A program made the position numbers and the translations under genes. DNA of 54,400 nucleotides from a candidate division NC10 bacterium CSP1-5 (GTDB taxonomy: Bacteria; Methylomirabilota; Methylomirabilia; Methylomirabilales; CSP1-5): assembly GCA_001443495.1 (NCBI GenBank), contig LDXR01000010.1, forward strand, positions 1 to 54,400. The letters run 5' to 3'. Under the pieces are notes generated by a model. That model had not been told where the DNA came from and did not search any database. It saw nothing but the letters and a program-made list of their open reading frames with translations. Shown in pieces: positions 1-54,400 of the stretch; the first letter of the stretch is position 1, and every line of letters begins with the position of its first letter.

Positions 1-289
1 GACTCCGGATTTTTTCTAAGCCATAGGCTCCGAACTCGTAAGTGACGCGTTGCTTCACGCCGTGGCACTCGATGATGTCGCCCGGCCGTGCCTCGTCTGG
101 CAAGATGACGGTCTCCTCGCCGACGGCGCAGCTCGCCGTCTTCACGGGGATCACGGACCAGCTTCCGTCCCTTTCGCTCGCCCGGAGCGAAAGACCGGCT
201 CAATTCGGACAATTGAAGCTGTCTCCGCTACGGATCCCGACCGGGAGATCGATGAGCCGCCCTCAGCCGTGACAGGATGCCTTCGGCAT
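1..289 (-). CDS. Candidate double-selenocysteine zinc-ribbon-like protein (partial)
   Basis: The reading frame opens with ATG at 289 behind a strong ribosome binding site (GGAGGAGAGGG) and runs off the left edge after 96 codons. It is broken only by UGA at codon 9 (263-265) and codon 30 (200-202). The N-terminus reads SCHG-U-GRLIDLP and then FNCPN-U-AGL, so both UGAs occupy the second position of a CxxC pair 20 residues apart, the layout of a small zinc ribbon. The rest (VILPDEARPGDIIECHG and onward) looks beta-rich and contains two more cysteines. Each UGA is followed by a stem-loop at SECIS distance. The gene is last in an operon with an ArsR-type repressor, a MerB homologue and a Sec glutaredoxin. 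I do not recognise the family. A thiol/selenol metal ligand for mercury is an inference. Two independent nonsense mutations at exactly these positions would be the alternative. Confidence 0.72.
171..199 (-). promoter_or_regulatory. SECIS-like stem-loop after UGA codon 30
   Basis: Directly after the UGA at 200-202 (minus strand) there are six unpaired bases, then a perfect 9-bp stem CTTTCGCTC/GAGCGAAAG (193-185 and 179-171) closing a 5-nt loop CGGGC. The loop starts 15 nt after the UGA, close to the spacing used by SelB in bacterial SECIS elements. The stem lies inside coding sequence. Confidence 0.7.
233..262 (-). promoter_or_regulatory. Weaker SECIS-like stem-loop after UGA codon 9
   Basis: Downstream of the UGA at 263-265 a TCCC/GGGA stem (246-243 and 238-235) closes a GGUC loop, with two more outer pairs possible across a bulge. 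The loop begins 20 nt after the UGA and contains a GU step as in known bacterial SECIS loops. It is less stable than the element after codon 30. Confidence 0.45.
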
Positions 290-322
290 CGCCCTCTCCT
301 CCGGCCCCTCCCGCGGCGCCCG

Positions 323-559
323 CTACGTGATGCCTAAGAGTCGCTCGATCTTGCCCCGGTCGAAGCCGACGATGACCTCGCCGTCGATAACCGTCACCGG
401 GGTCGCCCGCACCCCGAGCTTCAGCAGCTCCTCGAGCGCCTGCGGATCCTCGCGGATATCTTTCGCGATGAACGGGATGCCATTCTGAGAAAGAAACTCT
501 TTCTCTTGATCGCAGGCACCTCACCCGTGCTGGGTGTACACGATCACCTGCTTCGCCAT
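323..559 (-). CDS. Candidate selenocysteine glutaredoxin (UxxC)
   Basis: A 78-residue frame starts at ATG 559 (MAKQVIVYTQHG) and ends with TAG at 323-325. It is interrupted only by UGA at 521-523, which replaces the first cysteine of the thioredoxin-fold active site: HG-U-GAC, a UxxC motif. After it come EFLSQNGIPF and the cis-proline stretch RATPVTVIDGEVIVGFD, all typical of NrdH/glutaredoxin-like proteins of about 75-80 residues. A well-formed stem-loop follows the UGA. The product should be a cytosolic thiol-disulfide or selenol oxidoreductase. The gene begins 14 bp after the MerB homologue and precedes the double-UGA gene, so it is co-transcribed with them. A role in thiol-mercury exchange or in reducing a partner protein is inferred. 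Sec-containing glutaredoxins are known from other bacteria. Confidence 0.85.
476..520 (-). promoter_or_regulatory. SECIS-like element in the glutaredoxin gene
   Basis: Reading leftward from the UGA at 521-523, GGUGCC (520-515) pairs with GGCAUC (481-476) as an outer stem with one G-U pair. Inside it GAGAAAG (505-499) pairs perfectly with CUUUCUC (493-487) around the loop AGUUU. The loop GU falls about 24 nt after the UGA, inside the range for bacterial SECIS elements. Confidence 0.75.
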
Positions 560-573
560 GTCTTCCTCCTCGC

Positions 574-1230
574 TTATCGCGGACTTGCCCCCGCCAAGAG
601 CGAGCCAAAAATTTCTTTTCCTGCTTCAAAGGCTTCGGGCAGCGAGAAGACAACGCCGGGGGGTTGCCCTTTTATCTGCCGCCAGGCCTCGAGGTGGTCA
701 CTGCTACAGAAGAAGCCGATGCTCGGACAGCGAGATTCGGCAACCGGGCAGCACTGGTTTTCCGAGGTTGGAAACCAGACGAGCGTCTCGGTCGGGACAT
801 ATCGCGTCACGCACTCGGGCCGTGCCTGAATCTCGACGAGCGCTCCGCAGTGGCCGCAGTGAGATGAGATGCGGACCTCCTCCTGCAGCATGGCCGGAAT
901 CCCGAGGGCGTCCACAGCGCAGAGGGCAAAGACCTCTCGCCCGACCAGGCGAACCCGGTGGGGTGTGGGGGTTGCGGAGAAAGGGTAGGCTGCCAGAACA
1001 ATCTCTGCCGTGGCATCCACGAGGAGCAAGTCGATAGCCGCGAGCCGGCCGAGGATCTCGCGGATGTGATCAGGCGCGATTTCACATCGCTCCGCAAGGA
1101 TGCTGACCGTTGGAGTCACGCCCAAAGCAAGGATCGATAGAACACGCCGCCGGATTTTGTCCTCTTGGGGGTTGAGGCGAGCGGCCCTCAATCGGTCCGC
1201 CACAGTCTTTACGCCATCAGGCAGCGACAC
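574..1230 (-). CDS. merB: MerB-family organomercurial lyase homologue
   Basis: The 218-residue protein matches the length of organomercurial lyase (about 212). MerB protonolyses carbon-mercury bonds with Cys96, Asp99 and Cys159 (plasmid R831b numbering). Here FALCAVDALGIPAML supplies C104 and D107, ISSHCGHCG carries the equivalent of the structural Cys117 at C125, and ESRCPSIGFFCS supplies C168 at the Cys159 position. The N-terminal third is a winged-helix-like alkylmercury lyase domain. An extra CxxC (C125/C128) and a CC pair (C160/C161) are additional metal ligands. It sits between a CmtR-like repressor and two UGA-containing genes, with no merA in view. The family also contains homologues of untested substrate, so lyase activity is likely but not shown. 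Confidence 0.82.
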   Translation of the reverse strand: MSLPDGVKTVADRLRAARLNPQEDKIRRRVLSILALGVTPTVSILAERCEIAPDHIREILGRLAAIDLLLVDATAEIVLAAYPFSATPTPHRVRLVGREVFALCAVDALGIPAMLQEEVRISSHCGHCGALVEIQARPECVTRYVPTETLVWFPTSENQCCPVAESRCPSIGFFCSSDHLEAWRQIKGQPPGVVFSLPEAFEAGKEIFGSLLAGASPR

Positions 1231-1260
1231 CTCGATCCTCCGGTTCAGGGCGGAGGAAAC

Positions 1261-1617
1261 TTAACGGTCCCGCTCAATTCGCGTGCAGGCCCAGAGATGC
1301 TCGGCGTTGTCCGAGACCATGTCGCGGGCGAGCCCAAGGATCCTCCGAACCCGCTTGTCCGCCGCCCGGTAATACCGGTGTCGCCCCTTTCGCGAGGCGG
1401 TTACGTACCCGCACCAACTCAAACACGCCAGATGACTCGACACCCGCCCCTGAGGTACGCCGAGGGCCTCGACGAGTTGGGTCACGGTGCGCTCTCGCTC
1501 GAGGAGCAGTTCGAGGATTTTCAGGCGAGTAGGGTCGCCGAGTCCACGGAAAAATTTGGCCTCGAGCTGTAGCTGCTCAACCTCTTGCGCCGGGAGCCGT
1601 TTGGTCAATGTCGACAT
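1261..1617 (-). CDS. ArsR/SmtB-family metal-responsive repressor, CmtR-like
   Basis: A 118-residue winged-helix protein with the ArsR core RGLGDPTRLKILELLLE and recognition helix VPQGRVSSHLACL. It carries Cys-Leu-Ser-Trp-Cys in the DNA-recognition region and a C-terminal cysteine in HLWACTR. This is the arrangement used by Mycobacterium CmtR to bind Cd(II)/Pb(II) (Cys57, Cys61, Cys102). It lacks the CxC alpha-3 box of ArsR. ATG at 1617 follows AGAAGGAGA. It is the first gene of the leftward operon with merB and the UGA genes, and a palindrome overlapping its own promoter suggests autoregulation. Inducer specificity (Hg, Cd, Pb, organomercury) cannot be read from sequence. Confidence 0.88.
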   Translation of the reverse strand: MSTLTKRLPAQEVEQLQLEAKFFRGLGDPTRLKILELLLERERTVTQLVEALGVPQGRVSSHLACLSWCGYVTASRKGRHRYYRAADKRVRRILGLARDMVSDNAEHLWACTRIERDR

Positions 1618-1634
1618 TCTCCTTCTGGGGTTCT

Positions 1635-1678
1635 ATACGCATATCCGTATTTTAAGTTATACTCAGCATGGCTGTCAA
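1635..1678 (-). promoter_or_regulatory. Promoter and ArsR-type operator of the merB/selenoprotein operon
   Basis: On the minus strand TTGACA (1678-1673), an 18-nt spacer and TAAAAT (1654-1649) form a good sigma-70 promoter. An imperfect palindrome ATACGCATATCCGTAT (1635-1650) with perfect 5-bp arms overlaps the end of the -10 box and the start site, where an ArsR-family repressor would block transcription. The start codon of the repressor is 18 bp further on. Confidence 0.68.
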
Positions 1679-1820
1679 GGGGAAAGGGTGCAACAGTTCC
1701 GCCGCGACGGCAAAACACCTTGACACGGAGATGGGGACGGGGAATATAAGCCCTGAGCAGGGCAGGGGAAACCTGAGTCGGAGCCGTGTCTGATGGATCC
1801 CCTGGAGGGAAAGCGGGTCC

Positions 1821-2399
1821 ATGACAAAGGAATCGAAGCGGCAAAGGAAGCAGGAGGCGAAGGCGCGGCGGGCCGAAGGGCGACGGCGCGAGGACCGGCG
1901 TCGGATGATCGTGCGGCTTGCCCTCGTCGCCATCCTAGTCCTTGCTCTTGGCTACGGTGGCTATTGGGCCTATGGCAGGATCACGGCCCGGGTCACCTGG
2001 CAGGAGTTTCCCAATCTCGGGAACGAACATGTTTCGAGCCCATCGGTACCCCACATTCCGTACAACAGCGATCCGCCGACCTCCGGCCCTCACACCTCGT
2101 ACCTCGCGAGGTGGGGTATTCACGGCCAACCCGTTCCTAAAGAAGAACAGGTCCACAATCTCGAAGATGGCGGAGTCATCATCCAGTATAACTGTCCCGA
2201 GGGCTGCCCCGACCTTGTTGAGAAGCTCGCCCCGATCGTTCGGCGTTACGAGCGCCTAGTCGTTGCCCCCTATCCGGGCATGGACAGACAGATTGCGCTG
2301 ACGGCCTGGCGGCGCCTGGACAAGTTCGACGGGTTCGACGAGCAGCGGATAGTCCGTTTCATCGACGCCCACATCGGCATCGACCACCACCCAAGATAA
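1821..2399 (+). CDS. DUF3105 membrane-anchored protein
   Basis: The 192-residue protein begins with a very basic stretch (about residues 1-28), then one membrane helix (IVRLALVAILVLALGYGGYWAYG) and an external domain. The domain has the DUF3105 signature YNSDPPTSGPH followed by WGIHGQPVPKEEQVHNLEDGG and a conserved HIGIDHH-type tail. The family function is unknown. The conserved histidines and the NCPEGC segment could bind a metal, but that is inference. ATG 1821 was chosen because it starts the basic N-terminus. The gene diverges from the metal-responsive operon and shares its upstream region (1618-1820), so joint control is possible. It converges with the rhomboid gene. Confidence 0.8.
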   Translation: MTKESKRQRKQEAKARRAEGRRREDRRRMIVRLALVAILVLALGYGGYWAYGRITARVTWQEFPNLGNEHVSSPSVPHIPYNSDPPTSGPHTSYLARWGIHGQPVPKEEQVHNLEDGGVIIQYNCPEGCPDLVEKLAPIVRRYERLVVAPYPGMDRQIALTAWRRLDKFDGFDEQRIVRFIDAHIGIDHHPR

Positions 2400-2424
2400 T
2401 CTGTCCCGCCACTAGCGTCCCTCG

Positions 2425-3294
2425 CTAATGCACGAAGCCGGTCCAAAGAGCCAGGGCAAAGGAAAGCACCGTCAGCCCGATTGCCCCCATCGCCGCGAGG
2501 TGTTCGGCACCGCGTTCCCGCTGACGGTCCTTATGGCCGAGGATCGTCGCTGTCAGGTATCCTCCAACGAAGCCGCCTGCGTGGGCGTAGTTGTTCACCC
2601 CGGCCATCAAGAAGCCCATGACAAAGAGGACGAGTGCCCATTGCCCATACTGGCGAAGGATCGCCACCCCGAACGTCCCACCCCGGCTGCGCCCGTAACA
2701 GACCATGGCGCCGAGGAGCCCAAAGATCGAGCCCGAGGCGCCGATGGTGAACGCCACGCCGACCCAATTGGACACCACAAAGCCTAGCCCCCCCGCCCCT
2801 GTGAAGATCACGATGAGCCGGGAGCGGCCGTACAGCTCCTCGACGGCCGGAGCAAGCTGGTGGATCCACAGCACGTTGAAGAGAAGGTGAAGAAGGCTCC
2901 CGTGCAGATAGATGGCGGTGAAGAGGGTCCACCAGCGCCCAAAACCCCAGGCGTACGCACCGGTCATGCCGAGGGCGTCCAGCGCCCTGGCGCTCGGCGC
3001 AAGGAAATCGAACGGTCCCCTCGGGCCGAGAGCAGGCAGAGGATCAAGGAGCAGCGACGCGACATAGGCGGCAATGCAGATCCCGGTGACGACGCGCCCA
3101 AAGCTTGCTTCGCCGAGGAGGCGCCCTACAGCCGGGCCAAAGCCCCACAGCCCCGGGTTTCGCCGCCCACAGTACAAGCAGGCGGTCGCATCCACACTAT
3201 TGAGTTTCCCACAGGACGGGCAGATGCTTGCGCCGTCTTTCTTCCGGAACACGGCTGGACCCCCATCATACAGCGGAGATCTCGTGACCATCAT
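2425..3294 (-). CDS. Rhomboid-family intramembrane serine protease with N-terminal zinc ribbon
   Basis: This 289-residue protein starts with a small zinc ribbon (CPSC ... CLYC, residues about 25-42) and continues as a six-helix rhomboid domain. The catalytic serine is in GASGSIFGLLGA and the catalytic histidine in NNYAHAGGFVGG. A WTLFTAIYLHGSLLHLLFN stretch matches the conserved rhomboid helix 2 region. Rhomboids cleave transmembrane segments of substrate proteins within the bilayer. The cytosolic zinc ribbon fused at the N-terminus is a recurring bacterial variant. No substrate can be named from the neighbours. Confidence 0.9.
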   Translation of the reverse strand: MMVTRSPLYDGGPAVFRKKDGASICPSCGKLNSVDATACLYCGRRNPGLWGFGPAVGRLLGEASFGRVVTGICIAAYVASLLLDPLPALGPRGPFDFLAPSARALDALGMTGAYAWGFGRWWTLFTAIYLHGSLLHLLFNVLWIHQLAPAVEELYGRSRLIVIFTGAGGLGFVVSNWVGVAFTIGASGSIFGLLGAMVCYGRSRGGTFGVAILRQYGQWALVLFVMGFLMAGVNNYAHAGGFVGGYLTATILGHKDRQRERGAEHLAAMGAIGLTVLSFALALWTGFVH

Positions 3295-3368
3295 TTATAC
3301 CGTGGCTCCGCCATTCGGTCCATCACTTTGGACCACAGAGAGTTCTTGGCTGGGGGCCGGCCTTTAGC

Positions 3369-3896
3369 TCACGATCCGCTCGCCTGGCGTAAGAGCGTGC
3401 GGTAGCCTTGTGCTGTGGGGCGGAGCCAAAAGAGGATCGCGAGGGTGAGACCTGACAGGACGACGAAATCGTGGAGCAAGCCTGAGAGAAGGAAGAGGAG
3501 CAGTCCGTAAATGGCTATGGCGTCCGCCACGGCGAACATGATGATGTGCCAGGTCGCGATCGATTGCGCCACGGCCCTGGCGCGCTGGCGGAGGGCCTGG
3601 GGGGTGAGAAACTGCGCCCGAATCCTGCCGATCACACCAAAGTTTCCGACGGCGGCAAGCCACAATAGAATCCGAAGGAAGGGGAGAGGGCCCACGACGC
3701 CTTCCTTCGGAATGAAATCTTGTGAGAGCATCAGGAGGACAAAGAGTCCGTAGGTGAGCACGGCTCCGGCCATGGCCGCGTGGACGATGCGAAGGTGCCG
3801 GAAGGTACTCTCCGGGTCAAGAGCTCCTCTGGATTGCGGGATCGGCCCCATCGTCTCCCCCCAGGGGTCCCGAGATCGTACGCAGAGGGAAGCCAA
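3369..3896 (-). CDS. Four-helix integral membrane protein of unknown function
   Basis: A 175-residue product with a polar N-terminus and four predicted membrane helices: HAAMAGAVLTYGLFVLLML, FLRILLWLAAVGNFGVIG, WHIIMFAVADAIAIYGLLLFLL and FVVLSGLTLAILFWLRP. I do not recognise a family. An ATG at 3851 (MGPIPQSRG) is a plausible shorter start since the first 15 residues look non-conserved. It lies between the rhomboid and GH20 genes on the same strand with no sign of tight coupling. Confidence 0.6.
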   Translation of the reverse strand: MASLCVRSRDPWGETMGPIPQSRGALDPESTFRHLRIVHAAMAGAVLTYGLFVLLMLSQDFIPKEGVVGPLPFLRILLWLAAVGNFGVIGRIRAQFLTPQALRQRARAVAQSIATWHIIMFAVADAIAIYGLLLFLLSGLLHDFVVLSGLTLAILFWLRPTAQGYRTLLRQASGS

Positions 3897-3942
3897 GCAG
3901 TTTTTGTGCCAGGTCGCTTGGGGATTCCGAGGGATTGCGTCC

Positions 3943-5880
3943 CTACCGTTCGAGGAGGGCCAGGATGCGCTCGAGCCGTGCGGCGGAATCGTCGAGGCCC
4001 CCAGGGCGATTGCGGCGTTGCCAAAGCTTCCGGTGCCAACCGATCAGCATTCGGAGTTCGTCGCCGAGTTCGTTCCGCGATCGTGCGGGGAGGGCGCTCA
4101 TGGGCGCGCCGAGGCCGATCCGCAGACGGACCATCCCGAGGCGACAGGCCAGCCGGAGCATATCGGCCACCCAGCGAAACTCTTCCAGGATGGTCTCAGC
4201 ATCCGGCCGCGCCATGAGAGCGTCACTGAGCGGCGCCATCACCTCGTCAATGTAGGCGCGCGTCTCTTCCAGGCGTTCGATGGTGAGCCGCTGGAGGGCC
4301 TGGTGGGGCCGGTCTCGATCGGCGAATATCAACAAGTGAAATGGAGCCGAGCTGTTGTGGAGGGGGACCCTCGTATGCAGATACGCGTTGCCGAGATTGT
4401 ACGCCAGCCGCCCCATCACGCCGGCCTGATCCGCGAAGGCGTGCAGACCGAGCAGGGCCGGGATGTCCAGCCGGCCGTGCTCGGCGGTCGCGCTGTTCCA
4501 ACTGAAGGCCGCACCCGCGACAAATCCGAGGTAGCTGACGGGGAGCGGTTGCAGGTGCCCGTTGTCCCCCCAGTCGGTAGTGAGGACGCCGATAGCTCCG
4601 GTAAGCCGGCCGGCCATCACCGCGTTGCTGACATTGGCGAGGGCGTTCGCCGTCCTCCCGGCGAGGCTGTTCCAACTGCTCGTCCCCGGACAGACGTAGA
4701 ACCGGAGCCCGGCATCCGCGAAGAGGCGTCCGTGCTCGGCGAAGGGATGATCGGCCTCGTAGCCCCACTCGAGTGTGATGGCGTCCTTGGGAAGTTTGCC
4801 GATGAGCGCGGGCCGATCCCGTATCATATCGGCCCAAAACTGCATGATCCTCCCCCGTCGGGTGACCAACCTGTGGATCTGCTCCAGAAACTCGAGATAG
4901 AGCCCCTCGATCCCTCTTTCCGCACAGGCGGCGGCGGAACGCCCCCGTCCAAGATCGAAGGTCTCGTCGAGGCCCACATTGAACTGGGTGCTGCTGAAGT
5001 GGGGCAACAGTTGATCGTAGAGATCAGAGAGAAGCGCAAGGCTGCCGGGGTCAACGGGGCAGAGGCCGTAGGGCTCTGGGCTCGAGCTGAAGGGATGGAC
5101 AAGGCCCTTGGGACATTCGGCCAGGCGACGGTACGGTTCGTGAATCAGCCACCGGTGCATGTGGCCGAGGCTGTTCTGATTGGGCACGAGCTCCACATAA
5201 CGGTTCCCACAGAAGGTGTCTAAGGCTTCGATCTCGTCACCGGTCAAGGGGCTCGCATGCTGCCAGACGACCTCGTGTCCCCGATAGGCAAAGGTGTGCT
5301 CCATGTAGAGCTGGACCTGGTTGATCTTCCAGCTGGCCAAGAGGTCCACCAGATCGAATAACGTCTCCATCGTGGGGACCTTGTCCCGGCTCACGTCGAG
5401 CAGCACGCCGCGATGGGTGAAGTCGGGCCAGTCTGCGATGTGGCATCCTGGCAGCCTCATTGGCTCCTTCGGGGTTCGTGGCGCGTGAAGGCGCATAAGC
5501 TGGATCAGCGTGCAGATGCCATAGAAGAGCCCGGCCTCATCGGCTCCGACAACTGTGACTCCCGTGTCGTCGATGGTGAGCGTGTAGCTCTGCGGTCGCG
5601 CGAGGACGGTCGGGTCGAGGCGGAGCCTGATTGAAGCGGCGGGCTGGCGCGACCTCTCTCTACCGGTCGCGTCCTGGCGGGGACGGCAGCCGCAGGATTT
5701 GAGCACCGCTGCCAGCCGATCGGCCGTGGGGCGCCGCCCGGGCGGCGCGGAGGGGACATCGATCACCGGGTCGTCCGGGACGGTAAAGTGGCTGCCGGTC
5801 GGCTCGACAGACTGGGGTATGGGAAGCAGGAGAGAGAGTCGACTGTTCATGGGCAGGGTGGGTCGCTTCCTCGCGTCCAC
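3943..5880 (-). CDS. Glycoside hydrolase family 20 protein (beta-N-acetylhexosaminidase-like)
   Basis: A 645-residue protein with an N-terminal GH20b-like alpha/beta domain (roughly residues 15-150, ending FYGICTLIQLMRLH) followed by the GH20 TIM barrel. Barrel landmarks are HRGVLLDVSRDKVPTMETL, YMEHTFAYRGHE, PNQNSLGHMHRWL and the catalytic Asp-Glu pair in NVGLDETFDLG. GH20 enzymes remove terminal GlcNAc/GalNAc by substrate-assisted catalysis. No signal peptide is visible, so it may act in the cytoplasm, perhaps in cell-wall or glycan recycling. The start is uncertain; ATG at 5850 is possible, and both sites have weak ribosome binding sites. Confidence 0.85.
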   Translation of the reverse strand: MDARKRPTLPMNSRLSLLLPIPQSVEPTGSHFTVPDDPVIDVPSAPPGRRPTADRLAAVLKSCGCRPRQDATGRERSRQPAASIRLRLDPTVLARPQSYTLTIDDTGVTVVGADEAGLFYGICTLIQLMRLHAPRTPKEPMRLPGCHIADWPDFTHRGVLLDVSRDKVPTMETLFDLVDLLASWKINQVQLYMEHTFAYRGHEVVWQHASPLTGDEIEALDTFCGNRYVELVPNQNSLGHMHRWLIHEPYRRLAECPKGLVHPFSSSPEPYGLCPVDPGSLALLSDLYDQLLPHFSSTQFNVGLDETFDLGRGRSAAACAERGIEGLYLEFLEQIHRLVTRRGRIMQFWADMIRDRPALIGKLPKDAITLEWGYEADHPFAEHGRLFADAGLRFYVCPGTSSWNSLAGRTANALANVSNAVMAGRLTGAIGVLTTDWGDNGHLQPLPVSYLGFVAGAAFSWNSATAEHGRLDIPALLGLHAFADQAGVMGRLAYNLGNAYLHTRVPLHNSSAPFHLLIFADRDRPHQALQRLTIERLEETRAYIDEVMAPLSDALMARPDAETILEEFRWVADMLRLACRLGMVRLRIGLGAPMSALPARSRNELGDELRMLIGWHRKLWQRRNRPGGLDDSAARLERILALLER

Positions 5881-5894
5881 GCCGGCAGCAGAGG

Positions 5895-6419
5895 TTAGCG
5901 CGTCCGAGCCTCGTCGAAGATCAGATCGCCGTGCTTCTTGATGTAATCGACGACTCCCCCCTCCTCCAGGATCGTGAGCATCACGGGCGGAATCCGTCCG
6001 GTTGCGAGCTCTTTCTGTCGGGTGCGGTTGCGGACCACCCCGTGCTTCAAGTCAATTTCGACCTCGTCCCCGTGGGCAATCTGATCGGTGTCCACGGTCA
6101 GGGCCGGCATCCCGATATTGAAGCAGTTCCGGTAGAAGATTCGGGCGAAACTCTTGGCGAGCACCACCGGCACCCCGGCCAGCTTGATCAGGCGCGCGGC
6201 GTGTTCGCGGCTCGACCCCTGTCCGAAGTTCCGGCCCCCCACCACGATGTATGTCTGGTCTCCTTTGAGTGCCGCCGCCGCGAAGTCCTTGTCGGCATCC
6301 TCGAGGACGTGCTTGACGAATTCCGGCAGGTTGTCGCGGAGGTGGGCGTACCGGCCCGCGGCGATGAGATCGGTCGAGATGAAGTCACCGAACTTCCAGG
6401 CCTTCCCGCGTATCACCAT
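5895..6419 (-). CDS. leuD: 3-isopropylmalate dehydratase small subunit
   Basis: A 174-residue aconitase swivel-domain protein (KFGDFISTDLIAAGRY ... GRNFGQGSSREHA ... GMPALTVDTDQI). With LeuC it isomerises 2- to 3-isopropylmalate in leucine synthesis. ATG 6419 begins the conserved MVIRGKAWKFG motif; longer frames run back into leuC. It lies 10 bp after leuC, a two-gene operon. Its short length fits the archaeal/thermophile-type LeuD group. Members of this group can also serve homoaconitate or dimethylmalate, so the exact substrate is inferred. Confidence 0.88.
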   Translation of the reverse strand: MVIRGKAWKFGDFISTDLIAAGRYAHLRDNLPEFVKHVLEDADKDFAAAALKGDQTYIVVGGRNFGQGSSREHAARLIKLAGVPVVLAKSFARIFYRNCFNIGMPALTVDTDQIAHGDEVEIDLKHGVVRNRTRQKELATGRIPPVMLTILEEGGVVDYIKKHGDLIFDEARTR

Positions 6420-6429
6420 GGCGTGTCTC

Positions 6430-7695
6430 CTACGCGAGGAACCGTCGCGGGTCCGTGATTCTCCCTTCGACGGCTGTTGCGGCTGCGGTCCAGGGCGAGG
6501 CGAGATACAGGAACGAGTTGGGATTCCCCATCCGCCCCTTGAAGTTCCGGTTCTGGGTGGCCATGCACACCTCGCCGTCCGATAGGAGCCCGAACTGCAT
6601 CCCCGGGCAGGGCCCGCAGGCGGCATGGCCGATGACGGCGCCGGCCGCTTCCAGAGCCTGGATGACCCCTTCCTTGAGGGCCTCGTGGTAGACCCACCGC
6701 GAGCCGGGATAGACCAGCAGGCGGGTTCCCTGTGCGACCCGGCGTCCCTTCAGGATCTGGGCGGCGGCCCTGAGGTCTTCCAGGCGCCCGTTGGTGCAGG
6801 TCCCCAGGAAGACCTGGTCCACCCTGATCCCTTCTTTCTCGACCTCCGCGGCCTGCTTGACATTGCCGGGGGTGTGCGGGACGGCGACGAGTGGTTCGAG
6901 CGCCGCGCACTCGATTTCAATCAGCCGCTCGTACGCGGCGCCGGGGTCCGCCGCGAGCGGTCTCCAGTCCTTCTCCCGGCCGTGCCGCTGCATCCATCGC
7001 CGCGTCTCTTCGTCCGAGGGGAACAGGCCGAGTTTGGCCCCGCACTCCTGGGCCATGCTGGTGATGGTGAACCGGGCATCCATCGAGAGGTGGCGGATCG
7101 TCTCTCCGTCGTACTCCATCGCCTTGTAGACCGCGCCGTCCTCGCCAATGGTGCCGATGATGTGGAGGATGATGTCCTTGGATGAAACCCCGACAGGAAG
7201 GCGGCCGCGGAGTTCGAAGCGCATCGTCTCCGGGACGCGGAACCATTGCTTGCCCAGCGCCATGGCAACGGCGGTGTCGGTGGAGCCCATCCCGGTGGCG
7301 AAGGCGGCCATCCCCGCCGCCGTGTTGGTGTGGGAATCGGCTCCGACGATCACGTCTCCTGGCTTCACGTACCGCTCGGAGATGAGGACGTGGCTGATCC
7401 CTTCCCCGACCTCCGCCAGCAGGCAGCCGGTAGCCTTGACGAAGTCCCGGAGCCTCTTGTGCATTGCGGCGTACTCGGGTCGGCCCGGGGGGCCGAGGTG
7501 GTCGAGGACGATCATGGCGCGGTCCGGGTGCTTCAGGGTGTCCTTGCCCATCAACTGGCGGATCACGTCGAAGGTCAGGGTCCCGGTGCCGTCCTGGACG
7601 AGGGCGAGGTCCACCGGGCAGATCACGACGTCGCCGGCGCGCACCTCGTGCCCGAGCTTCTGCGCGAGGATCTTCTCTGCCAACGTCATCCCCAT
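6430..7695 (-). CDS. leuC: 3-isopropylmalate dehydratase large subunit (aconitase family)
   Basis: A 421-residue member of the aconitase superfamily, the length of the archaeal-type LeuC group. It has VGADSHTNTAAGMAAFATGMGSTD, the 4Fe-4S cysteines in GTCTNGR and CGPCPG, and substrate-loop residues near its C-terminus (GRMGNPNSFLYLASP). ATG 7695 (MGMTLAEKIL) follows AAGGAG at good spacing; a GTG five codons upstream is possible. It pairs with leuD immediately downstream. No other leucine gene is in the window, so homoaconitase-like or dimethylmalate dehydratase roles cannot be excluded. Confidence 0.87.
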   Translation of the reverse strand: MGMTLAEKILAQKLGHEVRAGDVVICPVDLALVQDGTGTLTFDVIRQLMGKDTLKHPDRAMIVLDHLGPPGRPEYAAMHKRLRDFVKATGCLLAEVGEGISHVLISERYVKPGDVIVGADSHTNTAAGMAAFATGMGSTDTAVAMALGKQWFRVPETMRFELRGRLPVGVSSKDIILHIIGTIGEDGAVYKAMEYDGETIRHLSMDARFTITSMAQECGAKLGLFPSDEETRRWMQRHGREKDWRPLAADPGAAYERLIEIECAALEPLVAVPHTPGNVKQAAEVEKEGIRVDQVFLGTCTNGRLEDLRAAAQILKGRRVAQGTRLLVYPGSRWVYHEALKEGVIQALEAAGAVIGHAACGPCPGMQFGLLSDGEVCMATQNRNFKGRMGNPNSFLYLASPWTAAATAVEGRITDPRRFLA

Positions 7696-7836
7696 GCGTG
7701 TCTCCTTCACGAGTTACTCTACCGGTTGTGCGGTCAGGCGTCAAGGCGCGCAGGGCTTTTCGCCTTGAATCTCGCTCCCCCGGAGAGTATCATGGTTGGC
7801 CACACCGCAATCAGACCGACCGCCGAGGAGCGGACC

Positions 7837-9009
7837 ATGCCGGAAACAAAGACCATGGTGATCAACATGGGGCCGCAACACCCCTCGACCCATGGGGTCT
7901 TGCGGTTAGTGCTCGAGCTCGACGGGGAGGTGGTCGTCAAGGTCACGCCCCATATCGGATATCTCCATACCGGCATGGAGAAGATCATGGAGTCAAAGCG
8001 CTATCAGCAGGCCATCACCGTGACCGACCGCTTCGACTACCTGGCCCCCATGTCCAATAACCTCGCCTTCGTGCTCAGTGTGGAAAAACTTCTGGAGATC
8101 GAGGTGCCGGAACGGACCCGGGTCATCCGCGTCCTGCTCACGGAGCTGACGCGGATCAATAGCCATCTCGTGGCGGTAGGGACGATGGCGCTCGAGATCG
8201 GGGCCCAGAGCGTCTTTCTCTATTGCTTCCGAGAGCGGGAGCGGATCCTCGACATCTACGAGATGGTGAGCGGGGCCCGGATGATGTCGAGTTACTTCCG
8301 GGTGGGGGGACTGATGGCCGACCTCCCCGAAGGCTTTGACCAGGCGGTTCAGCAGATCCTGAGGGAGTTTCCGCATCGCTTCGATGAGTACGAGGATCTC
8401 CTAACCCGCAATCCCCTCTGGATCCAACGTTGCAAAGGCATCGGCGTGATCAAGGCGGAAGAAGCCATTGCCTGGGGGCTCTCCGGCCCGAATCTGCGGG
8501 CCTGTGGCGTCCCCTGGGATCTCAGGAAATCGAACCCCTACTCCGGCTACGAACGATTTGACTTCGAAATCGCCCTGGGGCAGGCTGGCGATGCCTACGA
8601 GCGGTATCTCGTGCGGATCTTTGAGATGCGGCAGTCACTCAAGATCGTGGAGCGGGCCCTGAAGGAGATGCCGGGCGGGCCGGTCAATATCGACAATCCT
8701 AAGATTGTCCCACCGCCGAAGAGAGTGGTCCGGCAGAGCATGGAGGCCCTGATCCATCACTTCCTCCTCTATTCTCACGGCTTCAACGTGCCGCCCGGGG
8801 AGGCCTATGTCCCGGTGGAGGGTCCCAAGGGGGAGGTCGGGTTCTACGTGGTGACCGATGGAACCAACAAGCCCTGGCGCGTTAAGCTCCGGCCCCCGTC
8901 CTTTGTGAATATCCAGGCGCTGCCCCGGCTGATCGAGGGGCATATGGTCGCCGATGCGGTCGCCATCATCGGCAGTGTCGATTTCGTCATGGGGGAGGCA
9001 GACCGGTAG
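7837..9009 (+). CDS. nuoD: NADH-quinone oxidoreductase subunit D
   Basis: A 390-residue 49-kDa-type complex I subunit. It starts METKTMVINMGPQHPSTHGVLR-like at ATG 7837 after GAGGAGCGG and contains HIGYLHTGMEK, the TELTRINSHL segment and the C-terminal RPPSFVNIQALP ... DFVMGEADR motif. NuoD forms part of the quinone-reduction site in the peripheral arm. The flanking nuo genes are absent; instead its stop codon is one base before ccmA. It is either a dispersed member of a split nuo set or a second copy. Linkage to cytochrome c maturation suggests joint expression of respiratory functions. Confidence 0.93.
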   Translation: MPETKTMVINMGPQHPSTHGVLRLVLELDGEVVVKVTPHIGYLHTGMEKIMESKRYQQAITVTDRFDYLAPMSNNLAFVLSVEKLLEIEVPERTRVIRVLLTELTRINSHLVAVGTMALEIGAQSVFLYCFRERERILDIYEMVSGARMMSSYFRVGGLMADLPEGFDQAVQQILREFPHRFDEYEDLLTRNPLWIQRCKGIGVIKAEEAIAWGLSGPNLRACGVPWDLRKSNPYSGYERFDFEIALGQAGDAYERYLVRIFEMRQSLKIVERALKEMPGGPVNIDNPKIVPPPKRVVRQSMEALIHHFLLYSHGFNVPPGEAYVPVEGPKGEVGFYVVTDGTNKPWRVKLRPPSFVNIQALPRLIEGHMVADAVAIIGSVDFVMGEADR

Positions 9010-9010
9010 C

Positions 9011-9745
9011 GTGGTGCACAGCGGGACATCCGTCGTCGGCGTGTCGGTCCGGGGCCTGGGGAAGGCTTTTCGGGGGACGTGGGCCCTCCGTGGGGTCGAT
9101 CTGGATCTCGCACCGGGCGAGACCCTGGTCCTCTTCGGGCCGAACGGGTCGGGAAAGACGACCCTGCTCAAGATTCTGGCGACGCTTGTGCGGCCGACCC
9201 GGGGATCCGGGGTAGTCAGCGGGGCCGACCTCGTGCGTGCGCGTGACCAGATTCGGCACCGCGTCGAGATCCTTTCGCATGGAAGCGCTCTCTACGAAGA
9301 GCTGTCAGCCCGCGAGAATCTTTCCTTTGCTGCAGCCATCCGCGGCGACCGGCCAGCGGAAGGCGCCGTGGCGGCAGCGCTGGAGCGGGTGGGCCTGGGT
9401 GAGGTGGCGGATGAGCGGGTCCGCACGCTGTCGAGCGGGATGAAACGGCGTATCACGCTTGCCAGGCTGCTCCTTCGGCGCGTAGACCTGTGGCTATTAG
9501 ACGAGCCTTACACGAATCTCGACCGTGAGGCGACCAAAGTGCTCGAGGCGGCCCTGCAGGAACACCAGGAGAGGGGAGGCATGGCCGTGATTGCGACGCA
9601 CAACTTCCTCGACGGTTTCAAACTGGCGACCCGACTGGCCATCCTCGCGCGTGGACGGCTCATCCTGGACGAGCCGCGCGGGACCATGACCCTTCCAGTA
9701 TTTCAGGAGCTGTACGCCTTACGGACCGAGGGGGGAGGACGGTGA
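9011..9745 (+). CDS. ccmA: Cytochrome c maturation heme exporter ATPase CcmA
   Basis: A 244-residue ABC ATPase with Walker A GPNGSGKTT, signature LSSGMKRR, Walker B LWLLDEP and H-loop ATHN. The short length and lack of transmembrane parts, plus the ccmB/ccmC neighbours, identify CcmA, which powers release of heme-loaded CcmE from CcmC. GTG 9011 lies one base after the nuoD stop. A longer frame reaching into nuoD (from 8954) adds no conserved sequence. Confidence 0.92.
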   Translation: MVHSGTSVVGVSVRGLGKAFRGTWALRGVDLDLAPGETLVLFGPNGSGKTTLLKILATLVRPTRGSGVVSGADLVRARDQIRHRVEILSHGSALYEELSARENLSFAAAIRGDRPAEGAVAAALERVGLGEVADERVRTLSSGMKRRITLARLLLRRVDLWLLDEPYTNLDREATKVLEAALQEHQERGGMAVIATHNFLDGFKLATRLAILARGRLILDEPRGTMTLPVFQELYALRTEGGGR

Positions 9746-10419
9746 ACTTTCTGGCCCTGGCGGCAGAGATCCTCCGCAAAGATCTCCGCATCGAGGCGCG
9801 CAGCCGCGAGGGTCTGAACACCCTCCTCTTCTTCAGCGCCCTCCTCGTCTTCCTGTTCCGGTTTGCCCTCGGTCCCACGGAAGCACAGGTCCGGCAGGGG
9901 GCGCCGGGGCTGCTCTGGTTCGCCTTTATTCTCACCGGGCTGTGGGGGATGGCCCGCGCGTTCCAGATCGAGCGGGAAAACGACTGCCTTGAGGCACTCC
10001 GGCTCGTCCCCGGAGACCTGGGGGGCGTGTATCTCGGCAAGGTCGTCGGCGGATGCTGTGTGATGGTGGCGACGGAGCTCGCGATTGTGGTCATGTTCGG
10101 GCTTTTCTTTCATCTCGACCTCTGGCCGGCCGGAGGCCGTCTCGTCCCGGTCCTGATTTTGGGGACGGTTGGTTTTGTCGCCATCGGGACCCTCTTCGCG
10201 GCGATTACCGCCCACCTGAAGGCTCGCGAGGTCCTGTTACCCTTGCTCCTCCTCCCTCTCGTGATCCCTGTCCTCCTTCCCGCGAGCCGACTGACGGAGC
10301 TCGTCCTGGCCGGAGAAAGCCTAGGGGCTGAACCACACTGGCTTCGGTTGTTGTTGGTCTTCGATCTGGTCTTTCTCGTGCTCGGGTATCTCACCTTTCC
10401 CTTCGTCATGGAGGACTGA
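9742..10419 (+). CDS. ccmB: Cytochrome c maturation membrane protein CcmB
   Basis: A 225-residue, six-helix membrane protein beginning MNFLALAAEILRKDLRIEARSRE, the usual CcmB opening, with GLWGMARAFQIERENDCLEALRL in the middle. CcmB is the permease partner of CcmA. GTG at 9742 overlaps the ccmA stop by four bases (GTGA), indicating translational coupling. Confidence 0.92.
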   Translation: MNFLALAAEILRKDLRIEARSREGLNTLLFFSALLVFLFRFALGPTEAQVRQGAPGLLWFAFILTGLWGMARAFQIERENDCLEALRLVPGDLGGVYLGKVVGGCCVMVATELAIVVMFGLFFHLDLWPAGGRLVPVLILGTVGFVAIGTLFAAITAHLKAREVLLPLLLLPLVIPVLLPASRLTELVLAGESLGAEPHWLRLLLVFDLVFLVLGYLTFPFVMED

Positions 10420-10424
10420 GCACC

Positions 10425-11087
10425 ATGGATCGCCTGGGAGTGACCCTGGGTCTGGGGGCGGGGGCGCTTGTGGTCGCCGGCCTCTGGATGGGTCTCGTTC
10501 AGGCCCCGCCGGACGCTGTCCAGGGGGAGGTCCAGCGGATCATGTATCTTCACGTCCCGAGCATCCTGACGGCCTATTTGGCCTTTACCGTCGTCCTTGT
10601 CTCCAGCATCGGCTACCTCGTGCGCGGGACCCGGGGATGGGATCGTCTCGCCCATGCCTCGGCTGAGGTCGGCGTCGTCTTTACCGCAATCACGCTCTTT
10701 ACCGGCGCCATCTGGGGCAAGCCGACCTGGGGAGTGTGGTGGACATGGGATGCGCGCCTCACCGGGACCGCGGTCCTCTTTATGGTCTACCTCGGCTATC
10801 TGATGCTCCGTTCTGTGGTGGAGGACCAGGACCGCGCGGGGCGCTATGCGGCGGTGGTCGGCATCCTGGGATTCTTTGATATGATCTTTACGCATATGGC
10901 CGTTGAGTGGTTCCGAACGCTTCACCAGCCCTCGTCCCTGCAACGTGGGACGATCGACACGGCGCTGAAGCTCCCCCTGAACGTGAACCTTCTGGCCTTC
11001 GTGGTGCTCTACGCGTACTTTCTGGCCCGACGTCTCCGGCTGGCGGCGCTCGATGAGGCCGTCGAGGCCAGAGACCTGGGGGAGTAG
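10425..11087 (+). CDS. ccmC: Cytochrome c maturation heme lyase component CcmC
   Basis: A 220-residue six-helix protein with the tryptophan-rich heme-handling motif WGVWWTWDARLT and the two periplasmic histidines in YLHVPS and FRTLHQP. CcmC loads heme onto CcmE. It begins five bases after ccmB and ends directly before ccmD. Confidence 0.94.
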   Translation: MDRLGVTLGLGAGALVVAGLWMGLVQAPPDAVQGEVQRIMYLHVPSILTAYLAFTVVLVSSIGYLVRGTRGWDRLAHASAEVGVVFTAITLFTGAIWGKPTWGVWWTWDARLTGTAVLFMVYLGYLMLRSVVEDQDRAGRYAAVVGILGFFDMIFTHMAVEWFRTLHQPSSLQRGTIDTALKLPLNVNLLAFVVLYAYFLARRLRLAALDEAVEARDLGE

Positions 11088-11234
11088 ATGGGTCCCTGGG
11101 GGTACATTGGGCTTGCCTACGGCCTCGCCGCCATTACGCTGGTGGGGTATGGGTGGAGTCTCGGCATGCGCATCCGGAAACGACGGGCGCGACTCGACCG
11201 CGAGGCGTCCGGGCGGGTCGGGGTGGTAAAATGA
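11088..11234 (+). CDS. ccmD: Cytochrome c maturation small membrane protein CcmD
   Basis: A 48-residue product (MGPWGYIGLAYGLAAITLVG...) with one N-terminal membrane helix followed by a basic stretch RIRKRRARLDRE, the typical CcmD plan. ATG 11088 directly follows the ccmC stop, and the stop overlaps the ccmE start (ATGA at 11231). CcmD stabilises the CcmABC-CcmE complex. The gene is short enough to be missed by automatic calling. Confidence 0.88.
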   Translation: MGPWGYIGLAYGLAAITLVGYGWSLGMRIRKRRARLDREASGRVGVVK

Positions 11235-11680
11235 GGGGTCGGAATCGACAGATTCTTATCGGCGGTCTCGTCATCCTCGCGGGCATCGGCTATCTGATCT
11301 GGACAGGGACTCAGCAGGCCCTTGTGTACTTTTACACCCCGAGCGAGATTCAGGCGAAGGAGGGGGAGCGGATGGGCAAACGGATCCGGCTCGGGGGGCT
11401 CGTGGTGGAGGGGTCGCTGACTCACGCGCCTGAGACGTTAGGCTACACGTTTCAGCTCACGGACGGCGGCGCCAGAATCCCGGTCCGGTTCAAGGGGATC
11501 CCACCGGATCTTTTTAAGGAAGGGGCGGGGGCAATTGTGGAGGGACAGATGGGGCCTGACGGCGTTTTTGACGCCGATCTGATCATGGCCAAGCACAATG
11601 AAGAGTACCGGCCTCCGTCGGGCGATCGGCCCTCACCCCAGGAACTCTACCGGTCCCTGATCAAGCGGGAGCGGAGCTGA
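11231..11680 (+). CDS. ccmE: Cytochrome c maturation heme chaperone CcmE
   Basis: A 149-residue protein with an N-terminal anchor (ILIGGLVILAGIGYLIW) and a periplasmic OB-fold. The heme-attachment histidine is present in IMAKHNEEYRPP, matching LAKHDENY of E. coli CcmE. Start ATG 11231 overlaps the ccmD stop; a longer in-frame extension overlaps ccmD. CcmE carries heme covalently from CcmC to CcmF. Confidence 0.93.
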   Translation: MRGRNRQILIGGLVILAGIGYLIWTGTQQALVYFYTPSEIQAKEGERMGKRIRLGGLVVEGSLTHAPETLGYTFQLTDGGARIPVRFKGIPPDLFKEGAGAIVEGQMGPDGVFDADLIMAKHNEEYRPPSGDRPSPQELYRSLIKRERS

Positions 11681-11706
11681 CTACGTGCCTCAGGGTTCAC
11701 GGTTTT

Positions 11707-11761
11707 GACTGCTAACTGCCGGCTGCTGTTTTTCGGTCATCGGTCATCGATCATCGGTCAT
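11707..11761 (+). repeat. Degenerate tandem heptamers upstream of ccmF
   Basis: Three related heptamers GACTGCT AACTGCC GGCTGCT (11707-11727), six bases, then four heptamers CGGTCAT CGGTCAT CGATCAT CGGTCAT (11734-11761). They fill most of the 98-bp gap between ccmE and ccmF, up to the ribosome binding site. Confidence 0.8.
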
Positions 11762-11778
11762 CCAGAGGAGTGTCCACG

Positions 11779-13745
<1,967 letters not shown>

Positions 13746-13749
<4 letters not shown>

Positions 13750-14318
13750 CGGCAAGCTGGAAAAGGTCCCTGATCCCTTTCTCGGTGGTGCCGATCCTCC
13801 TCCTCTTGGCCTATGGATTCCGGACCGACCCCAGGGTCGTTCCGTCGCCTTTGATTGAGAAGGCGGCGCCCCCCTTTTCCCTCTCCCTTTTTGACGGAGG
13901 GCATCTCAGCCTGGACGGGCTTCGGGGGAAAGTGGTGGTGGTGAATTTTTGGGCCTCCTGGTGCTATCCCGCCTGTTACGAGGAGGCGCCTGTTCTCGAA
14001 GGGGGCTGGCGCGCCTACAAGGATAAGGGGGTTGTGGTCGTCGGGGTGAATGTCCAGGACACCGAGCAGGCGGCTCGAGAGTTCATGCGCCGGTTTCAGT
14101 TCTCATTCCCCAATGGGGTTGATCCCAGAGGGAAGATCTCTATCGACTACGGGGTCTACGGGATTCCGGAGACCTTTTTCCTCGATACCGAAGGGCGGAT
14201 CGCCTACAAGCATGTCGGGGCCGTGACCGGCAAGGTCTTCTCGGACCAGATCGAAGGGCTTCTCGAGCGGGCACGACAGGCCGGACAAGAAAGGGGGAAA
14301 GTTGGACGTGGGGCGTAA
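13746..14318 (+). CDS. ccmG: Thioredoxin-like protein of the CcmG/ResA/TlpA type with CxxxC
   Basis: A 190-residue protein with an N-terminal membrane anchor (SLIPFSVVPILLLLAYGF) and a periplasmic thioredoxin fold, overlapping the ccmF stop by four bases. It should reduce apocytochrome cysteines or CcmH. The active site reads NFWASWCYPACYEEAP, so the two cysteines are separated by three residues instead of two as in WCxPC of CcmG. The cis-proline segment YGIPETFFLD is intact. The spacing change is clear in the DNA (tgc tat ccc gcc tgt). Confidence 0.88.
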
Positions 14319-14760
14319 GGGCGTCATCTGTTTTATCATCTCTCTTGTGATGGTCGCGCCCCGTGCGTTTGGGGCTTCTTCGCTTGAGGAGGATGTCCGG
14401 CAGATTTCCACCGAACTCCGCTGCCCAGTCTGCCAGGGCCTCTCCGTGGCTGATTCCCCGTCCCGGATGGCGGATCAGATGCGGGACTTGATCCGTGAGC
14501 GGCTCGAAGCCGGAGAGAGTCCCGAGGCTGTCAAGGCCTACTTCGTGGAACGCTATGGGGAATGGATCCTGCTCGCGCCGAGACGCGAGGGGTTCAACCT
14601 GCTGGTGTGGGTCCTTCCCTTCCTCGGCCTCACCGGGGGGGCCGCCGCGCTCTTGATGGTCCTGAGGCGGTGGAAGAACCATCCGGCACCCGCCGCCCCC
14701 TCGGTGGATCCGGCCACCCTCGAACGCGTCCGCCGCGAGATGGCCCAGGATCAATCCTAG
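14302..14760 (+). CDS. ccmH: Cytochrome c-type biogenesis protein CcmH
   Basis: A 152-residue protein with a signal peptide, the conserved redox motif LRCPVCQGLSVADSPS and a C-terminal membrane helix (LLVWVLPFLGLTGGAAALLMVL). CcmH presents apocytochrome to CcmF. The likely start is TTG 14302 after AAGGGGGAAAG, overlapping the preceding gene; GTG 14308 is an alternative. Confidence 0.92.
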   Translation: MDVGRKGVICFIISLVMVAPRAFGASSLEEDVRQISTELRCPVCQGLSVADSPSRMADQMRDLIRERLEAGESPEAVKAYFVERYGEWILLAPRREGFNLLVWVLPFLGLTGGAAALLMVLRRWKNHPAPAAPSVDPATLERVRREMAQDQS

Positions 14761-14784
14761 CGCGACCCAAAGGAAGAAGGCGCC

Positions 14785-15675
14785 GTGCTTTATATTATCG
14801 TGTTCCTCATCATTGCGGCCGCGGTCCTGGCGGTGGGCTATCCCCTTTTTCGCCGGAAGGGGGGTTCGACCTCCGCAGAAATGGAAGAAGAACCTGAGGA
14901 CCTCAAGCTGAGACGCGAGAAGCTCTACGATGCCATTCGAGAGCTCGAACTCGAGCGCGAGGCGGGCTCCCTCTCGCAGGAGGAATATGAAAAGATCCGC
15001 GGCACGTACGAGATGCAAGCCGCAGCCCTACTTCAAGAGGAGGAGCGTCGGGTTAAGACCCATCCAAAGCCGCCCCGCAAACCTGAGCCGGTCAGGGCAG
15101 GACCGCCGAGCCGCACGCCGGTGTCCCATCGCCTTGGCCTCCTGATTCCGGCAGCGATCATTCTTTTGGTTGGGGTCGGGATCGGCTACTTCCTCGGCAC
15201 GTCCGTCACCTTCCGGCAGGAGGGGATGGGGATCACCGGGAGCATTCCTGGGCGGGAGGGTGCGCCGGCGGTTTCCTCGACCCTGCAAGAGGCCAACGCC
15301 GCTTTTGATCGGGGGGATTTTCGTCAGGCCTTGGAGGGCTATAAGAAGATCCTGGAAAACGACCCGCAAAACGCAGAGGCCCTGACCCAAATTGGGGCTC
15401 TGCTGGCGCGCGGCGAGCATTACGACGATGCCCTCAAGACCTTTGATCGGGTCCTGGGCATAGCCCCCAATCACCCCCATGCCCTTTTCGAGAAGGGATT
15501 GGTGCTCTTCCAGGGGAAGGTCGAGCCGCGCGAAGGGATCAAGATCTGGGAACAGCTGATCAAGACCGCGCCCCCGGATAACGAACATGCACTGACCGCG
15601 AAGCGCCTGCTGGAGCAGGTCCGCGGCTCCATGGGTCGCCCGGGCACCCCCTCCGCCTCGCCCCCCAGCAAGTAG
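14785..15675 (+). CDS. ccmI: CcmI-like TPR protein of cytochrome c maturation
   Basis: A 296-residue protein with an N-terminal helix, a coiled-coil segment containing the CcmI-type stretch LYDAIRELELEREAGSLSQEEYEKIR, a second membrane helix (LLIPAAIILLVGVGIGYFLG) and tetratricopeptide repeats (about residues 170-280). CcmI binds the C-terminus of apocytochromes c and delivers them to CcmFH. It is the last gene of the nuoD-ccmA-I run and starts with GTG 14785, 24 bp after ccmH. Confidence 0.87.
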   Translation: MLYIIVFLIIAAAVLAVGYPLFRRKGGSTSAEMEEEPEDLKLRREKLYDAIRELELEREAGSLSQEEYEKIRGTYEMQAAALLQEEERRVKTHPKPPRKPEPVRAGPPSRTPVSHRLGLLIPAAIILLVGVGIGYFLGTSVTFRQEGMGITGSIPGREGAPAVSSTLQEANAAFDRGDFRQALEGYKKILENDPQNAEALTQIGALLARGEHYDDALKTFDRVLGIAPNHPHALFEKGLVLFQGKVEPREGIKIWEQLIKTAPPDNEHALTAKRLLEQVRGSMGRPGTPSASPPSK

Positions 15676-15687
15676 CCACTGTTTTAC

Positions 15688-15720
15688 TTGACATACAAAG
15701 GGCCTCATGATATACATGTA
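15688..15720 (+). promoter_or_regulatory. Promoter with overlapping palindrome for the toxin-antitoxin pair
   Basis: TTGACA (15688-15693), 17-bp spacer, TATACA (15711-15716). CATGATATACATG (15706-15718) and the nested TACATGTA form a palindromic region over the -10, a natural site for autorepression by the ribbon-helix-helix antitoxin. Confidence 0.65.
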
Positions 15721-15751
15721 ATACGAGCGCAGTACATCAAAGGAGATAGCT

Positions 15752-15970
15752 ATGTCCGTTTCGATTTCAGTGAGACTCCCGGAAGAGATCGCAAGGGCCC
15801 TGGAAGATCTCGCAAAGAGCACCGAGCGGCCTAAAACCTTTCTGATCCGTAAGGCACTGGAGTCCTATCTGGCCGAGTATGCGGACTACCAGATTGCTCT
15901 GGAGCGGCTTCGGAATAGGGACGATGCCGTCATCTCCGGCACCGAGCTGAGAAAGCGCCTTGGCATATAG
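15752..15970 (+). CDS. Ribbon-helix-helix antitoxin (CopG/RelB type)
   Basis: A 72-residue protein beginning MSVSISVRLPEEIARALEDLAKSTERPKTF, the beta-strand and helices of a ribbon-helix-helix DNA-binding domain, with a C-terminal segment (AVISGTELRKRLGI) that would wrap the toxin. ATG 15752 follows AAAGGAG. The toxin gene overlaps its 3' end by 11 bases. It should repress its own promoter and neutralise the toxin. Confidence 0.88.
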   Translation: MSVSISVRLPEEIARALEDLAKSTERPKTFLIRKALESYLAEYADYQIALERLRNRDDAVISGTELRKRLGI

Positions 15971-16214
15971 GGTTGAGTACAAGGCCTCAGTTGCCAGGGA
16001 CCTAAGACGCATCGACAAGAAAGAAGTCACCAGAATCCTTCAAAGAGTCGAACAGGAACTCGGCGCTGGCGGAAAGGGAGGCGAGCTGCTTCGGGGTGAG
16101 TTCCAGGGGCTGTGGCTTTTGCGGGTCGGCGACTACCGCGTCATCTATGTCAGGACGGATGAGGGCTTCCTCGTTCTGCGCATTGCGCATCGCCGCGAGG
16201 TTTACAGGAAGTAA
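15960..16214 (+). CDS. RelE/ParE-family toxin
   Basis: An 84-residue protein (MAYRVEYKASVARDLRRIDKK ... LWLLRVGDYRVIYVRTDEGFLVLRIAHRREVYRK) with the RelE fold pattern and the typical basic C-terminus with R..YRVIY and HRREVYR. RelE proteins cleave mRNA in the ribosome. TTG 15960 is the start compatible with the antitoxin overlap. A ParE-like gyrase-directed role cannot be excluded. Confidence 0.87.
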   Translation: MAYRVEYKASVARDLRRIDKKEVTRILQRVEQELGAGGKGGELLRGEFQGLWLLRVGDYRVIYVRTDEGFLVLRIAHRREVYRK

Positions 16215-16258
16215 GGTGTGGCGTTGTAGAGCCACAATAGACGGAAAGGTTTTGGGCG

Positions 16259-17494
16259 ATGATTGCGGTTGAAGAGGCGCAGCGGATCATCCTGGCGTCG
16301 GTGGACAGGATCGGCTGGAAGTACGTTGAACTCCTCGATGCTCTTGGGCGAGTTCTCGCCGAGAACGTCATCGCGCCGGAGCCGATCCCTCCCTGGGACA
16401 ATGCGGCCATGGACGGGTATGCGCTTCGGTCCGAGGATACTTGCGATGCGAGCGGTGATCGGCCAGTGGCGCTCCGACTCATCGGGACAGCAGCAGCGGG
16501 TCAGATCTTTGACGGGCTTGTGGAAAAGGGGCAGGGCCTCAGGATCATGACCGGTGCCCCACTGCCTCGGGGCGCCGATGCGGTGATCCGCCAGGAGGAC
16601 ACCCAGGCGACCGATCGAGAGGTCTTCGTGGTCCGCGAGGTCGGTCCCGGACAGAATGTCCGGAGCGCGGGCGAGGATGTCAAGACGGGAGAAGAGGTGC
16701 TAGCAACAGGGACCCTGTGTCGCCCCGGGGTGATTGGACTCTTGGCTGCTCTGGGACGGCGACGGGTGGCGGTCTACCAGCGCCCCCGCGTGGCCATCCT
16801 GGCAACGGGAGATGAACTCCTTCGCTGGGATGAGGCGCCTACCCCTGGCAAGATTCACAACAGCAATAGCTACGCATTGGCCGCCCAGGTGCTTCAGGCC
16901 GGGGGAGTGCCTGTTCTACTCGGGCCGGTGGCGGATACAAAGAAGCTCCTCGCCGAGCACCTGCGGGAGGGTGTTCGGGCGGATCTCTGTGTGACCTCCG
17001 GTGGGGTGTCGGTTGGGGATTACGATCTCATGGTCGAGACTCTGCGAGAGTTGGGCGCCGAGGTTCGGGTCCGCAAGGTCAACATGCGACCCGGGAAGCC
17101 GTTTACCTTTGCCCTGCTTGGGCAGAAACCGGTCTTTGCACTGCCGGGCAATCCCATCTCGTGCATGGTTACCTTCGAACTCTTTGTTCGGCCGGCGCTC
17201 AGGAAGATGCAAGGATATTCCGATCTGTTCCACCCGGAGATCAGAGTCACGGCCGCCCAGGCCATCGTCAATAAGGATCGCCGCCCCGCCTACTTGCGGG
17301 TGATCCTGACCCAGACCGACGCAGGCTACACCGCCCGCCTCACCGGCGATCAGGGTTCGGCGATGCTTCACTCCATGGCCTGGGCCGACGGGCTCGCGTT
17401 CGTCCCTGGCGAGACTGAGATCCCGGCGGGCCGCCAGCTTCGGATCCTCCTCCTTGCGGACGAGCCGACAGCCTCACCCCTCGGAACACGCTGA
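16259..17494 (+). CDS. moeA: Molybdopterin molybdenumtransferase MoeA
   Basis: A 411-residue MoeA with PPWDNAAMDGYALRS, IMTGAPLPRGADAVI, the MPT-binding core TSGGVSVGDYD and NMRPGKPFTFA, and LPGNPISCMVTFELFV. It inserts molybdate into molybdopterin-AMP to make molybdenum cofactor. It begins 44 bp after the toxin and is not obviously coupled to its neighbours. Confidence 0.95.
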   Translation: MIAVEEAQRIILASVDRIGWKYVELLDALGRVLAENVIAPEPIPPWDNAAMDGYALRSEDTCDASGDRPVALRLIGTAAAGQIFDGLVEKGQGLRIMTGAPLPRGADAVIRQEDTQATDREVFVVREVGPGQNVRSAGEDVKTGEEVLATGTLCRPGVIGLLAALGRRRVAVYQRPRVAILATGDELLRWDEAPTPGKIHNSNSYALAAQVLQAGGVPVLLGPVADTKKLLAEHLREGVRADLCVTSGGVSVGDYDLMVETLRELGAEVRVRKVNMRPGKPFTFALLGQKPVFALPGNPISCMVTFELFVRPALRKMQGYSDLFHPEIRVTAAQAIVNKDRRPAYLRVILTQTDAGYTARLTGDQGSAMLHSMAWADGLAFVPGETEIPAGRQLRILLLADEPTASPLGTR

Positions 17495-17624
17495 CGATGC
17501 CGAGCCCTCTGGACGTCGGCAGCTTCAAAGCCCGGGTGCAATGCCGAGGCGGCCGATCAGGGGGTTTGACCGAATTCGGCAACAGGATAGAATGGACGTT
17601 CATCGTTTCATGAGGGGAGGCCGC

Positions 17625-18062
17625 ATGCGTGGTATTGTCGCGGGGATTCTCTTGGCGCTCGTCGCCGGATTTCCTCTCTCGTCACCGGGTGCACAAGAGA
17701 AGGGGGTCCCTGCCGGCCCGACGCCGGAAGAGGTCGGGATCGAGGCGAGGCGTCGCCTCGAGCGGGTGGAGAAGCTCCGGGGCCCCAAGAAGGAACTGCG
17801 GATCAGTCCAGCGAATGTGACGGTCAACATCCGCCCACCCGATGCCGATCCGCTGGTGGACTTCAGCTATGCCGTTCTCTCCCTCACGTTGAAGAAGCCG
17901 GTTCAGGGCGTGCGGGAGATCATCTACTGGGCCTATTCCCTGTCGGATGCTGTCACGTTAGGCGAGATCCTGAATCGGAGCGCCGGGGTGGAGGTAACGG
18001 TCCGGTGCCCGGCCCAGGGGGACGCCTCTCGGTGTTGGTTCGAATCGTTTGTCTTGCGCTGA
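17625..18062 (+). CDS. Small secreted protein of unknown function
   Basis: A 145-residue protein with a clear signal peptide (MRGIVAGILLALVAGFPLSSPGAQ) and a periplasmic domain that includes RISPANVTVNIRPPDADPLVDFSYAV and ends CPAQGDASRCWFESFVLR with two cysteines that could form a disulfide. ATG 17625 is preceded by GAGGGGAGG. I do not recognise the family. It lies between moeA and mrp. Confidence 0.65.
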   Translation: MRGIVAGILLALVAGFPLSSPGAQEKGVPAGPTPEEVGIEARRRLERVEKLRGPKKELRISPANVTVNIRPPDADPLVDFSYAVLSLTLKKPVQGVREIIYWAYSLSDAVTLGEILNRSAGVEVTVRCPAQGDASRCWFESFVLR

Positions 18063-18156
18063 GTCCTCCTGCCTTGACAGCCGCAGGCTGACCTCCTACG
18101 ATGGGGGGGCGTGACGAGTCCTTCTCCCCCTAGAAACGCGGGAAGGAAAAGAACCT

Positions 18157-19200
18157 GTGCTCACGGAAGAGGCCGTCCTCAACGCCTTGCGGAAGGTCCA
18201 GGACCCGGAACTGCACCGGGACCTCGTCTCCCTGGGGATGGTGAAGACGATCACGGTGGAAGGCGGGGCCGTGGCGGTCACCGTTGAACTCACCACCCCC
18301 GCCTGCCCCCTGAAGGCCCAGGTGGAAGAAGAGACGAGGGCGGCGATCCAGGCCCTCCCCGGAGTGACAGCGGTCACCGTCACCCTGACGGCCTCGGTGC
18401 GCAAGCCCCCTCCGGGGCGCCAACCTCTCCCAGGCGTCAAGCACATCCTCGCCATCGGCAGCGGTAAGGGGGGGGTGGGTAAGTCCACGGTGACGGCGAA
18501 TCTCGCGGTGGCTCTCGCCGAGGCGGGCGCCGCCGTCGGCCTCCTCGATGCGGACATCTACGGACCGAGCATCCCTATCATGATGGGGGTGCACCGGCAG
18601 CCTGAGGTGGTGGCCAAGCGCATGCAGCCCCCGGTAAACCACGGGGTCAAGCTGATGTCCTTGGGCTTTCTCCTGCCAGATCATACCGCCCCGGTCGTCT
18701 GGCGGGGGCCGATGGTCGCCCAGGCGGTCAAGCAGATGTTGATGGAGGTGGATTGGGGGGAGATCGACTACCTCCTTGTGGATCTCCCCCCGGGGACGGG
18801 GGATGCCGCCCTGACGCTTGCCCAGGCGATCCCCCTCACAGGGGCGGTCGTCGTCATGACCCCCCAGGAGGTGGCCGTCCAGATCGCCACGAAGACCCTC
18901 AACATGTTTCGAACCCTGAAGGTCCCCATCCTCGGGATCATCGAGAACATGAGCTATCTCCTCTGCCCCCACTGCGGGCGGCCGGTGGAGCTGTTCGGTC
19001 ACGGCGGCGGGCGCAAGGCCAGCCAGCGCCTTGAAGTCCCATTTCTGGGAGAGATTCCGCTCGACCTCGTCCTCCGCCAGGGTGCCGATGTGGGGCGGCC
19101 CATCCTTATCGAGGCCCCGACATCTCCCGTGGCGGACGTCTTCCGGCAAGTGGCGGGCAATCTGGCCGGAAGGATCAGCGTCGAGGCGCTCAAAGAATAG
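18157..19200 (+). CDS. apbC: Mrp/NBP35-family iron-sulfur carrier ATPase
   Basis: A 347-residue protein with an N-terminal MIP18/DUF59 domain (residues about 1-85, PACPLKAQVEEETR) and a deviant Walker A P-loop ATPase (GSGKGGVGKSTVTANLA, DADIYGPSIP, DLPPGTGDA). The CxxC in LLCPHCGRP is the cluster-binding pair of this family. It delivers Fe-S clusters to target proteins. GTG 18157 follows GGAAGGAAAAGAA. Confidence 0.93.
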   Translation: MLTEEAVLNALRKVQDPELHRDLVSLGMVKTITVEGGAVAVTVELTTPACPLKAQVEEETRAAIQALPGVTAVTVTLTASVRKPPPGRQPLPGVKHILAIGSGKGGVGKSTVTANLAVALAEAGAAVGLLDADIYGPSIPIMMGVHRQPEVVAKRMQPPVNHGVKLMSLGFLLPDHTAPVVWRGPMVAQAVKQMLMEVDWGEIDYLLVDLPPGTGDAALTLAQAIPLTGAVVVMTPQEVAVQIATKTLNMFRTLKVPILGIIENMSYLLCPHCGRPVELFGHGGGRKASQRLEVPFLGEIPLDLVLRQGADVGRPILIEAPTSPVADVFRQVAGNLAGRISVEALKE

Positions 19201-19255
19201 TTTCTAGGGGCTGAAGGAGATTTTTCCCTTTATGTTTAGGTAGTTTTGTTCTTTC

Positions 19256-19271
19256 TGGCACCCAAAATGCA
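19256..19271 (+). promoter_or_regulatory. Sigma-54-type (-24/-12) promoter
   Basis: TGGCACCCAAAATGCA has the invariant GG (19257-19258) and GC (19269-19270) exactly 10 bases apart and agrees with TGGCAC-N5-TTGCA except one T. The predicted start is about 25 bp before the response regulator gene, which is preceded by a T-rich stretch. Confidence 0.62.
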
Positions 19272-19306
19272 CTGAGGTGCAGCGACAAGAGGATCGGGAG
19301 GTATAG

Positions 19307-20203
19307 GTGGGAATTATCCTGCTAGCGGATGACCAGCGGGACTCTCGGGCACGATTGCAGGGACTCCTGGAAGGACAGGGGTTTTCCGTGATCGCCGCGT
19401 CCAGCCTCGCGATGGCTGTGCCGCTGGCCAAATCCGATCCTCCAGATCTCGCCTTCTTGAACATCACCCGATCGCGGGAAGAGGGGTGGACCGTCTGTCG
19501 CGACATCCGGCGGTTCTGCCCCAAGGCGAAGATCCTTCTCTGGGTTGAGGGGGGGCCGACCGAAGATGAGATCACGCTGGGTCGAGAAGCCGGAGCAGAT
19601 GAAGTGGTCCCGGAGGTCCGCAGCCTGGTGGAGGTATCCAGGTTTCTCGAGGCGGCCTCGGCTGGGCACTCTCTGACGTGTCCGGAGTGTCAGAGCGTCT
19701 TTCGCTTGCAGCAGATGCCGGTGCCGGGCTCGAGGGTGGAGGCCCAGTGTCCCGAGTGCCACTTTCTCATTGGTGTGATGTCCCAGGGGCAGGAAGTGGT
19801 CACGCTCGAGTCCCCCTTTAATGGCCGGCCGAAGATCCTGGTCGTGGAGGACACCAAATTCTTCCGGGCGTACCTTACAGATCTGCTTGTCGGTGCGGGG
19901 TTTGACGTGGTGACGGCCCAAGACGGGGTGGAGGCGTTGGAATACCTCACCGGGGAGTGTCCCGACCTGGTCATCACCGATGTCTTGATGCCACGCATGC
20001 ACGGCTTCGACCTCTGCCGTAAGATCAAGGACCGCCCGGAGACCGCCTCGGTGCCGGTCATCATGATGACCCAGGTGTACACGCGGATGCAGCATGAGGG
20101 CGAAGCCCGCGGTGTGCAGGGGGCGGATGACTATATCACGAAGCCGTTCCAGCCGAGCGACCTGCTCGCCCGCATCTGGCGCTTTCTCCCTCACACCCTG
20201 TAA
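19307..20203 (+). CDS. Response regulator with degenerate REC, zinc ribbon and intact REC
   Basis: A 298-residue protein in three parts. REC 1 (residues 1-115) keeps the acidic pair (LADDQ) but has Asn for the phospho-accepting Asp (DLAFLNITRSREEG). A zinc ribbon follows (CPEC ... CPEC, about 122-152), similar to the MJ0042 type. REC 2 (about 170-298) is complete: VVEDTKF, phospho-acceptor D in VITDVLMPRMHG, and KPF. There is no output domain, so signalling is probably by protein contact, as in CheY-like or motility/gliding adaptors. GTG 19307 follows GGATCGGGAGG. A sigma-54-type promoter lies just upstream. Confidence 0.83.
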   Translation: MGIILLADDQRDSRARLQGLLEGQGFSVIAASSLAMAVPLAKSDPPDLAFLNITRSREEGWTVCRDIRRFCPKAKILLWVEGGPTEDEITLGREAGADEVVPEVRSLVEVSRFLEAASAGHSLTCPECQSVFRLQQMPVPGSRVEAQCPECHFLIGVMSQGQEVVTLESPFNGRPKILVVEDTKFFRAYLTDLLVGAGFDVVTAQDGVEALEYLTGECPDLVITDVLMPRMHGFDLCRKIKDRPETASVPVIMMTQVYTRMQHEGEARGVQGADDYITKPFQPSDLLARIWRFLPHTL

Positions 20204-20235
20204 ATCCTGCTTGACAGCGGCAAGCCCCTCAGGGT

Positions 20236-20425
20236 ATGTACCATGGCACAACTGAATACGGGCTGGGGGCCAGGGAAGGTGGTGTATCCCCGAAGAGTCG
20301 GGGAGAGTCCACTGCTGCCCCGCAACTGTGAGCGGCGATGAAATCCGCAGCAGCCACTGTCCCGCGGAGCGGGATGGGAAGGCGCGGAGAGTAAGAAGAC
20401 CCGCAAGCCAGGAGACCTGCCCGCC
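20236..20425 (+). ncRNA. Cobalamin riboswitch 1
   Basis: The leader before btuF has the conserved cobalamin-aptamer elements in order: GGGAAGGTGGTG, the GAGTCCACTGCTGCCCCGCAACTGTGAG core, GCCACTGTC, GGGAAGGCGC and the B12-box-like AGCCAGGAGACCTGCC (20406-20421). It is followed by an intrinsic terminator at 20514. Ligand binding should favour termination and switch off btuFCD. Confidence 0.9.
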
Positions 20426-20513
20426 CGGCACTGGAGCGAAGACCTTCCGAGGGGAAAGGTCACCGCGTAGCTGGGCCAGGTGCCGAAAGGCACCGGAGAT
20501 CTCAAGCGACGGG

Positions 20514-20546
20514 AGCCCCAACCTTGAAGGTTGGGGCTTATTTTTT
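20514..20546 (+). terminator. Intrinsic terminator of the riboswitch expression platform
   Basis: AGCCCCAACCT and AGGTTGGGGCT form a perfect 11-bp stem around TGA, followed by TATTTTTT. It stands between the cobalamin aptamer and the btuF start, as expected for transcriptional control. Confidence 0.9.
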
Positions 20547-20561
20547 CGGAGGGATCGCTGG

Positions 20562-21509
20562 ATGAAGGTCCCACGGGTCATCGTCGCTGGGGAGGAGAGC
20601 GGCTGCGGCAAGAGTCTCCTCGCCGCAGGCGGTGGCGTCTGGAGTATTATCGCCCTCCTCCTCTGCGCAGTGGCCGTCCAGGCGGCGACCTTTGTCGATA
20701 TGGTGGGACGGCGGGTGGAGCTTCCCAAACCACCCCGTCGGATCATCCCGCTCGCCCCGAGCCTCACCGAGATCCTCTTTGCGCTCGGTGCGGGCGATTC
20801 GGTGGTGGGAGTGATCGATTATGCGGACTATCCCCCTGAGGCCGTGCAAAGGGTCAGGGTCGGTGGTGGGCTTGATCCGGACCTGGAGGTGATCATCGCG
20901 CTTCGACCCGACCTCGTACTGATCGCGGCGGACGCCAACCGCTGGGAGACCCTGATCCAACTCGAGCAGCTCCAGATCCCGGTCTTCGGGGTAAAGCCGG
21001 TGGGGGTCGAGGGAGTTTTGGTCTCCATTCTGAAGGTGGGGGAGGCGGTCGGGAGGCAGCCGCAGGCCGAGGGCTTGATTGCCCACATGCGGCGACGCAT
21101 CGCGGCCGTCTCGAAGAAGGTCAGCGTGTTGGCCAGGCCGAGGGTCCTCTATGTCGTTTGGATCGATCCTCTGATTGTGGCAGGCGGGGAGACCGTAATC
21201 GATGATCTGATCCACCTAGCAGGGGGAGCAAACATCGTGCGAACGGCCGGGTTTCCCCGCTACTCCCTGGAGGCGCTCGTGCTCGATCCGCCCGATGTGA
21301 TCCTCCTGGGCTTGGATCGTGGTGGCCTACACCACGGAGAGGCCCTCCGCCGTCTGCCGGTGTGGCGAGAGGTCCGTCCAGTGCGGGAAGGGGCCGTCCG
21401 GGTCATTGATGCTAGCCTGACGAGCCGTCCCGGGCCCCGAATTGTGGACGGCGTGGAGCTCCTGGCCCGTCTGTTCCACCCCCAGGCCTTCGCCGGGAGT
21501 GGTCCGTGA
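20562..21509 (+). CDS. btuF: Cobalamin ABC transporter substrate-binding protein BtuF
   Basis: A 315-residue periplasmic binding protein of the BtuF/FhuD class: VVELPKPP-like opening DMVGRRVELPKPPRRIIPL, APSLTEILFALGAGDSVVGV, PDLVLI and the C-terminal FPRYSLEALVLDPPDVILL. ATG 20562 follows GGAGGG at good distance. The hydrophobic signal core (WSIIALLLCAVAVQA) begins only at residue 27. The unusually long N-region MKVPRVIVAGEESGCGKS resembles the P-loop start of cobyrinate a,c-diamide synthase (CobB/CbiA), perhaps a fused relic. It is first in btuFCD, with its stop overlapping btuC. Confidence 0.87.
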   Translation: MKVPRVIVAGEESGCGKSLLAAGGGVWSIIALLLCAVAVQAATFVDMVGRRVELPKPPRRIIPLAPSLTEILFALGAGDSVVGVIDYADYPPEAVQRVRVGGGLDPDLEVIIALRPDLVLIAADANRWETLIQLEQLQIPVFGVKPVGVEGVLVSILKVGEAVGRQPQAEGLIAHMRRRIAAVSKKVSVLARPRVLYVVWIDPLIVAGGETVIDDLIHLAGGANIVRTAGFPRYSLEALVLDPPDVILLGLDRGGLHHGEALRRLPVWREVRPVREGAVRVIDASLTSRPGPRIVDGVELLARLFHPQAFAGSGP

Positions 21510-22534
21510 TGCGCAGACGTCTCCTGGGTGTGATGGCAGTTCTGACGGCCGGGCTTGCGGCGGCCGTCGTCCTCGCCCTGTCCGTGGGGACGGTCGGCAT
21601 CGGGTGGGTTCAGACCATGGCGATCCTCGGAGCGAATGTCCTTCCGCTCCCGGTCTTCTGGACAGAGGCAGAGGAGACCATCGTGCTGACCCTGCGGCTT
21701 CCCCGCGTCCTTCTCGCGGTCGTCGTGGGCTCGGCTCTCTCCCTCGCCGGAGCGGGTTTTCAGGCGATCTCTCGCAATCCGTTAGCCGACCCAGCAGTCC
21801 TCGGTGTCTCGAGTGGCGCTGCCTTCGGCGTGGTCATGGGAGTCTTCACAGGGTTTGGCGCCGGCGCGGGGGTCCTCCTCCTGCCTCTCTTCGGCGCTGC
21901 CGGCGCGCTGGTGGCGGCGGTGACGGTCTACGGCATCGCCAGCATCGAGGGCCGGCTTCCGATCCAGACCCTCCTCCTCGCCGGTGTCGTGGTCTCACTC
22001 TTCTTCTCCTCGGCCATTATGGTGGCTTCGGCCTTGATTCGGGCTGAAGAGCTGCGGGGGATCGTGTTCTACCTCATCGGACAGCTGCGCCTTACGGACT
22101 ACCCCACCCTCGGTGTCGTGGTGGGGTGCCTCCTCGTCGGCACCGGCTTGATCTATCTGCAGGCCCTCCCCCTGAACCTGCTGGCGGCGGGAGAGGAGGC
22201 GGCGGCGCAACTCGGGGCGGAGCCCGAGCGGGTGAAACGCATCATCTTTGTGGCGTGCAGCCTCGTGACCGGCGCGGCGGTGTCGGTGAGTGGGTCCGTG
22301 GCCTTTGTCGGGCTGATGGTTCCCCACGCCGTCCGCCTCTGTCTCGGACCGGATAACCGGCTGGTCATCCCTGCCTCGCTCCTTGCCGGCGCGATGTTTC
22401 TTGTTCTCACCGATACGCTGGCCCGGACGGTCGCGGCACCGGTGGAGATCCCCGTCGGGGCTGTCACCTCCTTCCTTGGCGCCCCCGTCTTTGCCTATCT
22501 CCTCCGCACCCGGTATCGAGGTGTTTATCCATGA
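21509..22534 (+). CDS. btuC: Cobalamin ABC transporter permease BtuC
   Basis: A 341-residue FecCD-family permease with about ten helices. Landmarks are LRLPRVLLAVVVGSALSLAG, QAISRNPLADPAVLGVSSGA and GSVAFVGLMVPHAVRL. It forms the inner-membrane channel of the B12 importer. ATG 21509 overlaps the btuF stop by one base; a GTG one codon earlier is also in frame. Confidence 0.93.
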   Translation: MRRRLLGVMAVLTAGLAAAVVLALSVGTVGIGWVQTMAILGANVLPLPVFWTEAEETIVLTLRLPRVLLAVVVGSALSLAGAGFQAISRNPLADPAVLGVSSGAAFGVVMGVFTGFGAGAGVLLLPLFGAAGALVAAVTVYGIASIEGRLPIQTLLLAGVVVSLFFSSAIMVASALIRAEELRGIVFYLIGQLRLTDYPTLGVVVGCLLVGTGLIYLQALPLNLLAAGEEAAAQLGAEPERVKRIIFVACSLVTGAAVSVSGSVAFVGLMVPHAVRLCLGPDNRLVIPASLLAGAMFLVLTDTLARTVAAPVEIPVGAVTSFLGAPVFAYLLRTRYRGVYP

Positions 22535-23307
22535 AGGCGGTCGAGGTCCACGATCTCGCCTTTCGCTATCGCAACGGGCGCGTGCTCGACGGGATCTCGT
22601 TTGTCGTCGAGGCCGGGGAGGTCCTGGGGGTGATCGGGCCGAATAGCGCCGGCAAGACGACCCTGTTGCGCCTCCTCAGTCGGGTCCTCGTCCCTGAGAC
22701 GGGGAAGATCACCCTCTTCGGTCGCGATCTCGACGCCTTGTCGAAGCGGGAAGTGGCTCGGACCGTGGCGGTGGTCCCCCAGGAGTTTCAGGTGGCCTTT
22801 CCTTTCACGGTGGGGCAGGTCGTTGCCATGGGTCGCTATCCGCACGCCCGGGGGATCGGGTTTGAGACCGGCGAGGACCGCCGGGCCGCGGAGCAGGCCC
22901 TCGAAGAGACGGGGACAAGGCATCTCGCGGGCAAGTATCTGGACCAACTCTCAGGCGGCGAGAAGCAACGGGTGGTCATCGCCAGGGCGTTGGCCCAGGA
23001 GCCCCGGATCCTCCTCCTCGATGAACCGATGGCCCATCTCGATTTCAACCATCAGATGGAGATCCTCAGGCTGCTCAGACGACTCAAGGCGGAACGGGGA
23101 TTGACCATCATCCTGGTCTCCCACGATCTCAACGCGGCGGCCGGATGTTCGGACCGACTCCTGCTGCTGAAGGGCGGAACGGTCCTGACCGCTGGCCGCC
23201 CTGAGGAGGTGATGCGCGCGGAGATTCTCGAGAGCGCCTACGGCTGTCCCATCTGGATCGGCACGGATCCTCAGACGGGCATGATCCGCATCTTGCCCCG
23301 CCCGTAA
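22531..23307 (+). CDS. btuD: Cobalamin ABC transporter ATPase BtuD
   Basis: A 258-residue ABC ATPase: Walker A GPNSAGKTT (Ser in place of the usual Gly), Q-loop VVPQEF, signature LSGGEKQR, Walker B ILLLDEP and H-loop VSHD. The FPFTVGQVVAMGRYPH segment is typical of FecE/BtuD importers. It overlaps btuC by four bases (ATGA). Confidence 0.92.
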   Translation: MKAVEVHDLAFRYRNGRVLDGISFVVEAGEVLGVIGPNSAGKTTLLRLLSRVLVPETGKITLFGRDLDALSKREVARTVAVVPQEFQVAFPFTVGQVVAMGRYPHARGIGFETGEDRRAAEQALEETGTRHLAGKYLDQLSGGEKQRVVIARALAQEPRILLLDEPMAHLDFNHQMEILRLLRRLKAERGLTIILVSHDLNAAAGCSDRLLLLKGGTVLTAGRPEEVMRAEILESAYGCPIWIGTDPQTGMIRILPRP

Positions 23308-23328
23308 TGGCGCTCGTCGCAGCCTGGT

Positions 23329-23363
23329 AACCCTGAACCATGAACTCCGAACCATGAACCAGG
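23329..23363 (+). repeat. Five in-phase heptamers before riboswitch 2
   Basis: AACCCTG AACCATG AACTCCG AACCATG AACCAGG, a 35-bp tract with strict 7-bp period (consensus AACCATG). It ends where the second cobalamin aptamer begins. Confidence 0.82.
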
Positions 23364-23515
23364 ATGCCCGCGGATTAAAGGGAAGCTGGTGCGAGTCCAG
23401 CACGGTCCCGCCACTGTGAGTGGGGAGCCTCTCTGCATCATGCCACTGTCGTGGGCTGATAGTCGCACGATGGGAAGGCGCAGGGGGGTGACGATCCACG
23501 AGTCAGGAAACCTTT
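23364..23515 (+). ncRNA. Cobalamin riboswitch 2
   Basis: The leader of the TonB receptor gene contains TTAAAGGGAAGCTGGTGC, GAGTCCAGCACGGTCCCGCC, ACTGTGAG, GCCACTGTC, TGGGAAGGCGC and the B12-box variant GAGTCAGGAAACC (23500-23512) in the usual order. No intrinsic terminator is seen before the receptor start at 23561, so translational control is more likely here. Confidence 0.88.
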
Positions 23516-23560
23516 TCCGGGGGAATGTGAACATCGCTTTCGCGGAAGAGGAGGTGTTCC

Positions 23561-25624
23561 ATGATCTCGCGGAATGTCTTGCGCGGGTTGCTGGCCGGGC
23601 TTCTCGTCACTCTCAAGATCGAAACGACATTGGCCCAGGAAAAACCGGAAGCGGAGGTCCTTCGGGTTCCCGAAGTGGTGGTCTCGGCCACGCGTCTGCC
23701 CGATCTTCTGCTGGATCTCAAGCGCGTCCCGGCGCAGGTGAGGGTCACGACCGAGGAAGAGATCGAGTCCTCAGGGGCAAAGACGGTCCCGGAGGTTATC
23801 CAGTACCAGCCCGGGATCACCCAGTATCAGAACGTCGGCAACGCCATTGAATCGAGCCTGGATATGCGAGGCTTCAGCGGCGAACCGGTCACGACCACCA
23901 CGATGATCCTGGACGGCGTCCGCGTGAACAACCCCGATTTCAACATAGTGAACTTCGACCTGCTCCCGGTCGATGACCTGGAACGGATTGAGGTTGTGCC
24001 GGGCACCGCCTCTGTCTTCGGGAAGAACGCCCTGGCCGGGGTCGTGAACCTCCAGACCAAGCGGGGAGGACCGGTGCCGAAGGCTAAGCTCGAGGTCGCC
24101 GGGGGGAGCTTTGGCCACCAACGGTATCGCGGGAGTGTCGGCGGCCCGGTCGGGGCCTTCGATTACTATCTGGGATTCACGCAGTACCTCGAGGAAGGTT
24201 TCCGGGACGACTCTGACGCCGATGTGAGGAGGCTCTTCGCCAAGGTGGGCCGCCGGATCGGCGCGGACACCGACATCGCCGTCTCGTATCTCTTCGTCGA
24301 CGATCGCCTGGAGCAGGCCGGCTCGATCCGGGAAGACCTCCTGGCACAGGATCGGACACAGAACGTCACCCCGGGGGACTTCGTCGCCCACACGCTTCAT
24401 GCGGGGACCCTGAACGTGCGGCAGCAACTGCCGGCCGGTTTCTCAGTGGCGCTCAACGCCTTTGTCCGGGATCTCGATCAGGAGAGCCTGGTCGTCGGCC
24501 TCACGAGTCGCAGCGACCGATTCACCGATATCCTCACCGGTGGCGGCACGCTTCAAGTGACGCATGATGCGACTATCGCCGATCATCGAAACATCTTCGT
24601 CGCCGGGGTCGAGGTCACCCAGAGCGCGTTTGCCAGCACGGGATCGAGCCAGTTCATTCCGTTCCCCCCCTCATTTACCAACCAGGAGACCGACGAGCGC
24701 GTGCTCGGCGTCTACTTCCAGGAGAGCTTCGATCTGATCCCGGAGGTTTTGATCCTGAGCGGCGGCGGCCGCTACGACCGGGACCGGATCGACTTCACCG
24801 ACCGACTGGACCCCACGAACAACCGGATGCGCACCTTCCAGCGGTTCAATCCGCGGGCGGGCGTTACGTGGAATCCGACTGCACAAGTCGGGCTCTACTT
24901 CAGTTACTCGGAGGGGTTTCGCACGCCCACCGTGGATGAACTCTTCGCCCAAGCCCCCTTCGTGTCGAACCCGGACCTGCAGGCGCCTAAATCGCGCACC
25001 TACGAGGTGGGGGCACGGGCCCGCCTGGGGGAACACTTCGAAGGGACGCTCGCCCTGTTTCAGACCGACGTGCAGGACGACATCTTTTTCGTGGTGACCG
25101 ATCCGGCCACCGGTGGTGGGCTGAATCAAAACGTGGCCAAGACCCGGCGCCGAGGGGTCGAGCTCACCCTGAAGGGGCGATACGGCGAGATCGTGGAGGG
25201 GTTCGTGAATTACTCTTACATCGTCCCGACCATCGAGACCGATGTGCTCCTGGCCTCGGGGCAGGTCCGCGAAGGCAACGACATCCCCCTCGTTCCCCGG
25301 CACCGCCTCGGCATCGGCGTGAACATCCGTCCCATCGAGGGCCTCACGTTTTCGCTCGCCGGGCTGTATGTGGGCGACCGGTTCCTCTCGTCTGATGAGC
25401 CGAATCAAGCCAGGCAGCTCGATAACTACTTCGTCCTGAATGCGCGGCTGAGTTACCGACACGGGCCACTCACGCTCTTCATCCAGGGCGAAAACATCCT
25501 GGATACCGAGTACGAGCCGTGGGGTTTCTTCAATGCCTTTAGCAACCAGCGCTTCCTGATCCCAGCACCTGGGGCAAGCTTCCTGGCCGGGATCAGTGTG
25601 GAATTTTCAGGGTTCTACCAATAG
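23561..25624 (+). CDS. TonB-dependent outer membrane receptor (BtuB-like)
   Basis: A 687-residue outer membrane protein with a signal peptide, a TonB-box-like PEVVVSATR near the mature N-terminus, a plug domain (VRVTTEEEIESSGAKTVPEVIQYQPGI ... MILDGVRVNNP ... VEVVPGT-like VVPGTASVFGKNALAGVVNL) and a beta-barrel with the receptor motif YFSYSEGFRTPTVDELFA. The cobalamin riboswitch upstream and btuFCD next to it make cobalamin or another corrinoid the expected ligand. Close relatives also transport siderophores, so ligand identity rests on context. Confidence 0.9.
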   Translation: MISRNVLRGLLAGLLVTLKIETTLAQEKPEAEVLRVPEVVVSATRLPDLLLDLKRVPAQVRVTTEEEIESSGAKTVPEVIQYQPGITQYQNVGNAIESSLDMRGFSGEPVTTTTMILDGVRVNNPDFNIVNFDLLPVDDLERIEVVPGTASVFGKNALAGVVNLQTKRGGPVPKAKLEVAGGSFGHQRYRGSVGGPVGAFDYYLGFTQYLEEGFRDDSDADVRRLFAKVGRRIGADTDIAVSYLFVDDRLEQAGSIREDLLAQDRTQNVTPGDFVAHTLHAGTLNVRQQLPAGFSVALNAFVRDLDQESLVVGLTSRSDRFTDILTGGGTLQVTHDATIADHRNIFVAGVEVTQSAFASTGSSQFIPFPPSFTNQETDERVLGVYFQESFDLIPEVLILSGGGRYDRDRIDFTDRLDPTNNRMRTFQRFNPRAGVTWNPTAQVGLYFSYSEGFRTPTVDELFAQAPFVSNPDLQAPKSRTYEVGARARLGEHFEGTLALFQTDVQDDIFFVVTDPATGGGLNQNVAKTRRRGVELTLKGRYGEIVEGFVNYSYIVPTIETDVLLASGQVREGNDIPLVPRHRLGIGVNIRPIEGLTFSLAGLYVGDRFLSSDEPNQARQLDNYFVLNARLSYRHGPLTLFIQGENILDTEYEPWGFFNAFSNQRFLIPAPGASFLAGISVEFSGFYQ

Positions 25625-25638
25625 TGAGGCGATCTTCG

Positions 25639-26493
25639 ATGCTGGGACGGTCCGGGCAGAAAGCGGGGATGAGACTGGCATGGGTCTCCTCCCTGCTCCT
25701 TCACGCGGGCATGCTCCTGGTGGCGGGCTGGTGGGTCGGGGTGCCCCAGCTGCTTCCTCCGGGTCACGGGGCGGTGGAGGTCAATCTTGTCCAGGCCATC
25801 CCCGGGCGTGGTGAAGCATTGAATGCCGGGAAAGACGGGCGCCAACAGGCTATTGCCGCTTCACCAATCACGCCGAGGTCCGCGGCTGTAGCGAGTGCTG
25901 CCCCACGTGGTGCGCAAGGGGGGAGAAAGGCGGAAGAGCGTCAGCCAGCGTTCCCCTCGCCGTCTGGAGAGGTGTCGGCTGCTCAAGAAGCGGAGCTCGC
26001 CGAAGTTCGCCACTTCGCCCCGCCTTTGGAGGAGAGGGGGCCAGAGCGGAGCGACGGAGGTGGACTCGAGGAGGACGGTAAGTGGGTCGGCTTAGCAGGA
26101 GGATGGCCGCTGGCTGGCGCAGGAGAGGGTAAAGGAGGCGGCGCGCAAGTCTCGGCTGACGAGGGAAACGGCGTTGGGGAGAGAGCAGGTCTGGGTGGTG
26201 CCGGCGGGGCTGGACGCAGAGGAGCCGACTGGCGGCAGCTTCTGCGCGACAGGATTGAGAGGGCTAAGCGGTATCCCCCTGAGGCGCGTCGATCGGGGAT
26301 CGAGGGGACTGCGGAGGTCCAGTTTCGGGTTGTCGCTGATGGTCGCGTCGAGGATGTCACGATCGTCAAGTCATCCGGGTTCCCCATATTAGATCATGCC
26401 TCGGTGGAGACCATCAAGCGAGCCACCCCGCTCCCGGTCGCTCCGGGCACGATCCGCGTCGGTATCTCGTATCGCTTGCGGGACCGATACTAG
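25639..26493 (+). CDS. tonB: TonB-family energy transducer
   Basis: A 284-residue protein with an N-terminal membrane helix (WVSSLLLHAGMLLVAGWWVG, with the SxxxH motif at LLLH), a long glycine/charged low-complexity linker (about residues 40-200) and a C-terminal TonB domain (RAKRYPPEARRSGIEGTAEVQFRV). The usual Pro-Lys/Pro-Glu repeats are replaced by Gly/Ala-rich sequence. It should couple proton motive force to the neighbouring receptor. ATG 25639 has GAGG upstream; a GTG at 25624 overlaps the receptor stop. Confidence 0.87.
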   Translation: MLGRSGQKAGMRLAWVSSLLLHAGMLLVAGWWVGVPQLLPPGHGAVEVNLVQAIPGRGEALNAGKDGRQQAIAASPITPRSAAVASAAPRGAQGGRKAEERQPAFPSPSGEVSAAQEAELAEVRHFAPPLEERGPERSDGGGLEEDGKWVGLAGGWPLAGAGEGKGGGAQVSADEGNGVGERAGLGGAGGAGRRGADWRQLLRDRIERAKRYPPEARRSGIEGTAEVQFRVVADGRVEDVTIVKSSGFPILDHASVETIKRATPLPVAPGTIRVGISYRLRDRY

Positions 26494-26537
26494 GCGGAGT
26501 GGACACGAGCTGATCGGCCTGGCTAGAAGATGTCGCC

Positions 26538-27152
26538 ATGCCTGAGACCCTGACGATCCTGGAGTTTTCGGATTATCTCTGACCTTGGTGCTATCCGGCG
26601 GCGGTTCGCCTGCAGCGACTTCGAGACCGGTACGGCGGTCGGCTCCAGCTGAAGCGCCGAAGCTTTGCCCTCCGCCCTGACCCCGATCCTACCGCCACAT
26701 TTCACGGGACCTACCGTGAGGCCGCCTGGCGACAAGCTTCCTCCCTATCGGTGGACGTGGGTATCACTTTCCAAATGTGGACGCGGCCCGACTTCCCCCA
26801 GTGGAGCTTGCCAGCACTGGAAGCGGCCAAGTGTGCTGAATTGCAAGGCCCCGAGGCCTTTGAACGGATCCATTTCGGACTCTTCAGGGCATTCTTCTGC
26901 GAAGGGGTGAACATCGGCAGGGTAGAGGAGGTCATCGAGGTGGCCCGGCGGGCCGAGCTCGACATGGATCGGTTTCTCAGTGACTACCAGGGAGGGGGTC
27001 AGCGAAACCGGGTCCTGGAGGAGCACGTACAGGCTATTCAGCGGTATCGAGTTCGGGCCATCCCGACCGTCGTCATCGGCGAGGCGCCCCCGATCGTCGG
27101 GGCGGTCCCTCTCCGGGAGTACGAGCGGCTCCTGGCGCGGCTTCTCGGGTAG
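26538..27152 (+). CDS. Candidate selenocysteine DsbA/FrnE-family oxidoreductase (UPWC)
   Basis: A 204-residue frame from ATG 26538 to the stop at 27150-27152 with one in-frame UGA at 26580-26582 (codon 15). The start reads MPETLTILEFSDYL-U-PWCYPA, so UGA replaces the first cysteine of the CPWC site found in FrnE-like DsbA proteins. The helical insertion, the DMDRFLSDY region and the cis-proline loop RAIPTVVIGE are intact, and the frame stays open before and after the UGA. No signal peptide is visible, so a cytosolic thiol-disulfide oxidoreductase or isomerase is expected. Annotation that treats UGA as stop would begin at an internal GTG near 26751 and lose the active site. A short GC-rich stem-loop follows the UGA. 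Confidence 0.85.
26583..26610 (+). promoter_or_regulatory. SECIS-like stem-loop in the DsbA-like gene
   Basis: Starting 14 nt after the UGA, GGCG (26597-26600) pairs with CGCC (26607-26610) around the loop GCGGUU, which contains the GU step. The stem is short but GC-only, and alternative registers with GGCGGCG exist. It is weaker than the element in the glutaredoxin gene. Confidence 0.42.
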
Positions 27153-27184
27153 GCCATCCTGTTGACGATGTCCTCAATTTCTCT

Positions 27185-27212
27185 TGACAAAGTGAAGACC
27201 ACTATGATAACG
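27185..27212 (+). promoter_or_regulatory. Sigma-70-type promoter upstream of a structured region
   Basis: TTGACA (27185-27190), 16-bp spacer, GATAAC (27207-27212). The predicted start near 27219 is about 240 bp before the acyl-CoA dehydrogenase start. Confidence 0.55.
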
Positions 27213-27218
27213 AAAACC

Positions 27219-27398
27219 ATGTTTGTTTCTTCCACATCGACGATCAGCCCTCATTTCGATCATGCACACTTGGGGTATGCCTATCATCGTGGTAGTAGGC
27301 TTTAGCGGCATCTGCCCCCCCGGGGGCGGCCGTTAGAGCATTTTACTCGGCCGTCTGAAGCCACGGGGGCAGACGTCAAAGTTCCCGTGGCTATTTTT
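27219..27398 (+). ncRNA. Possible structured RNA or leader ending in a terminator
   Basis: Between the promoter at 27185 and a terminator at 27359-27398 there is no open reading frame but several hairpins: GCCTA...TAGGC near 27279, CCCCC/GGGGG at about 27314-27325, GGCCG...CGGCC at about 27327-27352, and GTCTG...CAGAC overlapping the terminator stem. The last two could be mutually exclusive, as in an attenuator. The predicted transcript is about 180 nt. It matches no RNA family I can name. It may be a small RNA or a leader controlling the downstream operon. Confidence 0.38.
27359..27398 (+). terminator. Intrinsic terminator before the acyl-CoA dehydrogenase gene
   Basis: AGCCACGGG (27359-27367) and CCCGTGGCT (27384-27392) pair perfectly and are followed by ATTTTTAT. 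It lies upstream of the downstream operon, so it either ends a small RNA or attenuates the operon. Confidence 0.7.
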
Positions 27399-27457
27399 AT
27401 CGGTGCGGTCCTGCGGGGCATTGAGGCCCCAGTGCTGAGTAGGAACAGGGTGGGCGA

Positions 27458-28618
27458 ATGGTGTTGAGCGAACTTCATGAGGAGCTTCGCCGGTCGGTCA
27501 GGGATTTCGTGGCGAAAGAGGTGCTCCCCGTCGCCGATGTACTCGATCGGGAGGAGAAGGACATCCCCGATGAGATCATCAAGAAGATGGCAGCGCTGGG
27601 CTACTTTGGGCTGGTCTTTCCGGCTGAAGCCGGAGGCGTCGGCCTGGACCACTTGGCGCTGGTCATCGTGTCGGAAGAACTCTCGCGAGGTTGGCTGAGC
27701 GTCGGGAGTGTCCTGACGCGGAACCTGATCACCGGAATTCTGATTCAATCCCACGGGACCGAGGAGCAGAAGCGGCGCTACCTGCCGGGAATCGTCTCTG
27801 GGGAGATTCTCACGGCGGCTGCCTTTACCGAGCCGGATGCGGGTTCGGACACGGCGGGGATGAGGGCTCGGGCCCGGCGGGATGGGGATCGGTATCTCAT
27901 CACCGGCGCCAAGACGTGGTGCACCTTCGCCAACCGGGCCCACCTCCTCACCGTCCTGGCGAGGACGGATCCGGATCCAGCGAAGCGGCACAAGGGGCTG
28001 AGTCTCTTCCTCATTGAGAAGGAACCCTCGGATGATTTCGACCCCCCCCGGATCGCCGGTGAGCCGATTCCGACCGTTGGGTACCACGGCATGCACTGCT
28101 TCACCCTGGGCTTTCAGGACTGCCCTGTCCCGGCCGAGAACCTGATTGGCGGGCCCGAGAACCGAGGCTTCTATCAACTGATGGCGGCCTATGAGTCGGC
28201 GAGGATCCAGACGGCCGCGCGGGCCGTGGGCGTAGCGCAAGGGGCGTTGGACTTGGCTCTGAAGTATGCGAAGGAACGGCACCAGTTCGGCCAGCCGATC
28301 GGCACCTTTCAGGCGATCCGGCACAAGTTAGCCGACATGGCTACCGAGGTTCAGGCGGCTAGACAGCTGACTTACTATGCGGCGGCGATGAAGGACACGA
28401 GTCGCCGGTGCGATGTGGAGGCGGGGATGGCCAAGCTCTTTGCCGCGGACATGGTGGAGCGGGTCGCCTCAGAGGCCTTGCAGATACACGGGGGGTACGG
28501 ATACTCGAAAGAATATTCCATCCAGCGCTACTGGCGGGATGCCAGGCTGTTCCGGATCTTCGAGGGGACGAGCGAGATCCAGCGGGAGGTCATCGGCAAG
28601 CGGTTAGTCGAAGGCTAG
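27458..28618 (+). CDS. Acyl-CoA dehydrogenase
   Basis: A 386-residue flavoprotein with FTEPDAGSD, the TGAKTWCTFANRAH FAD/substrate segment, ARIQTAARAVGVAQGALD, QIHGGYGY and the catalytic Glu in RIFEGTSEIQR. It oxidises an acyl-CoA to the enoyl-CoA. It heads a tight operon with methylmalonyl-CoA mutase, a thiolase homologue and PHA synthase, which suggests short- or branched-chain acyl-CoA metabolism; methylsuccinyl-CoA is one candidate, but the substrate cannot be read from sequence. ATG 27458 starts MVLSELHEELRRSVRDF. Confidence 0.9.
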   Translation: MVLSELHEELRRSVRDFVAKEVLPVADVLDREEKDIPDEIIKKMAALGYFGLVFPAEAGGVGLDHLALVIVSEELSRGWLSVGSVLTRNLITGILIQSHGTEEQKRRYLPGIVSGEILTAAAFTEPDAGSDTAGMRARARRDGDRYLITGAKTWCTFANRAHLLTVLARTDPDPAKRHKGLSLFLIEKEPSDDFDPPRIAGEPIPTVGYHGMHCFTLGFQDCPVPAENLIGGPENRGFYQLMAAYESARIQTAARAVGVAQGALDLALKYAKERHQFGQPIGTFQAIRHKLADMATEVQAARQLTYYAAAMKDTSRRCDVEAGMAKLFAADMVERVASEALQIHGGYGYSKEYSIQRYWRDARLFRIFEGTSEIQREVIGKRLVEG

Positions 28619-28647
28619 GGCCCGGGGAATCCCGGGGAGAGAGAGGA

Positions 28648-30318
28648 ATGGGGAAAGAGCGAGAAGACATTGCCGAGGCAAAGAGAGCCTGGGAGGAGCA
28701 GGTCCTGAGACCTGCCTTGGGTCGGATCCAGGAGCGGGAGGAGTTTTCTACGTCGTCCGGGATTCGGGTTGAGCGCCTGTACACGCCCGAGGATACGACT
28801 GACCTCGATTACCTGGAAAAACTCGGTCTTCCCGGGCAATATCCGTACACCCGGGGAATTTACCCCACGATGTATCGCAGTCAGCTCTGGACGATGCGCC
28901 AGTACGCGGGGATGGGGACGGCCGAGGAGAGCAATGAGCGGTTCCGGTATCTGCTCAAAGAGGGGCAGACCGGTTTGAGTGTGGCCTTTGACCTCCCCAC
29001 CCAGATGGGGCTCGACTCGGACGATCCGCTGGCCGAAGGTGAGGTGGGACAGGTGGGCGTCGCCATCGACTCCTTGGCTGACATGGAAACTCTCTTCGAC
29101 GGCATTCCGCTCGATCAGGTGACGACGTCGATGACCATCAACGCCCCGGCGGCGATCCTCGTGGCGATGTACATCGCCGTCGGCGATCAGCAGCGGGTGC
29201 CGAGGGATCGACTGGCGGGCACGGTCCAGAACGATGTGCTCAAGGAGTATGTCGCGCGGGGAACCTATATCTACCCGCCAGGGCCCTCGCTGCGCCTGGC
29301 CGCGGACCTCATCGCGTACTGCGCCGCCCACGTGCCCCGGTGGAATCCCATCAGTATCAGCGGCTATCACATCCGTGATGCGGGTGCCTCGGCCGCCCAG
29401 GAGATTGCCTTTGCCTTCGCCAACGCCATCGCCTATATCGAGGCGGTGCGACGTCGAGGCCTCGAGGTCGATACCTTTGCCCCACGCCTCTCTTGGATCT
29501 TCAACACCCATAACGGCTTCTTCGAGGAGATCGCCAAGTACCGGGCCTTGCGGCGGATGTGGGCAAAGCTCATGCGGCAGCGGTTCCAGGCCAGGGATCC
29601 TCGCGCGTGGATGTTTCGAACCCATACCCAGACCGGCGGCTCAACGCTGATGGCCCAGCAGCCGGAGAACAACATTGTTCGGGCGGCGCTCCAGGCCTTG
29701 GCGGCGGTCTTGGGTGGGGTGCAGTCCCTTGCCCTCTCCTGCTTCGATGAGGCGCTGGCCATCCCGACAGAGGAGGCCCAACGCATCGCGCTCAGGACGC
29801 AACAGATCATCGCCTATGAGACGGGTGTCACCGACACCGTCGATCCGCTGGCGGGCTCGTACTTCGTGGAGGCCCTGACGGATCACCTCGAGCAAAGGGC
29901 CTGGGACATCCTCGAGGAGATCGAGGCGATGGGGGGAGCTGTTGCCGCCATCGAGCGCGGCTACATGCAACGCACCATCCAGGAGGAGGCATACCGATTC
30001 CAGCGGGAGGTCGAGGAGGGCAAGAAAATCATCGTCGGGGTGAACCGTTTCGGCGATAGCGGAGAGCATCGGACCCCGATCTTTCGCGTGAACCCCGAGG
30101 GGGCCGAGAATCAGAAGGCGAAACTGACGGGCTTTCGGGCCCGGCGCAGCGGCCGAGCGGTCGAGGAAACCCTGATCCGCCTTCGGGAGGCCGCGCTCGG
30201 CGAGGAGAACCTGATGGAACCTATCCTGGGTGCAGTCAAGGCGTACGCGACGATCGGTGAGATCTGTGGCCTGCTTCGGGAAGTCTTTGGGGAGTATAAG
30301 CCGCCGACGGGGTTGTAG
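28648..30318 (+). CDS. Methylmalonyl-CoA mutase large subunit, catalytic domain only
   Basis: A 556-residue protein covering the TIM-barrel substrate domain of B12-dependent acyl-CoA mutases but lacking the C-terminal cobalamin-binding domain with DxHxxG. The substrate-defining Tyr (WTMRQYAGMG, Tyr89 in the Propionibacterium enzyme) and Arg (YVARGTYIYPP, Arg207) are those of methylmalonyl-CoA mutase. They are not the Phe/Gln of isobutyryl-CoA mutase or Ile/Gln of 2-hydroxyisobutyryl-CoA mutase. The separate small B12 subunit must be elsewhere. ATG 28648 follows GAGAGAGG. Cobalamin import genes 5 kb upstream fit its cofactor need. Confidence 0.88.
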   Translation: MGKEREDIAEAKRAWEEQVLRPALGRIQEREEFSTSSGIRVERLYTPEDTTDLDYLEKLGLPGQYPYTRGIYPTMYRSQLWTMRQYAGMGTAEESNERFRYLLKEGQTGLSVAFDLPTQMGLDSDDPLAEGEVGQVGVAIDSLADMETLFDGIPLDQVTTSMTINAPAAILVAMYIAVGDQQRVPRDRLAGTVQNDVLKEYVARGTYIYPPGPSLRLAADLIAYCAAHVPRWNPISISGYHIRDAGASAAQEIAFAFANAIAYIEAVRRRGLEVDTFAPRLSWIFNTHNGFFEEIAKYRALRRMWAKLMRQRFQARDPRAWMFRTHTQTGGSTLMAQQPENNIVRAALQALAAVLGGVQSLALSCFDEALAIPTEEAQRIALRTQQIIAYETGVTDTVDPLAGSYFVEALTDHLEQRAWDILEEIEAMGGAVAAIERGYMQRTIQEEAYRFQREVEEGKKIIVGVNRFGDSGEHRTPIFRVNPEGAENQKAKLTGFRARRSGRAVEETLIRLREAALGEENLMEPILGAVKAYATIGEICGLLREVFGEYKPPTGL

Positions 30319-30384
30319 GAGAGCGTGGCCCGCACCGGTGTGGTGGGGCTGTCGGCCCGGGAAGGGGCCGGCGAGGAGTGGAGG

Positions 30385-31569
30385 ATGGAACAGGCGGTGG
30401 TCGTCAGTGCAGTCAGGACGCCGGTCGGGAAGTTTGGCGGAAGCTTGAAGGACATATCCGCGACGAAGCTCGGGGCTCTCGTCCTCAATGACGCCATCAA
30501 GCGGGCCAATCTGAAGCCGGCTCAGATCGATTACGTCATTATGGGCAGCGCCCTTCAGGCGACCCTCGGTTTGGGGCCGGCCCGGAAGGCGGTGCTCGAA
30601 GCCGGACTTCCCGTCGAGGTTGCGACGTATACGGTGAACAAGGCAAGCGGGACAGGGATTGAAACACTGGGGTTGGCGGCCCAGGCGATCTGGGCGGGGA
30701 CCGCCGATGTCGTCGTGGCCGGAGGCATGGAAAACATGAGCCTGGCTCCGTACATGCTTCCCCACACCCGCTGGGGGCACCGGATGGGCTCCTTTGAGAC
30801 CCTGGATCATATGATCTATGACGGCCTGACCTGCCCCGGCACCGGGCATCGCATGGGCTATCTCGGCGATCTTATGGCGGAAAAGTTCAAGATCAGCCGG
30901 GAGGAGCAGGACCGGCAGGCCTTGATAAGCCAGCAGAGGGCAGCCGAGGCGATCAAGACTGGGAAATTCAAGGAAGAGATCATCCCCGTCTCCATCCCGC
31001 AGGCCAAGGGGGAACCCGTCCTGTTCGCCCAGGATGAACACCCGCGGCCGGATACCACACTAGAGAGGCTGGCAAGGCTCAAGGCGATTTTTCGGGAAGG
31101 GGGGACGGTCACGGCGGGCAATTCCTCGGGCATCACCGATGGGGCGGCGGCCGTCGTTGTCACGTCCATGCGCAAGGCAAAAGAGCTGGGCCTGAAGCCC
31201 TGGTTCCTCATCCGTTCCTGGGGCTGGGCCAACGTCGAGCCGGCCATCATGGCGATGAGCCCGATCCCGGCGACGCGAAAGGCCGTACAGAAGGCTGGAC
31301 TGAAGGTGGAGGACATCGACCTGTTTGAGATCAACGAGGCCTTTGCCGTCAAGGTCATCGCCTGTGAGCGAGAGCTCAAGATCGACAACGCGAAGATCAA
31401 CATCCATGGCGGTTCGATCGCCATCGGCCATCCTATCGGGGCCTGCGGGACCAGGATCTTCGTGACGCTCTTGCACGCCCTCCAGGATCGGCGTTTGCGG
31501 TATGGTGCGGCCTCCATGGGGGCCGGTGGTGGGGAAGGGAACGCCTTGGTGGTGGAGCGTCTCACGTAG
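30385..31569 (+). CDS. Thiolase-family protein lacking both catalytic cysteines
   Basis: A 394-residue protein of full thiolase length and fold (VVSAVRTPVGKFGGSLKD, VVVAGGMENMS, INEAFAV, GHPIGACG). The nucleophilic Cys of thiolases (NKxCGSG) is Ser here (VNKASGTGIE), and the second catalytic Cys (CxGGG) is Gly (SMGAGGGEG). The oxyanion-hole Asn and active-site His remain. It therefore probably cannot form the acyl-cysteine intermediate of acetyl-CoA acetyltransferase and may have another reaction or a structural role. ATG 30385 (MEQAVVVSAVRTP) follows GGAGTGGAGG. It sits between the mutase and phaC and coexists with two canonical thiolases in the window. Confidence 0.85.
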   Translation: MEQAVVVSAVRTPVGKFGGSLKDISATKLGALVLNDAIKRANLKPAQIDYVIMGSALQATLGLGPARKAVLEAGLPVEVATYTVNKASGTGIETLGLAAQAIWAGTADVVVAGGMENMSLAPYMLPHTRWGHRMGSFETLDHMIYDGLTCPGTGHRMGYLGDLMAEKFKISREEQDRQALISQQRAAEAIKTGKFKEEIIPVSIPQAKGEPVLFAQDEHPRPDTTLERLARLKAIFREGGTVTAGNSSGITDGAAAVVVTSMRKAKELGLKPWFLIRSWGWANVEPAIMAMSPIPATRKAVQKAGLKVEDIDLFEINEAFAVKVIACERELKIDNAKINIHGGSIAIGHPIGACGTRIFVTLLHALQDRRLRYGAASMGAGGGEGNALVVERLT

Positions 31570-31579
31570 GAGGGGGAGT

Positions 31580-32650
31580 GTGGCCCAACAGGATGTCCTG
31601 AAGCAATGGCAGGAGGAGATGATCCGCCAGGCCAAGAGGACGGCAAAGGCGAAGGAGCTTTTCCTCGCGACGTGCGATCCCGAGGTCGGACAGACGCCCC
31701 GGGATCTCATCTACCGGAAGGGCAAGGCAAGACTGTATCGATATCGACCGACGGCGGAGGCAGTCTATCCTGTCCCCGTTTTCATGGTCCCGAACCTCGG
31801 GATCAGCCGCCCCTACATCTTCGACTTGCTGCCCGGCAATAGCTTTATCGAATACATGGTAAAGCAGGGGTTCGACTTCTATCTCCTCGACTGGGGGATC
31901 TTCGGGGATGAGGACGATGGCCTGACCGTGGACGAGTGCGTACTGCGCATCCTCCCGGTCATGGTGAAGAAGGTCCTCGAGAGTTCCCAGGCAAAGGAGG
32001 TCAGTCTGCTCGGCTACTGCATGGGGGCCCCCCTCAGCGCCTGTTACATCGCCCTTCACCCCGAAGCCCCTGTCCGTAATTTTATCAATATGGCTGGCCC
32101 CATCGATTTCGAAAAGGCGGGGTTCTTCACCACCTGGATGGATAAGCGTTACTTCGATGCGGAGAAGCTCGTAGACGCGTTTGGGGGGATGCCGGCGGAC
32201 CTGATCCGGGCCGGGTTCAAGCTGCTGAAACCGACCGCGGACCTCAGCAGCTATACGAACCTCTGGTGGAACATGTGGAATGACCGGTACGTGGAGGGTT
32301 TCAAGGCCCTGAACAAATGGGCCAACGAGTATATGCCCATCCCTGGCTGCTTCTTCAAGCAGTGGGTGGAGGAGTTCTATCAGGGGAACACGATGGTCAA
32401 AGGTGAGCTCACCCTCGAGGGGAGACGGGTAGACCTGTCCAACATCCGTTGTTCGGTCTTGGTGGTGGGGGCGCAAGCCGATTACATCGCCCCGGCGGCG
32501 TGCGTCAAGGCCATGGTCGATGTGGTGTCGAGTCGGGATACGGAGTATGTCGAGTTGCCGGGGGGGCACATCTCGTTGATCGCCGGCCGGCAGGCGGCGA
32601 CCGTCGCGTGGCCCAAGGTCCGGGGCTGGCTGGGCCCCCGATCCCAATGA
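31580..32650 (+). CDS. phaC: Class III polyhydroxyalkanoate synthase catalytic subunit
   Basis: A 356-residue alpha/beta hydrolase, the class III PhaC size. The nucleophile is in GYCMGAP (lipase-box-like GxCxG), the aspartate in GAQADYIAP and the histidine in LPGGHISLI. It polymerises (R)-3-hydroxyacyl-CoA on the granule surface. GTG 31580 follows AGGAGGGGGAG. The PhaE-like gene follows at once, as expected for a two-subunit synthase. Confidence 0.92.
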   Translation: MAQQDVLKQWQEEMIRQAKRTAKAKELFLATCDPEVGQTPRDLIYRKGKARLYRYRPTAEAVYPVPVFMVPNLGISRPYIFDLLPGNSFIEYMVKQGFDFYLLDWGIFGDEDDGLTVDECVLRILPVMVKKVLESSQAKEVSLLGYCMGAPLSACYIALHPEAPVRNFINMAGPIDFEKAGFFTTWMDKRYFDAEKLVDAFGGMPADLIRAGFKLLKPTADLSSYTNLWWNMWNDRYVEGFKALNKWANEYMPIPGCFFKQWVEEFYQGNTMVKGELTLEGRRVDLSNIRCSVLVVGAQADYIAPAACVKAMVDVVSSRDTEYVELPGGHISLIAGRQAATVAWPKVRGWLGPRSQ

Positions 32651-32698
32651 TAGGCGATGAGCGAAGATCGATGGCGGAGCGTCACTAGGGAGGCGACC

Positions 32699-33238
32699 AT
32701 GAGCGGCGCGGGGTGGACAGAGGAGCTGCTCCAGCAGTGGAAGCAGTCCGCAGAACAGGGGATCGAGGCGTGGCAGGCGATGCTCGGTCGGACCCCGCAG
32801 CCGAACCTCTCCCAGTATTGGATGCCCTTCTTCAACCAGGGGGCGTTGCTTCTGTCCCAGATGGTCAGGGAGGGCGGGTCGCCCGAGGTGCTTCAGCTCT
32901 GGAAGCGGTTCCTGGACGAGGGGATCGAGGCGTGGTCGAAGGCCCTGGAGGGTGCCATGGCGTCTGAGGGTTTCGCCGCGGCCTTCGGAAAGTATCTCGA
33001 CCAGTACCTCGGCGCGGCCGGCCCGGTGCATAAAGAGATGAAGAAGGCCGGTGAGGCGTATCTGAAGGCGCTCGGCCTCCCCTCGCGGAATCAGATCGCC
33101 GAGATGACTTCTCAGATCTCTTGGGTGGAATCGAGGATCGAGGAGCTCGAGGCAAAGATCGAAGGAGTGATGGGCAGCCTCGCCTCGTTGCAGGCGACCC
33201 TCGAGAAGGCCCGCAGGGAGGGGACGTTAGCCTCCTGA
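32699..33238 (+). CDS. phaE: Class III PHA synthase accessory subunit, PhaE-like
   Basis: A 179-residue helical protein rich in Trp/Gln/Glu with the PhaE-type C-terminal stretch KALGLPSRNQIAEMTSQISWVE and a coiled-coil tail (VESRIEELEAKIEGVMGSLASLQ). It is shorter than many PhaE proteins (about 300 residues or more). ATG 32699 is chosen because GGGAGG stands six bases upstream; ATG 32657 gives 14 more residues. The identification relies on the phaC neighbour plus this motif. Confidence 0.78.
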   Translation: MSGAGWTEELLQQWKQSAEQGIEAWQAMLGRTPQPNLSQYWMPFFNQGALLLSQMVREGGSPEVLQLWKRFLDEGIEAWSKALEGAMASEGFAAAFGKYLDQYLGAAGPVHKEMKKAGEAYLKALGLPSRNQIAEMTSQISWVESRIEELEAKIEGVMGSLASLQATLEKARREGTLAS

Positions 33239-33256
33239 GGCGAAAGAAAAAACGAA

Positions 33257-33279
33257 GGCCCCGCCTCGACGACGGGGCC
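33257..33279. terminator. Bidirectional intrinsic terminator between phaE and phasin
   Basis: GGCCCCG (33257-33263) pairs with CGGGGCC (33273-33279). On the minus strand it is followed by a T-rich run (complement of GAAAGAAAAAACGAA), making it a good terminator for the phasin gene. On the plus strand the tail is weaker. Confidence 0.7.
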
Positions 33280-33301
33280 TCTGCCTTGTCGCGAACTCGC
33301 C

Positions 33302-33769
33302 TTAGTTCTTCAGGCCGTACAGCTTCAGGATCTTCTCAGAAAACTTCGTGAAGGTTTCCCGGGTCTCTTCGCCGGTCTGCTCCAGGAGATGCTGGACCTT
33401 GTCGGCGAACCGGCTGAGCGCCTGCCGGTGCAGCTCCCCGAGACGCGTGATCTGCTCGCCCCCCTCCCAAGAGAGGGCCACGGCCTTCTGGGTGGCCGCC
33501 ATCACGTCCTTGGGTGCATCCTGGACGACCTCGGTCTGCCGGGTCCAGAGCTGCCGGGCCTCATCGGAAGCCTGGCGGAGGGCTGCCTGGACGTCGCTGG
33601 CATACTGAACCCCTTCGCGGGCAATGGCGGCATTCAGGTCGACGCCCCGGCCCGAGATGTCCCGGTTGAAGTCGCCCGTCATGGCGAACGCCTCGAGTGC
33701 CTTATTGACCGTCCCGTTCAACGCCTCAGTGGTCCTGTTGGTGATCTCTTCAAACTTCTCGTGCACCAT
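33302..33769 (-). CDS. Phasin-family PHA granule protein
   Basis: A 155-residue helical, Ala/Gln/Glu-rich protein (YASDVQAALRQASDEARQLWTRQTEVVQ) of phasin size and composition. Phasins coat PHA granules and control their number and size. It has its own promoter with an operator (33861-33889), and GGAGGAGG precedes ATG 33769. It faces phaE across a shared terminator. Confidence 0.85.
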   Translation of the reverse strand: MVHEKFEEITNRTTEALNGTVNKALEAFAMTGDFNRDISGRGVDLNAAIAREGVQYASDVQAALRQASDEARQLWTRQTEVVQDAPKDVMAATQKAVALSWEGGEQITRLGELHRQALSRFADKVQHLLEQTGEETRETFTKFSEKILKLYGLKN

Positions 33770-33860
33770 GATCCTCCTCCTTCTCCTTGTATGGCTCCCT
33801 TCCCCCTCGGTCCATCGCCTCCTCTCCGCTGACCCGAGAGGAGCTGAACCTTTCAGCTAG

Positions 33861-33889
33861 AATATAACGCGGTGCATTATTCTTGTCAA
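33861..33889 (-). promoter_or_regulatory. Phasin promoter with palindromic operator
   Basis: On the minus strand TTGACA (33889-33884), 17-bp spacer, TATATT (33866-33861). The 15-bp element TAACGC-GGT-GCATTA (33865-33879, plus-strand reading) lies between -35 and -10, so a repressor bound there would block the polymerase. The same element type occurs at 33919 and 35469. Confidence 0.75.
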
Positions 33890-33918
33890 GTATTTTCTTG
33901 CGTCGCATCACAATATTC

Positions 33919-33933
33919 TAACGCGAAGTGTTA
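33919..33933. promoter_or_regulatory. Second PHA-type operator copy upstream of phasin
   Basis: TAACGC-GAA-GTGTTA, a 15-bp near-palindrome in the gap (33770-34019) between the phasin gene and the 3' end of the thiolase gene, 30 bp upstream of the phasin -35 box. It could permit cooperative repressor binding. The rest of this gap shows no gene. Confidence 0.6.
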
Positions 33934-34019
33934 AGTCATTGATTCTTATGTGGTTGAATACTAGAGATGGCTCTGAAGTGTCCAGCGTCCTGGGAAATCG
34001 GGCATTGGGGGTTGGAGTT

Positions 34020-35198
34020 CTAGACCCTCTCGACGATCAGGGCGATCGCCTCGCCGCCCCCAAGGCAGATGGCACAGAGTCCCCGTCGGGCCTGGCGTTC
34101 CTTCAAGAGATAGAGGAGCGTGGTGAGGATGCGAGCTCCCGTGGCACCAATGGGATGACCCAAGGCCACGGCCCCCCCTTTGACGTTGACGCGGTCCTCG
34201 GTGAGCCCCAGGATCTGCATGTTGGCTAACGCGACGGCTGAAAAGGCCTCATTGATCTCGAAGAGGTCAATGTCCTCGAGCTGCAGACCGGTATGCTTTA
34301 ATACCTGCTTGATGGCCTCAGCGGGCGCGATTGTGAACCATTCGGGGGCGAGGGCGGCTTGCGCGTACCCGACGACCCGGGCGACCGGCGTGATCCCCAA
34401 TTGAGCCGCCCGCCTCCCTGAAAGGACCGTGACCGCTGCCGCCCCGTCGTTCACGGACGGTGCGTTCGCCGCGGTGATGGTCCCGCCCTCCTTGAAGGCG
34501 GGTTTGAGCGTTGGGACCTTCTCGAGGGCGAGCCGCCCGGGCTCTTCATCCTCCTCCACGATCGTCGTTTCGCCCTTGCGCCCAGGAATCGGGACCGGGA
34601 TGATCTCCGCCTTGAAGCGCCCCTCCCGCTGGGCTGTCAGGGCGCGGGTGTAGCTCTGCACGGCGTAGCGATCCTGCTCCTCCCGGGAGAGCCGGTATCT
34701 GTCGGCGCACATCTCCCCGGAAATCGCCACGTGCATGCCGTTGATGACGTCCCACAGCCCATCGTGGATCATGCTGTCGATGAGCTGGCCGTGACCCATG
34801 CGGTATCCGGTCCGGGCCTTGTCCAAGAAATACGGGGCCCGGCTCATGTTCTCCATGCCCCCGGCCACGATGATCTCCGCATCGCCGCTCCGGATGGCCT
34901 GGGCTGCCATCGTGACCGCCTTGAGGCCTGATCCGCAAACCTTGTTGATCAGGGTTGCGCCAACCGACTGGGGCAGGCCGGCTGCGATGGTCGCTTGTCG
35001 TGCCGGGGCCATGCCCATACCGGCGCTCACCACGTTGCCGAGATACACCTCATCGACCTGGGCCGGCTCGAGGTGCGCGCGACGCAGCACTTCGGCAACG
35101 ACCAGACCGCCTAACTGGGGGGCCGGAACGGACGCGAGGGCTCCGTTGAAGCTCCCGATGGGAGTCCGCACAGCACTCCCGATCACAATGTCATCCAT
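34020..35198 (-). CDS. Acetyl-CoA C-acetyltransferase (thiolase)
   Basis: A 392-residue thiolase with all catalytic residues: nucleophile in INKVCGSGLKAV, NEAF Asn, GHPIGATG His and the second Cys in AICLGGGEA. It condenses two acetyl-CoA to acetoacetyl-CoA or cleaves 3-ketoacyl-CoA. AGGAGG precedes ATG 35198. It follows a 39-residue small gene and a PHA-type promoter/operator, so it is likely part of PHA metabolism, in addition to phaA at 37147. Confidence 0.92.
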   Translation of the reverse strand: MDDIVIGSAVRTPIGSFNGALASVPAPQLGGLVVAEVLRRAHLEPAQVDEVYLGNVVSAGMGMAPARQATIAAGLPQSVGATLINKVCGSGLKAVTMAAQAIRSGDAEIIVAGGMENMSRAPYFLDKARTGYRMGHGQLIDSMIHDGLWDVINGMHVAISGEMCADRYRLSREEQDRYAVQSYTRALTAQREGRFKAEIIPVPIPGRKGETTIVEEDEEPGRLALEKVPTLKPAFKEGGTITAANAPSVNDGAAAVTVLSGRRAAQLGITPVARVVGYAQAALAPEWFTIAPAEAIKQVLKHTGLQLEDIDLFEINEAFSAVALANMQILGLTEDRVNVKGGAVALGHPIGATGARILTTLLYLLKERQARRGLCAICLGGGEAIALIVERV

Positions 35199-35234
35199 GG
35201 TGGACCTCCTTCGTCGATCCCCGGATTCCCCCTC

Positions 35235-35354
35235 CTAGTTCAGAGTGGGTTCCTCGATCTCGCTCGAGCATCGCGGACAGCGAGGCCCGAGATGGTAGCC
35301 GTGATCCCAGCAAAAGCCCTCTGCAATTTCTATCGCTGACGTGATGGCTGCCAT
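35235..35354 (-). CDS. 39-residue cysteine/histidine-rich small protein
   Basis: ATG 35354 behind GGGGAGGG opens a 39-codon frame ending TAG 35235-35237: MAAITSAIEIAEGFCWDHGY then HLGPRCPRCSSEIEEPTLN. It has one Cys and two His near its middle and a CPRC pair, so a small zinc finger is plausible. It lies between the operator-bearing promoter at 35465 and the thiolase start, in the same direction, as first gene of the transcript. No family is recognised. Confidence 0.6.
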   Translation of the reverse strand: MAAITSAIEIAEGFCWDHGYHLGPRCPRCSSEIEEPTLN

Positions 35355-35464
35355 CTACCCTCCCCTTTCTTTTCTTTCAGGAGTGCATTTCTTGTTCCAA
35401 GAGGTGTCGTGGTCTCCTCGGCTCTCTTCACCACCCCAAAGGCCCCCACCGCGATATTACAAAT

Positions 35465-35493
35465 AATATAACACGCTGCGTTATATTAGTCAA
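35465..35493 (-). promoter_or_regulatory. Promoter with 23-bp palindromic operator for the thiolase operon
   Basis: On the minus strand TTGACT (35493-35488), 17-bp spacer, TATATT (35470-35465). The spacer holds TAACAC-GCT-GCGTTA, extended to TAATATAAC...GTTATATTA, a nearly perfect palindrome. The organisation is identical to that of the phasin promoter. A leader of about 100 nt precedes the 39-residue gene. Confidence 0.78.
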
Positions 35494-35639
35494 GATGTGT
35501 CAGTGGGGGGTCGCCAAGCTGATGCAAGGAGTCATGAATTTTCCAGGGTATCAGGCGACCGGCAAGGAGAGATCAAAGGCCTCCTGGGGAGGCGCGTGGA
35601 ATTGGCGGGCGATCCGGCGCTGAAGCTTTTTGGTTCCAG

Positions 35640-36158
35640 CTATCCCCGCTCCGTTTCGTGTTCGTGGATCCTTTGTTCCAAGCGATCAAGGCTCGCCTTG
35701 AGAGACTCGAGTTCAGCTTTGAGCGATGCGTCTCTCTGCCCCTCGGACTTCCCCTCGGTGGGCGCTTGGCCCTGATTGACCTCCCACCCCGGAGGTATCC
35801 ATCCCCGGGTCGTCCACTCCCTCCAGAGCTTGCCGGCGTCTGTCTGCGTCGCCATGAGGGCCTCCAGGTTCGAAAACAGTTGCCTCTGGAACAGGGTCTG
35901 GAGAGAGTGTCCGTATTGGATCACTTGGTGGAGGAAGCTCACCGGCAAGAGGTTTTTCCGCTTCTTCTCCTCTTCGAGGATGATCTGGGCCAGCGTGACG
36001 GTGGTCAAATCTTCCTGGGAGGCGCTATCCACGACCTTGACCTGCTTGCCCTCGCGGATCAGCCCTGCGATCTCCTCGAGGGTGATATAGCGGCTCCGGC
36101 TCGAGTCGTAGAGCTTCCGGTTGCTGTATTTCTTTATGACGATCGGCTCCTCGGCCAT
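35640..36158 (-). CDS. phaR: PHA synthesis regulator PhaR
   Basis: A 172-residue protein whose first 65 residues (IVIKKYSNRKLYDSSRSRYITLEE, AGLIREGKQVKVVD, EDLTTVTLAQII) form the PhaR N-terminal DNA-binding domain. A PHB-accumulation-regulatory domain (LLPVSFLHQVIQYGHSLQTLFQRQL) and a C-terminal coiled coil follow. In Paracoccus and Ralstonia PhaR represses the phasin gene and itself, is titrated by PHA granules, and so links phasin level to polymer. It is 16 bp after phaB. It is the obvious candidate to bind the palindromes in this cluster, although they differ from the CTGC/GCAG sites described for other PhaR proteins. The 150 bp downstream (35494-35639) show no clear gene. Confidence 0.92.
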   Translation of the reverse strand: MAEEPIVIKKYSNRKLYDSSRSRYITLEEIAGLIREGKQVKVVDSASQEDLTTVTLAQIILEEEKKRKNLLPVSFLHQVIQYGHSLQTLFQRQLFSNLEALMATQTDAGKLWREWTTRGWIPPGWEVNQGQAPTEGKSEGQRDASLKAELESLKASLDRLEQRIHEHETERG

Positions 36159-36174
36159 GCAGACACCTCATCCC

Positions 36175-36918
36175 CTACACATACATCCCCCCATTCACAT
36201 TCAGCACCTGACCGGTGATGTAGCTCGCGTCCTCCGAGCCCAAAAAGACGACCGCCTTTGCTACCTCCTCCGGTTTGCCAAATCGCCGCAGGGGGATCTG
36301 GGCGAGGATCTTCTGCTTCACGTCGTCGGGGACGCCGGAAACCATGTCGGTCGCGATGAACCCCGGCGCGATCGCGTTCACCGTGATCCCCTTCCCGGCC
36401 AGCTCCCTGGCCAAACTCTTCGTAAAGCCGAGGAGGCCAGCCTTGGCCGCCGCGTAGTTGGCCTGGCCGAAGTTCCCCATCTGCCCCACGATGGATGAAA
36501 TGTTGATGATCCTGCCATAGCCGCGGGCCGCCATCCCGTCGAGAAAGACTTTCGTGCAGTAGAAGACGCCGTTCAGGTTCACCGAGATCACGGACCTCCA
36601 GGTGTCGTCGTCCATCTTGGCAAAGCTCTTATCCCGATTGATACCGGCGTTGTTCACAAGGATTTCGACCCGTTCAAACCGCTTGAGTACCGCATCGCGC
36701 ATGCGCTGGACCTGCTCGGGGTCGCTGACATCGGCCTGGTAGATGTCGCTCGCCCTTCCTGTTCTTTCGATCGCCTGAGCGACTTCTCTGGCCATGGCTT
36801 CGTTCCGCTGGTAGTTGACGGCCACATCGGCCCCTTCCTCGGCCAGCGCCAGTGCGATCGCCCGGCCGATTCCGCGCGAGCCTCCAGTGACCACGGCAAC
36901 CTTCCCTTTGAGCCTCAT
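36175..36918 (-). CDS. phaB: Acetoacetyl-CoA reductase (short-chain dehydrogenase)
   Basis: A 247-residue SDR enzyme: TGGSRGIGRAIA cofactor loop, NNAGINRD, the Ser-Tyr-Lys triad in ISSIVGQMGNFGQANYAAAKAG, and APGFIATDM. It resembles both FabG and PhaB; the phaR gene downstream and thiolases nearby favour NADPH-dependent acetoacetyl-CoA reductase making (R)-3-hydroxybutyryl-CoA for PhaC. ATG 36918 (MRLKGKVAVVTGG) follows GGAGGGAGAAG; upstream in-frame sequence is not conserved-looking. Confidence 0.9.
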   Translation of the reverse strand: MRLKGKVAVVTGGSRGIGRAIALALAEEGADVAVNYQRNEAMAREVAQAIERTGRASDIYQADVSDPEQVQRMRDAVLKRFERVEILVNNAGINRDKSFAKMDDDTWRSVISVNLNGVFYCTKVFLDGMAARGYGRIINISSIVGQMGNFGQANYAAAKAGLLGFTKSLARELAGKGITVNAIAPGFIATDMVSGVPDDVKQKILAQIPLRRFGKPEEVAKAVVFLGSEDASYITGQVLNVNGGMYV

Positions 36919-36966
36919 CGCTTCTCCCTCCGCGTCGAAGGCCTCTGTCTGCCGTCGTGACGACAC

Positions 36967-36995
36967 AATATAGCTCGTCCCGGCGTCGGACGCAA
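36967..36995 (-). promoter_or_regulatory. Promoter of phaB-phaR
   Basis: On the minus strand TTGCGT (36995-36990), 17-bp spacer, TATATT (36972-36967). A TAACG half-site lies just upstream (near 37000), and another, TAACGC, lies at 37056-37061 in the intergenic region shared with phaA. Confidence 0.55.
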
Positions 36996-37091
36996 TGTCT
37001 AACGAGAACAACGCAAGTCTTTGTTTTTCAATAGGATACATCCACCTTCAAAGGATAACGCACGCGCTATAACGCAACTGCTAAAAATTGC

Positions 37092-37121
37092 TTGACAGTG
37101 GAACGAGGGTTGCAGTCTAAT
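37092..37121 (+). promoter_or_regulatory. Promoter of phaA
   Basis: TTGACA (37092-37097), 18-bp spacer, TCTAAT (37116-37121), 26 bp before the phaA start with AGAAAGGAG in between. TAACGC repeats (37056-37061 and 37071-37076) lie just upstream and may be operator half-sites for the divergent phaB and phaA promoters. Confidence 0.55.
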
Positions 37122-37146
37122 TCCCAGAAACAGAAAGGAGCAGATA

Positions 37147-38334
37147 ATGGAACCAGCCGTAATTGTGAGTGCGGTTAGGACCCCTATAGGCACCTTTGGG
37201 GGGGCGCTTAAGGAGACACCCGCGACAAAGCTCGGAGCGGTCGCCGTCGCTGAGGCCGTGAAGCGGGCCCATCTGGCGCCCGATCAAATAGGCGAGGTGA
37301 TCGTGGGCAATATCCTCCAGGCGGGCCTTGGCCTGAACCCGGCTCGGGTCGCGGCGCTTGAGGCTGGCATCCCCATCGAGGTGCCGAGTTACACGATCAA
37401 TAAGGCGTGCGGCTCAAGTATTAAGGCGGTGATCCTGGGGGCCCAGAGCATACTGCTCGGCGAGGCGGACATCGTGGTGGCCGGGGGTATGGAGAGCATG
37501 AGCACCTCCCCTTACCTCCTTCGGCGGGCACGGTGGGGGCAGCGGCTAGGGCACGGCCAGGTCGAGGATACCATTCTGGCCGATGGCCTCACCTGCCCTA
37601 TTACCTCTGTCCACATGGGAGTGACCGCCGAGCAGATCGCCCGAAAGTATGGGATCAGCCGAGAGGAGCAGGACCGCTTCGCCGTGCGCAGCCAGGAGAA
37701 GGCCCAGCGGGCCATCAAGGATGGGAAATTCGAGGGGGAGATCGTGCCGGTCCAGATCCCGCAGCCGAAGGGCGATCAGCTTATGTTCGCCCAGGATGAG
37801 CATCCCCGCGACACGACCCTGGAGAAGATGGCCAGGCTGAAGCCGGCCTTTCAGGAGGGCGGGACCGTCACGGCAGGGAACGCCTCTGGGATCAACGACG
37901 GGGCTTCGGCAGTGGTCGTCACCTCGATGCAGAAGGCGCGGAAGCTAGGACTGAAACCGTTGGGAGCCATCAGGAGCTGGGCCTCGGCGGGGGTCGATCC
38001 GAGCTTTATGGGGATGGGGCCCGTCCCCGCCTGCCGGAAGGCGTTGGAGAGGGCGGAGCTCAAGCCAGACGAGATCGACCTCTATGAGATTCACGAAGCC
38101 TTTGCTGCGCAAGTGTTGGGGGTCCTGCGGGAGTTTCCCGTTCCGGAGGAGAAGCTCAACATCCATGGCGGAGGCATCGCCCTGGGGCACCCCATTGGGG
38201 CCAGCGGGGCTCGGATCCTGACAACGTTGCTCTACGCCCTCCACGATCGCGGCGGTCGTTATGGGTTGGCCACCGGCTGTATCGGCGGCGGCCAGGGGAT
38301 CGCGATGGTCGTCGAACGGCTGGAGACCCTCTGA
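37147..38334 (+). CDS. phaA: Acetyl-CoA acetyltransferase PhaA
   Basis: A 395-residue canonical thiolase ([12 protein letters not shown] nucleophile, HEAFAAQV with His-Glu in place of the usual Asn-Glu, [18 protein letters not shown]). It is divergent from phaB-phaR and should make acetoacetyl-CoA for PHA synthesis. HEAFA for NEAFA is an active-site variation seen in some thiolases and may affect substrate range. It is clearly the closest relative in the window of the cysteine-free thiolase homologue at 30385 (shared [28 protein letters not shown] segments), so the two probably arose by duplication. Confidence 0.92.
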
Positions 38335-38416
38335 GCTTATACACGGCATCCCTTCATTGTTGACCGCGCCCCTCGTCACGTTGGCACCCCTCCGCCACAC
38401 ACGACCCGGGCCTCCG

Positions 38417-38445
38417 TTGACAGCACGTGCCTCATCGCATAGAAT
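38417..38445 (+). promoter_or_regulatory. Promoter of the AAA-JAB-E1-Ubl cassette
   Basis: TTGACA (38417-38422), 17-bp spacer, TAGAAT (38440-38445), close to consensus. The -10 box covers the ATG at 38444, which rules that codon out and moves the ATPase start downstream to about 38489. Confidence 0.72.
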
Positions 38446-38488
38446 GAAAATGATCGACCGCAGAGGTGTGTGCAGAGGGATGAAGGCG

Positions 38489-40234
38489 ATGAGACCGATG
38501 CCGTCCTGGGTGCGGGACCTCCATGAGGGGATCGAGGCAGAGGCCTCGAGCCTCTTTATCCTACACCACAATATCGCCGATTATGTCCCGCTCGGTCAGG
38601 CCTTTCTCCCCCTTCCCGCCTTTCTCGCTCAGTGGTTGGAACAGACGGATACCGTCATCTTCTACAATCGATCTACCGGTCTCCGCTTTCCCGATGAGGA
38701 GACGCAGCGACGATTTCGGGAGGGGGCGGGTCTCAAGGGTGAGCGCGACCAGCGGGACGCCCACCTGGAAGACCAGCGGCGACGGGCGTTGATGGCATTG
38801 GGCGAGGCGACAGGCGTGGAGCCTCCCTCGTTGCCTACGCATCCGAGCAAGGTCATCCCGCTGGTGGGCCAGGCCCTCCGGTCGGGGCGTCTCCGGAATG
38901 GGCGGCGACGCGCGATCGCCGTGCTGGAGTATGCCGAAAGTATCGCCCCGGCGGCAGATATTTCCTGCATGCACGAGGATGATCGCACCAACTTGGTGGC
39001 CCTCCTGAGTTTCGCGGCCGACCGCGCGATCCCTGAGCAGGGTGGGGTCCTCCTGCTCACCGTCGGCAATCTCGCTGACCTACACCCCACCCTGCGCCAA
39101 CCGGGGGGTCGGGTCGAGGTGATCGAGGTTCCCCTCCCCGATGAGGCGGAGCGGCTGCAGTATGTCGAATACCTCCTGGATCAGGATGGCCCGAAGCTGA
39201 GCATGAGTGCGGAGGCGCTGGCGCGGGCAACCGCCGGGCTGACCCGACTCCATCTCGATCAGCTCTGCCGCCATGCCAAGACGAAGGGATCTCCCTTGAC
39301 CTTTGAGGAGATCAAGCAGCGCAAGCGGGAGATCTTGCGGCAGGAGCTGTATGGCATGGTGGAGCTCGTCGAGCCGAGCTTCGAATTAGACACTATCGGG
39401 GGGCTCGCCGCAGTTAAGGAGTTCCTGCGGGAGGTGATCCAGGCCATTCGGGATGGGGACCTGAAGATGGTCCCTCGGGGGATCACGCTGCTCGGGCCCC
39501 CGGGAGTGGGGAAGACGGCCGTGGCCGAAGCGCTGGCGAAGGAGTGCGGGTTCAACTTTGTCAAGATCACCAACCCGCGAGAGAAGTGGGTCGGGGCTTC
39601 GGAGCGGAACTACTGGAAGATCCTGCAATCCCTCCGGGCCTTGACGCCCCTCGTGGTGCTTGAGGACGAGGCGGATCAGAGCGAGCAGTCGCGGGATGAA
39701 GTCAGTGGGGACTCGGGAGTGGGTAACCGGTTGCGGCAGATGCGCTTCGAGTTTACTGGCGACCCGACCATCCAGGGGAAGGTCCTGTGGATCCGGATCA
39801 CGAACCGTCCAGATAGGCTGGATCCTGCGGAACGTCGCTCAGGTCGGTTCAGCGAGCGGATTCCCCTGCTCATGCCGGATGCGGATGAGCGGGTCGCCAT
39901 CTTCGGCATCATGCCAAAGAAGCACGACTTTGCCACTACGGCCGTCGATCTTACCAAGATGGCGAAGCTCTGCGAGGAGCGGTTTCCGGGGCAGATCACG
40001 GGGGCGGATATCGAGGAGATCTCGCTCAGGGCCTACCGCCATGCACGGGTTCGGGGGGCGAAGGCGGTGGGGGAAGAGGATTATCGCTGGGCTATTGTGG
40101 ACTTCATTCCCTCTCAGTCGGCGGATGTGATCGGTCGGCAGGAGCTCATGGCGGTTTCCCACTGCTCCTCCCGCCGCTTCCTGCCTGAGCGATACCGGGA
40201 CGTCGGAGCCGAGCGGCTCCGGTCCCCCGGATAG
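38489..40234 (+). CDS. AAA ATPase of a ubiquitin-like cassette
   Basis: A 581-residue protein. The N-terminal 290 residues start SWVRDLHEGIEAEASSLFILH and end in a helical lid-like region that resembles a degenerate ATPase module (VLEYAES, VLLLTVGNLADL). The C-terminal AAA domain has Walker A GPPGVGKTAVAEALAKE, Walker B LVVLEDEAD, a sensor-1-like WIRITNRPDRLD and arginine finger SGRFSERI. It resembles CDC48/FtsH-type unfoldases more than clamp loaders. ATG 38489 is chosen since the promoter overlaps the earlier ATG and AGAGGG precedes it. Downstream JAB peptidase, E1-like and ubiquitin-like genes suggest it remodels or feeds tagged substrates. Confidence 0.8.
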   Translation: MRPMPSWVRDLHEGIEAEASSLFILHHNIADYVPLGQAFLPLPAFLAQWLEQTDTVIFYNRSTGLRFPDEETQRRFREGAGLKGERDQRDAHLEDQRRRALMALGEATGVEPPSLPTHPSKVIPLVGQALRSGRLRNGRRRAIAVLEYAESIAPAADISCMHEDDRTNLVALLSFAADRAIPEQGGVLLLTVGNLADLHPTLRQPGGRVEVIEVPLPDEAERLQYVEYLLDQDGPKLSMSAEALARATAGLTRLHLDQLCRHAKTKGSPLTFEEIKQRKREILRQELYGMVELVEPSFELDTIGGLAAVKEFLREVIQAIRDGDLKMVPRGITLLGPPGVGKTAVAEALAKECGFNFVKITNPREKWVGASERNYWKILQSLRALTPLVVLEDEADQSEQSRDEVSGDSGVGNRLRQMRFEFTGDPTIQGKVLWIRITNRPDRLDPAERRSGRFSERIPLLMPDADERVAIFGIMPKKHDFATTAVDLTKMAKLCEERFPGQITGADIEEISLRAYRHARVRGAKAVGEEDYRWAIVDFIPSQSADVIGRQELMAVSHCSSRRFLPERYRDVGAERLRSPG

Positions 40235-40293
40235 TGTGGGGGACGGACGGGTTCCGCCGCCTCCCACGGGTCTAGGAGACGTCGAGGGCGAAG

Positions 40294-40962
40294 ATGTTCC
40301 CCATCTATGTGAAGGAGCCGGGGTTCCGCGAGCCGGAAGACCCCATCTACTACGTGGTGACCAAGAGTGGCCTCTTTCAGGTCAAGCGGACCCCCGTCTT
40401 TCGCTCCCGGGTCCGCGTCCGTGGACTGTTATGGCTTGAGGAAGAGGAGGAGGGCGCACGCTTCCTACTACCGCCCATCCCCGAGAAGATTCTGGGTGAG
40501 ACCATGGCCTTTTTCCGGGAGGTCTTTCGTAAGTATCGGGCCGAGGCGGCCGTGCTCCTCTATCTGAGGGAGGGGGCGGGGGAGTACGAAATCCGGATTC
40601 CCCCTCAACAGGTGGCCGGAGGTCACTGCCGGTATGAGATCGGACCGAATCCCCCCGGCTGTATCCGGGTCGGAACCATTCACAGCCACGGCGCGGCTGA
40701 AGCCTTCCATTCAGAGCTCGATGATCTCGACGAACAATATGACGATGGGCTCCATGTGACGATTGGATCCTTGCATGCCAAACCCTCCGTCTCCTGCTCG
40801 CTCGTCGTGGACGGCCGGCGCTTCGACCTGCAAGCAGGGGAGGTTCTCGAGGTCATGCCGTGGCAGTTGGAACCGACGATCCGCCTCGAGGATTCGGAAG
40901 CGGTGACGCCAGTTCCCCCTCCGGGTGATTCCGATCCCAGTGGCCGGCCCTCCGCCATTTGA
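40294..40962 (+). CDS. JAMM/JAB metallo-isopeptidase-like protein
   Basis: A 222-residue protein. The MPN+ zinc motif is complete: H-S-H-(7)-S-x-x-D in GTIHSHGAAEAFHSELDDLD, with an upstream acidic residue in YLREGAGEYE. The beta-rich N-terminus (YYVVTKSGLFQVKRTPVFRSRVRVRGL) fits the prokaryotic JAB proteins found with E1 and ubiquitin-like genes. The expected role is cleaving a ubiquitin-like protein from a target or trimming its C-terminus. It begins 59 bp after the ATPase gene. Confidence 0.85.
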   Translation: MFPIYVKEPGFREPEDPIYYVVTKSGLFQVKRTPVFRSRVRVRGLLWLEEEEEGARFLLPPIPEKILGETMAFFREVFRKYRAEAAVLLYLREGAGEYEIRIPPQQVAGGHCRYEIGPNPPGCIRVGTIHSHGAAEAFHSELDDLDEQYDDGLHVTIGSLHAKPSVSCSLVVDGRRFDLQAGEVLEVMPWQLEPTIRLEDSEAVTPVPPPGDSDPSGRPSAI

Positions 40963-40968
40963 ACAAGG

Positions 40969-41116
40969 GTCCAAGGTCTGAAGTCCGAAGTCCAACGTCA
41001 AAAACGCTGGACTGTAAGACGAAGGTGGTGAAAAGGAATAACGAAGGCCGTTGACGTTCGAATGCTGGCCCTAAACGTACGCGGACGCTCGTGACTTTGG
41101 ACATTGGACGTTGGAC
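40969..41116 (+). repeat. In-phase heptamers in opposite orientations between the JAB and E1 genes
   Basis: Left block 40969-41003: GTCCAAG GTCTGAA GTCCGAA GTCCAAC GTCAAAA. Right block 41096-41116: TTTGGAC ATTGGAC GTTGGAC, the reverse complement of the left consensus. The 92 bp between them show no gene. The two blocks could pair in RNA (GTCCAACGTC with GACGTTGGAC). Confidence 0.8.
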
Positions 41117-41128
41117 GCACAGACCAAC

Positions 41129-41806
41129 ATGCTCGAGATCAAGGTGATCGGTATTGGCGGGATCGGTTGTGCCCTACTGCCTTTCCTGGCAAGGTATCTG
41201 AACTACCAGGGAGAGCCGGCGCGCATCACCCTCATTGACGGGGATGAGTTTGAGCGGGCCAATGCGGATCGGCAGGCTTTTGGGACGCTGGGAAACAAAG
41301 CGAAGGTCAAGGCGACCGAGATGGCTCGCGAATTTCAGCGGGTGGCCTTCCGGGCCGTCCCCCAGTACATCAGCGAGGCCAACATCACCGAGCACGTTCA
41401 GGAGGGTGACACGGTTTTTCTGGGGGTGGATAACCATAAGACCCGGAAGGTCGTGAGTGACTATTGCGAGAAGCTTGCCACCGTCACGTTGATTTCCGGG
41501 GGGAATGATTTCAACGACGGGAACGTTCAGGTTCATATTCGCGAGGGAGGTCGGGACCGGACCGCCCCGATCACGCGGTACCATCCGGAGATCCGGAACC
41601 CCCGGGATCGCTCACCTGCGGAGATGTCGTGCGAGGAGCTGATGGCGCGCGGTTCGCCCCAGCTCCTCTTCGCGAATCTCGCCATTGCCTCGGCCATGCT
41701 GAACGCCTTCTATGGGATTCGCGAAGGGAAACTCACATACGGCGAGGTCTACCTCGACATCCTCGAGGGAAAGAGCAACCCAGTCAGACGTGAGGGAAAG
41801 CAATGA
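41129..41806 (+). CDS. E1/ThiF-like ubiquitin-activating-type enzyme
   Basis: A 225-residue Rossmann-fold protein: nucleotide motif VIGIGGIGCALLPFLARYL, DGDEFERANADRQAFG (the Asp-Asn-Arg-Gln adenylation residues), KVKATEMA, and GVDNHKTRKVVSDYC. The family adenylates the C-terminal glycine of ubiquitin-like or sulfur-carrier proteins. It lacks the zinc CxxC pairs of MoeB/ThiF; a catalytic Cys could be the one in DYCEKL or SCEELM. ATG 41129 is preferred because the earlier TTG at 41111 lies inside the heptamer repeat. It overlaps the next gene by four bases. Confidence 0.87.
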   Translation: MLEIKVIGIGGIGCALLPFLARYLNYQGEPARITLIDGDEFERANADRQAFGTLGNKAKVKATEMAREFQRVAFRAVPQYISEANITEHVQEGDTVFLGVDNHKTRKVVSDYCEKLATVTLISGGNDFNDGNVQVHIREGGRDRTAPITRYHPEIRNPRDRSPAEMSCEELMARGSPQLLFANLAIASAMLNAFYGIREGKLTYGEVYLDILEGKSNPVRREGKQ

Positions 41807-42141
41807 CCGAACCTCTCAAGCAGGCGACGCGAGTCCGTCCGGCCTCCCCCACGGAGACCCAGGAAACGGTGCGGGTGATCTACGGGGTCCATTCCCTCGA
41901 TGTGAACATCGCGGGGCGGAGCGTCGGAGAGGTCCGCGCCGCCCTCAGGCAGGCGTTGAACATCCCCCCCCAGGCCGTGGCGGTCGTCGATGGGCGCGAA
42001 AGCCTAGAGAGCTACATCCTCCAGATTGGTGAGGTTCTGGAGTTCGTCCGACTGGCCGGCGAAAAGGGGAGCCTCGAGGGTGGCCTCCTCACATGGGGTG
42101 GAAGAGTGTCAGGGAGATGCCGGCCGCCAGGGGGACCGTGA
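41803..42141 (+). CDS. Ubiquitin-like beta-grasp protein
   Basis: A 112-residue protein whose residues about 22-88 fit a beta-grasp Ubl: VRVIYGVHSLDVNIAGRSVGEVRAAL, then a helix, VAVVDGRESLESYILQIGEVLEFVRLAGEKG. The EFVRLAGEKG end recalls the small Ubl-like protein C of PRTRC cassettes (FRRAVGTKG). Beyond it lies SLEGGLLTWGGRVSG and a Gly-rich tail, so a di-glycine is internal and would need cleavage, a job for the neighbouring JAB protein. The stop overlaps the convergent gene by 53 bp. The gene overlaps the E1 gene by four bases, supporting a working pair. Confidence 0.78.
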   Translation: MTEPLKQATRVRPASPTETQETVRVIYGVHSLDVNIAGRSVGEVRAALRQALNIPPQAVAVVDGRESLESYILQIGEVLEFVRLAGEKGSLEGGLLTWGGRVSGRCRPPGGP

Positions 42142-42667
42142 TATTGTCATCCAGAGGCAGGGGGAGGCACTCCGTCACCGCCGCGACGATGGCCCCTGCG
42201 AAGGCGGTGGAGGCCGGGAAGAGAGGCAGGGTCACGAGAAAGGCTGTCACCAGGAAGGCACCTGTTCCCGACAGGGTCTTTCCCTTGGTGAGCCGGTAGC
42301 CTCCCATGGCCTGCCCGGCGACTGACGCGGCGGTGTCCGCGCAGGCGAGGACCAACAAGGCTGCAGCAGCGACGGTCCGCTCGAACATCAGGATCGTGAA
42401 CCAGCAGGCCACAAGGTAATACGTGGATCCGGTGAGGCGTTTCTCCTCTTCGGGTCGCATCGCTCCTTGAAAAAGGCGGAGGAACCAAGGGTTCAGGGCA
42501 GGCCACCGCAGGCGCAGGACGTCTGCCACGATGAAGGGCAGGGCGAGGCTGCCCAGGATGAGGAGCGCCTGGAACTTTGTGAGGTTCAGGAGCAGGTAGA
42601 TGAGGGGGATCAGACCGCCGACGAGGTGAATGAGCTTCCGGGCCGACTCGAAGGATGAAGGCCGCAC
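42089..42667 (-). CDS. SEC59/VTE5-type polyprenol or diacylglycerol kinase-like membrane protein
   Basis: A 192-residue protein with about six helices and the CTP-dependent lipid kinase pattern: SARKLIHLVGG at the start, LTGSTYYLVAC, ADTAASVAGQAMGG and KTLSGTGAFLVTAF. Relatives phosphorylate dolichol, phytol or diacylglycerol, or are uncharacterised phosphatidate cytidylyltransferase-like proteins. The specific lipid is unknown. Its 3' end overlaps the Ubl gene tail on the other strand. Confidence 0.8.
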   Translation of the reverse strand: MRPSSFESARKLIHLVGGLIPLIYLLLNLTKFQALLILGSLALPFIVADVLRLRWPALNPWFLRLFQGAMRPEEEKRLTGSTYYLVACWFTILMFERTVAAAALLVLACADTAASVAGQAMGGYRLTKGKTLSGTGAFLVTAFLVTLPLFPASTAFAGAIVAAVTECLPLPLDDNITVPLAAGISLTLFHPM

Positions 42668-42703
42668 CCGTCCCTCCCTTGCGTGGCCGCCTCGGGCCGA
42701 ATC

Positions 42704-42907
42704 TTATAGATACTGTCCGTAGCGGATCTTTTCGACGACCTCTTTGATCTTCCGGTATTCCTCGATGACACGGAGCAGATCCTGGGTCTCCACAGGGCCC
42801 GGGTCCACCTTCCCCGACAGGGAGCCAAAACGCTTGGAGGGGCTGCTGAGAAAATCTTCCCACCGTCGGAGGGTGATCTCCTCGGCTCGCCGCATTATCC
42901 GCTCCAC
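42704..42907 (-). CDS. Small helical protein of unknown function
   Basis: A 67-residue frame starting GTG 42907 after AGGAGG: MERIMRRAEEITLRRWEDFL ... TQDLLRVIEEYRKIKEVVEKIRYGQYL. It is strongly helical and charged. It precedes the lipid-kinase-like gene by 36 bp on the same strand and follows nothing recognisable. No family is recognised. Confidence 0.6.
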   Translation of the reverse strand: MERIMRRAEEITLRRWEDFLSSPSKRFGSLSGKVDPGPVETQDLLRVIEEYRKIKEVVEKIRYGQYL

Positions 42908-43034
42908 CGCGGTCCTCCTGCCATCCCCATATCATAGGGGGCAGAGTGAGTCAACGTCTCGGGCGAGGCGCCGAGAGTCCGAGCCATCCGTGGGTTCGCT
43001 GACGGGCGGGGGAGAGAAAACCAGGTCTCGACGA

Positions 43035-44732
43035 TCAGTCCAGATAGATCAGGAGGGTACGGCCGGGATGGATGAGAGATCCCTGCAGGTCGTTCCAGCG
43101 CTCGAGGTCCTTGGAACTGACCCGGTGCGTCCTGGCAATTTCCCAGAGGCTATCACCCGGCTTGACGACGTACAGGCTGTAGTGCGAGGCGGGTCTGTTG
43201 TTCGTGGTCTGTTTGGTGGTGGAGGTCTCGGCGAGGGTCAACGCCGGGACCGGGACGTTGAGAGGGGTGCCGGCCCGGATGTGGTGAGGATTCTCTAAAT
43301 GGTTCATCTCCATCAAGACCGCGACCGTGGTTCCATACCGCTGGGCGATGGTCGAAAGGGACTCTCCCGGTCGAACCCGGTGCTGGCGCCACGAGGGACC
43401 CCGCGCCTGGACGAGCCGGTCGAGGGCATCGAGGAAGACGGCCTTGCTTCCTGGGGGGAGATTGAGGAGATAGCCCTCCTGGGGGGGAGTGACGAGCCGA
43501 TTGAGTTCGGGATTCCGGTCCCGCAGCTCCTCCGTACTGAGCCCCACCGCCTTTGCGAGAAGCCGGAGATCCGTCTGTTGAGAAAGGGCCACCTGATCAA
43601 GCTGCCACGACTCCTCGCTGGGGCGCTGGAAGCCGTACGCTTCGGGGTTCTTGGCAATGAGGGTCATCGCCATGAAGGCCGGCACATAGTACTTCGTCTC
43701 TCGGGGGAGATGGAGTTTCCAAAAGTCGGTCGTCCCCTGGCGCTTGATGGCCCGGAGAACCTTGCCCTCCCCCGCGTTATACGCGGCAATGGCTAAGGGC
43801 CAGGACTCGAACATCGCGTAGAGGTCCGCCAGATAGTGCGCCGCCGCCGCCGTGGCCTTCACCGGATCACGACGTTCATCCACCCACCAATCGATCTTCA
43901 GGCCGTACTTGCGGCCCGTCCCCTTGATGAACTGCCATATCCCGGATGCCCTCGCCCGTGAGTAGGCGTACAGCTTGAATGCACTCTCGATATAGGCCAA
44001 GTTCACCAGGTCTTCGGGGAGCGCCTTGTCCGCAAAGATCTTGCGCATCAGTGGGAGGTATCGCCCTGAGCGCTCCAGGGCCTCCCCGGTCAACTCGCGC
44101 TTCTTCGTGGTGAAGAGCTCGATGTAGGCCTGAACCTCGTGGCGGATCTCCAGGGGGATGTAAGAAGGGAGCTCCGGTTTTTCTGCCGGTGGCACTGCCT
44201 CCTCCAAGGCCGTCACGTCCTCGGGGCTCACGAGGGAGGCCTCCCCTTCAAAGGGGGTCACATGCATCGCGCGGATACCGGCCAACTCGTCTAGGAGGGC
44301 TTCGAGATCCTCGAGCAACTGTCCTCGGCGGCGCCCCGGGTCCGGTGTCGAAGGAGCCCCGTCGCTCGAGAGAAGCGCACGGGCCCGGGTGAGGAGGGTG
44401 ATCGCCTCATGAGCTTTTCCCTCTCCCCACTGGCGTTTGGCCTGTTGGACGAGCTCCTGGACCTCCATTACGAGGGGATCCTCTGATCGGCCGTCTTTCC
44501 CGTCAATCGCCCACAAGGGCGCGACGGGTGATGGTACGGCGATGGCAGGCTTGGATGGTTGTAAGGGAGCAAGTGGAGCGTCAGCAGCGGCACAGCAAAT
44601 GAGCGAGGGGTGGTGGGACCTCTGCTGTCCGGGAGGGGAGGGGCCGATGGGCGAAGGGGACAGGGCGCATCCCGTGAGGAGAAGAATACCACCGATCGGG
44701 ACCCACCATGCGAGGACAGAATTACGATCCAC
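43035..44732 (-). CDS. Membrane-bound lytic murein transglycosylase with LysM domains (MltD-like)
   Basis: A 565-residue lipoprotein: signal and lipobox GGILLLTGC, a helical/linker region (to about 190), a Slt-type catalytic domain with the Glu in NLAYIESAF, SGIWQFIKGTGRKYGL and AIAAYNAGEGKVLRA, then two LysM repeats (HRVRPGESLSTIAQRYG and YVVKPGDSLWEIARTH). It cleaves peptidoglycan to 1,6-anhydromuropeptides at the inner face of the outer membrane. GTG 44732 overlaps the 3' end of a small upstream gene. Confidence 0.92.
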   Translation of the reverse strand: MDRNSVLAWWVPIGGILLLTGCALSPSPIGPSPPGQQRSHHPSLICCAAADAPLAPLQPSKPAIAVPSPVAPLWAIDGKDGRSEDPLVMEVQELVQQAKRQWGEGKAHEAITLLTRARALLSSDGAPSTPDPGRRRGQLLEDLEALLDELAGIRAMHVTPFEGEASLVSPEDVTALEEAVPPAEKPELPSYIPLEIRHEVQAYIELFTTKKRELTGEALERSGRYLPLMRKIFADKALPEDLVNLAYIESAFKLYAYSRARASGIWQFIKGTGRKYGLKIDWWVDERRDPVKATAAAAHYLADLYAMFESWPLAIAAYNAGEGKVLRAIKRQGTTDFWKLHLPRETKYYVPAFMAMTLIAKNPEAYGFQRPSEESWQLDQVALSQQTDLRLLAKAVGLSTEELRDRNPELNRLVTPPQEGYLLNLPPGSKAVFLDALDRLVQARGPSWRQHRVRPGESLSTIAQRYGTTVAVLMEMNHLENPHHIRAGTPLNVPVPALTLAETSTTKQTTNNRPASHYSLYVVKPGDSLWEIARTHRVSSKDLERWNDLQGSLIHPGRTLLIYLD

Positions 44733-44898
44733 CCGGTCCTCCCTGGAGTGTCGAGGCGGACGGGTTTCGCCCGCCCAGGCGCCTCAGTACGTGCAGGAGG
44801 GCGGGAAGAACGCATTGGGTGGCCTTATACCCTTCTTCCTCTATCAAGTCAAGCGCCTCAAAGGCCAGAAGCACGTGCGACTCACTCTCCGCATACAT
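44722..44898 (-). CDS. Small protein translationally coupled to the transglycosylase
   Basis: A 58-codon frame from ATG 44898 (behind GGGAGGGAG) to TAA 44722-44724: MYAESESHVLLAFEALDLIE then EEGYKATQCVLPALLHVLRR and a Gly/Ser tail. It overlaps the transglycosylase start by 11 bases. A helical, soluble protein is predicted; no family is recognised. The stretch 44899-45173 before it holds no gene I can support. Confidence 0.5.
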   Translation of the reverse strand: MYAESESHVLLAFEALDLIEEEGYKATQCVLPALLHVLRRLGGRNPSASTLQGGPGGS

Positions 44899-45173
44899 CC
44901 CAGAAACTCCCTCCCGTGGCGCAGAGGTCGCTTTGCATGGTCCGTGCCAAGTCGCGGAGACTCCTCAGGGCCTCCCCCCTGCCCCCTTCTTTGCAGAGTC
45001 AGGCACCGATGATCGCCCCGATGCTGATCCCACGACCCGCTTCGGCACGAGCTGTGCCTCCGTCAGGACTTGCCAAGCCCCCAGACGAGTAGTCCCCCAG
45101 GCTAGCTCGCCAGCCAGGATGAGGCTGAATTGGCCAGAAGGCTTCTGCTGTATGGGTGGAAATCGAGGCGCAT

Positions 45174-45524
45174 TCACCGGAACCCGGGGGGGAGGGTGGA
45201 GTCGTCGATCCACGACAGGTAATCCGGCAGGCCAGAGGTGATAGGGAAGGAAATGATCTCAGGGACGGTGTATGAGTGGAGCGCTCTCACCAGGCCCTGC
45301 ACTTTTGGGAAGAGATCGGCCCGCCCCTTGCCGATGAGCAGCACTTCTGCCTCCTCCTGGACCTTCCCCTCCCACCAAAAGAAGGACCGAACGGCGGGGA
45401 CGATATTGACGCAGGCGGCGAGACGCTCCTCCAGCAAAGACCTGGCGATCCTCTCTCCTTCCTCGGCCGAGGCGGTGGTGATAAAGAAAACGATATGTTT
45501 TGCCGACGCCTCAAGGTCCGACAT
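45174..45524 (-). CDS. cutA: Divalent-cation tolerance protein CutA
   Basis: A 116-residue CutA1 protein with the family core FITTASAEEGERIARSLLEERLAACVNIVP, SFFWWEGKVQEEAEVLLIGK and the tail HSYTVPEIISFPITSGLPDYLSWI. CutA forms a trimer linked in E. coli to copper tolerance, though the mechanism is unclear. ATG 45524 begins near the usual N-terminus; a TTG at 45575 would add 17 residues. Confidence 0.93.
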   Translation of the reverse strand: MSDLEASAKHIVFFITTASAEEGERIARSLLEERLAACVNIVPAVRSFFWWEGKVQEEAEVLLIGKGRADLFPKVQGLVRALHSYTVPEIISFPITSGLPDYLSWIDDSTLPPGFR

Positions 45525-45575
45525 TGGGTGCTGCACCTCTTCGTCGGAGTCCGCCACTGGGGTCACTTGGGCCAA

Positions 45576-45854
45576 GATCGGGCAACGGGTGCTGTGGCGA
45601 GGGCGGCGGCCGTCAAGGGCGAGGTGTCTTTCCCCCTGCCCGCCTCAGAAGCCTTCCTACTCTAGGAGAAAGGTGGAGGCCTGTCAAGCTCGTCTTGCCT
45701 TCGCTCCGTCCTGCTGATTCAGCGAAAGCCGGCGGCGAGACCCTCGCTCAGGCCGACGGACGACCTCTGTCACATTCCGAACGTAGATGACTCCCATACC
45801 CTCCCCATGATCATAGAGCCAAAAGAATCAACTGGTTAAATCTATGTCTATATA
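45576..45854. other. Intergenic region without a supported gene
   Basis: Between cutA and the dnaK promoter I see no convincing reading frame with a ribosome binding site, no tRNA and no clear hairpin terminator. The last 60 bp become AT-rich toward the dnaK promoter. Confidence 0.6.
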
Positions 45855-45884
45855 CTTGACAAATATTGACTCAAGTTTTATACT
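45855..45884 (+). promoter_or_regulatory. dnaK promoter with HAIR-like HspR operator
   Basis: TTGACA (45856-45861), 17-bp spacer and TATACT (45879-45884) form a near-perfect sigma-70 promoter. CTTGACA-N7-ACTCAAG (45855-45875) matches the HAIR consensus CTTGAGT-N7-ACTCAAG in 12 of 14 positions with exact spacing and covers the -35 box. hspR is the last gene of the operon. Confidence 0.82.
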
Positions 45885-45943
45885 ATGGATCGAATAAGGT
45901 TCAGGCTTTGACATTCATCACTAACCAAGAAGGAGGCCCAGAG

Positions 45944-47860
<1,917 letters not shown>

Positions 47861-47897
47861 CAGGCAGGGTGTAGCAGTAGAAAGGAGGGAGGTCGCA

Positions 47898-48347
47898 ATG
47901 GGAATTGTGCGGTGGGATCCGTTTCAAGGCTTAGTCTCGCTCCAGGAGCGCATGAATCGACTCTTTGAGCAGACATTGGACCGCTCTCGGGGAGAACGAG
48001 AGGGGATGGCGGCCGGGACCTGGGCACCGGCCGTGGATATCTATGAGACGCCCGACAGTATCGTCCTGCAGGCAGAGTTGCCCGGCCTCAGCAAGGACGA
48101 CATTGACATCCAGGTCCGGGACAACGTCCTGACCCTCAAGGGCGAGCGGCGCTCGGAGAAGGAGGTCAAGGAAGGGAACTATCTTCGAGTGGAGCGGGCG
48201 TACGGGGGCTTCCAACGGGCCTTCACCCTGCCGGCCGCTGTTCAGGCCGACAGGATCCGGGCCGTCTTCAAAGACGGGGTCTTGGACGTGAGTATCCCTA
48301 AGGCTGAAGAGGCCAAGCCGAAGCAGATCAAGATCGAGGTGAAATAG
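47898..48347 (+). CDS. Small heat shock protein Hsp20 (first copy)
   Basis: A 149-residue alpha-crystallin-domain protein: VDIYETPDSIVLQAELPGLSKDDI, LTLKGERR, FTLPAAVQADRIRAVFKDGVLDVSIPK, plus the C-terminal IKIEV anchor. Small Hsps hold unfolding proteins for DnaK. ATG 47898 follows AAAGGAGGGAGG. It is second in the dnaK operon. Confidence 0.93.
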   Translation: MGIVRWDPFQGLVSLQERMNRLFEQTLDRSRGEREGMAAGTWAPAVDIYETPDSIVLQAELPGLSKDDIDIQVRDNVLTLKGERRSEKEVKEGNYLRVERAYGGFQRAFTLPAAVQADRIRAVFKDGVLDVSIPKAEEAKPKQIKIEVK

Positions 48348-48435
48348 CCCTGCGCGCGGGGCGCCGGGTCGATTTCATGGCGGCACTCTGCGCTCGTCGG
48401 GGCGGTCGTGAGACGAAAGGAGGCGTAAGAATACA

Positions 48436-48891
48436 ATGACAGCGAATGCGGTATTTTCTCGGGTCGGCAGCGAGAACCCTCTTGCCGACGCCCTGGCGAT
48501 TCAGGATGTGTTGGACACCTTCCTCGGCCGCCGTCGCGGGGAGGCGTACCGGAGGGAGGCGACATGGGTCCCTCTTGTGGACGTCTATGAGGCGCAAGAC
48601 GCCTTCGTGATCCGGGCAGAGCTCCCCGGACTGCGGCAGGAGGAGATCGGGGTATCCATCCACGATAATATCCTCACGCTCCGTGGCGAACGGAAGCCGG
48701 ACGCGAAGGTGAAGAAGGAGAGCTACCATTGGCGGGAGCGCTTCACCGGTCCGTTCCATCGCACGCTCAGCCTCTCCTCGGTGGTGGACACCGGCGGGGT
48801 CAAGGCCACCTACCGGGAGGGGGTCTTGGAGATTCGTCTCCCCAAGAAGGAGGAGGCGAGGCCGCGCACCATCAAGGTGGAAGCTGCCTAG
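48436..48891 (+). CDS. Small heat shock protein Hsp20 (second copy)
   Basis: A 151-residue paralogue of the preceding gene (VDVYEAQDAFVIRAELPGLRQEEI, LTLRGERK, VKATYREGVLEIRLPKKEEARPRTIKVE) with a different N-terminus. Tandem Hsp20 genes with divergent N-terminal arms often form mixed oligomers. AAAGGAGG precedes ATG 48436. Confidence 0.93.
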   Translation: MTANAVFSRVGSENPLADALAIQDVLDTFLGRRRGEAYRREATWVPLVDVYEAQDAFVIRAELPGLRQEEIGVSIHDNILTLRGERKPDAKVKKESYHWRERFTGPFHRTLSLSSVVDTGGVKATYREGVLEIRLPKKEEARPRTIKVEAA

Positions 48892-48969
48892 GGCGTTGCG
48901 GAAGTTCAGGGCCCATGACCTTTCTGGAGGGGGGGGTGGGCCCTTTTATCCTTTTCCGGGTAGATCGCG

Positions 48970-50079
48970 ATGACCAAGCGGGATTACTATGAGGTCCTGG
49001 GGGTTCCTCGGAACGCCTCGGAGCGTGAGATCAAGCGCGCGTATCGAAAGCTCGCCCGGAAGTATCACCCCGATGTCAACCCGGGAGATCCAACGGCCGA
49101 GGCGAAGTTCAAGGAGGTGAACGAGGCATACGAAGTTCTAAGTGATCCGGGCAAGCGCCGCCAGTACGATCAGTTTGGCCATCAGCCGTTTGCCTCGGCA
49201 CCCACAGAGGGGACTGGTCCCGGCTTCGGATCCGACTTCGGCCCTTTTGCCGATTTCGCTCGGGGTGGGTTTGGGGACATTGGGGATCTCTTTTCGGATA
49301 TCCTCGGCGGCCAGCCAAGGGCGACGACGGCTCCCCAGAAGGGAGAGGACCTTCATTACTCTGTCGACCTGAATTTTGAGGACGCTATCCGAGGGCTCTC
49401 ACCCGAAATCACCGTGCAAAAGCACGGTCCCTGCGAGGTCTGTCAGGGGAGCGGAGCGGCCGTCGGATCCGCCCCCCAGTCCTGTCCCGACTGTGGAGGC
49501 AGCGGACGACGACAGGTCTCCAGGGGCATCTTGAGCATGGCATCCCCCTGCCCCCGGTGTCAGGGGAGCGGAAGGGTGATCCTCAAGCCGTGCCAGAGCT
49601 GCGGGGGCCGGGGACTGGTCTACCGAACCGAGCAGCTGAAGGTCAAGATCCCTCCCGGCGTGGACACCGGATCGCGGATTCGCCTCGCCGGCATGGGAGA
49701 GGCGGGAAGGAATGGGGGTCCACCTGGGGATCTCTACGTGACGACCCGGGTCCAGCCCCACCCCCTCCTGGAACGGAAGGGTGACAATATCTACTTGACC
49801 ATCCCCATTACCATCACGGAGGCAACACTGGGGGCGCGGGTCGAGGTTCCGACGGTGGACGGAATGGCCACCATGGTGATTCCTCCCGGCACCTCGAGTG
49901 GCCGGGTCCTGCGCTTGAGGGGAAAAGGGGTGCCGCATCTCAAAGGGAGTGGGCGAGGAGATCAGTACGTGACGGTCAAGGTGGTCGTTCCCCAGAATCT
50001 CGATGAACGGTCTCAGCAGCTCCTCCGGGAGTTCGCCCGGTTGAATCCCATGGATCCCAGGCGGGATCTGAAGACGTAG
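48970..50079 (+). CDS. dnaJ: Chaperone protein DnaJ
   Basis: A 369-residue type I DnaJ: J-domain with HPD ([14 protein letters not shown]), a G/F-rich region ([21 protein letters not shown]), the four CxxCxGxG zinc repeats ([32 protein letters not shown]) and a C-terminal substrate domain. It stimulates DnaK ATPase. It is 78 bp after the second hsp20. Confidence 0.96.
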
Positions 50080-50094
50080 GGTCCGGAGGTGGAT

Positions 50095-50493
50095 ATGCCG
50101 AGGAAGAAGAGGCCTCTCTACATGATCAGCGTGGTGGCCGAGATGTTTGATATACACCCCCAGACCCTCAGGACCTATGAGCGGGAAGGGTTGATCCGGC
50201 CGGCGAGGACCGGGGGGAACACGCGCCTCTATTCCGAAGAGGATCTGGATCGGATCGATCTCATCCTGCGCCTCACGAATGAGCTCGGGGTGAATCTTGC
50301 CGGAGTAGAGGTCATCCTCAACATGCGGGACCGCATGGAGCAGATGCGCCGGGAGGCGGTAGAGACCTTCGAGACGGTCTTCAGGATGGTAGGAGAGGAG
50401 CTGCTTCACCGCCGGCAGGGGCCGGGCCTCGTCCCGGTCGGGCGGCGGGGTTTGACCCGGCGGGTCCCGCCTCGCGAGGCCGAATCCCCTTGA
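50095..50493 (+). CDS. hspR: MerR-family heat shock repressor HspR
   Basis: A 132-residue MerR-type regulator: YMISVVAEMFDIHPQTLRTYEREGLI, NTRLYSEEDLDRIDLI, LTNELGVNLAGVEVILNMRDRMEQM, which is the HspR signature. In Streptomyces and other bacteria HspR binds HAIR sites with DnaK as co-repressor. A HAIR-like site over the dnaK promoter makes this an autoregulated dnaK-hsp20-hsp20-dnaJ-hspR operon. ATG 50095 has GGAGG five bases upstream; GTG 50089 adds two residues. The C-terminus is Arg/Pro-rich. Confidence 0.93.
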   Translation: MPRKKRPLYMISVVAEMFDIHPQTLRTYEREGLIRPARTGGNTRLYSEEDLDRIDLILRLTNELGVNLAGVEVILNMRDRMEQMRREAVETFETVFRMVGEELLHRRQGPGLVPVGRRGLTRRVPPREAESP

Positions 50494-50571
50494 CACTTGT
50501 GGGATGATATTCTACGTTGGTTGAAACGTTCGAGCGCATCCGCAGGGTATATCACAGGAGAGACGTGAGTC

Positions 50572-51417
50572 ATGGGAAACACCTTTAAGACCGTGTTTCT
50601 TTTGGGGGCCTTGACCGGCCTCCTGATTGTCTTCGGAAATTACTTCGGAGGGACGCAGGGGATGATGATTGCCTTCCTCTTCGCCCTCGTCTTGAACGTC
50701 GGTGCCTACTGGTACTCCGACAAGATCGTGCTGGCCATGTACAGGGCGCGGCAGGTCACCGAGGCGGAGGCCCCCGAGCTGGTGGGCCTGGTTCGATCCC
50801 TGAGCCAGCGGGCGCGCCTCCCGATGCCCAAGGTCTGGATCGTTCCGTCCCCGGCCCCGAACGCCTTTGCCACCGGGCGGAACCCGGAGCATGCCGCCGT
50901 CGCGGTGACCGAAGGGCTCCTGCAGACCATGAACCGCGACCAGCTCGAAGGGGTGCTGGCTCATGAGTTGGGCCATATCACGAACCGGGACACCTTGATC
51001 AGCGCGGTTGCGGCTACGCTGGCGGGGGTGATCATGATGCTCGCCAATATGGCCAGGTGGGCGGCCTTTCTCGGGGGTGGCCGCGACGACGAGGATAGGG
51101 GAGGCGGCATCGTAGGTCTTGTGGTCATGTCGATGCTGGCCCCGATCGCTGCCCTGCTTATTCAAATGGCCATCTCGCGCACCCGGGAGTTCCTCGCGGA
51201 TGCAACGGCCGCCCACCTCACGAAGAAGCCCGTTGCCCTGGCCTCAGCCTTGGAGCGGCTTCAGATGGCTGCCGAGCGCATTCCCCTCGATGCCAACCCG
51301 GCGACGTCGCATCTGTTCATCGTGAATCCACTCTCGGGAAGGAGCCTGCTTCGTCTGTTCTCCACCCATCCCTCCGTCGAGGAGCGAGTCAAGCGCCTCC
51401 GGGCCATCCAGGTCTAG
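50572..51417 (+). CDS. htpX: Membrane metalloprotease HtpX
   Basis: A 281-residue M48B protease with four membrane helices, zinc motif [13 protein letters not shown], third ligand in [11 protein letters not shown] and the NAFATGRNP segment. HtpX degrades misfolded inner-membrane proteins with FtsH. A TTGACA (50490-50495) with a poor TACGTT -10 17 bp on could drive it separately; being next to hspR it fits a protein-quality-control cluster. Confidence 0.95.
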
Positions 51418-51419
51418 AA

Positions 51420-52082
51420 GTGCACCCCGTGCGAGGGAGCAAAAGGGCGGGCAGAGCCGGCCCGCCCTCGCATGCGTGGTGGCTTCTTTCCTTGCTTTCG
51501 GCAGTGATGGCGGGCGGCTGTCTGTTTGTGGGCCCCGCGCCTCCCGAGCAGGTAAATATCCGTCCGTTGCCTCCTCGCCTCCCCACGTACACGGTCAGCG
51601 GTCAAGCCATCATTGCAGCCCCCGGGCCGATCAGCGTCACGGTGCAGCCCGTGGGCCCGGAGGAGGTCCATGGGTATTTCCGCAGCCGTCCTCCCAGGGT
51701 GAACCCCTTTCAAGGGATGCAGAAGGCCATCACTCCCTTCTTGGTGCGCATCGAAAATCGGACCAGGGACCAGGTGACGTTTGATCCGGGGTTGGCGGTC
51801 CTCAAGGATCAGGATAACCGTCCGGCGACCGCATGGGATGCGATGGATCTGCATCAAACCTTTGGAGAAAAACCGGCGTTGCTCCAGGCGGCCCAGGGAG
51901 GGGTCTTTACCGGGTATCTCGTGGTTCCCCCCGACCAGAGCCGCGAGGGACTCCTGATCTTTCCGGCCCTTCCAAAGGATGCCAAGGCCCTTCTCCTCCA
52001 TTTCAGTTCTCTCTACGCCGGGCCCGCACCCTATCCCCTCATCTTTGAGTTCACGGTGGTCCCGGAGGAATCAAAAAAATAG
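51420..52082 (+). CDS. Putative lipoprotein of unknown function
   Basis: A 220-residue protein starting GTG 51420, two bases after htpX. A basic N-terminus, hydrophobic core (WWLLSLLSAVMAGGC) and lipobox AGGC indicate export and lipidation. The mature domain is beta-rich (PFLVRIENRTRDQVTFDPGLAVLKDQ, GVFTGYLVVPPDQ, PYPLIFEFTVVPE), like an immunoglobulin-type fold. No family is recognised. The location beside htpX suggests an envelope role. Confidence 0.72.
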   Translation: MHPVRGSKRAGRAGPPSHAWWLLSLLSAVMAGGCLFVGPAPPEQVNIRPLPPRLPTYTVSGQAIIAAPGPISVTVQPVGPEEVHGYFRSRPPRVNPFQGMQKAITPFLVRIENRTRDQVTFDPGLAVLKDQDNRPATAWDAMDLHQTFGEKPALLQAAQGGVFTGYLVVPPDQSREGLLIFPALPKDAKALLLHFSSLYAGPAPYPLIFEFTVVPEESKK

Positions 52083-52109
52083 GCTCCTCGTCACAGAGCA
52101 GGATATCGT

Positions 52110-53759
52110 ATGTCCCTCCGCCCAGAACTGTTTCGAGAGATGGCCGCTCTCAGGCGCCTGCCGGGTGGAGAGGAGGACTCGAGGGCCTGGCAAAAGGCGT
52201 ATGAGGCGATAGAAGAGGCCCTTGCTACCCTCGAGGAGGAGACCCGCTATGGGGAGGAGCCTGCCCTCGTTTTCCACCCCGAGGGATCGGTGCCAGCGTC
52301 AGGAGATCCGCGCGCCACGGGCGTCAGACCGCGTCGTGCGGGGAGTGAGATCGCGGAGCTTTCTGTCACGTCGGCGGTGAGCCTTATCCACCGCAAGGAG
52401 CTTTCCCCCGTTGAACTTGTCCGAGCGGTACTGGATCGGATCGACGCATACGGGGAGCGCATCAATGCCTATATTGCCCTGGATGCGGAAAACGCCATTC
52501 AGGCAGCTCGGCAAGCAGAGGATGCCCTCGTCCACCGTCACCCGCTTGGCCCCCTCCACGGCGTCCCGCTCGCGGTCAAGGATCTCTTCTTCGAGGCGGG
52601 CCTTCCGACCACTGCCGGGAGCCGGGTCCTCCAGGATTTTGTCCCTCGGGAGGATGCGACGGTCATTCGCCGTCTCAAGGAGGCTGGCGCGGTCCTCTTA
52701 GGAAGGCTGAACCTCCACGAGCTGGCGTACGGGGTCACCAATGAGAACCCGCATTTCGGGCCGGTGCGGAATCCCTGGGGGCTCAGCCGGATCGCGGGGG
52801 GAAGCAGCGGAGGCTCTGCGGCCGCCGTGGCCGCCTCCCTCTGTCTCGCATCGCTCGGGACCGACACCGGGGGTTCGATTCGGATCCCGGCTGCCTGCTG
52901 CGGTGTCGTGGGTTTGAAGCCGACCTATGGTCGGATCAGCCGCCATGGGGTCCTGCCGCTGGCCTGGTCCTTAGACCATGTTGGTCCGATCACGAAGAAC
53001 GTGGAGGATGCAGCTTTGCTCCTTCAAGTCCTGGCCGGCCTCGATCCGCGAGATCCCACCGCCAGTCCGCTCCCGGTTCCCGTCTATAGTCGCGTGCTCG
53101 GGGGTGACTTGGAGGGAGTGAGAATCGGGGTGCCCAAGGGCTTCTTCACCGACCCGGCGGAGATCGAGGCGGGGGTCTTGGCGGCCATACAAGGAGCCCT
53201 CCAGGTGATAGAGAGTGTGGGGGCGAGCGTGGTGGAGGTTTCGATGCCATTTCTCCGGCATGCGCCCGGCGTACAGTTCTTTACCCTCGCGACAGAGGCG
53301 AGCGCCAACCACGGGTGGCTCCTCCGAAGGCGTGGTCGCGAGCTTGGCCTGGATGTCCGGCGGCGGCTGGAGCTGGGAGAGTTCATTGCGGCCCCACAGT
53401 ACGTCCGGGCCCAACAGGCGCGTCGGCGCCTCGTCCGAGACTTTGCCGACGTCTTTCAACAGGCGGACCTGCTCGTGACGCCCACCCTCCCCGTCGTCGC
53501 CCCACCTCTCGGTGCGGAAACGGTCGCGATTCAGGAGGTCCAAAAGAGGATCCAACCGACGCTCACCCGCTTCACCAGTCCTTTGAATCTGACCGGGCTC
53601 CCCGCTATCTCTCTGCCGTGTGGTTCGGAGGTCGATGGGCTTCCCGTAGGGCTCCAGCTGATCGGGCGACCCTACGATGAGGGGACGCTCCTCCGAGCGG
53701 CCTACGCCTATGAGAAGGCCAGTCGGGTGGACACCCGACGGCCACCCCTCGCCCCGTAA
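52110..53759 (+). CDS. Amidase-signature-family protein (GatA-like)
   Basis: A 549-residue amidase with the Ser-cisSer-Lys triad: Lys in GVPLAVKDLFF, cis-Ser in GGSSGGSAAA, nucleophile in GTDTGGSIRIPA, and GLKPTYGRISRHGVLPLAWSLDHVGP. It has an extra N-terminal helical region of about 85 residues (FREMAALRRLPGGEEDSRAW). It may be the A subunit of Glu-tRNA(Gln) amidotransferase, but gatC and gatB are not adjacent, and the N-terminal extension and 549-residue length suggest a stand-alone amidase of unknown substrate. Confidence 0.85.
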   Translation: MSLRPELFREMAALRRLPGGEEDSRAWQKAYEAIEEALATLEEETRYGEEPALVFHPEGSVPASGDPRATGVRPRRAGSEIAELSVTSAVSLIHRKELSPVELVRAVLDRIDAYGERINAYIALDAENAIQAARQAEDALVHRHPLGPLHGVPLAVKDLFFEAGLPTTAGSRVLQDFVPREDATVIRRLKEAGAVLLGRLNLHELAYGVTNENPHFGPVRNPWGLSRIAGGSSGGSAAAVAASLCLASLGTDTGGSIRIPAACCGVVGLKPTYGRISRHGVLPLAWSLDHVGPITKNVEDAALLLQVLAGLDPRDPTASPLPVPVYSRVLGGDLEGVRIGVPKGFFTDPAEIEAGVLAAIQGALQVIESVGASVVEVSMPFLRHAPGVQFFTLATEASANHGWLLRRRGRELGLDVRRRLELGEFIAAPQYVRAQQARRRLVRDFADVFQQADLLVTPTLPVVAPPLGAETVAIQEVQKRIQPTLTRFTSPLNLTGLPAISLPCGSEVDGLPVGLQLIGRPYDEGTLLRAAYAYEKASRVDTRRPPLAP

Positions 53760-53767
53760 GCAGACAA

Positions 53768-53845
53768 GCTGCCAGCGGTCAGCTCTCAGCACGGCAAAAC
53801 AATAGAGAGCCGCCGGAGTTTGCCGACTGCTGATGGCTGATAGCT
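53768..53845 (+). repeat. Two blocks of in-phase heptamers after the amidase gene
   Basis: GCTGCCA GCGGTCA GCTCTCA (53768-53788) and GACTGCT GATGGCT GATAGCT (53825-53845). The unit GACTGCT also starts the tract upstream of ccmF, and the first block resembles its reverse complement. Confidence 0.72.
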
Positions 53846-53853
53846 ACGGAAGC

Positions 53854-54162
53854 TTACTTGAGGAATGGGGCGAGGTGTGCGTCGAGAATGGCGACGTCGG
53901 TGTTTCGGAGCCGGATTCGCTTGCGGCGGGCGTTGGCGCCCGCGATGATCTCGACTCGGCTCAGGGGAAGGCGCAAGACATCGGCCAACAGGCGGCGGCA
54001 GGCTGCATTGGCCTTCCCCTCGACAGGCCGGGCACTGACCGACACGTTGAGGATCCCCTCCCGGACTCCGACGATCTCGTCCCGCCTGGCCCCCGGCCGG
54101 ACGAGCACGGGGAAAAGGAGGTCAGCTCCGCGTGCCTGGAGGTTTAGGTTCGAGAGGCCCAC
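53854..54162 (-). CDS. DUF167/YggU-family protein
   Basis: A 102-residue protein with the DUF167 core FPVLVRPGARRDEIVGVREGILNVSVSARPVEGKANAACRRLLAD and VEIIAGANARRKRIRL. The family function is unknown. It overlaps the upstream DivIVA-like gene by 41 bases; an internal GTG near PVLVRPG could be a shorter start that avoids the overlap. The yggT-divIVA-DUF167 order is common near cell-division genes. Confidence 0.88.
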   Translation of the reverse strand: MGLSNLNLQARGADLLFPVLVRPGARRDEIVGVREGILNVSVSARPVEGKANAACRRLLADVLRLPLSRVEIIAGANARRKRIRLRNTDVAILDAHLAPFLK

Positions 54163-54400
54163 TGGTGTCCTCTGCGGCCTCGGCGGCGAGGAGATCCTGG
54201 TGGAGCTTGATGGCCGCTCGCATCCTGCCCTCGAAGAGTATCTTCTGTCGCTTCAGGTCCCCCAGCCTTCCCTGTAGTTGGGCCAGCATCAGGTTGGTGC
54301 GCTCCAGGAGCCTTTCTGCCTTGGTCTCGGCGTCCTTGAGGATCAGGTCAGCCTCCTTCCGGGCTTTTTCCTTCGCCTCGTCTGCCATGCGGTGGACGGC
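54122..54400 (-). CDS. DivIVA-like coiled-coil protein (partial)
   Basis: The frame runs in from the right edge and ends at 54122. The visible 92 residues (AVHRMADEAKEKARKEADLI, LKDAETKAERLLERTNLMLA, then QLQGRLGDLKRQKILFEGRMRAAIKLHQ) are the coiled-coil part of a DivIVA-domain protein. DivIVA homologues mark curved membranes at poles and septa. The ATG at 54388 is internal, since the family N-terminal domain should lie beyond the window. Confidence 0.75.
   Translation of the reverse strand, partial: AVHRMADEAKEKARKEADLILKDAETKAERLLERTNLMLAQLQGRLGDLKRQKILFEGRMRAAIKLHQDLLAAEAAEDTSGPLEPKPPGTRS

Follow-up and report, generated by a model that had tools for sequence, protein, structure and literature searches.

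Selenium in metal-handling proteins is already known, since selenoproteome reviews (PMC13188914, PMC9312934) include an FmdB zinc ribbon with a U/CxxU motif, a UxxU metal-binding protein and the lyase SaoL. Because the FmdB ribbon is on record, selenocysteine (Sec) in a metal knuckle is not wholly new. The UxxU metal-binding (seleno)protein NF041115 is MerP-like and carries Sec at the mercury-binding GMT-UxxU motif. The selenocysteine-assisted organometallic (SAO) system combines a MerB-like lyase, SaoL (NF040728), with several selenoproteins per operon (PMC13188914). The LysW/ArgW carrier (PF21344, NF041070; PDB 3vpb) is a small zinc ribbon, and a C-terminal EDWGE motif marks these carriers.

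The window, the whole stretch of 54,400 nucleotides analysed here, comprises contig positions 1-54400. Its first 1617 nucleotides hold part of an operon on the minus strand, and the last gene of this part encodes a small protein that we call DSec. The features, in order of transcription, are as follows.

1261..1617, minus strand: metalloregulator of the ArsR/SmtB family, which opens the operon (NF033788, 84.3 bits, cut-off 55)
574..1230, minus strand: MerB homologue, organomercurial lyase (PF03243, 126.9 bits, cut-off 27)
323..559, minus strand: Sec-glutaredoxin with the motif HGUGAC, UGA at codon 13 (523-521), with PF00462 and YruB/UXX-star matches
290..308, minus strand: ribosome-binding region of DSec, containing GGAGGAGAGG
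289-287, minus strand: ATG start of DSec
2..289, minus strand: DSec, predicted double-Sec tandem zinc-ribbon protein, 96 codons to the contig end, with UGA at codons 9 and 30
263..265, minus strand: UGA codon 9, read as Sec, second position of the first CxxU (SCHGU)
200..202, minus strand: UGA codon 30, read as Sec, second position of the second CxxU (NCPNU)

The DSec frame reads MPKASCHGU...FNCPNU..., with the spacing C6-x2-U9-x17-C27-x2-U30. It remains open up to contig base 1; the contig edge cuts the gene, and its 3′ end is missing. Neither this missing part nor the remainder of the operon was found elsewhere in the same assembly. As the window starts at the contig edge, all knowledge of MerT, MerF and MerP in this operon comes from relatives.

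Each half of DSec resembles LysW/ArgW, but DSec differs from that carrier in its two tandem ribbons, the Sec residues in the first ribbon and its Mer neighbours. It fails the curated cut-off of NF041070, with 33 against 75 bits. The EDWGE tail and neighbours of lysine or arginine biosynthesis are absent; DSec relatives end in ..YALEK and lie beside Mer proteins. The identity of a LysW carrier for lysine biosynthesis agrees with the fold, and membership is rejected by score, tail and neighbours. The FmdB protein (TIGR02605) is likewise a predicted zinc-ribbon selenoprotein, yet it has a single ribbon and belongs to a different family. Its model matches 17 of 35 DSec members weakly (best E 2.4e-6) and does not match the window protein at E <= 0.01. 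The model for a dual CxxC (seleno)protein, NF041197, finds 1 of the 35 members at E 0.0024 and not the window protein. NF041115 shares operons with DSec, but it is a separate gene whose product has an HMA/ferredoxin-like fold and an N-terminal export-like segment.

At the level of the operon, SAO differs in its ABC-transporter components (SaoB/P/X) and has no LysW-like protein among its listed parts; the window MerB reaches 73 bits with the SaoL model, against a cut-off of 140. The classical mer operon (MerR/T/P/F/A/B) shares the MerB, MerF, MerT-like and MerP-like components. In contrast to it, the DSec operon has ArsR in place of MerR, an additional Sec-glutaredoxin and DSec, and Sec in several parts, and the source genome lacks a mercuric reductase (MerA) above the NCBIfam cut-off (best 398 bits against 454). 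The window protein itself has no Pfam match and no NCBIfam model above cut-off, and DSec was not recognised in the 2026 review PMC13188914, which covers 119 families and subfamilies (part of its table). DSec is therefore probably a new selenoprotein family, and not a new class of system. This judgement is limited by a Methylomirabilota MAG for which 63 selenoprotein genes have been predicted, from a phylum described as very rich in selenoproteins (PMC13188914); that set may include DSec.

Relatives of DSec are widespread in the lineage. An order-level search recovered them from 16 of 35 genomes, the majority having one or two TGAs inside the frame, and a phylum-level alignment search found them in 38 of 95 Methylomirabilota genomes, many without any stop. 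With relatives in so many genomes of this phylum, and Cys relatives running through both UGAs, the frame is far beyond chance. Where records carry a name, they are MAGs of Methylomirabilota, NC10 and Rokubacteria, together with L063, which is labelled Nitrospirae but lies inside the family on the tree. The distribution outside Methylomirabilota rests on a single scan of named genomes with search patterns biased to the Sec clade. Plasmids and viral contigs gave no DSec match, and spread by either is rejected on that ground. Additional partial or frameshifted copies were seen in L114 (G071:C55) and L113 (G065:C56), one of them with three UGAs in 45 codons.

Codon states, alignment and tree refer to 41 distinct DSec sequences. 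At codon 9, 18 of them have UGA, 22 Cys and one Arg (L099); at codon 30, 30 have UGA and the other 11 Cys. Taken together, the two codons are U/U in 18 sequences, C/U in 12, C/C in 10 and R/C in one. The all-Cys relatives place CPDC...CPNC exactly opposite CHGU...CPNU of the window. Apart from the Arg9 of L099, positions 6, 9, 27 and 30 are C or U in every sequence. UGA30 is retained in 27/27 sequences of the main clade. The tree requires at least 8 state changes, with switching between Cys and Sec on several branches. Downstream of codon 30, dN/dS is 0.05-0.16 in eight sequence pairs, indicating purifying selection past UGA30.

The machinery for Sec insertion is present in the source genome. 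The tRNA-Sec gene selC was found, SelB, SelA and SelD are each above cut-off, and the SelD gene itself contains a UGA. UGA terminates 9 of the 29 long ORFs of the window, which shows that it is also a normal stop in this genome. Across the phylum, tRNA-Sec is present in 79 of 95 Methylomirabilota genomes. Among the genomes with a UGA-bearing DSec, only G004, which is 76% complete, lacks a tRNA-Sec match. In G025, G033 and G034 a second tRNA-Sec candidate of lower score (54-58 bits) was observed beside the main one.

Both UGAs are followed by a stem-loop.

171..193, minus strand: SECIS-like stem-loop after UGA30, 9 bp with loop CGGGC, 9/9 pairs, at +7..+29
235..246, minus strand: stem-loop after UGA9, SECIS-like but weaker, with 4 bp and loop GGTC, 4/6 of the family stem positions

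Fixed stem positions were scored against 2000 synonymous-codon shuffles of the same proteins. The UGA30 stem averages 7.44/9 pairs across 27 UGA30 sequences, against 4.22+-0.30 in the null, and 0/2000 shuffles scored as high; Cys30 versions have just 4.0/9 pairs. The UGA9 stem averages 5.61/6 pairs across 18 UGA9 sequences, against a null of 4.72+-0.15, with 3.5/6 in Cys9 versions. The excess at UGA9 is significant for the group, not for single sequences. Rank tests of U against C versions give p values of about 4e-6 and 3e-6 for the two stems, which are overstated, as the sequences share kinship. The bacterial SECIS model requires a G within the first two bases of the apical loop, some 16-37 nt from the UGA (PMC13188914). 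The loop CGGGC begins after 15 nt from UGA30, at the lower edge of this range, and the loop GGYC after 20 nt from UGA9. The computation thus shows that both DSec UGAs carry SECIS elements that fit the published bacterial model and are under selection at the level of the group. One sequence, L053, has Cys at codon 9 among UGA relatives and still keeps the codon-9 stem, as might be expected of a recent replacement of Sec by Cys.

An earlier note, made from the sequence alone, had described a frame with a ribosome-binding site interrupted only by two UGAs, each in place of the second Cys of a CxxC pair. Both parts held: the frame lies on the minus strand behind GGAGGAGAGG, and Cys homologues align exactly through codons 9 and 30, which was the check it had proposed. 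Its second check, the presence of selA, selB, selC and selD, was passed for all four, and neither of the two outcomes that it had named as refuting was observed. The perfect 9-bp stem that it saw past the second UGA and the weaker one past the first were also confirmed. One adjustment of emphasis is needed: of the two Sec residues, U30 is the more conserved, and U9 is more often replaced by Cys. The two Sec codons are shown by computation, and it is very probable that DSec is a double selenoprotein, although Sec insertion is inferred in the absence of selenium or expression data.

The fold was predicted from 35 sequences. The AlphaFold model of DSec is all-beta, with a pLDDT of 92.6, and its top PDB match is LysW (3vpb_E, probability 1.00, TM 0.68 on target). 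The N- and C-terminal halves are mutually homologous (hhalign 96.8%), and DSec is therefore read as two tandem ribbons. This computation gives a predicted fold of two tandem LysW-like zinc ribbons. Cys6, Cys27, Cys54 and Cys75 are invariant across the family. The first ribbon meets the criterion for a metal knuckle, namely four soft ligands arranged as CxxC-xn-CxxC. The partners of Cys54 and Cys75 in the second ribbon are Gly57 and His76 for most members of the Sec clade, and Cys57 and Cys76 for most relatives of the other clade; the two clades thus have different second metal sites. The DSec sequence shows no evident signal peptide and no evident membrane segment, so the protein is probably soluble and cytosolic, an inference from sequence only.

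The gene order ArsR, MerB, Sec-glutaredoxin, DSec recurs in many genomes, and the operon is shown by computation. The window MerB has its catalytic C, D and C in place, with Cys and not Sec at the cysteine positions. The Sec-glutaredoxin lies immediately 5′ of DSec in all sufficiently long loci except L054. In the window its UGA is followed by a stem-loop, and the protein is a known kind of Sec-glutaredoxin related to YruB/UXX-star. On the 3′ side of DSec, relatives encode MerF or a MerT-like protein, followed by a MerP-like HMA protein with GMT-UxxU. The MerF exceeds both curated cut-offs (NF033565, 77.8 bits, cut-off 50), and the MerP-like proteins have an HMA match above cut-off. At E <= 0.001 the MerT-like protein matches nothing in Pfam; its identity is tentative, resting on weak NCBIfam matches and gene position. 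A PF02411 search for MerT in the source genome gave no match, and the controls gave none either. The MerP-like GMT-UxxU proteins occur even beside all-Cys DSec.

Sec also reaches the lyase in some relatives. MerB ORFs with an in-frame UGA were found in L049, L055, L056, L057, L097, L100, L112, L116, L117, L119 and L124, at a position that we take to be the equivalent of the catalytic Cys159, where the window MerB has Cys. The MerB catalytic residues are named in PMC8261052.

The criterion for a mer component, linkage to MerB and to MerT, MerF or MerP, is met, with MerB in the window and the others in relatives. DSec is thus likely part of a mercury/organomercury system, in the absence of expression or resistance data. 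The zinc-ribbon reading of the earlier note is supported by the AlphaFold model and by LysW as its top PDB match, and its mercury reading is strengthened by the MerF/MerT and MerP-like GMT-UxxU proteins 3′ of DSec. Its claim that two of the four ligands are selenolates is implied by fold geometry only; metal binding and the identity of the metal remain inferred.

We favour, by a modest margin, a role of DSec as a mercury-binding relay over a redox or structural one; metal binding, metal identity and the direction of transfer are all inferred. The setting is likely an ArsR-controlled Methylomirabilota mercury operon made up largely of selenoproteins: Sec-glutaredoxin and, in relatives, the MerP-like GMT-UxxU protein, in some cases Sec-MerB, and a DCC-family UxxU protein beside MerF. 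Mercury prefers selenolate over thiolate, which is established chemistry. In the first ribbon, residues 6 and 27 would offer thiolates and residues 9 and 30 selenolates, and this ribbon would bind cytosolic Hg(II) or a cytosolic organomercurial. Capture may proceed by thiolate-selenolate exchange, both from MerB and on the side of MerT/MerF that faces the cytosol. DSec would then hold the metal and carry it among MerT/MerF, MerB and a step of reduction or export, and the Sec-glutaredoxin may keep the CxxU pairs of DSec reduced or strip the metal from them. The receiver of the metal is undetermined, because no MerA is above cut-off in the source genome. Some findings speak against the relay. 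The all-Cys relatives manage without Sec in the same place of the same operon, and CxxU is also a classical redox motif, with a Sec-glutaredoxin as the closest partner.

The main rival, which is possible and not excluded, is a redox protein whose CxxU selenenylsulfides would link the Sec-glutaredoxin by electron transfer to the mercury enzymes, or to a chain of the DCC/DsbD kind, with metal binding secondary. In its favour, CxxU is found commonly as a redox motif, a redox activity is presumed for most uncharacterised selenoproteins (PMC13188914), and the Sec-glutaredoxin is directly 5′ at nearly every DSec locus. Against it, the model predicts LysW-like zinc ribbons in tandem rather than a thioredoxin-like fold, the four Cys residues at 6, 27, 54 and 75 do not vary, and the CxxC-x17-CxxC spacing is typical of metal knuckles. 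DSec might also be a structural or docking zinc ribbon that serves MerB, MerT or MerF as a scaffold; its Sec would then have arisen from Cys largely by neutral drift in a Sec-rich lineage. All-Cys and mixed versions in the same operon, and a phylum reportedly very rich in selenoproteins (PMC13188914), agree with such drift. We consider it unlikely, as UGA30 is kept throughout the main clade, the SECIS elements are selected at synonymous sites, and Sec, which is costly, recurs at metal or catalytic positions of the adjoining Mer proteins.

It could finally be argued that the UGAs are real stops or encode another amino acid and that the frame arose by chance or is a pseudogene, given that UGA is a normal stop that ends almost a third of the long window ORFs. 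This is very improbable. The protein is conserved, with purifying selection past the UGAs, and the source genome has a complete selABCD set. True stops or a reassigned codon are rejected on the ground of the exact Cys homologues, the selection and the SECIS elements.

Returning to the mercury relay, the placement of DSec suggests, with slightly better than even support, that mercury is gripped by selenium, though binding is inferred. A bolder reading, which we hold to be slightly less likely than not, is that the mercury contacts from periplasm to lyase use selenolates (MerP UxxU, DSec beside MerT/MerF, Sec-glutaredoxin, Sec-MerB), with the ribbon of two selenolates and two thiolates as the cytosolic relay. 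If true, it would provide a natural metal knuckle with selenolate ligands. Mercury transfer, like binding, is inferred. DSec puts Sec at zinc-ribbon knuckle positions, where redox is not the obvious explanation. Cys and Sec versions in the same operon of related species offer a natural comparison of the benefit of selenium for mercury handling. DSec also draws attention to mer operons with several selenoprotein parts, whose genes would be cut short or overlooked by gene callers for which UGA is always a stop.

A general fusion of DSec to MerF was considered and rejected. In the closest relative, L043 (G011), the DSec frame runs without a stop into MerF (L043:6363-6890, minus strand), and such read-through is seen only in G011 (L043 and L062, one contig); L063 and L044 have a TAG between DSec and MerF, and the contig of the window stops short of this junction. 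Directly after MerF, a DCC1-like thiol-disulfide oxidoreductase with YDGDUGLU (two UGAs) is encoded at L043:6023-6376, L044:6637-6990 and L063:2448-2801. The MerP-like HMA proteins with GMT-UxxU 3′ of DSec were seen in L046, L049, L050, L051, L053, L056, L057, L058, L061 and L097-L100. L051:4594-4884 (minus strand) encodes an HMA-like protein with GMT-UxSC, having one Sec rather than two. A divergent gene at 1821-2399 of the window (plus strand) encodes a 192-aa protein with one N-terminal membrane segment, and it is found beside the operon also in L043 and L044.
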